The notes under the pieces are model-generated. The model ran no database searches, was not told the origin of the DNA, and worked only from the letters and a program-made list of their open reading frames with translations. From positions 1-32,408 of IMG/VR virus record IMGVR_UViG_3300046028_003616: a DNA stretch of 32,408 nucleotides; one strand, given 5' to 3'. A program made the translations under genes and the position numbers. This document shows positions 1 through 32,408 of this stretch, piece after piece; positions within the stretch are counted from its first letter, which is position 1; every line of letters starts with the position of its first letter. This stretch comes from a virus.

Positions 1-447
1 TTCACAATCGCCGGTGTGTTTGCTGTTAACCCACAGACCCGTCAGACAACTGGTTCGCTCCAGCAATTTGTCGTAACTGCTGACGTAACTGTTTCGTCAG
101 CAACTACTGCAACTCTGTCGATCAGCCCCGCCATCTACACTTCAACCAACGCTTTGGCAACTGTGAATTCGTTCCCTGCAGCTAGCGCCGTGTTGACGTT
201 CTTGGGTGGTTCAGCAACAGCATACCCACAAAACTTGATCTATCACAAAGATGCGATCACGTTGGCAACTGCTGACTTGTTGTTGCCACAAGGTGTTGAC
301 ATGGCTTCACGCCAAGTCCACAACGGAATCTCGCTGCGTATCGTGCGTCAGTACGATATTAACAACGACCGTATGCCTTGTCGTGTGGATGTCTTGTACG
401 GCTTTAATGCAATCCGTCCTGTGACTGCCGTCCGACTCTGGGGCTAA
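1..447 (+). CDS. P22-type major coat protein, C-terminal part (5' end outside window)
   Basis: The frame is open from base 1 and ends with TAA at 445-447, giving the last 148 residues of a protein that began before the window. The segment FAVNPQTRQTTGSLQQF and the closing YGFNAIRPVTAVRLWG are typical of the C-terminus of the P22 gene 5 coat family, which forms the icosahedral capsid around a scaffold. In P22-like genomes coat lies just upstream of gp4 and gp10, and homologues of both follow here. A GC-rich hairpin follows the stop. The internal GTG at 16 is not a real start, because the family is far longer. Family assignment is from remembered motifs; the missing N-terminus prevents a length check. 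Confidence 0.85.
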   Translation, partial: FTIAGVFAVNPQTRQTTGSLQQFVVTADVTVSSATTATLSISPAIYTSTNALATVNSFPAASAVLTFLGGSATAYPQNLIYHKDAITLATADLLLPQGVDMASRQVHNGISLRIVRQYDINNDRMPCRVDVLYGFNAIRPVTAVRLWG

Positions 448-453
448 ACAAAT

Positions 454-469
454 GGGGGCTTATGCCCCC
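454..469 (+). terminator. GC-rich hairpin after the coat gene
   Basis: Perfect 6-bp stem, GGGGGC (454-459) and GCCCCC (464-469), with loop TTAT, seven bases after the coat stop. A run of six T follows, but only about ten bases after the stem, so this is a weak or partial terminator, or an mRNA-stabilising hairpin that would raise coat levels relative to downstream genes. Confidence 0.5.
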
Positions 470-496
470 GTTTCTAAACTTTTTTAAGGAATTATC

Positions 497-892
497 ATGA
501 GTCTTCCTAATGGCGCTGGTGGCTATCAACTTGGTGATGGCAACGAAACCGAAATTAACATGGTCACGCAAGTGACTCCTACAGCTAAAACAGCCGCAGC
601 CACTCTGACTGCTGCTGAATTGGCAACTGGCATTATCACTTATAACGGCGCAGCCGTTGCTTTGACGATGCCTTTGGGTGCTGATATTGACGCAGCGTTC
701 TCAAGCATGAAAGTCAACAGTTCGTTTGATTTTCACATTATCAACTTGGGCGGCACAAACGCTGCTACAGTCACGGCTAACACCGGTGTGACTTTGGTTG
801 GTGCTGCTGCTGTTGCTGCTAACGTATCAAGCCATTGGCGTGTTCGCAAGACCGCTGATAACACGTTTGTTGCTTACCGCGTCGCAGGTTAA
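497..892 (+). CDS. Small beta-rich structural-type protein (131 aa)
   Basis: Unrecognised by name. The 131 residues are rich in Ala, Thr, Val and Gly, with few charges and no signal peptide or membrane helix. The pattern suggests an all-beta domain of the kind found in capsid decoration or minor virion proteins. It starts at ATG 497 behind a good Shine-Dalgarno site (AAGGA, 7 bases before). It sits directly after coat and is followed by its own GC-rich hairpin, a position often used by highly expressed decoration proteins. It has the same general look and size as the 133-aa protein at 27715, but no clear sequence identity was seen by eye. Decoration function is inference from position and composition only. 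Confidence 0.7.
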   Translation: MSLPNGAGGYQLGDGNETEINMVTQVTPTAKTAAATLTAAELATGIITYNGAAVALTMPLGADIDAAFSSMKVNSSFDFHIINLGGTNAATVTANTGVTLVGAAAVAANVSSHWRVRKTADNTFVAYRVAG

Positions 893-898
893 CGCGCA

Positions 899-923
899 GA
901 GGGGCGGGCGATCCTCGCCCCTC
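899..923 (+). terminator. GC-rich hairpin after the 131-aa gene
   Basis: Perfect 8-bp stem: GAGGGGCG (899-906) pairs with CGCCCCTC (916-923) around a 9-base loop. No T-run follows, so it is not a classic intrinsic terminator. It may attenuate transcription or protect the upstream mRNA end. Confidence 0.4.
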
Positions 924-938
924 GCACTAGGATACTAA

Positions 939-1103
939 ATGCAAATTTATCTCAAGCACCCACAGCACGGTCAAAAAGTCGCAATTGCTGAAGATGAAGC
1001 AATTGAAGATGTTAAAAATGGTTGGGAGAGGTATACTTTAGATGAGCCAGCAGCAGACGCTGCGCCTGTGAATGAGTTAAAACGTCGTCGTAAAACGGAG
1101 TAG
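939..1103 (+). CDS. Small charged hypothetical protein (54 aa)
   Basis: An ATG at 939 opens 54 codons ending with TAG at 1101-1103. The N-terminus reads MQIYLKHPQHGQKVAIAEDE and the C-terminus is basic (ELKRRRKTE). The stop lies two bases before the ATG of the gp4-like gene, and the GGAG of the next ribosome site lies inside its last codons, which suggests coupled translation. Small acidic/basic proteins with this opening are frequent between coat and head-completion genes in P22-like environmental phages; the function is unknown. No cysteines or membrane segment. Support comes from the tight fit between neighbours and the absence of any competing frame. Confidence 0.7.
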   Translation: MQIYLKHPQHGQKVAIAEDEAIEDVKNGWERYTLDEPAADAAPVNELKRRRKTE

Positions 1104-1105
1104 TT

Positions 1106-1822
1106 ATGGCTACCTACACAGCCGGAGATCAGATCAATGGGGCTTTGCGATTAATCGGTCAATTAGCTGAAGCCGAAGAGCCTTCTGCTGCAACGGCTCA
1201 AGACGCGCTTAACTCAATGAATCAAATGATTGATTCGTGGAATACAGAGCGTTTGGCGGTGTTTTCTACGCAAGATCAAATCTTCTCTTGGCTACCCAAC
1301 TTTGCCACCCGTACGCTTGGCCCCACGGGCGACTTTGTAGGCAATCGACCTATCTTAGTAGAAGACTCGACTTACTTCCGTGATCCATCATCTAACATTT
1401 CGTTTGGCATTAAGTTAATCAACCAACAGCAGTACAACGGGATTGCGGTTAAAACAGTCACGTCAACTTACCCGCAAGTTATGTTTGTCAACATGACTTA
1501 CCCCGACATCACAATGACGGTCTACCCCGTGCCTACTAAGGTACTAGAGTGGCATATTATATCGGTTGAAGAGCTTACTAAACCTGCGTTATTGTCTACT
1601 ACCTTGGCGTTCCCGCCAGGCTATATGCGGGCGTTCAAGTACAACCTAGCGTGTGAGATTGCCGCTGACTTTGGTGTTGAGCCTAGCCCCCAAGTGTCAC
1701 GCATTGCGATGGCGTCTAAGCGCAACCTGAAACGCATCAACAACCCTGACGATATTATGTCCTTGCCATATTCAATTGTTGCAACACGGCAACGCTTTAA
1801 CATCTTTGCCGGCAATTATTAA
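1106..1822 (+). CDS. P22 gp4-like tail accessory / head completion protein
   Basis: The 238-aa product matches the P22 gp4 family, which binds under the portal ring after DNA packaging, plugs the channel and makes the platform for the tail hub. Family hallmarks seen are an N-terminal helix with AGDQINGALRLIGQLAEAEE, then ALNSMNQMIDSWNTERL, and the C-terminal helix with AFKYNLACEIAADFGVEPS. It is longer than P22 gp4 (about 166 aa), as is common in environmental relatives. Start at ATG 1106 is backed by GGAG seven bases upstream. Order coat-gp4-gp10 follows P22, but an HNH endonuclease cassette on the other strand now separates it from the gp10 homologue. The stop codon lies inside the left copy of a repeat that flanks that cassette. 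Confidence 0.88.
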   Translation: MATYTAGDQINGALRLIGQLAEAEEPSAATAQDALNSMNQMIDSWNTERLAVFSTQDQIFSWLPNFATRTLGPTGDFVGNRPILVEDSTYFRDPSSNISFGIKLINQQQYNGIAVKTVTSTYPQVMFVNMTYPDITMTVYPVPTKVLEWHIISVEELTKPALLSTTLAFPPGYMRAFKYNLACEIAADFGVEPSPQVSRIAMASKRNLKRINNPDDIMSLPYSIVATRQRFNIFAGNY

Positions 1823-1833
1823 CATTGAAACTA
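1817..1833 (+). repeat. Left copy of 17-bp direct repeat flanking the HNH cassette
   Basis: TATTAACATTGAAACTA, containing the stop codon of the gp4-like gene. It matches the sequence at 2403-2419 in 15 of 17 positions. The two copies bracket the HNH endonuclease gene, as expected if the cassette arrived by a copy or insertion event at this spot. Confidence 0.6.
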
Positions 1834-2331
1834 CTAAATGGTGCAAGCAGAATGCAAAATACGTTTGGCGTCCAAATAGGCTTTATGCGCTTCTTCAGGC
1901 GTATTAAAGTCGCCTATGCGCCGCGTTTTGCTGTTGACCGTAATGTTTGCCCGCCATTTACCTTGATAAGCAATAACCCCAATAAAACCGGATTTGTTTC
2001 TTTTGTTGGGTCGTCTAACATTTTGCGAATTGCCACCGGCGTCTACAACTCTAAGGTTGTCAATTCTATTGTCAGCTTTTTGCCCATTTATGTGGTCAAT
2101 CAATCCTTCCGGCCAAATCCCGTAAACGTACAGCCATGCCAACCTATGCGACTTAAATACGTTGCCGGAAATGCCTATAGACATATAACCAATACGTTTT
2201 TCAAGACACCCCGCTACGTCACCAATACGAACGCATTTAGCCGTTCGTTTTTTCCATGTAAAAACGCCGGTACTAGCGTTGTAATCAAGAATTTCTCTAA
2301 GATATTCTGCGGTAATATGTGCGTTGCTCAT
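1834..2331 (-). CDS. HNH homing endonuclease with AP2 DNA-binding domain
   Basis: The 165-aa product has the two-domain build of free-standing phage homing endonucleases. The HNH core includes SHRLAWLYVYG (62-71) and the metal/phosphate motif DHINGQKADNRIDNLR (79-94), with D79, H80, N82 and N92 as likely active-site residues. An AP2 DNA-binding domain follows (about 113-158: SGFIGVIAYQGKWRANI, then FNTPEEAHKAYLDAKR). Such enzymes cut DNA lacking the cassette and so spread by repair. It lies on the strand opposite to all neighbouring late genes, between two complete tail genes, and is bracketed by near-identical 17-bp repeats. A 12-bp palindrome lies upstream of its start. Not an intron product: neither neighbour is interrupted. 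Confidence 0.93.
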   Translation of the reverse strand: MSNAHITAEYLREILDYNASTGVFTWKKRTAKCVRIGDVAGCLEKRIGYMSIGISGNVFKSHRLAWLYVYGIWPEGLIDHINGQKADNRIDNLRVVDAGGNSQNVRRPNKRNKSGFIGVIAYQGKWRANITVNSKTRRIGDFNTPEEAHKAYLDAKRILHSACTI

Positions 2332-2363
2332 GCTGTCGTTCCTTTTAAACGATGGTGTTTGAA

Positions 2364-2397
2364 GTTAGTGTTTAAAGTTGGCGCTTTAAACACTAGC
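2364..2397. repeat. Palindrome between HNH gene and gp10-like gene
   Basis: GTTAGTGTTTAAAG (2364-2377) and CTTTAAACACTAGC (2384-2397) form a 14-base arm pair with 12 perfect inner base pairs, one mismatch and a closing G-C pair; the loop is TTGGCG. It has no T-run. Its place upstream of the HNH gene suggests an operator, or the recognition or junction site of the mobile cassette. Confidence 0.6.
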
Positions 2398-2402
2398 GCT
2401 TA

Positions 2403-2419
2403 TATTAACACGGAAACTA
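2403..2419 (+). repeat. Right copy of 17-bp direct repeat flanking the HNH cassette
   Basis: TATTAACACGGAAACTA, 15 of 17 identical to 1817-1833 (differences at the ninth and tenth bases). It ends five bases before the GTG start of the gp10-like gene, so it now forms that gene's translation leader. Confidence 0.6.
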
Positions 2420-2423
2420 TATT

Positions 2424-4049
2424 GTGAAAAGCCCTATCTTAGGCTCGGCGTATGTGACTCGCAGCATCAACGCTGCAAACAATCGCATGGTCAACTTGTT
2501 TCCAGAGATTGTTGCCGAGGGTGGCAAAGAACCGGCGTTTCTGAATAGAGCGCCTGGACTTCGTTTAATCACCACCGTGGGGCTTGGCCCCGTGCGAGGC
2601 TTGTGGACGTTTGACAACAATATGTACGTTGTGTCGGGCAACACGCTCTACAAACTAGATATTGAGTACAACGTCACAACGCTCGGCGTAGTTGCCAATG
2701 ACGGGCCGGTGTCGATGACCGATGACGGCATCCACCTAATGGTGGCGTGTAACGGGCCGAGCTTTGTCTACAACGCTGACACAAACGAGTTCGGTCAGAT
2801 TACTGATCCTGACTTCCCTGGTGCTTTGACCGTGTCTTACCTTGGTGGCTACTTTGTGTTCATTGAACCCAACAGCCAACGCGTGTGGACGACAACCCTG
2901 CTTGACCCACTCAGTATTGACCCGCTTGATTTTGCAAGCGCAGAGGGCGATCCTGACCACTTGGTGTCATCTATTACCGACCACTCCGAAGTTTGGTTAT
3001 TTGGTGGCAACTCGGTTGAGGTTTGGTACAACTCAGCGGCTGCGGGAGCAGGGTTTCCGCTTTCACGCATTCAAGGCGCGTTTAACGAGATTGGTTGTGC
3101 TGCAACATTTTCGGTTGCCAAACTAGACAATGGTTTGTTTTGGCTCGGCGCAGATGACCGTGGGCGTGGGATTGTTTACCGTTCACAAGGCTACACCGGT
3201 GTGCGAATTAGCACCCACGCTATTGAATGGCAGATTCAGCAATACGGCGACATCTCAGATGCAATTGCCTACACCTATCAACAAGACGGTCATGCGTTTT
3301 ACGTCTTGACCTTCCCTACTGCTGAAGCGACTTGGGTGTTTGACGTAGCCGCGCAAGCGTGGCATGAGCGAGCAAGTTTTGATAACGGTGAATTTACCCG
3401 TCATCGCAGTAATTGCCAAGTGTCGTTTAACCAAGAAATTATTGTAGGCGACTATCAGAACAGCAATATCTACGCCTTTGACTTGGAAGTTTACGCTGAC
3501 GGCCCACGCATTCAAAAGTGGTTGCGCTCATGGCGAGCGCTTGCTACAGGCACCAACACACTCAAGCGTACCGCTCAACACTCGCTGCAATTGGATTGTG
3601 AATCGGGTGTGGGGATAAATGTATACCCCGCAGAAGAGCCACTAAATTTAACCAATGGCAGCAACATCATTCCGCAGCCACAAGAAGGCGACGTTGTGGT
3701 CAGCTACGTCAATATCGTAGACAGCGCAGGGTCACCTGCCGACACATGGTTTGGTGACTTCTCAATTGATGGTGGCAACAATACCGGTTGGTATTTGCTT
3801 GGTCATCCGGCTGCGGCAGGCTACAACCCTGAAGTCATGCTGCGTTGGTCTGATGACGGTGGTCACACATGGTCAAACGAACATTGGCAGCCAATGGGGC
3901 GCATAGGCGAGTATGGCACTCGCGTCATTTGGCGTCGTCTTGGCATGACGCAAAAGCTGCGTGATCGGGTCTACGAAGTGTCAGGCACCGATCCGGTTAA
4001 GATCGCCATCATGGCGGCAGAGCTTGATGTGACGGCGACCCGCGCATGA
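2424..4049 (+). CDS. P22 gp10-like tail hub / packaged DNA stabilisation protein
   Basis: The 541-aa product belongs to the P22 gp10 family (hexameric tail hub below gp4 that seals DNA and carries the tail needle and spikes). Hallmarks seen are the N-terminal SAYVTRSINAANNRMVNLFPE, FLNRAPGLRLITTVG, then repeated beta-propeller-like strands such as VRGLWTFDNNMYVVSGNTLY and DHSEVWLFGGNSVEVWYNS. P22 gp10 is about 472 aa, so this one is slightly long. The start is GTG at 2424 with a poor Shine-Dalgarno region; the HNH cassette ends just upstream and may have replaced the original leader. The stop overlaps the next gene by ATGA. Confidence 0.9.
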   Translation: MKSPILGSAYVTRSINAANNRMVNLFPEIVAEGGKEPAFLNRAPGLRLITTVGLGPVRGLWTFDNNMYVVSGNTLYKLDIEYNVTTLGVVANDGPVSMTDDGIHLMVACNGPSFVYNADTNEFGQITDPDFPGALTVSYLGGYFVFIEPNSQRVWTTTLLDPLSIDPLDFASAEGDPDHLVSSITDHSEVWLFGGNSVEVWYNSAAAGAGFPLSRIQGAFNEIGCAATFSVAKLDNGLFWLGADDRGRGIVYRSQGYTGVRISTHAIEWQIQQYGDISDAIAYTYQQDGHAFYVLTFPTAEATWVFDVAAQAWHERASFDNGEFTRHRSNCQVSFNQEIIVGDYQNSNIYAFDLEVYADGPRIQKWLRSWRALATGTNTLKRTAQHSLQLDCESGVGINVYPAEEPLNLTNGSNIIPQPQEGDVVVSYVNIVDSAGSPADTWFGDFSIDGGNNTGWYLLGHPAAAGYNPEVMLRWSDDGGHTWSNEHWQPMGRIGEYGTRVIWRRLGMTQKLRDRVYEVSGTDPVKIAIMAAELDVTATRA

Positions 4050-4246
4050 ACCCTACCCAAATCCCTGCGCCTCGGGTGCCTGTGGTTGATCCCGCTACTG
4101 GCTTAATGTCTAGAGAATGGTTTCGTTTTTTAAACAATGTTTACGAACAGCTAGGCGGTGGCACGGGCGCTGCGTCAGGTACGTTTACAACAGCCGATTC
4201 TAAAACCGTGACGGTTGTCAACGGCATCATTACAGGAATAGTCTAA
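4046..4246 (+). CDS. Small tail-cluster protein (66 aa), unknown role
   Basis: The ATG lies in ATGA overlapping the gp10 stop, and the TAA overlaps the ATG of the fibre gene (TAATG), so translation is clearly coupled on both sides. The protein has a proline-rich start (PTQIPAPRVPVVDPATGLMS), a short helix (REWFRFLNNVYEQLGGG) and a beta-like Thr/Val-rich C-terminus. Proteins with this layout occur just before tail fibre genes in many environmental podoviruses and are usually left unnamed; a fibre-attachment or tail-adaptor role is plausible but not shown. Confidence 0.75.
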   Translation: MNPTQIPAPRVPVVDPATGLMSREWFRFLNNVYEQLGGGTGAASGTFTTADSKTVTVVNGIITGIV

Positions 4247-5880
4247 TGTCCATCAATATCTCAGCCTTTGCCGGTGCGGGCGCTCAGTTCTTTGACGCCA
4301 ATGGTGCGCCGCTTACAGGTGGTTTGATCTATACCTACTTGGCAGGTACAACCACCAATGCGGTGACGTACACATCTCGCACGGGGGCGTTTAACAACAC
4401 CAACCCAATTGTGTTGGATGCTGCGGGGCGCACACCGGCTGAGATTTGGATGGATGGTGGGTCGTTGTACAAGTTTGTGATAAAGGACTCAACCTTTGTT
4501 CAAATTGGGTCATACGACAACATCCCCGCTATCAATGACGCAACTTCGGTTAATAGTCTGCTTACGGTTGCGGGAACTAACACGCTGACAGGTTCAGGCT
4601 CGCCAGTAGTCGTAGCCTACACAGCGGGCGCACAATACAGCTTTGTTGCTCAAAACAATAACACTGGTGCGGTGACAATTAACATTGATACGCTTGGTGC
4701 TAAGTCAGTTACCAAGTACGGCACAACTGCTCTAGCAGCGAATGACTTGGTAGCTGGTTCAATTGCATTAATTGAATACGACGGTACACGGTTTCAATTA
4801 ATCAACCCTGTCCCTGATTTTACCGATCGGTTAACAACGTCAATTAAGACAAGTGCTTTTGCTGCTGTAGCAACCAACACTTATGCGGTAAACACCTCGG
4901 CAGCAGCCATTACGGCAACGCTCCCCGCCTCACCTGTGGCGGGCGACTACATCACCTTTACCGATTACGCTCGCACCTTTGGAACGTACAACCTGACCCT
5001 TGCGCCTAACGGCAACAAGATCAACGCTAGTACGAACAATGTCGTGTTAAGTGTTTCGGGTGAGGCAGCGTCTATTGTTTACATTGACGCTACACAAGGT
5101 TGGCTTTGCTACTCAGGGTTTACTAACAACCCAACAACACCTTACGCAATTGAATACCTTGTGGTTTCCGGTGGCGGTGGTAGCTCTTACGGTGCGGGCG
5201 GTGCGGGCGGTGTATTGGCGTCTACGTCTACCTTAACTGTTGGTACGGCATACGCTGTAACAATTGGTCTTGGCGGCGCAGCGGGTACGCCAGGCGCTTC
5301 TTCGGGTACTAACGGTGTTGCATCTTCTCTTGCTTCGGTTGCCACAAGCGTAGGCGGTGGTGGCGGTGCGGGGGTGCTTGCGGGTAACGGTAATGCCGGT
5401 GGCTCAGGTGGTAGCGGCATGACCACCGGTACGGGCGGTGCAGGTACTGCTGGGCAAGGTTTTGCGGGCGGCACAGGTGCTGCTAACGTGTCCGGTGGTG
5501 GTGGTGGCGCAGGTGCTGTTGGCGCAACCGCCACGGCAGACAATGGCGGCGCAGGCGGCGCAGGTGTGTCAAATTCTATCTCCGGCGCTGCGGTCACTTA
5601 TGGTGGCGGTGGAGGCGGAAAAAGCAACGGATTCCCAGGCGCTGCGGGCGGTGCAGGTGGTGGTGGTGCAGGTGGTGGATCAAACAACAGCAACACAGGC
5701 GTTGCAGGTTCTGCTAACACAGGTGGTGGCGCAGGTGGCGGCAACACAGCAGCGGCGGGTGGTTCAGGAATTGTAGCTTTGCGTTACCTTGGCACACAGC
5801 GTGGCACGGGTGGCACGGTCACTTCCGCAGGTGGGTACACCATCCACACGTTCACAACGTCCGGCACTTACAACGCATAG
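4246..5880 (+). CDS. Tail fibre / receptor-binding protein with glycine-rich C-terminal domain
   Basis: The 544-aa product opens with a virion-binding type domain (GAQFFDANGAPLTGGLIYTY, about 12-31), reminiscent of the head-binding domain of P22 tailspike. It continues with beta-rich repeats to about residue 300. The last 240 residues are a glycine-rich domain beginning YLVVSGGGGSSYGAGGAGG (about 305-323) and closing with GGYTIHTFTTSGTYNA, the usual ending of phage glycine-rich tail proteins. Such domains can fold as polyglycine-helix sandwiches with exposed loops that touch the receptor. Genes just downstream (102-aa protein and cupin) are usual fibre companions. The receptor cannot be told from the sequence. 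Confidence 0.82.
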   Translation: MSINISAFAGAGAQFFDANGAPLTGGLIYTYLAGTTTNAVTYTSRTGAFNNTNPIVLDAAGRTPAEIWMDGGSLYKFVIKDSTFVQIGSYDNIPAINDATSVNSLLTVAGTNTLTGSGSPVVVAYTAGAQYSFVAQNNNTGAVTINIDTLGAKSVTKYGTTALAANDLVAGSIALIEYDGTRFQLINPVPDFTDRLTTSIKTSAFAAVATNTYAVNTSAAAITATLPASPVAGDYITFTDYARTFGTYNLTLAPNGNKINASTNNVVLSVSGEAASIVYIDATQGWLCYSGFTNNPTTPYAIEYLVVSGGGGSSYGAGGAGGVLASTSTLTVGTAYAVTIGLGGAAGTPGASSGTNGVASSLASVATSVGGGGGAGVLAGNGNAGGSGGSGMTTGTGGAGTAGQGFAGGTGAANVSGGGGGAGAVGATATADNGGAGGAGVSNSISGAAVTYGGGGGGKSNGFPGAAGGAGGGGAGGGSNNSNTGVAGSANTGGGAGGGNTAAAGGSGIVALRYLGTQRGTGGTVTSAGGYTIHTFTTSGTYNA

Positions 5881-5889
5881 GAGAAAATT

Positions 5890-6198
5890 ATGGGCAGTTA
5901 TGTAAAAGTACTAGATAGCGTTGTAGTGGATGGAATCCGTGCAGACGCTAGTTTCTTTGACACGTTTGTGGATAGCTCGCCTGGCACTTGGTTGCAGACT
6001 AGCTACAACACCCGTGGGAACGTCTATTACCTGCCAGACTCAAATATACCTGACCCTGACCAATCCAAGGCGTTTCGAGGCAACTATGCGGGGCTTGGCT
6101 ATACCTACGATCAGGTTAACGATGTCTTCTACGCCCCCAAACCTGCTGAAGGTGATTGGGTGTTGGATACACGAACATGGTTGTGGGTGCCTGCGTGA
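5890..6198 (+). CDS. Small fibre-associated protein (102 aa)
   Basis: Start at ATG 5890 with a good ribosome site (AGGAG six bases before). The central segment SKAFRGNYAGLGYTYDQVND followed by VFYAPKP and a closing WVLDTRTWLWVPA is a pattern I recognise from small proteins and fibre C-termini in cyanophages, pelagiphages and other aquatic phages. It contains many Tyr, Trp and Asp and is probably a short beta structure. No biochemical role is known to me. Its stop overlaps the GTG of the cupin gene (GTGA), so the two are likely translated together and may act in the same tail fibre structure. Confidence 0.75.
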   Translation: MGSYVKVLDSVVVDGIRADASFFDTFVDSSPGTWLQTSYNTRGNVYYLPDSNIPDPDQSKAFRGNYAGLGYTYDQVNDVFYAPKPAEGDWVLDTRTWLWVPA

Positions 6199-6707
6199 AA
6201 GTGACCTACAGCCCCACGCTGTTTCAGAATACACCTGCCAAAGTTAAGTTTAGGCAGGACATTTTGACCGTGCAAGACGGTATGCAAAAGTTAATTGATG
6301 AAGGTGCAATTCCCTCAACGCTTGAGGACTGTACGCTTAAGCACTACTTTACGCCTATTGATGAAAAGTACGGATGTTGTACCTATGCCCGCGAGATGCT
6401 AATCCCAAAAGGAACGCTGATCATTGGTAAAATTCACCGCCATCAGCATTTGAATTTTATCTCTAAGGGCAAAGTTACTGTTTTTACCGAGTTTGGACAA
6501 AAGCATTTGGTAGCGCCTTGTACCTTTATCTCTGAAGTTGGGCTTAAACGCGCCGTGTACGCCGAGGAAGATACGCTTTGGACAACGGTTCACATGACTA
6601 AACACCGTGGCGAAGAAAATCTTGACAAAATGGAAGCCGAAGTAATAGCCCCAAGTTACAATGACTTGGGCTTAATTGCTTCATTTGGCAATAAGGAAAT
6701 ATCATGA
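6195..6707 (+). CDS. Cupin-fold protein (170 aa)
   Basis: I choose GTG at 6195, which overlaps the previous stop (GTGA); the frame is open further upstream but that part lies inside the 102-aa gene. The core has the cupin pattern: GTLIIGKIHRHQHLNFISKG (about 73-92) with H81, H83 and H85 as possible metal ligands, then KVTVFTEFG, and a second beta motif with H at TTVHMTKHRG. Cupins are small beta-barrels used as metal enzymes (isomerases, dioxygenases) or as sugar binders. Placement between fibre and ejection genes suggests work on the fibre or a host surface glycan, but that is inference. The stop overlaps the next gene by ATGA. Confidence 0.78.
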   Translation: MKVTYSPTLFQNTPAKVKFRQDILTVQDGMQKLIDEGAIPSTLEDCTLKHYFTPIDEKYGCCTYAREMLIPKGTLIIGKIHRHQHLNFISKGKVTVFTEFGQKHLVAPCTFISEVGLKRAVYAEEDTLWTTVHMTKHRGEENLDKMEAEVIAPSYNDLGLIASFGNKEIS

Positions 6708-7735
6708 CTTTTGGAATTTCAGCATCCACGGCTTTGCTTATTGGTGGAGCGGCAACTTTAGGCGGCGCAGCAATTAGCGCAAACGCAGCGGGCAAAGCGT
6801 CCAAAGCGCAAGCCGACGCTGCGCGCGAGTCAGGTGAAATTGCCTACCAAACGTCAATAGATCAAATTGCAGCGCAACGTGAAGCCCTTGATAAACAGAT
6901 TGCTTCGCAAGGCGCAATTGTTGATAAGCAACTGCTCGCCCAACGTGATGCGCTTGATCAGCAATTGGCTCTTCAAAATAGGATGTACGAACAAACTCGT
7001 ACAGATTTTGCGCCGTACCGTGGCTCGGGCGTTGCCAACGTCAACCAACTTAATACCTTGTTGGGTATTGGTGGCGATACAGGTGCGGCAGACTACGGTC
7101 GCTTTAGAACGGCTGAGTTTACGCCTGAAATGTTTAAAGCGGGAATGGATCCAGGCTACGGCTTTCGTATGTCCGAAGGTTTAAAAGCTGTTGATCGCCA
7201 AGCGGCTGCGCGTGGCGGGTTGATCTCAGGCAACGCCCTCAAAGCCTCGCAAGCGTTTGGTCAAGATATGGCCTCGCAAGAGTATGGCAATGCGTTTAAC
7301 CGTTACCAAACTATGCGTGGCAATACCTTGTCGCCTTTCCAAACGGGCGCTGCTGCAGGTCAAAGTGCAGCGGCTATGCAAGGGCAAGCCAATGCCAACT
7401 ATGGCAGCGCCGGTGGGCAAGCCATTAGCAACTACGGGCAAGGCGTATCGGGTGCCTACGGCGCTCAAGGTCAAGCGGCTAACCAAGCCTATGGCAACTA
7501 CGGTCAAGGCGTGTCAGGGGCGTATGGTGCGTATGGCACGAACGCTACCAATGCTTTGCAAGGCGGGGCTAACGCTCAAGCGTCAGGCTATGTCGGTGGA
7601 GCTAACGCAATCAACGCCGGTATCAGCGGGTTAAGCAATCAGTATTACCAAAACAGAATGTTGGATATGTTTGCAAATAAAACTGCGCCTGACACAAGTT
7701 GGGCTGGCGCAGGCACATATTACGGTAAGGATTAA
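6704..7735 (+). CDS. Ejection protein 1 (P22 gp7-like DNA transfer protein)
   Basis: The 343-aa product starts with a hydrophobic small-residue stretch (about 8-28: STALLIGGAATLGGAAISAN), followed by a Gln/Ala-rich coiled-coil-like region (about 45-100). It ends in a low-complexity Gly/Ala/Tyr/Gln section in which NYGQGVSGAYGA occurs twice about 28 residues apart. The motif KAGMDPGYGFRMSEGLKAV is common in phage DNA transfer proteins of the P22 gp7 / p32 type. These proteins ride inside the capsid and pass through the tail to help build a DNA conduit across the envelope. ATGA overlap with the cupin gene, and position first of three such genes, agree with this. Confidence 0.82.
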   Translation: MTFGISASTALLIGGAATLGGAAISANAAGKASKAQADAARESGEIAYQTSIDQIAAQREALDKQIASQGAIVDKQLLAQRDALDQQLALQNRMYEQTRTDFAPYRGSGVANVNQLNTLLGIGGDTGAADYGRFRTAEFTPEMFKAGMDPGYGFRMSEGLKAVDRQAAARGGLISGNALKASQAFGQDMASQEYGNAFNRYQTMRGNTLSPFQTGAAAGQSAAAMQGQANANYGSAGGQAISNYGQGVSGAYGAQGQAANQAYGNYGQGVSGAYGAYGTNATNALQGGANAQASGYVGGANAINAGISGLSNQYYQNRMLDMFANKTAPDTSWAGAGTYYGKD

Positions 7736-7738
7736 ATT

Positions 7739-9229
7739 ATGGCACTCGACACCAATATTGCTTTAGGCATTCGACCTGTAGAGCAACCCAATATGCTTGC
7801 CCAAATGGGGCAAATGATGGCGCTAAGAGGGGCGCAGCAAGAGTACGAAGGTACTAATGCTTTGCGGGATGCCTACGCTCAAGGCGGCGATCTAAACGAC
7901 CCTGCGTTTCGTCGGCGCGTAATGTCGGCAAACCCTAAGTTGGGTAGTCAGTTGATTAGTCAACATAGCGAAACATCAGCGCGTGATATCAAAACGCAAG
8001 CCGATTCGCTTAAGACAATTAAAGACAATATCGGTTTAGCCAACAACCCTCAAGCAATGGCTGAGTATCTCAAAGGTGCGTACAGTACCCCAGGCGGTGC
8101 GCTATTGGCTAAGTTGGTTCCGCTTGATAAGGCGCTTGCTAGTATACCAAACGACCCAAAAGCGTTTGCTGATTTTCAACGCAATTTTGGTTTGACTACT
8201 GACAAATTGTTTGTTTCTGCTGCTGATTTATTGCAAGCGCAAGTAACGCGTGAAGGTCACGGCGTGACGATGTACGGTCATAACCTTACCAAAGAAAAGA
8301 ATGATTACGAACGACGCTACCCCGTAATGAACCAAGTTATTACCTCTCAAGGTGTAGGTGTAACGCCTAGCCGTGGGCCTAACGCTGGGGTCATTACGCC
8401 GGTAAATGAGCCTGGGGCAACGCCTCCACCTGCTGCAACTACAATATTTAGCAGCGTTGGTGGCGGGCCATTAGGCTCAGGCACCTATGGTGTTCCTAAC
8501 GCTTTGGCTCAAGGCGCGCCATCTAATATGTTGCGCGCAGATGCTCAAGCACCCGCTGCTGCGGGCGCTGCGCCTGTACGCGCTCAGCCTAAACCAGTTG
8601 TTCGCCAACCTGTAGCAGTTATGAGAAACGGCAAAGCCGTAATGGTTCCTCCAGATGAAGCCGTAGGACTGCCACCCGCTTCTCCTGATGCTGAAAAAGC
8701 AGCTAGATTAGAAGCATTAAAAGTATTAGACCTTGGCAGAACAATTAGAAACCTTGAGGCCGTTACTCGCGAAGGCGGTTTGATTAGTCAATCTACGGGT
8801 AGCGGGGTAGGCCGTGCGTATGATGTAGGCGCAGCATTTGTCGGTCAAGCCACAGAAGGTGCAATTGCAAATGCAAAACTTGCGCCGATTGCTGATATGG
8901 TTCTTAAAATGGTTCCGCGTTTTGAAGGCCCACAATCCGACAAAGACACGCAATCGTACAAAGAAGCAGCGGGTCAATTAGCTAACTCTTCTCTTCCTAC
9001 CAAAATTAGACAAGAAGCAGGTAAAGAAATTCTGCGTCTAATGAAAGAATACAAAGATCAGTTTGTTAGCAGCGCTATGGATGCGGAAGGCATATCGCCC
9101 GCCAATACGCCCGCCCGAAGTGGCGATATAGCCGATAATGCGGAAATAAAAGCCGCTATGGATTGGGCAAACTCAAATCCTAAAGACCCTCGTTCTGCAA
9201 AAATTAAACAACACTTTGGGGCTAAATAA
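7739..9229 (+). CDS. Ejection protein 2 (internal virion protein)
   Basis: The 496-aa product is rich in Ala, Gln and Pro and has no membrane helix. A helical N-terminal half is followed by a Pro/Ala linker (about 220-300). The C-terminal helical domain contains RFEGPQSDKDTQSYKEAAGQ (about 391-410) and then LPTKIRQEAGKEILRLM, a segment seen in many phage internal virion proteins. It follows the gp7-like gene and its stop overlaps the next gene by TAATG, matching the P22 order gp7-gp20-gp16. Specific equivalence to gp20 is by position; no enzymatic motif (for example a transglycosylase) was found. Confidence 0.72.
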   Translation: MALDTNIALGIRPVEQPNMLAQMGQMMALRGAQQEYEGTNALRDAYAQGGDLNDPAFRRRVMSANPKLGSQLISQHSETSARDIKTQADSLKTIKDNIGLANNPQAMAEYLKGAYSTPGGALLAKLVPLDKALASIPNDPKAFADFQRNFGLTTDKLFVSAADLLQAQVTREGHGVTMYGHNLTKEKNDYERRYPVMNQVITSQGVGVTPSRGPNAGVITPVNEPGATPPPAATTIFSSVGGGPLGSGTYGVPNALAQGAPSNMLRADAQAPAAAGAAPVRAQPKPVVRQPVAVMRNGKAVMVPPDEAVGLPPASPDAEKAARLEALKVLDLGRTIRNLEAVTREGGLISQSTGSGVGRAYDVGAAFVGQATEGAIANAKLAPIADMVLKMVPRFEGPQSDKDTQSYKEAAGQLANSSLPTKIRQEAGKEILRLMKEYKDQFVSSAMDAEGISPANTPARSGDIADNAEIKAAMDWANSNPKDPRSAKIKQHFGAK

Positions 9230-11712
9230 TGGGCGCATTTGATCCTGATGCTTTTTTAGCAAAAGTTGCTCCGTTTGACCCCGACGCTTTTTTAGCAAAA
9301 GTATCAAAAGAAGCACCTTCTCCATATAGCAGCGCCGTGCCTCAAGTCAACGCTCAAGGCCAAGTCATCCGTCAACCGGATGCTATACCCTCTGCGCGTA
9401 CGCCTGATCGTGGGGTAATGGATTATTTAATGGGTATCCCTGAAACTGCCGTAACCGCGGGCACAGGAATACTTAAAGGAGCAGTTGCGCCTTTTGCTGC
9501 TGTAGCCGGTGAATTGCTGGGCGGCGTTAACACCCCACAAGGTCGAGCGCAAGGCGCACGGTTTGGTAAAAATGTTGAAACTGCGCTTACCTACACGCCG
9601 CAAACGCAAACCGCTCAAGACGTTGTTGGTTACGCCGGTGAGAAATTGCAAGGCGTAGACTTTAGCGCCATTCCTTTTGCTCAAGGTGCAACTGCTGCGG
9701 CATTTGCCCCCGCCGCTGCCCGTCAAGCAGCGACCGCTGTAAGAAACGAAGCAGGGTATTTAAAAAGTGCCGTTGATCAAATACCATCTGTTAAAGCATC
9801 TGGCGAAGCACGCGTTGCTGAAAGCTATGCGCGTGGCCCACAAATTGATGCTGCAAATCTTGCTCAAAAATACGACATTTCATTAGACCCTGCGGCATCT
9901 AATCCTAGTATGCGCAATCGTGTTCGTACAGGTTTGATTGGTAGTGCTGATTTAGATAATCGTTTGTCAGAAAATAACAGACCAAAATGGGCAAACATTG
10001 TTAAAAAAGATTTAGGTCTTGGCGACGATGTTTCGCTTACAGACCCAAAAATATACGATAATGTTCGCGCAAGAGATGATATTGCTGGCCCGTACGAAAC
10101 CGTACGCAATATTAAACAAGTTATTGTTGATACAGATGCGTTAAAAAAACTTGATAAATTACGCGCAAAAGAACTTTACGTTGATGATGGTCAAGCAGCG
10201 CAAGTTGGCACATATCTCGATAATTTAAAAACAGAATTATTAAAAGGCGGCGACGGCACTAAACTTTTAGACACTATTCGTTTAATGCGGCAACAGGCGT
10301 CAGATGTTTTTCGTGCTGTTGGCCCATTAGACCCTAATGCTAAAGCAATGGCTGATGCAAAAATTGGCGCAGCTAAAGTATTAGAAAGTTTAATAGACAA
10401 CAATTTACCAAACGCAAAAGCTCGAGAAGCATTTGTTAATGCCAGAACAAAAATGGCACAAACATATGATATGGAATCGGCAACAAATTTTGGCACAGGT
10501 CAAATTGATCCAAATGTATTTGCCAAATTAGTTTCTAAAGGAGAGCCTGTTACAGGAGTAGTTGCTGATATAGGTAAAATTGCTTCTAACTTTCCAGAAA
10601 TTGCAGCTTTATCTTCTGGTGACAAACGATTCTTGCCTGCTTTTACTAGAGCAGGGCCAGGCGGCGCGCTTGGTGGTCTTGTTGGTCTTTCTGCGGGGCC
10701 TGCCGGCGTCCCATTTGGAATTGCTGCTGGCGCAGGCATAAGCGAAATTATTCGCCGAGTTGCTGCTAATAAAATGATGTCGCCAGAATTTCAATCAAGT
10801 CGTGCCGTACCTAAAGATTACCGTCCACCGCAACCGGTTAACGCTTTGCGCCCTGTTGAGTCGCGTGAGTTGACTGTTTTACCTTCTGCTCCACGCAACG
10901 ATCCTAATTTTGTATTTTCAACTGGCGAAACTACGCGTTTTCCTTTTGACCCAAACAGGCCTGATGCGCGTCAATCAATGATGCAAGGCCAACCTGCTCC
11001 AACAAACGCTTTGCGCCTTGGATTAGATGAAGCTCCCGAAGTTACAGCTAGATTGCGCGCAGAGGACGCTAGGCGTGTGCGTATGGCACAAATGGCTGAA
11101 ACTGAAGGTCTTGCTGCTGAAGCTAGTAACCGCACACCAGCAGGTGGCGGCACGCTGTTTGACTTAGATCCAATCAGCGGCAAACTGATTCCCGCAAGCC
11201 AAGGCATCAAAGGCGCTACGCCGGAAACTTTTCAAAACTATATGTCAACGCTAGGATCAGCAGTAGACAAAGTGACGTCAAGACAAAACTTTAATTTAAC
11301 CGCTGCTGAAAAAGTAGCGTTTGATAAAACCAAGTTTTACATTGCCGAAGTAAGCCCAGGCTTTGAAAAGTTAAACGACAAAGCAATTGTCAGCCGCATG
11401 ATGGATCGTAAGTGGGTTGAAGATGCGGTGGTTCAAGCGCGTGAAAAATCACTTGCACTTGATCAAGCGGCTATCCGTTCGCGCACCCCTGAGATGATGG
11501 ATGCTCGGGCTAGTGCTGCTCAAAACGCTGAGTTAGCGCGGCGAGCAGAAGAGGCTAGTCTTCAAATGAAATCTACTCTAGACTTGCTAGAAGATCGGTT
11601 GGTAAAATTGCGTGCTGACGCTTCAGGCAAACGTCAAGGGCCAAAGACCCAAGGCGCAATCCGCAACAACCTGACCGCTAACCAAAATCGCAACAAACTG
11701 AGAGAAGACTAA
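9229..11712 (+). CDS. Ejection protein 3 (large internal virion protein)
   Basis: The 827-aa product is the third and largest of the ejection-type genes, in the position of P22 gp16. The N-terminus holds a tandem 12-residue repeat, FDPDAFLAKV twice (4-13 and 16-25), a short motif I have seen at the start of many phage internal proteins. A Gly/Ala-rich membrane-active stretch (about 510-545, AGPGGALGGLVGLSAGPAG) may insert in the host membrane, and the C-terminus is charged and helical. No lysozyme, transglycosylase or protease motif was recognised. Base composition changes inside the gene: sampled lines are about 55% GC near 9541 but about 35% near 10141, which hints at mosaic origin. Confidence 0.72.
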   Translation: MGAFDPDAFLAKVAPFDPDAFLAKVSKEAPSPYSSAVPQVNAQGQVIRQPDAIPSARTPDRGVMDYLMGIPETAVTAGTGILKGAVAPFAAVAGELLGGVNTPQGRAQGARFGKNVETALTYTPQTQTAQDVVGYAGEKLQGVDFSAIPFAQGATAAAFAPAAARQAATAVRNEAGYLKSAVDQIPSVKASGEARVAESYARGPQIDAANLAQKYDISLDPAASNPSMRNRVRTGLIGSADLDNRLSENNRPKWANIVKKDLGLGDDVSLTDPKIYDNVRARDDIAGPYETVRNIKQVIVDTDALKKLDKLRAKELYVDDGQAAQVGTYLDNLKTELLKGGDGTKLLDTIRLMRQQASDVFRAVGPLDPNAKAMADAKIGAAKVLESLIDNNLPNAKAREAFVNARTKMAQTYDMESATNFGTGQIDPNVFAKLVSKGEPVTGVVADIGKIASNFPEIAALSSGDKRFLPAFTRAGPGGALGGLVGLSAGPAGVPFGIAAGAGISEIIRRVAANKMMSPEFQSSRAVPKDYRPPQPVNALRPVESRELTVLPSAPRNDPNFVFSTGETTRFPFDPNRPDARQSMMQGQPAPTNALRLGLDEAPEVTARLRAEDARRVRMAQMAETEGLAAEASNRTPAGGGTLFDLDPISGKLIPASQGIKGATPETFQNYMSTLGSAVDKVTSRQNFNLTAAEKVAFDKTKFYIAEVSPGFEKLNDKAIVSRMMDRKWVEDAVVQAREKSLALDQAAIRSRTPEMMDARASAAQNAELARRAEEASLQMKSTLDLLEDRLVKLRADASGKRQGPKTQGAIRNNLTANQNRNKLRED
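9238..9309 (+). repeat. Tandem 36-bp coding repeat in ejection protein 3
   Basis: Two consecutive 36-bp units (9238-9273 and 9274-9309) encode FDPDAFLAKVAP and FDPDAFLAKVSK. The core GACGCTTTTTTAGCAAAAGT is nearly identical in both, with third-position changes elsewhere, so the duplication is not brand new. Confidence 0.8.
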
Positions 11713-11966
11713 TGGACTGGCAAAACGTAATCAACATTGGCGCTGGTTCATTCTTGGCTATCGGGGGATGGTTTGCCCGTCAGTTATGGGATTCGGTCAA
11801 AGAACTCAAGGCTGACATTTCTGACCTCAAGTTGCACGTCAGCGACGCGTACGTTAAGAAGTCTGAGGTTCAGACGCTTGAAGACCAGATGGAAAAGCGT
11901 TTTGACCGCCTTGAGCAAATGATCGCCCGACTCTACGACAAGATTGATTCTAAGGCAGACAAATAA
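11712..11966 (+). CDS. Small membrane-anchored coiled-coil protein (84 aa), lysis region
   Basis: A hydrophobic segment at residues 7-24 (INIGAGSFLAIGGWFARQ) is followed by a charged heptad-like coiled coil to the C-terminus (ELKADISDLKLHV, then LEDQMEKRFDRLEQMIARL). TAATG overlaps join it to genes on both sides. Proteins of this build commonly lie at the head of phage lysis cassettes, where they may be holin accessory proteins or act like inner-membrane spanins. No lipoprotein partner was found nearby, so a spanin call would be speculative. Confidence 0.65.
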   Translation: MDWQNVINIGAGSFLAIGGWFARQLWDSVKELKADISDLKLHVSDAYVKKSEVQTLEDQMEKRFDRLEQMIARLYDKIDSKADK

Positions 11967-12370
11967 TGTTTCCACTTATGGATATTCTTGGCGTTGGCAT
12001 GAAGGTTTTGGATAAGTTTTTTCCAGACCCTGAGCAAAAAGCCAAAGCGCAGCTAGAGCTTATGCAGATGCAGCAGAATGGCGAACTTGCCAAGATGCAA
12101 GCCGATATGCAAGAGCAGGGCGAGCTTACCAAGCGCCAAGAGAACGATATGCGGTCAGACTCTTGGCTAAGTAAAAACATTCGCCCGATGACGTTGATTG
12201 CAATTCTGGTAGGCTACTTTATTTTTGCCATGATGAGTGCCTTTGATCTTGACACTAACGAGAAGTACGTTGAGCTGCTAGGGCAATGGGGGATGTTAAT
12301 TATGTCTTTTTATTTTGGCGGCAGAACACTTGAGAAGATCATCGACATGAAAAGCAAGAGCGACAAATGA
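11966..12370 (+). CDS. Holin, 3TM gene-transfer-release type
   Basis: The 134-aa product starts with an amphipathic helix (PLMDILGVGMKVLDKFF), then a long Gln/Met-rich helix with ELMQMQQNGELAKMQADMQ. The segment SDSWLSKNIRPMTLIAILVG opens the first clear membrane helix (about 85-105), and a second follows (about 115-132, WGMLIMSFYFGGRTL). The WLSKNIRP motif before the membrane helices is typical of the GTA_holin_3TM family. Holins open the inner membrane at lysis time to let the endolysin out. The endolysin two genes downstream has no signal peptide, so a holin is needed. Stop overlaps the next gene by ATGA. Confidence 0.85.
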   Translation: MFPLMDILGVGMKVLDKFFPDPEQKAKAQLELMQMQQNGELAKMQADMQEQGELTKRQENDMRSDSWLSKNIRPMTLIAILVGYFIFAMMSAFDLDTNEKYVELLGQWGMLIMSFYFGGRTLEKIIDMKSKSDK

Positions 12371-12579
12371 CCGTCGCTGACCGCATCACCATAATCTGCT
12401 GCGCCTCACTTTCTATTGTGTTGATGTCAACGGTATTGGTTGTGTTGATTGGATTGTTTGATCCACTAGTTGATAACGCTGAGATATTTAAGTTAATCAA
12501 CCCTGCGTTCAATATGATCACCGGCGCATTTGTTGGTACGATTGCAGGCATAAAAATAGGAAAAGACGATGTTAAGTAA
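12367..12579 (+). CDS. Small two-helix membrane protein (70 aa), possible second holin or antiholin
   Basis: Two hydrophobic stretches (about 8-31, IICCASLSIVLMSTVLVVLIG; and about 45-64, NPAFNMITGAFVGTIAGIKI) predict two membrane helices with a short polar loop. It overlaps the holin by ATGA and the endolysin by 11 bases, and its last codons contain the ribosome site context of the endolysin. Size and place suit a class II holin or a regulator of the larger holin. No family name is recognised. Confidence 0.7.
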   Translation: MTVADRITIICCASLSIVLMSTVLVVLIGLFDPLVDNAEIFKLINPAFNMITGAFVGTIAGIKIGKDDVK

Positions 12580-13081
12580 CTGGTCAAACGCATTTCAACT
12601 TATGCTTAAATCAGAAGGCGGGTTTGTAAACCATCCAAGTGATCCAGGCGGCATGACTAACTTGGGCGTGACCAAAGCCACTTGGGAGAACTGGGTAGGG
12701 CGCGCGTCTGACGAAGCCGAGATGCGTGGGCTGACACCCGAAAAGGTTGAGCCGTTGTACAAAAAGAAGTATTGGGATGCCGTGCGCGCTGATGATCTGC
12801 CTGTTGGGCTTGACTACCTAATGTTTGATTTTGCGGTAAACGCAGGGCCAGGGCGTGCCATCAAGGTTATGCAATCTGCCGTGGGTGTAACGCCTGACGG
12901 TGGCTTTGGCCCCATGACGCTTGCCGCTGTACAAGCCATCGACCCTGTTGAACTGATTGAACGATTTAGCCAAGCCAAGGAAGACTTCTACCGCTCCCTT
13001 GGCACCTTTGCAACATTTGGCAAAGGCTGGCTAAACCGTGTGGCTGACGTTAAAGTCAAAGCCAATTCAATGCTCGCATAA
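12569..13081 (+). CDS. Endolysin, GH108 N-acetylmuramidase
   Basis: The 170-aa product has the glycoside hydrolase 108 signature: KSEGGFVNHPSDPGGMTNLG (14-33), with E16 as the expected catalytic acid, followed by VTKATWENWVG. The second half has the companion peptidoglycan-binding domain (about 85-165: LMFDFAVNAGPGRAIKVMQ, then GVTPDGGFGPMT). The family cuts the glycan strands of peptidoglycan and about 170-180 aa is normal. No signal peptide or SAR helix is present, so export depends on the holin genes just upstream. Start at ATG 12569 with AGGA before it; it overlaps the previous gene by 11 bases. It is the last late gene before the strand switch. Confidence 0.93.
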   Translation: MLSNWSNAFQLMLKSEGGFVNHPSDPGGMTNLGVTKATWENWVGRASDEAEMRGLTPEKVEPLYKKKYWDAVRADDLPVGLDYLMFDFAVNAGPGRAIKVMQSAVGVTPDGGFGPMTLAAVQAIDPVELIERFSQAKEDFYRSLGTFATFGKGWLNRVADVKVKANSMLA

Positions 13082-13095
13082 GAAGTCTGCGCCAC

Positions 13096-13127
13096 AAGGG
13101 GATGTACGGTCGAACGTACCGCCCCTT
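13096..13127. terminator. Hairpin between convergent late and early operons
   Basis: AAGGGG-AT-GTACG (13096-13108) pairs with CGTAC-CG-CCCCTT (13115-13127): 11 base pairs broken by a two-base internal mismatch, loop GTCGAA. It lies 15 bases after the endolysin stop and before the end of the opposing operon. No T-run on either side, so a bidirectional stop is likely but not certain. Confidence 0.55.
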
Positions 13128-13179
13128 AAAGTAAGAGCGCGTTGTACGCCCCGTCCAGTTTGAGCTACTTCGGTCAACA

Positions 13180-13347
13180 TTATTTGGCCAGTTGCTTTTC
13201 GCAGTATTCACAATAGCCCTCCTTGAGTTTGCTGCACACTTGACCGCACCCGTCGCAGATCAATTCGCGTGTGTTGAACAGCCACAGTAGTGCTGCGACC
13301 ATGAGCGCCATCGACGCATAGAACCACATCATAAATTCCTCAAACAT
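13180..13347 (-). CDS. Small membrane protein with zinc-ribbon tail (55 aa)
   Basis: I start at the ATG at 13347 because GGAGG lies five to six bases upstream; the longer open frame has no ribosome site. The protein has one membrane helix (about 8-26, WFYASMALMVAALLWLF) and a C-terminal ribbon with CDGCGQVC and CEYCEK, two CxxC pairs likely to bind zinc. It is the last gene of the long minus-strand operon and its start overlaps the end of the 88-aa gene. Function unknown; the topology suggests a membrane-anchored zinc ribbon facing the cytoplasm. Confidence 0.72.
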   Translation of the reverse strand: MFEEFMMWFYASMALMVAALLWLFNTRELICDGCGQVCSKLKEGYCEYCEKQLAK

Positions 13348-13606
13348 TTCGACCTCCGATTGTGATGATTGTGACTTGTTCTTTCTCAGCCCGTCTTGCA
13401 GCGATTTTGAGCGCCATAGGCATCTGATACGCACCCTTGACTAGATTAGGTGGCACCGACGCTATAAACGCCTCTAGGAGGGCGTGTGGATCAGCAGGTG
13501 GGTTAGGCAACACCCTTGCTGCTGATGTCAATATCTCGCCCTCAGACCCCGCTTCGTAGCCCATCGTGCGTAGCTTATTTGCTGCTAGTGAGTAGAGTTT
13601 TTTCAC
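13340..13606 (-). CDS. Hypothetical protein (88 aa)
   Basis: A GTG start at 13606 is preceded by a modest ribosome site (GGAAAAGC). The 88-aa product is mixed helical with a Pro-rich middle (ARVLPNPPADPHALLEAF) and a C-terminal basic helix (MALKIAARRAEKEQ). No family recognised, no cysteines or membrane segments. It overlaps both neighbours by short stretches, in keeping with the packed style of this operon. Confidence 0.62.
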   Translation of the reverse strand: MKKLYSLAANKLRTMGYEAGSEGEILTSAARVLPNPPADPHALLEAFIASVPPNLVKGAYQMPMALKIAARRAEKEQVTIITIGGRNV

Positions 13607-13730
13607 GCTTTTCCATCAGTATTTGAATGTCCACGCGTAGCATCAAGTGTTGATGACGCAGCCTAGCAATGTCATCGTCGATCTGCGCTAGGTTCTCAAT
13701 AATCTGTTTGTATATTTGGCTTTCGTTCAT
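13575..13730 (-). CDS. Small coiled-coil protein (51 aa)
   Basis: The best start is the ATG at 13730 (MNESQIYKQIIENLAQIDDD), with AGGTG about eight bases before it; the frame is open further but lacks a ribosome site. The 51-aa product is one long charged helix with heptad spacing (LAQIDDDIARLRHQHLML). Function unknown; it may pair with the coiled-coil protein encoded just upstream, with which it overlaps by 35 bases. Confidence 0.6.
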   Translation of the reverse strand: MNESQIYKQIIENLAQIDDDIARLRHQHLMLRVDIQILMEKREKTLLTSSK

Positions 13731-13950
13731 TTCGTTTACACCTGTCAAAGGTCGCACACCAAAACTGATCAATACATTCGCAACGCTTTTGCTCAGGCTG
13801 TGCGGAAACCTTTAATTTGGCGTTGGCTTGCTCGCAAGCAATCACTAAAGCATCAATTGTTTTGTGCAAACTGTCGATCTGCTCGGCTTGCTCTTTGATG
13901 TACCGTTCCAACTGGTCGATCAAAGTCTGAAGTTCTCTCGCTTCTCTCAT
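13696..13950 (-). CDS. Coiled-coil protein with Cys-containing tail (84 aa)
   Basis: ATG at 13950 has AGGTG five bases upstream and sits in TGATG with the stop of the previous small membrane gene, so that start is favoured over the TTG one codon earlier. Residues about 3-55 form a heptad-rich helix (LQTLIDQLERYIKEQAEQI). The tail carries four Cys or nearby polar residues (CECIDQFWCATFDRCKRNE) that could bind metal. No family recognised. Confidence 0.62.
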   Translation of the reverse strand: MREARELQTLIDQLERYIKEQAEQIDSLHKTIDALVIACEQANAKLKVSAQPEQKRCECIDQFWCATFDRCKRNERKPNIQTDY

Positions 13951-14114
13951 CAATGCACCTTATAGTTAGGCGCTTTTAAACAAATCCAAAAATGATTTGT
14001 ACTAGCGCAATCAACAACAAACATAATTTCTGAAACAACAAACCAAACAACTAAAAATGAAGGTAAAACAACTCCAAACAATATTAACAACGCCCATATA
14101 AATATATTTTTCAT
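13950..14114 (-). CDS. Small two-helix membrane protein (54 aa)
   Basis: A 54-codon frame from ATG 14114 to TGA 13950-13952. The start is fused to the stop of the winged-helix gene (ATGA), and its stop overlaps the ATG of the coiled-coil gene (TGATG), so both ends show coupled translation. The product begins MKNIFIWALLILFGVVLPSF and is hydrophobic to about residue 35, giving one or two membrane helices, then a short polar tail ending APNYKVH. The DNA is strongly AT-rich. Role unknown; a membrane-active moron product is possible. Confidence 0.68.
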   Translation of the reverse strand: MKNIFIWALLILFGVVLPSFLVVWFVVSEIMFVVDCASTNHFWICLKAPNYKVH

Positions 14115-14362
14115 GCGCGTAATCCAAAAGGGTTGTGGGCATACTTGATAACCAAGTTTTCGTGATGCTCGGCAATGGTAGGTTGTGACACTATGTATGT
14201 GGCACGCTCGGTGCCGTCACCCAAGCGTTTAAGGATGCCCTTCATCTGCATCCGTCCTAGTGCGCTGTAGATTGAGCTGCGCTGTACTTTGCAATGGTCG
14301 GCAAGCTCAGACGCTGTGCGGGGCTTGGTGCAAAACTTTAAAATCTTGTCTGCTGTTGTCAT
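14111..14362 (-). CDS. Winged-helix DNA-binding protein (83 aa)
   Basis: The 83-aa product reads as a MarR/replication-type winged helix: ADKILKFCTKPRTASELADH (helices 1-2), VQRSSIYSALGRMQMKGILK (recognition helix and start of the wing) and RLGDGTERATYIVS (wing strands). The C-terminal tail (AEHHENLVIKYAHNPFGLRA) is not part of the fold. It probably binds DNA as a regulator of the phage early genes; target unknown. It is coupled by ATGA-type overlap to the gene above (14359) and to the small membrane protein below. Confidence 0.72.
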   Translation of the reverse strand: MTTADKILKFCTKPRTASELADHCKVQRSSIYSALGRMQMKGILKRLGDGTERATYIVSQPTIAEHHENLVIKYAHNPFGLRA

Positions 14363-14628
14363 ATCACCTCCGCTGATTTCAATTCGCCTGTTTCGCCGTC
14401 AAAGGTCAAACGCAAGTTTGGGCAAAGGTTTGTTGATATGCCTGTCCAAGACGCAACGCATCTTTCTTTTACAATGTCAGGCTTTGGCTCGGGCTTGATG
14501 CGGTACTCGGTATCAATGCCGTTCCACGCAGGGGTGCTCAATTCATGCCACTCGCCCCCGTTCAATCGTGCTTCAATCTTTTTACCGTTTGCCCACGCAA
14601 CAATCAAGTCGTAGTGTTTGTGTTTCAT
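14359..14628 (-). CDS. Conserved phage protein with KHYDLIVAWANGKKIE motif (89 aa)
   Basis: The opening KHKHYDLIVAWANGKKIEAR, the following GGEWHEL, and EYRIKPEPKPD form a pattern I recognise from many small phage proteins of unknown function, usually located in early or accessory operons. The fold appears beta-rich. The ATG at 14628 is fused to the stop of the ribbon-helix-helix gene (ATGA), and the stop overlaps the winged-helix gene. No catalytic motif visible. Confidence 0.72.
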   Translation of the reverse strand: MKHKHYDLIVAWANGKKIEARLNGGEWHELSTPAWNGIDTEYRIKPEPKPDIVKERCVASWTGISTNLCPNLRLTFDGETGELKSAEVI

Positions 14629-14771
14629 TTTGCCTCCAAACCAGTTTTAACCAAATGAATGATCTGACGGCTCACCGAGCGCGTCTGGCCATCTGCAAGT
14701 GCTTTGACAACTTTAAACAACTCAATTGGCATACGGATGGTGACAAAACGATCTTTAGGTTCTTGTTTCAT
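14625..14771 (-). CDS. Arc-type ribbon-helix-helix DNA-binding protein (48 aa)
   Basis: A 48-codon gene beginning at ATG 14771 with a strong ribosome site (AAGGAG, six bases before). The protein fits the Arc/MetJ fold: a short beta strand RFVTIRMP (8-15), helix A IELFKVVKALADGQ (16-29), then helix B SVSRQIIHLVKTGLEAK (32-48). These proteins dimerise and insert the paired strand in the DNA major groove, as Arc of P22 does at the ant operator. It ends in ATGA overlap with the 89-aa gene. It probably represses phage promoters; candidate operators are not obvious beside the gene. Confidence 0.78.
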   Translation of the reverse strand: MKQEPKDRFVTIRMPIELFKVVKALADGQTRSVSRQIIHLVKTGLEAK

Positions 14772-14773
14772 AA

Positions 14774-14992
14774 TTACTCCTTAGTTTGATAAATATCAAA
14801 ACGCTCTTCAGCATCAATCTGGATTGCTTCAAACACGGCAGACTGCCCTGCTTTACGCTCAAGCCACGGTGCCGCATAGCCTCGGCTATCCATCACGGTG
14901 TACTCGCCGTGGCGCCACACGGCAATCTGTGCGGGTATGCCGCCTAAGCGGCACTCAATCACATTGGCGTGGTTTAGGTTTTGAACTTTCAT
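14774..14992 (-). CDS. Hypothetical protein (72 aa)
   Basis: ATG at 14992 follows AAGGA ten bases upstream, within the last codons of the gene above. The 72-aa product looks like a small beta-rich domain (NVIECRLGGIPAQIAVWRHG, then EYTVMDSRGYAAPWLERKAG) with an acidic end (IDAEERFDIYQTKE). No family recognised. Its stop region provides the AAGGAG ribosome site of the downstream ribbon-helix-helix gene, so the two are coupled. Confidence 0.65.
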   Translation of the reverse strand: MKVQNLNHANVIECRLGGIPAQIAVWRHGEYTVMDSRGYAAPWLERKAGQSAVFEAIQIDAEERFDIYQTKE

Positions 14993-15001
14993 GTTGTGTC
15001 C

Positions 15002-15127
15002 TTAATTGGTGATCTTGGTAGCCAACAACTGACGCGCCTTGATTGCCGCTTCAGACTTGGGGTCAGCGTCGCGCAAAAGTGCTAAGACGGCTGAAAGTAA
15101 TTCCATGCTCCATTCTTGTAATGCCAT
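15002..15127 (-). CDS. Very small helical protein (41 aa)
   Basis: A 41-codon frame from ATG 15127 to TAA 15002-15004, with GGAGAGC four to ten bases upstream as a clear ribosome site. It begins MALQEWSMELLSAVLALLRD and ends ARQLLATKITN; it is predicted to be two amphipathic helices. Function unknown. The ribosome site of the next gene (AAGGA) starts within its stop codon, supporting that it is translated. Confidence 0.6.
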   Translation of the reverse strand: MALQEWSMELLSAVLALLRDADPKSEAAIKARQLLATKITN

Positions 15128-15141
15128 GATGCTCTCCTAGC

Positions 15142-15154
15142 CCCCCGTAGGGGG
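15142..15154. terminator. Short GC hairpin between 62-aa and 41-aa genes
   Basis: CCCCC (15142-15146), loop GTA, GGGGG (15150-15154). On the plus strand it is followed by a T-rich stretch (GCGGTTGTTTT), but the surrounding genes run on the minus strand, where no T-run follows. It could therefore stop antisense transcripts, or simply be a spacer hairpin in the operon mRNA. Confidence 0.4.
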
Positions 15155-15162
15155 CGGTTGTT

Positions 15163-15351
15163 TTAGATTGGTTTATTTTCAAAGTAACGTGCTTCGGTGC
15201 CGCAGCCAGTAGCGTCAAGCGTACGCTCAAGTTCAGCAGGTGTTTTGCGAAACTTAGGTAAGCCTGTCACAGGCGACAGACCTAACGGACGCTTGCACTC
15301 AAAAAGTAATTGGCTATTATCAAAATGCTTGCAGTCTTTGCAGAATTTCAT
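15163..15351 (-). CDS. Cys-rich small protein (62 aa)
   Basis: The opening MKFCKDCKHFDNSQLLFECK has a CxxC pair and a third Cys, and a fourth Cys lies at DATGCGTEARYF, a spacing common in small phage zinc-binding proteins of unknown role. The start at 15351 has AAGGA nine bases before it and lies inside the end of the VRR-NUC gene (32-base overlap). Probably a structural zinc site; no function can be assigned. Confidence 0.7.
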   Translation of the reverse strand: MKFCKDCKHFDNSQLLFECKRPLGLSPVTGLPKFRKTPAELERTLDATGCGTEARYFENKPI

Positions 15352-15679
15352 GTTGGTTCCTTAGTTGATTGATGGCGTCTTCTGCACCATGACCCACAAT
15401 AACACAATAATTCACACTTTGTAAATATTTAATCATTAATTGTTGTTCTTCTGACAATTTCCCACCTTTTGCTTTTTTCATCTCCACCCAAGTCATCCAC
15501 GCAGGGATGAAAAGGTCAGGGATGCCAGGCACAACGCCTTCAACTTTTAACTTCATGCCTTGCGTCTTAGAGCGAAGCCCACCATTTGGTATGGCAAAGA
15601 TTAATGTATCCGGATAGGTGCGCCTAAACCACATAACTAGGCGGGCTTGTTCCATGTGTTCTGATACGGCGGTTACCAT
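15320..15679 (-). CDS. VRR-NUC domain nuclease (119 aa)
   Basis: Start chosen at ATG 15679 (MVTAVSEHME), with GGAG seven bases upstream; it lies just past the stop of the PP-loop gene. The short protein has all VRR-NUC motifs of the PD-(D/E)XK superfamily: E10 in the first helix, AIPNGGLRS (29-37), GVVPGIPDLF with D55, and WVEMKKAKGGKLSEEQQ with E66, K68 and Q79. Single-domain members occur in many phages and are proposed to resolve branched DNA. It sits with recombination and replication genes, which fits. Length is typical for stand-alone family members. Confidence 0.88.
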   Translation of the reverse strand: MVTAVSEHMEQARLVMWFRRTYPDTLIFAIPNGGLRSKTQGMKLKVEGVVPGIPDLFIPAWMTWVEMKKAKGGKLSEEQQLMIKYLQSVNYCVIVGHGAEDAINQLRNQHEILQRLQAF

Positions 15680-15680
15680 G

Positions 15681-16529
15681 TCAATCTCCACAGAAGCAAG
15701 CAATGCCTTCTTCGTCTGGATCAATTAGTGATAATTGATCAGCGGAAAACTTCACCATACTTGCGTAGCCTGGGCGATCTTTGCGAAATGTGGCGCCGCT
15801 TGGCTTAGAAGCCAACGCCAACGCCTCCATGTTTGCCCACCAAATTGCCCGCTCGGGCTTCTCGGCAATCAATGTGGCCACTTGGTTTAGTGGTTTTAAA
15901 AAACACAAATCACAATTGCCCGCAAGGGTTCTTCCTTTGTACGTTGGCAACTCTAAATTAAACGATTGAACTTCCCAAAAATTACTGATGTCTTGCACAC
16001 TTACTTTTGCAGTAAACAATGGAATCCTGCGCTTATCTTTAATTTTTGTTGCGCGCCTAGCTTCGTCGTAACGAAGCCCTATCCATGATGCGCCTTCTAG
16101 TTCTGATTTTGTGCAATCGTCAAACAGACCCGAGTGTTTAAGAAAGCAAGCCATCGTTCGAATCTTTAGCTCGGACGTGCAAAACCTTGTGACTGGGTTG
16201 GGTAAATATTGGCGCTTGCGGATAATTGCCTCAAACGGTTCACCATGTCTAGACGCCGTTTCATAAGTGATTTCTTTGTATCTTTGCGTTGGGTCTTCGT
16301 GATCTTGATACTCAATCCAATGGATCTTTACACCCCAATTCACCGAGCAATCGTTTACAAACTTGAGCGTTGCCTCTTCCTCTTTACCTGTGTTGGCAAA
16401 GCACACAATGCCGTTGTCTGGCATCTTGCCGCCGTGCGCTTGTAACACTTGGTACAACATATAAGCCGAAGTTCGCCCACCACTAAAACTGATGCACGTT
16501 GGTTCTGTAATTTTGTATGGATTTACCAT
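15681..16529 (-). CDS. PAPS-reductase-like PP-loop protein with Cys motifs (282 aa)
   Basis: The N-terminus carries the adenylate-binding PP-loop of the PAPS reductase / DndC / TtcA superfamily, CISFSGGRTSAYML (12-25). The later motif WIGLRYDEARR (149-159) is also typical. Cysteines at C117 (VTRFCTSELK), C206 and C209 (GNCDLCFLKP) resemble the three-Cys iron-sulphur site of DndC- and TtcA-type enzymes. An extra C278-F-C280 pair ends the protein. Phage members are usually annotated as PAPS reductases, but their true role (sulphur transfer to nucleic acid, or host sulphur metabolism) is not settled. The start overlaps the helicase stop. Confidence 0.85.
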   Translation of the reverse strand: MVNPYKITEPTCISFSGGRTSAYMLYQVLQAHGGKMPDNGIVCFANTGKEEEATLKFVNDCSVNWGVKIHWIEYQDHEDPTQRYKEITYETASRHGEPFEAIIRKRQYLPNPVTRFCTSELKIRTMACFLKHSGLFDDCTKSELEGASWIGLRYDEARRATKIKDKRRIPLFTAKVSVQDISNFWEVQSFNLELPTYKGRTLAGNCDLCFLKPLNQVATLIAEKPERAIWWANMEALALASKPSGATFRKDRPGYASMVKFSADQLSLIDPDEEGIACFCGD

Positions 16530-18115
16530 AATCGTTTCACTACTCTATAAAATTTGCCATCACGTTTGTACTCAATCATGCTTGGCGGGTTGGATTGATT
16601 CATCTGTGTAACTAAATATGACAATGGTTCTGAGGCTTGATTAATGCCCGTAAGCGTGGCGTTTGAACGCTGCCCTATGTCGTGTAGTAATTGCATAGCT
16701 TTGTTGCCGGCATAGCCCTGATTTAGCACCGGAAGGTACTCTGTAATTGGGGGGTCGGTTAAGCCCCCGTAATAAGTTAAGGCGATCATTTCGTTACCCG
16801 AGGCGCGGCTGACGTGCTTGCGCCAATGCCACTCACTGATTGGCATATCCACACCATCCAAGCCCATAATGTCGTCATGGCGCAACACTAGTTTTTTCTC
16901 AGGTGCTGGTGGAAATGGTGTGCCGCAGTTAGGGCAAGTGTGGGCAGAGATATGGACAATCTCATGGCACACGTCACACACCTTAACTGGTGCTTCGCCC
17001 TCGCCGTCGCCTTTCTTTTTGCTTGGCTGCACGTTGGTGATTGGCCCGTGCATCTCAACCACTCCTGCAAAATCCAACACCAAACAATGATCGGTGTGTG
17101 ACTTAGGGCGCATCCCACGCCCTGCCATCTGAACATAGAGTGACGCTGACATGGTTGGGCGCAACATGGCAATCAGGTCAATGTCGGGATAGTCAAAGCC
17201 GGTGGTCAGTACATTGGCGTTAGTCAACGCACGGATTCGACCCGCTTTAAACTCTGTCAGGATCCGATCGCGTTCTGCTTTGGACGTATCGCCGGTTACA
17301 CATTCTGCGGTCACACCTTGGTTAATCAACTCTTGGCAAACGTGCTGCGCGTGTTTGACGCCAGCGCAGAAGAACAACCAGGCTTTTCGACTGCCCGCAA
17401 GCTTGATCACTTCTCGCACCACATTGATGTTTTTGTCTGCATTATCCACAGCGGCTTGCAACTCTGCGTCGATGTACTCGCCGCCACGCTTATGCACTCC
17501 GCTCACATCAAACCGCTCTGTTGTTAATTTGCTACGCAGGGTTGCCAAATATTTTTTATGTACCAACTCCTCAATGCTGACCGGATTAATCAGGGCATTG
17601 AATAAGGCGGGTTTATCCGTGATTAAACCGTGTCCAAGGCGGTACGGCGTGGCGGTCAAGCCTACGACCCTAAGATGTGGATTGATTGCCTGTAGGTCGT
17701 TTAAAAGGCTGCGGTAGCCACCTTCATCCTTGTGGCTCACTAGGTGACACTCATCGATAATCACCAAGTCAATATGCCCGAGCAGGGGTGCCTTGGTTCT
17801 TACAGACTGGATCCCTGCAAATGTGATCGGCTCACCTAAATCTTTTTTGCCAATACCTGCTGAGTAAATTCCAAGCGGTGCGCCTGGCCAATGCAGCCTC
17901 ATCTTCTCAGCGTTTTGCACAATCAATTCTTTAACGTGGGTAAGCATAAGAATGGTGGTTTCAGGCCATTCCTGCAAAGCGTTCTTGCAGAGCGCAGCCA
18001 CGATGTGGCTTTTGCCAGATCCCGTGGGCAACACTAAGCAGGGGTTGCCGATCGGATGCGCGTTGAACCAGGCGTACAGTTGGTCGATGGCGCGTTGTTG
18101 GTAATCTCTTAACAT
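16523..18115 (-). CDS. SF2 DEAD/DEAH-type DNA helicase with zinc ribbon (530 aa)
   Basis: Motif I is LPTGSGKS (29-36), motif II DECH (121-124), motif III TATP (154-157) and motif VI QMAGRGMRP (329-337), with Q-rich N-terminus LRDYQQRAID. These identify a superfamily 2 helicase of the type carried by many phages for replication or recombination. A four-Cys zinc ribbon follows the helicase core (C380, C383, C394, C397: CDVCHEI, CPNCG). The C-terminal 120 residues hold a further domain, beginning about LDGVDMPISEWHWRKHV, that I do not recognise. The gene fits between the acetyltransferase and the PP-loop gene with almost no space. Confidence 0.9.
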   Translation of the reverse strand: MLRDYQQRAIDQLYAWFNAHPIGNPCLVLPTGSGKSHIVAALCKNALQEWPETTILMLTHVKELIVQNAEKMRLHWPGAPLGIYSAGIGKKDLGEPITFAGIQSVRTKAPLLGHIDLVIIDECHLVSHKDEGGYRSLLNDLQAINPHLRVVGLTATPYRLGHGLITDKPALFNALINPVSIEELVHKKYLATLRSKLTTERFDVSGVHKRGGEYIDAELQAAVDNADKNINVVREVIKLAGSRKAWLFFCAGVKHAQHVCQELINQGVTAECVTGDTSKAERDRILTEFKAGRIRALTNANVLTTGFDYPDIDLIAMLRPTMSASLYVQMAGRGMRPKSHTDHCLVLDFAGVVEMHGPITNVQPSKKKGDGEGEAPVKVCDVCHEIVHISAHTCPNCGTPFPPAPEKKLVLRHDDIMGLDGVDMPISEWHWRKHVSRASGNEMIALTYYGGLTDPPITEYLPVLNQGYAGNKAMQLLHDIGQRSNATLTGINQASEPLSYLVTQMNQSNPPSMIEYKRDGKFYRVVKRLW

Positions 18116-18116
18116 T

Positions 18117-18659
18117 TCATATTACCAATGTTGTTTTTTCTTTTGGCAAAATCAAACCAAAATCATTTGTAAAAAGGCTGTTAGTTTGATAGCGATAAAT
18201 GTTTACTTGTCGTTTACTGGATTCTTTCCATGTGTTTTTATGACTTATGCCATTTCTTTCACCAACCCGAACCCAGCCCATTTGTTGCCAAAAAAAGTTA
18301 CTTGGTAAATCATTAGCGCAACCACAAGCAAAATCTTCTATTCCTCTCAAATTTGCGTGTGAAATTCCTGCGCTTAACAACGCTTTCCCCCTTTCTATTA
18401 ACCTAGCATCTGGTTGAATACAAATTTGATTTACTTTACTAATTCTGCCGAAAGAAAACATTACAAAGCCAACCAAATCACCGTTTTCTTCACAACAAAA
18501 TAATTTATCGTTGCAAGTTGTACTCCATCGTTTGCCCGTTTTTATTCCGGTTATACACGCTTCATACGCAGGTTTTGGAATAAATCCTAGGCATTTGCTT
18601 TCTTTGTTGGCCAAAGAAACGATATATGGAATATCTTTTATTTCGGCTGACCGAATCAT
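18117..18659 (-). CDS. GNAT-type acetyltransferase-like protein (180 aa)
   Basis: The N-terminus MIRSAEIKDIPYIVSLANKE is the usual first strand-helix of GNAT proteins. Strands GDLVGFVMFSFG and VNQICIQPDARLIERGKALL correspond to the core strand and the acetyl-CoA binding loop, here in a diverged form (no clean Q/RxxGxG/A). The C-terminus (NSLFTNDFGLILPKEKTT) is an add-on. Phages carry such proteins near nucleases and helicases; substrates are unknown. The gene is much more AT-rich than its neighbours (28-30% GC in two 60-base lines counted, versus 43-52% in flanking lines), a sign of separate origin. ATGA overlap with the nuclease gene. Confidence 0.72.
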   Translation of the reverse strand: MIRSAEIKDIPYIVSLANKESKCLGFIPKPAYEACITGIKTGKRWSTTCNDKLFCCEENGDLVGFVMFSFGRISKVNQICIQPDARLIERGKALLSAGISHANLRGIEDFACGCANDLPSNFFWQQMGWVRVGERNGISHKNTWKESSKRQVNIYRYQTNSLFTNDFGLILPKEKTTLVI

Positions 18660-19675
18660 CCCACCACCTTCGCACCAAATATCTCACGCGCCTCGCTCAC
18701 AAATTTATCTTGTGCAGCACACGCAACAGGATTTGCCACAATCTCACGGCTTGTGAATGTTTCCCAATCGCTTACGCCATTTTTAATGTCACCCTCGGGC
18801 GTCATCCAAATGATTGTCTTACCCTCAACCTTGTGTTGCCACGGCACCAAGTCAGGATGCAGGACGTGCGCCTCGCAACCTTGCTTTTGGTTCTCAAAAT
18901 CAAGTGGTACGTCATATTCTGCACAATGCCAAGTGCCATCCTCACGAGCGGTACTAGCGGTACAAGTCCGGCAGTTCACTTCTTTAGTTAGTTTCGTCTT
19001 ATGGCAAAACTCATGCGCGGCGCAGAACCGGCACTCAAACCATGTGGGATCGGTTGATATTGGTGGCGGCATACGGTCAGCTTTGACCAGGCGATGCCCG
19101 CGGTCAACTGCCTTAGTCGCCACGGCCTTATCTAGTTTTACCCGCTCGGTGTAGATACGATCGTCATCTTTACAGACGGCGTAGTACAGCGCACGGTCAA
19201 GCTTTAGCCCAAGCATATAAGCTTGCATCTGGATGTAATGCTGGGGCTTTGCTTTCTCAACCCCGTTTTTTTCAAGATCATCAAACGATTTCTTGCCGTG
19301 CGTCTTGATCTCAAGCACATGATGCGCCTTGGGTGCTTCGGGTACGCCTGACTCAATCACCCCGTCCACGCTACCGCCAACATGGCAACCAAAGTCAACC
19401 CTGCTTTGGTTCTCACCCGTCTTTTGCACGTTCAGCCCAATGGCGCGCAGGTCTGACACCACTTGTGCCTCTTCATCCTGACCGCGGCGAAACAAGCGCA
19501 GAATGCGCCCAGGGAACCTTTCGACCACAGCCATCCTGAACGATAGCCATAGCCACCTGTCACAGACGTGACCAAGCACACTAGCACCCATGTGGGGACG
19601 TGGCTCACTCTGAATCGACTCATGGTGCTTGTCGATCAGGGCTGAAATGGTGTACTCTGACTCTGGTATTTTCAT
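18656..19675 (-). CDS. Cas4/RecB-like PD-(D/E)XK exonuclease with iron-sulphur Cys set (339 aa)
   Basis: The nuclease core is visible as GGSVDGVIE (D104), VLEIKT (E122, K124) and HYIQMQAYML (Q149). A Cys early in the protein (C38, HVCDRWLW) plus a later trio, CRFCAAHEFC (C214, C217, C223), matches the four-Cys iron-sulphur arrangement of Cas4 and AddB nucleases. A second Cys group (CRTC at 234-237, C250, C266) follows. The expected role is 5' or 3' resection of DNA ends to feed the Sak4-type recombinase encoded nearby. The start has a strong ribosome site (GGAGAGGTAC). No CRISPR array or other cas gene is present, so this is a phage recombination nuclease. Confidence 0.88.
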   Translation of the reverse strand: MKIPESEYTISALIDKHHESIQSEPRPHMGASVLGHVCDRWLWLSFRMAVVERFPGRILRLFRRGQDEEAQVVSDLRAIGLNVQKTGENQSRVDFGCHVGGSVDGVIESGVPEAPKAHHVLEIKTHGKKSFDDLEKNGVEKAKPQHYIQMQAYMLGLKLDRALYYAVCKDDDRIYTERVKLDKAVATKAVDRGHRLVKADRMPPPISTDPTWFECRFCAAHEFCHKTKLTKEVNCRTCTASTAREDGTWHCAEYDVPLDFENQKQGCEAHVLHPDLVPWQHKVEGKTIIWMTPEGDIKNGVSDWETFTSREIVANPVACAAQDKFVSEAREIFGAKVVG

Positions 19676-19694
19676 GTACCTCTCCTTAGTTTTT

Positions 19695-19727
19695 TGCCCC
19701 CAACCGTAAGGTCAGGGGCATTTTTTT
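19695..19727 (+). terminator. Terminator-shaped hairpin in leader of nuclease gene (plus orientation)
   Basis: TGCCCC (19695-19700) pairs with GGGGCA (19715-19720); inside, ACC (19703-19705) pairs with GGT (19710-19712) around GTAA. Seven T follow on the plus strand (19721-19727), making a textbook intrinsic terminator for plus-strand transcription, although both neighbouring genes are on the minus strand. The rest of 19676-19829 holds the ribosome site of the nuclease gene and no supportable gene. Confidence 0.55.
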
Positions 19728-19829
19728 AGGGGCGGGGTGTCAATTTGGTCGCTAATAACTGTGCGCTGGAAGGCAAGAAAAACACGCACTTGCAACATCC
19801 TTGAATGCTTGCCTAACCACCCCTGCTTT

Positions 19830-20303
19830 TTATTTCTTGACCCAAGGTGGGGCGGCTTTAGTCGATGCTGCTGGCGCTGCCTTTGCTGCCGAAGGTGGTG
19901 CTGCGCCATTAGACTTAAAACCTTTGACATCATTGCTTGCGCCGTACTGCTCAGACTCACGCACGTCAAGCTTAATCATCAACTGACCGCCGATCAACTG
20001 ATCCGTGTCTTGCACCGTTGACAGACCAATTGCGCGCATCAATTCACCGAGTTGCTGCCTACCGATCTCTTCAGCCTTCGGATTGGGGTTCTTGATGTTG
20101 AGATTGCCAAACACCACACGCCCCTGATGCGTGGGGCCAGTAATGTCATAGCGGATCGAAATGTATTGACCTGTACCTGCCTTGGTGTTTTTGATTTCCG
20201 CACCTGCAACAACAGTTGTATACCAACCCGCAGGGAGTGGCTCAAAATTGCGCTCTGATACGGGAAGTGCGTCAACGCTAAAAGTTTCGTTTAACTGTGC
20301 CAT
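19830..20303 (-). CDS. DUF669 family phage protein, likely ssDNA-binding (157 aa)
   Basis: Start chosen at ATG 20303 (MAQLNETFSVDALPVSERNF), with AAGGA about ten bases upstream. The core FEPLPAGWYTTVVAGAEIKN, GQYISIRYDITGP and GRVVFGNLNIKNPNPKAEEI match the DUF669 family, an OB-like protein often found next to phage recombinases and thought to bind single-stranded DNA. The Ala/Pro/Lys-rich tail from about residue 130 (ending APPWVKK) is disordered, as in many SSB proteins, but is basic, not acidic. It neighbours the Sak4-like ATPase and nuclease genes, forming a strand-exchange set. Confidence 0.82.
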   Translation of the reverse strand: MAQLNETFSVDALPVSERNFEPLPAGWYTTVVAGAEIKNTKAGTGQYISIRYDITGPTHQGRVVFGNLNIKNPNPKAEEIGRQQLGELMRAIGLSTVQDTDQLIGGQLMIKLDVRESEQYGASNDVKGFKSNGAAPPSAAKAAPAASTKAAPPWVKK

Positions 20304-20308
20304 GATAT

Positions 20309-20743
20309 TTATTCCTTTACGATTGTGAAAGAGGGGCGACCGGAAGTGGTCGTTATTGCTTCGAGAAGTGGTGCGGTAATGCGTGGGTCTGCTGATTTCC
20401 ATGCGCTAGCATTAATCTCAGGTTTCCACCTGAATAAAGAAGACAGGTGATCTGTCAAACCATACTCAGCGGCTAGGTCTTGCAGCTTTTCGCTGTTTAC
20501 TTTTTTGTCTAAGCGACCAACAATCTTGACCTTGAACCCATCAGCTTCGATGTTTTGAGTGCCGTCGAGGGTATTAGGGATGTTCAAGGCTTTGACCAAC
20601 TGGTCTTCGATCGTGCGGCGCAAATCCATCGCTGCCTTTTCAGCGGCTTTGGCGTCGAGCCATTGGGCAAAAAGGCTTACGCTTTTAACAGCGGTTAAAC
20701 CATGACCTTTGGCGTATGAGTAGTCTTTGTTAGCATCAAACAT
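20309..20743 (-). CDS. Phage early protein of unknown function (144 aa)
   Basis: ATG at 20743 (MFDANKDYSYAKGHGLTAVK) is favoured because the preceding sequence has a G-rich ribosome site and the Sak4-like gene ends just upstream. The product has a long charged helix (LDAKAAEKAAMDLRRTIEDQ), a beta segment KVKIVGRLDKKVNSEKLQDL, and RWKPEINASAWKSADP. This combination is common in phage operons with Sak4 and DUF669 genes, usually unnamed. It may assist recombination or DNA binding; no catalytic motif is seen. Confidence 0.72.
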   Translation of the reverse strand: MFDANKDYSYAKGHGLTAVKSVSLFAQWLDAKAAEKAAMDLRRTIEDQLVKALNIPNTLDGTQNIEADGFKVKIVGRLDKKVNSEKLQDLAAEYGLTDHLSSLFRWKPEINASAWKSADPRITAPLLEAITTTSGRPSFTIVKE

Positions 20744-20744
20744 A

Positions 20745-21416
20745 TCAACCCCCAATCTTGGCAATAATGGCACCCAAATCCGGTGCTTCCCAAGTATCCA
20801 ACTTGCCTGACCTGTCCTTGGCTTGCCAAATCCCGTCGCTATCGCACATCAGCGCACGTTGTGCCAAGCCTTCCGCATCTTTCTCAACGCGTAATGCAAG
20901 CACCTCGTCGAAAAAATAAGGCAGCGACTGACCCGTCTTGTTCCCTGGCATTGACGGCGCGTAGAGAATGCGCCCCGACTCATCAGCAGTTTTCTCACAC
21001 TTCGCTGTGAAATATATATGCTTGCCAGGTATATCGCGAAACGCCCTGATAATGTCATACATTTGCTCTTGCATGGCACCATAAGCTTGACGAGGATCCT
21101 TTGCAATTTTCTTCTCATGGTTTAGCACCACCTCGGCAATCTCTGAGATTGAATCAAGTGCAATCGACTCAAACTGTTTGGCTTCGTCTGACTCGATCAA
21201 CCATCGATACGCTTCCATCAACGTGTCGTAAGATGACACTTCGACAAAAGGCAAGTCTGCATCAACGATCGACAACAATCCGCCTTCAGCCGATAACACA
21301 ACAGGGTTTGGCAAGGTGGGGATCAAGCTAGTCTTACCAGCGCCTGCTTGTGCGTAAACTAACAACTTCACGCCGTTAGCGTGTAGACCTTTGGTACTGC
21401 GTAGATTGATAGCCAT
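20745..21416 (-). CDS. Sak4-type RecA-like recombinase / AAA_24 ATPase (223 aa)
   Basis: Walker A is YAQAGAGKTSL (21-31), Walker B lies at SIALDSISE (84-92), and the sequence VLSAEGGLLSI is typical of the AAA_24 / Sak4 family. These single-domain RecA-like proteins act as single-strand annealing or exchange proteins in phages, working with an SSB. The DUF669 protein two genes on and the Cas4-like nuclease are the expected partners. Length (223) suits the family. The gene is the first of the long minus-strand operon, with AGGAG eight bases before its ATG, and faces a divergent regulatory gap. Confidence 0.85.
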   Translation of the reverse strand: MAINLRSTKGLHANGVKLLVYAQAGAGKTSLIPTLPNPVVLSAEGGLLSIVDADLPFVEVSSYDTLMEAYRWLIESDEAKQFESIALDSISEIAEVVLNHEKKIAKDPRQAYGAMQEQMYDIIRAFRDIPGKHIYFTAKCEKTADESGRILYAPSMPGNKTGQSLPYFFDEVLALRVEKDAEGLAQRALMCDSDGIWQAKDRSGKLDTWEAPDLGAIIAKIGG

Positions 21417-21534
21417 TTTTGGCTCCTAAAGTTGATCGCTGTTTGGGGTATCCGTTTAGCGATTAGTTGTAGTAGATCATAATAAATGGTATTGTGTCAA
21501 CTGTTTATTGTAAATATTTTACAAAGGGTACAAA
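21417..21534. promoter_or_regulatory. Divergent regulatory gap between early operon and HTH gene
   Basis: A 118-base AT-rich gap between two genes reading outward must hold both promoters. On the minus strand a perfect TTGACA lies at 21495-21500, but no good -10 sits 16-18 bases on (a TATGAT at 21476-21481 is only 13 away). On the plus strand TTGTGT (21492-21497) and TATTTT (21515-21520) are 17 apart, a weak pair. Possible operators are ATCGCT (21435-21440) with AGCGAT (21458-21463), and AATAAA (21481-21486) with TTTATT (21504-21509). Confidence 0.5.
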
Positions 21535-21711
21535 ATGATGACATTAGAACGTATTTCAGAGGGGCTAAAGGATAGGCGCTTAACCGTTGTATCTGAGGCG
21601 ACAGGGGTGCATTGGAATACCATTCGCACCATTCGCGATAACCCAAACGCCAACCCTACCTATCAAGTGATGGTTAAGCTGTCTGATTATTTGAGCCATA
21701 AGGGGAAGTGA
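21535..21711 (+). CDS. Small helix-turn-helix DNA-binding protein (58 aa)
   Basis: A 58-codon gene with two consecutive ATGs at 21535 and 21538, and AAGGG before the first. The product fits a Cro-like helix-turn-helix: LERISEGLKDRRLTVVSEAT (helices 1-2), GVHWNTIRTIRDN (recognition helix) and QVMVKLSDYLSH (last helix). It is the first gene rightward from the divergent promoter gap and probably controls one or both promoters there, in the manner of Cro. No integrase or CI-like partner was seen, so this need not mean a temperate life cycle. Confidence 0.75.
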   Translation: MMTLERISEGLKDRRLTVVSEATGVHWNTIRTIRDNPNANPTYQVMVKLSDYLSHKGK

Positions 21712-21712
21712 A

Positions 21713-21898
21713 ATGCACATAGATAAAGAGCTTAGTCTTTACGTTGATGAAACAAATACATCAACTGTTTTTACTGGTTATGTTGACCTTTTTGTAATTA
21801 AAAAAACTATTGGAGAAAAATTATCAAATATTAATTTATCACTTGCTGAAGCAATTCAACTCCGTGATTTTTTGAATTATTGTTATCCCAAACCATGA
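21713..21898 (+). CDS. Hypothetical protein (61 aa)
   Basis: ATG at 21713 follows the HTH stop by one base; the GGGGAAG just upstream can serve as ribosome site. The product reads MHIDKELSLYVDETNTSTVF, then hydrophobic beta-like segments and a helix SLAEAIQLRDFLNYC. It is a small mixed alpha/beta protein of unknown family. The DNA is clearly AT-richer than its neighbours. Its stop overlaps the primase start by ATGA, so it belongs to the replication operon. Confidence 0.68.
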   Translation: MHIDKELSLYVDETNTSTVFTGYVDLFVIKKTIGEKLSNINLSLAEAIQLRDFLNYCYPKP

Positions 21899-23898
21899 GT
21901 CACACTATGACCACAACAAAGTTAGAGGCAGCGCTTACCTATGCGTCGTGGGGATGGCCTGTGTTCCCGTTGGTGGCGCTACGAAAGAACCCAGCGACTG
22001 AAAACGGGTTTTATAACGCCACGACTGACACAAATCAAATTAAGGCCTGGTGGGCGCAGAATCCCGAGTACAACATTGGTATCCCGACTGGCGAAGTGTC
22101 CGGCATTGTGGTGTTTGACATTGACCCGCGCAATGGTGGTGACGACAGTTGGTCTACATTTCAGCGTGAGTTAGGAAATGTGCCAGACGAATCAATTTGT
22201 CAGTTGACCGCAGGTGGTGGGCAGCATTATGTCGCCAAGTGGTACGACGGTTTAAAAAGCTGCAAGCCTCGCCCTGGCATTGATTTCCTATCTACCGGCA
22301 ATTATTTTGTCGCATCCCCTTCGTTTGTGATACCAACAAAAGAAGGCACGATTGAAAGCGCGCGCACTTATGAGTGGGAGGCATCAGGGGATCCGCTAGA
22401 CGGTGCAATGCCCTTTTCAATACCCGAGCCGTGGCGTGTAGCCTTGGCGGTTAAAAAGGTCATTTCAAACGCTAGTGATTCGCCCTTGATATGCGGTAGT
22501 CGTAACGTAGGTCTGACCGCTATGGGTGGTTTGATGCGTCACGGTGGGTTTTCAGGCGCTGAGATATATGCCGCATTATCAAAGGCAAATGAGGATCGTT
22601 GCGAGATAGCATTGCCCGATTCAGAGATTCGGCAAATTGCCCAAAGTGTCGCCCGTTATACACCTGACCACGATGTAGGTGCCTCGGCAGCGCTTGGGGA
22701 TGCCGCAGCCGAATCAATACTAAGCGATCAACCCAAGCACCCATTAGCCGTGTTCGTTGATTATGACATGGGCAATATCCCTGCACAAGAATATGTGTTG
22801 GACGGATTGATTCAGTCCGGCGTGGTGTTGATTGCAGGATCGGCAGGAGCAGGTAAAACCACCCAGTTGGTGCCAATTGCTACTCGTGTCGCACATTTAT
22901 GCGAACCTGACGATGCACTCAAACCTTTATTGCGTCGCAAGATCATATGGGTATCGGAAGATCCCCGCCAAGTTATGCGTATTTTGCGCTCAATGAAAGA
23001 ATCAGGGCATTTAGGTGGCAAGTCTGATGCGGAAGTTTCAGAATGGTTTAAGATTGTATCAGCCGCGCGCCTAGCCCCTCAAATAGTCGCCCAAGTCGCA
23101 CCTATCTACGAAGCAATGGCAGTTAACAACATGAGCGAAGACGGAGTAGTGTACGAAACTAATCCGCTAGTTGTGTTTGATACCACCAATGCTAGTTTTG
23201 ACCTTGAAAATGAGAGCGATAACTCAGAGGTCGGACGTGCGATGGCCACGCTCAAGGTTCGATTTCATAGTATGCCATTGTGGCTAGTGGCGCACCTTGC
23301 CAAAGCGCTCAAACGTGCTGATGTAGCAGATTTTAGCGCCCGTGGCGCTGGTGCTTGGGAGGCTGATGCTAACCAAGTGCTATATATCATTAAAGAGGAT
23401 GATGGCAAACGGTGGCTTGAAATTGAATCAGCCAAGCATAGATTTATGGCGCGCGCTGACGGGATTCTGTTTGGTGCGGCATATAACACCATTAACACCC
23501 ACGATATGCTTGGCAACCCTGTACGCGAGAAATTAATCCACGGTATCCCTGAGATTGTCGAGGCTGGTGGCAAGAGTGAGATAGCAAAGGTTAAAGAAAA
23601 GAACCGAAAGGATGCCGATTTAGTCGCGCGACAATTGCTTATGAAGCAAAAAGAAGAAGTGGTGATCTCAGCTCTTACTTTGCTTGGTAAAACTGAATAT
23701 CACACTAAGTCTGAATTGGCCGAGCGGATCGGTGGCTCAAAAAACACTGCACTTGAAGTGATTGATTCTATGGTGGCGCGTGGTTTGATTAATGCTATTT
23801 ATACACCATTTCAAGCGCCTATTGAGAAGCGCCCAGGGCGTCATGATTCGGGTTATGTAATGCCGAAAAAGTACAAAAAAGAGTCAAATGGTGATTGA
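21895..23898 (+). CDS. Primase-polymerase / AAA ATPase replication protein (667 aa)
   Basis: Start at ATG 21895, fused to the previous stop (ATGA); an upstream TTG at 21880 is less likely. The N-terminal primase-polymerase domain shows GWPVFPL (20-26), VVFDIDPRNGG with D75 and D77 as metal ligands, and the GGGQHYVAK motif with H111. A primase C-terminal helical region follows (about 185-265). The second half is a RepA/AAA_25-type ATPase with GSAGAGKTT (315-323) and Walker B LVVFDT (425-430). A winged helix near the end (about 610-650, TKSELAERIGGSKNTALEVI) may bind origin DNA. The protein probably starts replication; the repeat-rich gap next to its stop is a likely target. Confidence 0.9.
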   Translation: MSHTMTTTKLEAALTYASWGWPVFPLVALRKNPATENGFYNATTDTNQIKAWWAQNPEYNIGIPTGEVSGIVVFDIDPRNGGDDSWSTFQRELGNVPDESICQLTAGGGQHYVAKWYDGLKSCKPRPGIDFLSTGNYFVASPSFVIPTKEGTIESARTYEWEASGDPLDGAMPFSIPEPWRVALAVKKVISNASDSPLICGSRNVGLTAMGGLMRHGGFSGAEIYAALSKANEDRCEIALPDSEIRQIAQSVARYTPDHDVGASAALGDAAAESILSDQPKHPLAVFVDYDMGNIPAQEYVLDGLIQSGVVLIAGSAGAGKTTQLVPIATRVAHLCEPDDALKPLLRRKIIWVSEDPRQVMRILRSMKESGHLGGKSDAEVSEWFKIVSAARLAPQIVAQVAPIYEAMAVNNMSEDGVVYETNPLVVFDTTNASFDLENESDNSEVGRAMATLKVRFHSMPLWLVAHLAKALKRADVADFSARGAGAWEADANQVLYIIKEDDGKRWLEIESAKHRFMARADGILFGAAYNTINTHDMLGNPVREKLIHGIPEIVEAGGKSEIAKVKEKNRKDADLVARQLLMKQKEEVVISALTLLGKTEYHTKSELAERIGGSKNTALEVIDSMVARGLINAIYTPFQAPIEKRPGRHDSGYVMPKKYKKESNGD

Positions 23899-23905
23899 TT
23901 GTGCG

Positions 23906-23958
23906 AATACCGCTAATTGTTCAATTTGCTCAAAAAGTGAGCAAAAATTAGCGGTATT
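23906..23958. repeat. Nested palindrome of iterons
   Basis: Outer arms AATACCGCTAAT (23906-23917) and ATTAGCGGTATT (23947-23958) are perfectly complementary over 12 bases. Inside, TTTGCTCA (23925-23932) and TGAGCAAA (23938-23945) form a second perfect 8-bp stem around AAAAG. The whole can fold as a long hairpin or cruciform and may also end convergent transcripts. Confidence 0.75.
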
Positions 23959-23991
23959 GCGGTATCGGTATTCCTAAAGGATACAGTGCCT

Positions 23992-24021
23992 GTACCGCTA
24001 ACCCGAGGGGGTTAGCAGTAC
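23992..24021. repeat. 13-base-arm hairpin with iteron in the stem
   Basis: GTACCGCTAACCC (23992-24004), loop GAGG, GGGTTAGCAGTAC (24009-24021): 12 of 13 pairs match, the only mismatch being C23996 with A24017. The stem contains the GTACCGCT copy of the iteron. Confidence 0.75.
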
Positions 24022-24036
24022 GTATACAGATTTATC

Positions 24037-24074
24037 AAATACTGCTAAATACTGTTGATACCGCTAATACCGCT
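24037..24074 (+). repeat. Four tandem iterons
   Basis: Contiguous units AAATACTGCT (24037-24046), AAATACTGTT (24047-24056), GATACCGCT (24057-24065) and AATACCGCT (24066-24074). Spacing of 9-10 bases puts them on one face of the helix. They resemble binding sites for a replication initiator. Confidence 0.7.
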
Positions 24075-24567
24075 AATCTAGAGTTTTAGGCTCATTAGGG
24101 GTGATATCTGTCACGTTGTCGATCAATCTAGCCTCAGCTTGCTCCAGTGCCTGAGTGATGCTGATTTGTGTGTGCGTTACGCTCACATCGATCTTGTCGC
24201 CCCATTGTTTGGGACGAAGCTTTGACGCTGACCACTTACGAGCATCAATGCGTAACCTTTGACGGTTCACCCAGGCGTTGATTAATGCGGGATCCAGATC
24301 GGCTGGTGGCATCTCATCGGCTAGGTCTACTAGCTCATCTGCTAGGTAGTCCCCTCGCTCTTCAATAGCCCTGTGGTAATCCGATTTAATCGTCTCGCTG
24401 TTGCGAATCTGATACTTGGCGGTAGCGTACGGAATCCCCAAGCTTTTAACGGCACTTACTAAGCTTTGCCCGCTAGATATCTTTTCAAGTATTTTTGGCC
24501 ATATTTCCCGTTCGGTATAAGCGGGATTGAAAAGGCCTTTACGTTTTCTTTCAATTACTTGGCTCAT
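24073..24567 (-). CDS. Terminase small subunit, Sf6 gp1-like (164 aa)
   Basis: Start at ATG 24567 (MSQVIERKRKGLFNPAYTER); AGGG lies about ten bases before. Motifs of Sf6-type small terminases are present: an N-terminal HTH (IWPKILEKISSGQSLVSAVK, then GIPYATAKYQ), a central oligomerisation helix with RAIEERGDYLADELVDLADE, and the hallmark RQRLRIDARKWSASKLRPKQ followed by WGDK. The protein selects the packaging site on DNA and activates the large subunit. Unusually, it is on the strand opposite to the large subunit gene and 1.6 kb away, separated by other genes and a terminator. The stop TAG is formed inside the last iteron of the neighbouring gap. Confidence 0.88.
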   Translation of the reverse strand: MSQVIERKRKGLFNPAYTEREIWPKILEKISSGQSLVSAVKSLGIPYATAKYQIRNSETIKSDYHRAIEERGDYLADELVDLADEMPPADLDPALINAWVNRQRLRIDARKWSASKLRPKQWGDKIDVSVTHTQISITQALEQAEARLIDNVTDITPNEPKTLD

Positions 24568-24633
24568 AGGATTGCCCTGATACACGTTAGCGCATTTTAG
24601 GGGTAATTGGGGGTAAGTGTATAGGGGCATAAA

Positions 24634-24655
24634 AAAACGCCCCTGAGGGCGTTTT
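24634..24655 (-). terminator. Strong intrinsic terminator upstream of the small terminase gene
   Basis: AAAACGCCC (24634-24642), loop CTGA, GGGCGTTTT (24647-24655): a perfect 9-bp stem. On the minus strand the stem ends in an unbroken run of T (seven with the stem bases), ideal for stopping minus-strand transcripts from the Gp88-like operon; on the plus strand four T end the stem, so it may work both ways. It leaves only 66 bases as leader for the small terminase gene. Confidence 0.85.
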
Positions 24656-24672
24656 GATGCGTTTTAGAGGGG

Positions 24673-24735
24673 TTATAAATCAAAGACTAGAATCATGAGT
24701 ACTACTAATGCCGCGGCAACGAGTGATATTGTCAT
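24673..24735 (-). CDS. Tiny hydrophobic peptide (20 aa)
   Basis: ATG 24735 to TAA 24673-24675 encodes MTISLVAAALVVLMILVFDL, a single membrane-spanning helix with almost no charge. An AGG lies eight to ten bases before the start. It follows the stop of the 24-aa peptide by seven bases and ends just before the terminator, so it would be the last product of this operon. Too short for statistical support; kept because of its composition and its tandem arrangement with a similar peptide. Confidence 0.45.
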   Translation of the reverse strand: MTISLVAAALVVLMILVFDL

Positions 24736-24742
24736 TTTGAAC

Positions 24743-24817
24743 CTAGAGGTAGAGTGAGAGTAGAAAAGCGATTGACATGAGTATCGCTGCTATTGTGGCG
24801 TGAATTTTCTCTGACAT
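24743..24817 (-). CDS. Tiny membrane peptide (24 aa)
   Basis: ATG 24817 to TAG 24743-24745. The peptide starts MSEKIHATIAAILMSIAFLL and ends SLYL: a short charged head and one membrane helix, the layout of small toxin-like or membrane-regulator peptides. The start lies two bases after the stop of the Gp88-like gene, and AAGG in the last codons of that gene can act as ribosome site, so it looks translationally coupled. No family recognised. Confidence 0.5.
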   Translation of the reverse strand: MSEKIHATIAAILMSIAFLLSLYL

Positions 24818-24819
24818 GG

Positions 24820-25500
24820 TTATGCTGCCTTTATGATGCGGATAACTTTATGCATGGTGACGCCATGCGCAGGGTAAGCGATAGTTTTGATTTTCTTGTC
24901 GTAGCATGCGCGACATCCTGAACACTTGCCCTCGTTGGCATATGCTTGGCACAACGTCATGCCTTTTTTGACATCTTCAGGTGTGGGGATGATTACCGAG
25001 CCGTGCAGACCCTTAGTATATTCGCCTGTAACACTATCGCTTGAGAATCGTACGCTAACATTAGGCAATGCTGACATCTGCGCCAATACTTGCCTAAATT
25101 TAGGGAATTTATGCATACGGGTCGGCAACCAATGCTTTACCCAAGGCGTGCGCGTCATGACGTCAAGCATTTTCTCAGCAAGCGCTAGAGTGTACATATC
25201 GCCTGAATCAAACCAACGAAAATGATCATCGGCACGCAAAGCTTCAACCATATCATCCGACCATTCAATACGCTGCCAGTCTTCCTTGTTGTGCCTGCGT
25301 GGCGCTTTCACATTCTCAAAGCGATAATTCCCTGTAGTGGCATAACATCCCTTGCACGCATCGACTAGCTCGCCAGGCGCTGCGATTGAGCCTGGGCAAG
25401 TATCCAACGCTTGGAGCGACCATGAGCGGATCCCGTCAAGCTTGCTAGTAACCGATATTTTGATGCTAGATACTGCGCGTTTTAATTGTGTCTTTGTCAT
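24820..25500 (-). CDS. Gp88-like Cys-rich phage protein (226 aa)
   Basis: The pattern LDTCPGSIAAPGELVDACKG then CYATTGNYRFENVKAPRRHN is that of the phage Gp88 family. Later motifs are FRWFDSGDMYTL, WLPTRMHKFPKF and VRFSSDSV, which look like the strand ends of a TIM-barrel. A second Cys group near the end reads CQAYANEGKCSGCRACYDKK. Seven cysteines in two groups suggest iron-sulphur or zinc binding, and a radical-SAM-like nature is conceivable, although the classic CxxxCxxC is not present. No function is established. The ribosome site AAGGAA is eight to nine bases before the ATG at 25500. Confidence 0.78.
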   Translation of the reverse strand: MTKTQLKRAVSSIKISVTSKLDGIRSWSLQALDTCPGSIAAPGELVDACKGCYATTGNYRFENVKAPRRHNKEDWQRIEWSDDMVEALRADDHFRWFDSGDMYTLALAEKMLDVMTRTPWVKHWLPTRMHKFPKFRQVLAQMSALPNVSVRFSSDSVTGEYTKGLHGSVIIPTPEDVKKGMTLCQAYANEGKCSGCRACYDKKIKTIAYPAHGVTMHKVIRIIKAA

Positions 25501-25555
25501 GATATTTCCTTGGTTCGATTGAATCGGGTTAGGTGAGCACTAGGTCGGAAAACGA

Positions 25556-25789
25556 TTAATTAAAATCCGTAATTTCACTGCGAAAAGAAAAGCGTACTGT
25601 TTGCTTTTCGCCAAACTCATCCGTCAATATGCCGTCAGGTTTGCCATTATTTAACGCATAAAGGGCTTGTTCAAACTCATCAAAATGACGTTTAGGGTTT
25701 GCGCGATAAATGTAACCAAACTCGCATTCAATTACTTTGCGCGATGCAATGAGTTTGCCGGTAGTGAAATTGGTAAGAGTGATTTGCAT
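25556..25789 (-). CDS. Hypothetical protein (77 aa)
   Basis: ATG at 25789 with AAGGA about ten bases upstream. The 77-aa product begins MQITLTNFTTGKLIASRKVI and appears as a small alpha/beta domain (beta strands at both ends, one helix HFDEFEQALYALNNGK in the middle). No family recognised, no metal or catalytic motif. It is the first gene of the minus-strand group that includes the Gp88-like gene; the leader upstream contains four phased heptamers and a weak promoter-like pair (TTGTGA and TATATG or TATGTA on the minus strand). Confidence 0.66.
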   Translation of the reverse strand: MQITLTNFTTGKLIASRKVIECEFGYIYRANPKRHFDEFEQALYALNNGKPDGILTDEFGEKQTVRFSFRSEITDFN

Positions 25790-25837
25790 GATGTAATCCT
25801 TGTTTGTGTTTACAGGTTAGGAATACATATATTAACA

Positions 25838-25873
25838 CACAATTACTCACAATGCTCTCAAATGCTCACAATT
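25838..25873 (+). repeat. Four heptamers at about 10-bp spacing
   Basis: CACAATT (25838), CACAATG (25848), TCAAATG (25858) and CACAATT (25867) start 10, 10 and 9 bases apart, one per helix turn. They lie between the 77-aa gene and the 15-bp repeat array, suggesting cooperative protein binding or a bend. Confidence 0.55.
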
Positions 25874-25918
25874 CTAAATATTTCGATTGTGCATCGCACC
25901 ATGCCCGAGCTGTGAATT

Positions 25919-26075
25919 GTTGCAGCGCAGCATGTCATGTTGCATTGCAATATGTTGCATTGCAGTATGTTGCAGCGCAGCACGATGCCGCATTGCAGCA
26001 TAGAATCGTGTTGCAGTGCAGCTACCGCACCGCACCATGCTATGCCGCAGTGCAGCAATTGTTGCAGCGCAACAG
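25919..26075. repeat. Array of about nine degenerate 15-bp dyad repeats before terL
   Basis: Consensus GYYGCANYGCARYAT. Three units are exactly contiguous: GTTGCATTGCAATAT (25939-25953), GTTGCATTGCAGTAT (25954-25968) and GTTGCAGCGCAGCAC (25969-25983). Others lie at 25919, 25987, 26010, 26024 (weak), 26044 and 26061. Each is itself a dyad (TTGCnnnGCAA). AATTGTTGCAGCGCA occurs exactly at both ends (25915-25929 and 26057-26071). The array lies about 100 bases before the large terminase gene, where packaging sites or regulatory arrays can be found. The long frames crossing it are by-products of the 15-base period. Confidence 0.75.
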
Positions 26076-26078
26076 CCA

Positions 26079-26091
26079 GGGGGGGGGGGGG
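26079..26091 (+). repeat. Run of 13 G
   Basis: An unbroken G13 tract directly after the 15-bp array. It is the only long homopolymer of this kind noticed in the window. It may be a slippage-prone regulatory spacer, a G-quadruplex seed, or an assembly artefact in length. Confidence 0.85.
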
Positions 26092-26104
26092 AGCCCTGCC
26101 GAGG

Positions 26105-26125
26105 AGCCCTAGCTAGCGGAGGGCT
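26105..26125. repeat. Short hairpin before the large terminase gene
   Basis: AGCCCT (26105-26110) and AGGGCT (26120-26125) pair perfectly across AGCTAGCGG. A further GAGCCCT copy lies at 26091-26097 region. A T-run (TTTTTTT) follows some 13 bases later on the plus strand, so a weak terminator or processing site is possible. Confidence 0.4.
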
Positions 26126-26172
26126 TGTGAACAAAATTTTTTTATTAATGTATTTTGAGCTATCATCACTTT

Positions 26173-27693
26173 ATGCAAACCCCCCTCTACTCCCCTGAAG
26201 AAGAGATGGCTCTAATGAGCCGCCTCTGGGCGCCTAAGATCAAGGATGACCCCCTTTCCTTTGTCTTGTACGCATTTCCTTGGGGTCAGAAAGGTACGCC
26301 GCTTGAGAACTTTGCTGGCCCACGCAAATGGCAGCGGGAAGTCCTGTCTGACCTGACTGCCCACATTAAACAGAATAACGGCAAGATTGACTTTGACACG
26401 TTTAGGATGGCGACAAGCTCAGGGCGTGGTATTGGCAAGTCGGCGTTGGTTAGTTGGCTAACCTTATGGATGCTCTCCACACGGATTGGTTCGACCACCA
26501 TCATCTCGGCGAACAGCGAGAGCCAACTACGCTCGGTCACTTGGGCAGAGATTACCAAATGGTTGGCGATGTCTTTGAACTCACATTGGTTTGAGGTATC
26601 AGCCACACGCCTCATGCCCGCTAAGTGGATGACCGAGTTAGTTGAGCGTGACTTAAAGAAAGGCACACGCTATTGGTCGGTTGAGGGTAGATTGTGGTCA
26701 AGCGAGAACCCTGATGCGTATGCCGGTGTTCACAACTATGACGGTGTGATGGTGATCTTTGATGAAGCCTCCGGTATTGATGACGCCATTTGGGCAGTGA
26801 CCGCTGGCTTTTTTACGGAAAACACGCCTAACCGTTTTTGGTTGGCGTTCTCGAACCCTCGGCGCAATACCGGTTACTTCTATGAATGCCACAACTCCAA
26901 GCGTGACTTTTGGCAAACTAAGATTGTAGACGCAAGGACGGTTGAGGGGACGGACAAGGCGGTCTATCAGCAGATCATTGATGAGTATGGCGCAGATTCT
27001 AGCCAAGCTGCGGTGGAAGTGTATGGTGACTTCCCATCAGCGGGTGATGATCAGTTTATTTCATCTTTGATCGTGGATGAAGCCATGCGTCGCCCCCTGC
27101 TTAAAGACCTCTCAGCCCCTATTATTGTGGGTGTTGACCCTGCGCGCTTTGGTTCAGACTCGACTGTGATCGCAATCCGCCAAGGGCGTGACATTATTGG
27201 CATTAAACGGTTCAAGGGTGATGATACGATGACGGTGGTGGGTCACGTCATTGAGGCGATAGAGGAGTATAAGCCAGCGCTTGTGGTGATTGACGAGGGT
27301 GGCGTGGGCGGGGGCGTGGTGGATCGCCTAAAAGAGCAGCGTTACAAGATTCGGGGGGTCAATTTTGGAAATAAATCCAAAAACCCGCTTATGTATGGTA
27401 ATTTAAGGGCGCAAATGTGGGGTGATATGCGTCAATGGTTGAAAACTGCGTCGATTCCTAGTGACAGAGTACTCAAAACTGATTTAATATCACCCATAAT
27501 GAAGCCAGATTCAAAAGGAACTATCTTTTTGGAGTCTAAAAAGGACATGAAAGCGAGGGGGCTAGCGTCCCCAGACGCAGCAGATGCTATCTGTGTGACG
27601 TTCGCCTTCCCTGTCGCGCATCGAGAGTATGTAGAGCCTAAACGTCGTAGTCAATCAACTAATAGTTTACAAACATCTTGGATGGGCGCATAG
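26173..27693 (+). CDS. Terminase large subunit (506 aa)
   Basis: The ATPase domain has a deviant Walker A, TSSGRGIGKSAL (about 81-92), and Walker B VMVIFDEAS (192-200) with catalytic E; coupling motif region FSNPRRNTGYF. The nuclease domain has GVDPARFGSD (320-329), VVIDEGGVGGG (371-) and SPDAADAICV near the end as the acidic metal-binding residues. These define a phage packaging motor ATPase/nuclease. I choose ATG 26173; the TTG 18 bases upstream has no ribosome site, though the ATG's own is also weak. It is the first gene of the right-hand late operon, preceded by the repeat array that may be its packaging site or promoter control. Confidence 0.93.
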   Translation: MQTPLYSPEEEMALMSRLWAPKIKDDPLSFVLYAFPWGQKGTPLENFAGPRKWQREVLSDLTAHIKQNNGKIDFDTFRMATSSGRGIGKSALVSWLTLWMLSTRIGSTTIISANSESQLRSVTWAEITKWLAMSLNSHWFEVSATRLMPAKWMTELVERDLKKGTRYWSVEGRLWSSENPDAYAGVHNYDGVMVIFDEASGIDDAIWAVTAGFFTENTPNRFWLAFSNPRRNTGYFYECHNSKRDFWQTKIVDARTVEGTDKAVYQQIIDEYGADSSQAAVEVYGDFPSAGDDQFISSLIVDEAMRRPLLKDLSAPIIVGVDPARFGSDSTVIAIRQGRDIIGIKRFKGDDTMTVVGHVIEAIEEYKPALVVIDEGGVGGGVVDRLKEQRYKIRGVNFGNKSKNPLMYGNLRAQMWGDMRQWLKTASIPSDRVLKTDLISPIMKPDSKGTIFLESKKDMKARGLASPDAADAICVTFAFPVAHREYVEPKRRSQSTNSLQTSWMGA

Positions 27694-27714
27694 CCCTAAT
27701 TACGGAGCTTAAAA

Positions 27715-28116
27715 ATGTCAAATTCAAAATCAATCGGTGTCGCCTATTCTGACCCCGAATTTACTACCTGTTATGCCTCTGATGAACTTGGTTATTCCTC
27801 TGCCGCCCAGGGCGCGGTGACCCAAGCCACAAGCAAATCTACCGGTGTGACCTTAAACGAGTCGATGGGTAAGGTCACAATGAACGGCGCATCACTTGGC
27901 GCAGGTGCAACCGTACTGTTTACGCTGACCAACAACAAGATTTCAGCCAATGACGTGTTAATTGTCAACCTCGGCTCGGCGGGTACAAGCGGTGCGTATT
28001 GGCCTTACGTTGCCAACGTAGCTGCCGGTACTGCTGTGATTGGTCTGTACAACAACACCGCAGGCCCACTTGCTGAGGCTGTTGTGGTTAACTTTGCAAT
28101 TATCCACGGTCAATAA
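27715..28116 (+). CDS. Conserved small structural-type phage protein (133 aa)
   Basis: Start at ATG 27715 with GGAG nine bases before. The N-terminal SDPEFTTCYASDELGYSSAA and QATSKSTGVTLNESMGKVTM are a pattern I recognise from many tailed-phage proteins of unknown function found near terminase or portal genes. The rest alternates hydrophobic and Thr/Ala/Gly residues, suggesting a beta-sandwich (for example VLFTLTNNKISANDVLIVNL). A virion decoration or minor capsid role is plausible. The TAA overlaps the next ATG (TAATG). Confidence 0.75.
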   Translation: MSNSKSIGVAYSDPEFTTCYASDELGYSSAAQGAVTQATSKSTGVTLNESMGKVTMNGASLGAGATVLFTLTNNKISANDVLIVNLGSAGTSGAYWPYVANVAAGTAVIGLYNNTAGPLAEAVVVNFAIIHGQ

Positions 28117-28361
28117 TGCTAAAACCATTGCACGACAACATTGCAGTCAAACCCGACCCGTTTGTGCAAAGCGGGCTGATTATTATGCCCGAGGAAGACA
28201 CCCGCACGGGTGTAGTCATGGCTGTCGGCACGGGCAAGAAAGATTCCAAGCGACCGCTGATGGTGAGCGTGGGGGATCATGTCATGTACAGCGGTACAAT
28301 TGACCGCAAGTATGAAGACTTGGTTATTATGAAGGACAAGGACGTTATCGGAATTGTATGA
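28116..28361 (+). CDS. GroES-like co-chaperonin (81 aa)
   Basis: The small protein follows the Cpn10 plan: MLKPLHDNIAVKPDPF (first strands), a shortened mobile-loop region QSGLIIMPEEDTRTGVVM, VGTGKK, VSVGDHVMYSG (the GD-V motif) and DLVIMKDKDVIGIV as the last strands. Bacterial GroES is about 97 aa, so the phage protein is short. Phage co-chaperonins (T4 gp31 is the known case) help the host GroEL chamber fold the coat protein; location in the head gene cluster between terminase and portal fits that use. TAATG and ATGA overlaps link it to both neighbours. Confidence 0.85.
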   Translation: MLKPLHDNIAVKPDPFVQSGLIIMPEEDTRTGVVMAVGTGKKDSKRPLMVSVGDHVMYSGTIDRKYEDLVIMKDKDVIGIV

Positions 28362-30535
28362 AAGACAAAGACATCATAGAAACCGCATTGCACCGCATGA
28401 CAATGGCGATTGCCGCCTATTCGGATAGCCGTGAGGATGAACTAGATGATCTTCGATTCTACGCAGCAAGTCCTGACAACCAGTTCCAATGGCCCGCCGA
28501 CGTGTTGGCTACTCGGGGATCGGTGCAAGGTCAAACCATCAACGCCCGCCCCTGCCTTACCATCAACAAACTCCCCCAGCACGTTAGACAGGTCACCAAT
28601 GATCAGCGCCAAAATCGCCCAAGTGGGAAAGTAATCCCTGCGGATGATAAGGCTGACATTGAAGTGGCTGAGATTTTCAACGGCATGGTGCGTCATATTG
28701 AGTATATGTCTGACGCAGATGTGGCGTACGACACCGCCTGTGAGAACCAAGTGGCGTATGGGGAGGGCTATATCCGGTTGCTGACCGAGTATGAGAGCGC
28801 CAATTCGTTTGATCAGAACATCAAGATCGGGCGTATTCGCAACTCCTTCTCAGTCTACATGGATCCAACGATCCAAGACCCTTGCGGTTCAGACGCCCAA
28901 TGGTGTTTTGTGACTGAAGACCTGATGCTTGAAGACTTTGAGCGTATGTTTCCGGATGCCCAACCTGTGTCGTCCTTACAGGCGCAGAGCGTGGGTAACG
29001 AATCCTACGCCCCTTGGTTAAGCGTAGACACCATTCGGATTGCCGACTATTACTACGTTGAGCATGAGAAAGCTACGCTAAATCTATATTACGGCAACGT
29101 GAGTACCATGAAAGGCTCACCCGAAGACCAGCAAATGGTTCAGTTGGGCATGAAACCACTCAAAAGCCGTATTGTTGACGTTAAAAAAGTCAAGCATTGC
29201 AAGATTAATGGTTTTGAGGTGTTGGAATCTAACGATTGGGCAGGCGACTGGATTCCGGTTGTGCGGGTGGTCGGCAACGAATTTGAGATTGACGGTCGCA
29301 TCCATGTGTCGGGCATTGTTCGTAACGCCAAAGACGCACAACGGATGTACAACTATTGGGTGAGTCAAGAGGCTGAGATGTTGGCACTTGCCCCCAAAGC
29401 GCCATTCATTGGCTACGGTGGTCAGTTTGAAGGCTACGAAATGCAATGGAAGACTGCCAACACCACTAACTGGCCTTACCTTGAGGTTAACCCCGATGTG
29501 ACCGATGGTGCGGGCGGTACATTACCGCTACCCCAACGGGCGCAGCCCCCTATGGCGTCAAGTGGTTTGCTGCAAGCCAAAGCGGGCGCAAGCGACGATA
29601 TTAAGTCAACTACTGGGCAGTATGACTCAAGCCTTGGTGCGACTTCTAACGAGCGTTCTGGCAAAGCCATCATGGCGCGTGAGCGCCAAGGCGACACCGG
29701 CACCTACCACTACGTTGACAACTTAGCGCGCGCAATTCGGCACATCACACGCCAAATCATTAACTTAGTGCCTAAGATTTACGACACGCAACGGGTAGCT
29801 AGAATCATGGGCGAGGACGGTGAGCCTAACTCAGCCAAGATTGACCCAATGCAGCAAGAGCCGGTCAAAAAGATTATCGACCAAAACGGTATTGAGATTG
29901 AGAAGATTTACAACCCTGGTGTTGGAACGTATGACGTGATGGTCACGACTGGCCCGAGCTACATGACCAAACGCCAAGAGGCGTTGGAGTCGATGGGGCA
30001 GCTACTCCAAGGCAACCCACAACTGTGGGCAGTTGCGGGCGATCTGTTTATCAAGAACATGGATTGGCCAGGCGCGCAAGAGATGGCTAAACGCTTTGCC
30101 AAGACCATTGATCCTAAGTTGATGGAAGACGGCGACAAGGATCCCGCACTCCAAGCCGCTGAGCAACAAATGCAAGCAATGGCTCAAGAGATGGAACAAA
30201 TGCACGGGATGCTGCAAAACGTGGCTAAGTCTTTGGAGGTGCAAGAGTCTGAGCGCAAAGACTATGAGGCGCAGATCAAAGCCTTTGATGCTGAAACCAA
30301 GCGTATTTCTGCGGTGCAAGCGGGTATGACTTTTGAGCAGATCCAAGACATTGTGATGGGTACGGTTGCAGCGGCTATGGACACGGGTGATCTAATTGGT
30401 AACGCACCCCAGCGTGAGCAGTTTGAGATGCCACAGATGGATCAAAACATGATGCAACCGCCTATGGATCAGGGTATGCAAGAGCCGCCACCTGAGCAGA
30501 TGATGCAACAACCTCCGATGGAGCAACCACAATGA
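28358..30535 (+). CDS. P22-type portal protein (725 aa)
   Basis: At 725 residues it has the same length as P22 gp1. Family motifs include TINARPCLTINKLPQHVRQV (about 64-83), QNRPSGKVIPADDKADIEVA, ENQVAYGEGYIRLLTEYES and FSVYMDPTIQDPCGSDAQWC. The late stem region has TGQYDSSLGATSNERSGKAI. The C-terminal 150 residues are Gln/Met-rich and helical (QAMAQEMEQMHGMLQNVAKS), which suits the long barrel of P22 portals, and the last 40 residues are Met/Pro/Gln repeats. The dodecamer forms the DNA channel where terminase docks and where gp4 binds. ATGA overlaps at both ends. Confidence 0.93.
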   Translation: MKDKDIIETALHRMTMAIAAYSDSREDELDDLRFYAASPDNQFQWPADVLATRGSVQGQTINARPCLTINKLPQHVRQVTNDQRQNRPSGKVIPADDKADIEVAEIFNGMVRHIEYMSDADVAYDTACENQVAYGEGYIRLLTEYESANSFDQNIKIGRIRNSFSVYMDPTIQDPCGSDAQWCFVTEDLMLEDFERMFPDAQPVSSLQAQSVGNESYAPWLSVDTIRIADYYYVEHEKATLNLYYGNVSTMKGSPEDQQMVQLGMKPLKSRIVDVKKVKHCKINGFEVLESNDWAGDWIPVVRVVGNEFEIDGRIHVSGIVRNAKDAQRMYNYWVSQEAEMLALAPKAPFIGYGGQFEGYEMQWKTANTTNWPYLEVNPDVTDGAGGTLPLPQRAQPPMASSGLLQAKAGASDDIKSTTGQYDSSLGATSNERSGKAIMARERQGDTGTYHYVDNLARAIRHITRQIINLVPKIYDTQRVARIMGEDGEPNSAKIDPMQQEPVKKIIDQNGIEIEKIYNPGVGTYDVMVTTGPSYMTKRQEALESMGQLLQGNPQLWAVAGDLFIKNMDWPGAQEMAKRFAKTIDPKLMEDGDKDPALQAAEQQMQAMAQEMEQMHGMLQNVAKSLEVQESERKDYEAQIKAFDAETKRISAVQAGMTFEQIQDIVMGTVAAAMDTGDLIGNAPQREQFEMPQMDQNMMQPPMDQGMQEPPPEQMMQQPPMEQPQ

Positions 30536-30894
30536 AGTGCAACGATTTCGTAGGTATGTTGTTTTTGGCGCGTGACGTGGTGCATAGTGTGCATTTAAAC
30601 ACCCGCAGTTACGCCAAGCACAAAGCAACTCAAAAGTTCTATGAGAACATCATTGATTTGGCTGATTCGTTTGCAGAAGCCTACCAAGGCAGACATGGTT
30701 TGATTGGCTCAATCACTTTGCAATCGGCTAAGAAAACAGCCAACGTGACTGAGTTTCTTGAGAATCAACTTGAAGAGATTGAAGAGTGTCGCTACAAAGT
30801 GTGCGGCAAAGATGATGCGCCTTTGCAGAATCTGATTGACGGCATTATTGAGCTGTACCTGTCAACTCTTTACAGACTTAAATTCTTATCATGA
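30532..30894 (+). CDS. DUF5856-like, Dps/ferritin-like helical phage protein (120 aa)
   Basis: The N-terminus FVGMLFLARDVVHSVHLNTR, then SYAKHKATQKFYENIIDLAD and SFAEAYQGRHGL, follows a pattern of conserved phage proteins (DUF5856) with Dps-like helix spacing: H, HxxHL and E/D residues placed where ferritin-like proteins bind metal. The remainder (VTEFLENQLEEIEECRYKVC) completes a four-helix outline. Function unproven; binding of metal or DNA inside the head has been suggested only by fold similarity. Start fused to the portal stop (ATGA). Confidence 0.7.
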   Translation: MKCNDFVGMLFLARDVVHSVHLNTRSYAKHKATQKFYENIIDLADSFAEAYQGRHGLIGSITLQSAKKTANVTEFLENQLEEIEECRYKVCGKDDAPLQNLIDGIIELYLSTLYRLKFLS

Positions 30895-31112
30895 TCACGC
30901 CAGTCATTGTTAGTGATCCACCAATTACTAACCCTGACGGGTCAATGTCGATTGATTTTGTTGCACGATATGAAAGCTATGTGTTGAAAGACGCCATTGT
31001 TGGCGCACCTAGTTATATCAGTTCATTAACTGTAAATGAAATCGACACAATAGAAGTTGAGCGGTTTACCGCTTGGTACGACATTGTGACCGCACCGGTA
31101 GTTGAAGAATAA
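30891..31112 (+). CDS. Hypothetical protein (73 aa)
   Basis: ATG at 30891 is fused to the previous stop (ATGA). The 73-aa product begins MITPVIVSDPPITNPDGSMS and is a small beta/alpha protein with many Ile, Val and Tyr and an acidic end (PVVEE). No family recognised. It ends two bases before the start of the beta-repeat protein, so it may belong to that structure as an adaptor, but this is positional inference only. Confidence 0.62.
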   Translation: MITPVIVSDPPITNPDGSMSIDFVARYESYVLKDAIVGAPSYISSLTVNEIDTIEVERFTAWYDIVTAPVVEE

Positions 31113-31114
31113 TC

Positions 31115-32408
31115 ATGGCAAATAGATACTGGGTCGGCGGTACAGGCTCTTGGAACGCAACCACAACTAATTGGTCTGCATCATCAGGTGGTGCGGGTGG
31201 TGCATCTGTGCCAACCCTTGTAGATGATGTGTTTTTTGACACGCTGTCTAACGCCACGGCGTATGTTTGTACTTTAACCGTTGCACCTGTTTGCCGTAGT
31301 GTTTCAATTGCGGGGCCAGCCGTGGGGAACGTGACCATTGCAAGTTCTGTTGGTTGGTCAATTTATGGGTCGTTAACAATTGCCGCTACAGGTGTCACTT
31401 GGACAATGACAAATGTTTTATTTTTTGTCGCAACAACAGCAGGTTGGACAATAACAACCAACGGCGTTTCTTTACCTTTAATTGTTCAATTTAGTGGTGC
31501 TGGTGGCGGTGGTTGGACTCTTGGCAGCGCTTTGACTGCCGGAAATGGAATTCAATTCCGTAACGGGACGCTGACCACAAACAATTTTAATATGACCACT
31601 AGCAATAACTTTGATTTAACAGGCGCAAATGCGCGCACGTTAAATCTTGGTTCATCGACTATAACTTGTTCAGTTTGGAACGCATTAGCCGCAACCAATT
31701 TGACGCTTAACGCAGGTACATCAACAATTACGTTAACAGGTGCTGCGGGTTCATTTAGCGGCGGTGGCTTGACGTATTACAACGTCACAAAAAATAATAA
31801 TGGGTTTATTATTAATGATGCAAACAACACGTTTAATGCGCTGACTAATACAACAATTTTATTTAATGTAACTTACGTTTGTTCATTTGCAGGAAATCAA
31901 ACAATTGGTACGTTAACTATTAACGGCGGCGCGCAGCAAACTCGTAGAGCAGCAATACAGGGGACAACGCCAGGCGTTCAAGTGACGTTAACCGTAGCTA
32001 CTTTTGTAACCAATGGCTACATTGACTTTCGTGATATTAATTTGGCGGGTGCGGCATCACCATTGACCGTCGCAACAGGCGGGGACGCTGGCAACAACAC
32101 AAACATTACTTTACAAACGCCTAAGACCGTCTATTGGAGTCTTGTGGCGGGCGGCGCTTGGACTGCAACAGCATGGGCGTTAACTTCAGGCGGCACACCC
32201 GCGCTTGCTAATTATCCGCTTGCACAAGATACCGTAATTATTGAAGACGCAGGGTTAAACTCAGGCACAACAATAACATTTACTACCAATTATGTTGGTA
32301 CGATAGACGCATCAACTCGCACATTGCCAATGACGCTTTCAGCGGCGGGTACTTTTCCAACTATATGTGGCAACGTAACTTTATCATCTGCTGTCACAAC
32401 AACAACTT
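31115..32408 (+). CDS. Long beta-repeat protein, probable virion adhesin (3' end outside window)
   Basis: A frame starts at ATG 31115, two bases after the preceding stop, and stays open to the window end (431 complete codons). The start MANRYWVGGTGSWNATTTNW then SASSGGAGGASVPTLVDDVF is a motif known from many environmental phage proteins. The body is a chain of Thr/Asn/Ala-rich beta strands with repeated patterns such as ATNLTLNAGTSTITLTGAAG, which suggests a parallel beta-helix. YWSLVAGGAWTATAWALTSG (about 346-365) resembles the N-terminal motif, so the module may be repeated. The likely role is a fibre or surface adhesin, unusual in lying between portal and coat. No enzyme motif seen. Confidence 0.75.
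   Translation, partial: MANRYWVGGTGSWNATTTNWSASSGGAGGASVPTLVDDVFFDTLSNATAYVCTLTVAPVCRSVSIAGPAVGNVTIASSVGWSIYGSLTIAATGVTWTMTNVLFFVATTAGWTITTNGVSLPLIVQFSGAGGGGWTLGSALTAGNGIQFRNGTLTTNNFNMTTSNNFDLTGANARTLNLGSSTITCSVWNALAATNLTLNAGTSTITLTGAAGSFSGGGLTYYNVTKNNNGFIINDANNTFNALTNTTILFNVTYVCSFAGNQTIGTLTINGGAQQTRRAAIQGTTPGVQVTLTVATFVTNGYIDFRDINLAGAASPLTVATGGDAGNNTNITLQTPKTVYWSLVAGGAWTATAWALTSGGTPALANYPLAQDTVIIEDAGLNSGTTITFTTNYVGTIDASTRTLPMTLSAAGTFPTICGNVTLSSAVTTTT

Follow-up and report, generated by a model that had tools for sequence, protein, structure and literature searches.

Most phage origins are unmapped, and the question raised by this locus is whether a short gap filled with repeats, directly behind the replication gene of a virus, is the site at which replication of its genome begins. 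The virus record IMGVR_UViG_3300046028_003616 (32.4 kb) was analysed over its whole stretch of 32,408 nucleotides, referred to here as the window. Its gene set is that of a P22-like podovirus: portal, terminase, head closure, coat C-terminus, tail, DNA ejection, holin and endolysin genes were found, alongside a minus-strand block encoding recombination and accessory proteins (a helicase, a Cas4-type exonuclease, SSB and a Sak4-like protein). Downstream of this block lies the plus-strand replication gene (21880-23898), which converges with the minus-strand small terminase gene, terS, on the gap at 23899-24072; gene order is much the same in the complete relative MW202867. The comparisons set out below indicate that the gap is very probably the replication origin of this P22-like phage, and that the C-terminal winged helix of its PrimPol-helicase protein would bind the adjacent TACCGCTAA iterons. 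The features concerned are the following.

21880-23898, plus strand: replication protein gene, 672 aa (Prim-Pol, PriCT_1, RepA/DnaB-type hexameric helicase domain, C-terminal winged helix)
23665-23859, plus strand: winged-helix domain, residues about 596-660, with recognition helix at residues 621-633
23899-24077, no strand assigned: candidate replication origin, iteron array and two hairpins (179 bp, overlapping the terS stop codon)
23906-23958, no strand assigned: hairpin 1, nested palindrome around an AT-rich stretch
23907-23917, plus strand: iteron ATACCGCTAAT
23947-23957, minus strand: iteron ATACCGCTAAT, inverted
23955-23971, minus strand: two degenerate overlapping iterons, ATACCGCAATA and ATACCGATACC, 3 mismatches each
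23968-23984, no strand assigned: imperfect palindrome GTATTCCTAAAGGATAC around CCTAAAGG, corresponding to the palindrome that related clades have around CTWWAG
23992-24021, no strand assigned: hairpin 2, with iterons in its arms and a GC-rich base near the loop
23992-24002, plus strand: iteron GTACCGCTAAC, left arm of hairpin 2
24011-24021, minus strand: iteron GTACTGCTAAC, right arm of hairpin 2
24039-24077, plus strand: four tandem iterons (24039, 24049, 24058, 24067), the terS stop lying inside the last
24073-24630, minus strand: terS, small terminase subunit, Sf6-type (PF20901, E 1.3e-22)

Some ten TACCGCTAA-type repeats, lying in either orientation, fill the 179-bp gap. A count that allows up to 3 mismatches to the 11-mer ATACCGCTAAT gives ten copies, at 23907, 23992, 24039, 24049, 24058 and 24067 on the plus strand and at 23947, 23955, 23961 and 24011 on the minus strand. 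The initial annotation of this DNA had listed about nine copies of ATACYGYT; that strict string occurs only six times in the gap (five on the plus strand, one on the minus), and the copy number comes near to nine once degenerate or G-initial copies are included (TACYGYT gives eight). Its further observations that four copies stand in tandem at 9-10-bp spacing (the steps are 10, 9 and 9 bp) and that the last copy supplies the terS stop codon (24067-24077 holds CTA at 24073-24075, a minus-strand TAG) were both borne out. Within the window, exact TACYGCTAA is confined to the gap, where it is found seven times, and for exact 8-mers and 9-mers the gap ranks first among all 179-bp stretches; its most frequent 9-mer occurs 5 times, against a maximum of 2 in 2000 dinucleotide shuffles (0/2000 reach 5). 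As in an iteron origin, clustered repeats beyond chance therefore lie beside the initiator gene.

The palindromes that had been described within the gap are likewise real. The nested palindrome has outer arms at 23906-23917/23947-23958 and inner arms TTTGCTCA/TGAGCAAA at 23925-23932/23938-23945, and the stretch between the outer arms (23918-23946) is 69% AT; the 13-base-arm hairpin pairs 23992-24004 with 24009-24021, with one mismatch. Folded as single-stranded DNA, the gap is very stable (z -8.4), a figure not counted as independent evidence since inverted iterons force such folding. GC skew was rejected as an origin marker: it follows the coding strand, its cumulative minimum (21302) falling where that strand switches, so that it is uninformative on the origin. 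The gap of the window contains no DnaA box.

A second stretch of repeats is found in the window at 25890-26080, in the intergenic region upstream of terL, where many GTTGCAGCGCAGCA/TTGCATTGCA copies precede a tract of at least 12 G. This repeat differs from the primase iteron, and the stretch might be a packaging or regulatory site. Related repeats sit at the same place in three relatives (L014, L016 and L018), and inverted GTTGGACAACTAG-type repeats occur upstream of terL at L014 8074-8151 and L018 8102-8182, these not being seen in the copy in the window.

The position of the array is conserved. Among viral contigs 25 close relatives were found, and TACCGC-type repeats are present in the same gap in all 22 that are readable past the primase stop. 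A wider search reached loci down to about 34% identity, and these were scored without bias by how often the most frequent 7-mer occurs within 250 bp: in 62 of the 69 testable relatives the strongest repeat cluster of the locus is the 250 bp directly behind the replication gene, the exceptions being six ties or losses (L013, L014, L016, L042, L067 and L090) and one locus, L059, that has no array. The repeat itself differs by clade (TACCGCTAA, TACYACA, ACCCCCT, CGTAGCA, CGTCACA, TGGGACA and GGGGACA), such that at least six unrelated repeat sequences are found among the arrays. In L059 (3766-4434) the winged helix is of the CGTCACA type and a gene seems to begin right after the primase stop; this locus is either an exception or an assembly or recombination product. 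In some TGGGACA relatives a DnaA-box-like TGTGGATAA adjoins the array; TGTGGATAA/TTATCCACA sequences of this kind were seen by the arrays of L068, L076, L095 and L039 (just after the array), and also of L040. At the contig end of L024 (5181-5486) a piece of the primase gene is repeated and inverted, which is probably an assembly chimera. A genome scan for the host gave only four distant matches, mostly actinobacterial, and no plasmid in the plasmid collection carries the whole PrimPol-helicase-winged-helix protein.

The replication protein has Pfam matches to Prim-Pol (PF09250, E 3.5e-29), PriCT_1 (PF08708) and AAA_25 (PF13481), whilst a solved-structure search by sequence returned nothing relevant. 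In its predicted model, helicase residues about 293-558 align to RSF1010 RepA (Z 18.3, 2.5-2.6 A over 197-199 residues) and a little less well to DnaB-type helicases in the same predicted-model comparison; a RecA-fold RepA/DnaB hexameric helicase domain of the RSF1010 type is thus present, the hexamer itself being predicted. The AF2 model of the whole protein is of moderate quality (mean pLDDT 68), and within it the winged helix, which takes up roughly the final 70 residues, is made up of helices at residues 610-617 and 621-633 and strands at 638-641 and 657-660 (pLDDT about 73-86). Folded by itself the domain gave a poor model (pLDDT 60), which was left out of the fold search, and its Pfam matches are weak and sub-threshold (MarR, E 5.8e-4; HTH_24).

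Which part of this protein pairs with the repeats was addressed with partial Mantel tests on 44 non-redundant loci, in which iteron similarity was compared with the identity of each domain, for the winged helix once PrimPol and helicase identity had been removed. The winged helix gave a partial r of 0.56 (0/999 permutations), PrimPol 0.26 (0/999) and the helicase 0.07 (81/999). In the subset of 19 loci where terS is the neighbouring gene, the values were 0.515 for the winged helix (0/999), 0.36 for the helicase (2/999) and -0.1 for PrimPol. Natural chimeras weigh more than these figures, because the permutation test does not model phylogeny. One exchange is seen between L061 and L065, whose proteins share 99% identity over PrimPol and helicase but 48% over the winged helix, and whose repeats (CGTAGCA versus CGTCACA) have an iteron similarity of 0; at the DNA level, identity is 77-95% across PrimPol and helicase, 45-73% across winged helix and repeats, and 92-97% in the next gene. 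Similarly, L019 and L021 share 96-97% identity in PrimPol and helicase and 90% in TerS, with a winged helix of 55% identity and different iterons. The converse is seen in L004 and L019, where PrimPol is 62% identical, the winged helix 92%, and the iterons are the same. In L021 and L054, PrimPol is 93% identical, and helicase, winged helix and iterons all differ.

Within the TACCGCTAA group, the start of the recognition helix differs in class B: at window residues 620 and 623 (columns 621 and 624 of the alignment) all ten phages of this class have N and Q, compared with S/T or D/K in the rest of the group. Their TACYGY is preceded by G in nearly every copy, and that of the others by A. This covariation is suggestive of the winged helix as the reader, and only that, since the ten phages are related. 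Taken at the level of sequence, co-variation and co-exchange show the winged helix to be the specificity partner of the iterons, so that the repeats, as in an iteron origin, would be specific to the DNA-binding domain of the initiator. The proposal that the winged helix at the primase end recognises the repeats has in this way gained domain-resolved support.

A further element is shared between clades with different iterons: a palindrome centred on CTTTAG, CTATAG or CTTAAG lies between inverted iterons and is kept in several of them. Ten hairpins were chosen for their clean even-loop form, and in the nine distinct palindromes the stem changes are compensatory, with 72 of 81 cells Watson-Crick compared with 46.8 expected on arm exchange (0/20000). 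No clean even-loop hairpin was found in L077, L078, L085, L089, L090 or L091. Despite their different iterons, L061 and L065 have both retained the spacer TGTGGCAA.GGCGAGAA and the CTTTAG centre.

Taken together, the conserved placement and the pairing with the winged helix argue for the initiator-bound origin that had been suggested, most likely one serving a one-gene replicase and resembling the P4-alpha and PICI replicons. Initiation may then proceed as follows. The C-terminal winged helix would bind the TACCGCTAA iterons next to its own gene, and binding on both strands would gather protomers of the RepA-type helicase ring. The adjoining AT-rich DNA would melt, and the palindromes may open or extrude as a cruciform or single-stranded hairpin. 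The helicase would be loaded and the PrimPol domain would make the first primers, possibly at or near the CTWWAG palindrome. Host replication proteins, including the polymerase, would then take over, as the genes scanned included no replicative polymerase of the phage's own.

Other roles for the repeats have to be weighed against this origin. Packaging sites of phages are often located within or close to terS, and terS overlaps the last iteron here, so the array could be a pac/cos site recognised by the small terminase, whose gene terminates within it; this is nonetheless very unlikely, as TerS identity does not predict the iteron sequence. TerS was rejected as the iteron reader on a partial r of 0.005 (457/999) across the 19 loci that have its gene as their neighbour. 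The L010-L012 phages pair a TerS of 53-55% identity with class-B iterons, L019 has class-C iterons although its TerS is 90-92% identical to those of class-A phages, and in MW202867 the iterons follow the primase though other genes come next. The convergent position of the two genes and the hairpins would also suit an operator or a bidirectional transcription terminator, a reading to which we give hardly any credence: no terminator-like site and a single chance-level promoter match were found in the gap, the array stays at the 3' end of the primase gene even when the next gene runs the opposite way, and terminators need no clade-specific repeats that track a winged helix.

The repeats could, in principle, serve copy control rather than initiation, as an accessory element like P4 crr or the inc iterons of plasmids that is bound by the same winged helix, with the true start elsewhere. 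P4 has a second alpha-binding region, iterons often play both roles, and the winged-helix pairing fits such an element equally well. We consider it improbable, given that no second cluster of the same iteron was found in the window or in five longer relatives, only single stray copies, and that the array is accompanied by palindromes and AT-rich DNA.

The candidate origin can be set beside several known systems. In the PICIs, the origin lies just 3' of the initiator gene, with two sets of iterons around an AT-rich region, and the Pri-Rep-ori layout (SaPI/EcCI) drives plasmid replication (PMC6092414). The window has the same arrangement, its primase/rep gene being followed directly by iterons and an AT-rich stretch, but it belongs to a phage carrying genes for its own virion (portal, head closure, coat, tail and lysis genes) and not to a satellite; it differs also in its PrimPol and RepA-type helicase and, in several clades, in the additional CTWWAG palindrome. 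The alpha protein of P4 is described as uniting primase, helicase and a C-terminal winged helix that binds the origin repeats (PMC4234260, citing Yeo 2002). Its primase is of the TOPRIM type, whereas that of the window is Prim-Pol (PF09250), so the latter protein is functionally alike without being a member of the P4-alpha family. P4 alpha also has an SF3 helicase, in contrast to the RecA-fold RepA-type helicase of the window, whose array stands beside the gene.

At oriV of RSF1010, according to the summary in the same paper, iterons and hairpins are recognised (PMC4234260). The window shares with RSF1010 the RepA helicase fold and the combination of iterons and hairpins, but a single protein takes the place of RepA, RepB' and RepC, and kinship of the primase families is putative. 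ORF904 of pRN1 is a PrimPol-helicase-winged-helix protein with a required origin directly downstream that forms a large stem-loop, for which no iterons were found and no specific binding was seen (PMC4234260). Its helicase is SF3, which sets the RecA-fold protein of the window apart from it, and iterons are the main feature only in the window. In the Vibrio cholerae PLE, the RepA_N DNA-binding domain and the origin co-vary and swap as a unit, and cognate pairing has been proved experimentally (PMC8263062); it is on this precedent that the exchanges described above can be read as specificity. P22, L and lambda carry their iterons inside the initiator gene (PMC8022706). The PLE and lambdoid O-type initiators are unrelated to that of the window and resemble it in each having its own iterons. 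No description of this origin family was found in the literature searched, which lay largely outside the subscription journals.

The layout extends beyond the PrimPol relatives. By Pfam, a TOPRIM primase is fused to the same helicase-winged-helix half in Idiomarinaceae phage 1N2-2, Salicola phage CGphi29 and Alteromonas phage PB15, and the primase of XX1924 is annotated as TOPRIM; in all four the array is directly behind the gene, as it is in Roseobacter phage CRP-821 and Rhizobium phage 16-3. The E. coli phage HK578 has GCGGGACA seven times, about 100 bp past the gene, and E. coli phage KMB41 has GGTTACA five times in the same layout; the helicase-matching gene of the latter (L117, 1185-2840) carries the annotation of a cobalt-zinc-cadmium resistance protein, which is evidently wrong. 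The trait is broad yet not universal, since no array follows the primase or helicase gene in L100-L104, L106, L112, L113, L115 or L119-L121. In one of these, Thiohalocapsa phage LS06-2018-MD04 (L106), about 13 copies of AACCTTC were seen in 250 bp near recombination genes, about 3.3 kb upstream of the primase end. It is quite possible, if still short of probable, that these phages represent a widespread and unrecognised class of replicon, in which a one-gene primase-helicase-winged-helix replicase has its origin directly behind the gene, the winged helix and iterons form a specificity cassette that is exchanged as a whole, and the replicase uses a conserved CTWWAG cruciform to open DNA or to start primers whatever the type of primase.

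With the array as the probable origin, such sites can be read from sequence across many phages, and many unmapped phage origins become predictable, because the repeats change together with the C-terminal end of the replication protein. The natural domain exchanges indicate which part of the protein reads the origin, a layout described as special to PICIs is extended to phages with their own virions, and candidate recognition sequences are supplied of the kind missing in the pRN1 model. Alteromonas phage PB15 and E. coli phage HK578 offer laboratory systems in which the specificity and evolution of initiator-origin pairs may be tested directly.
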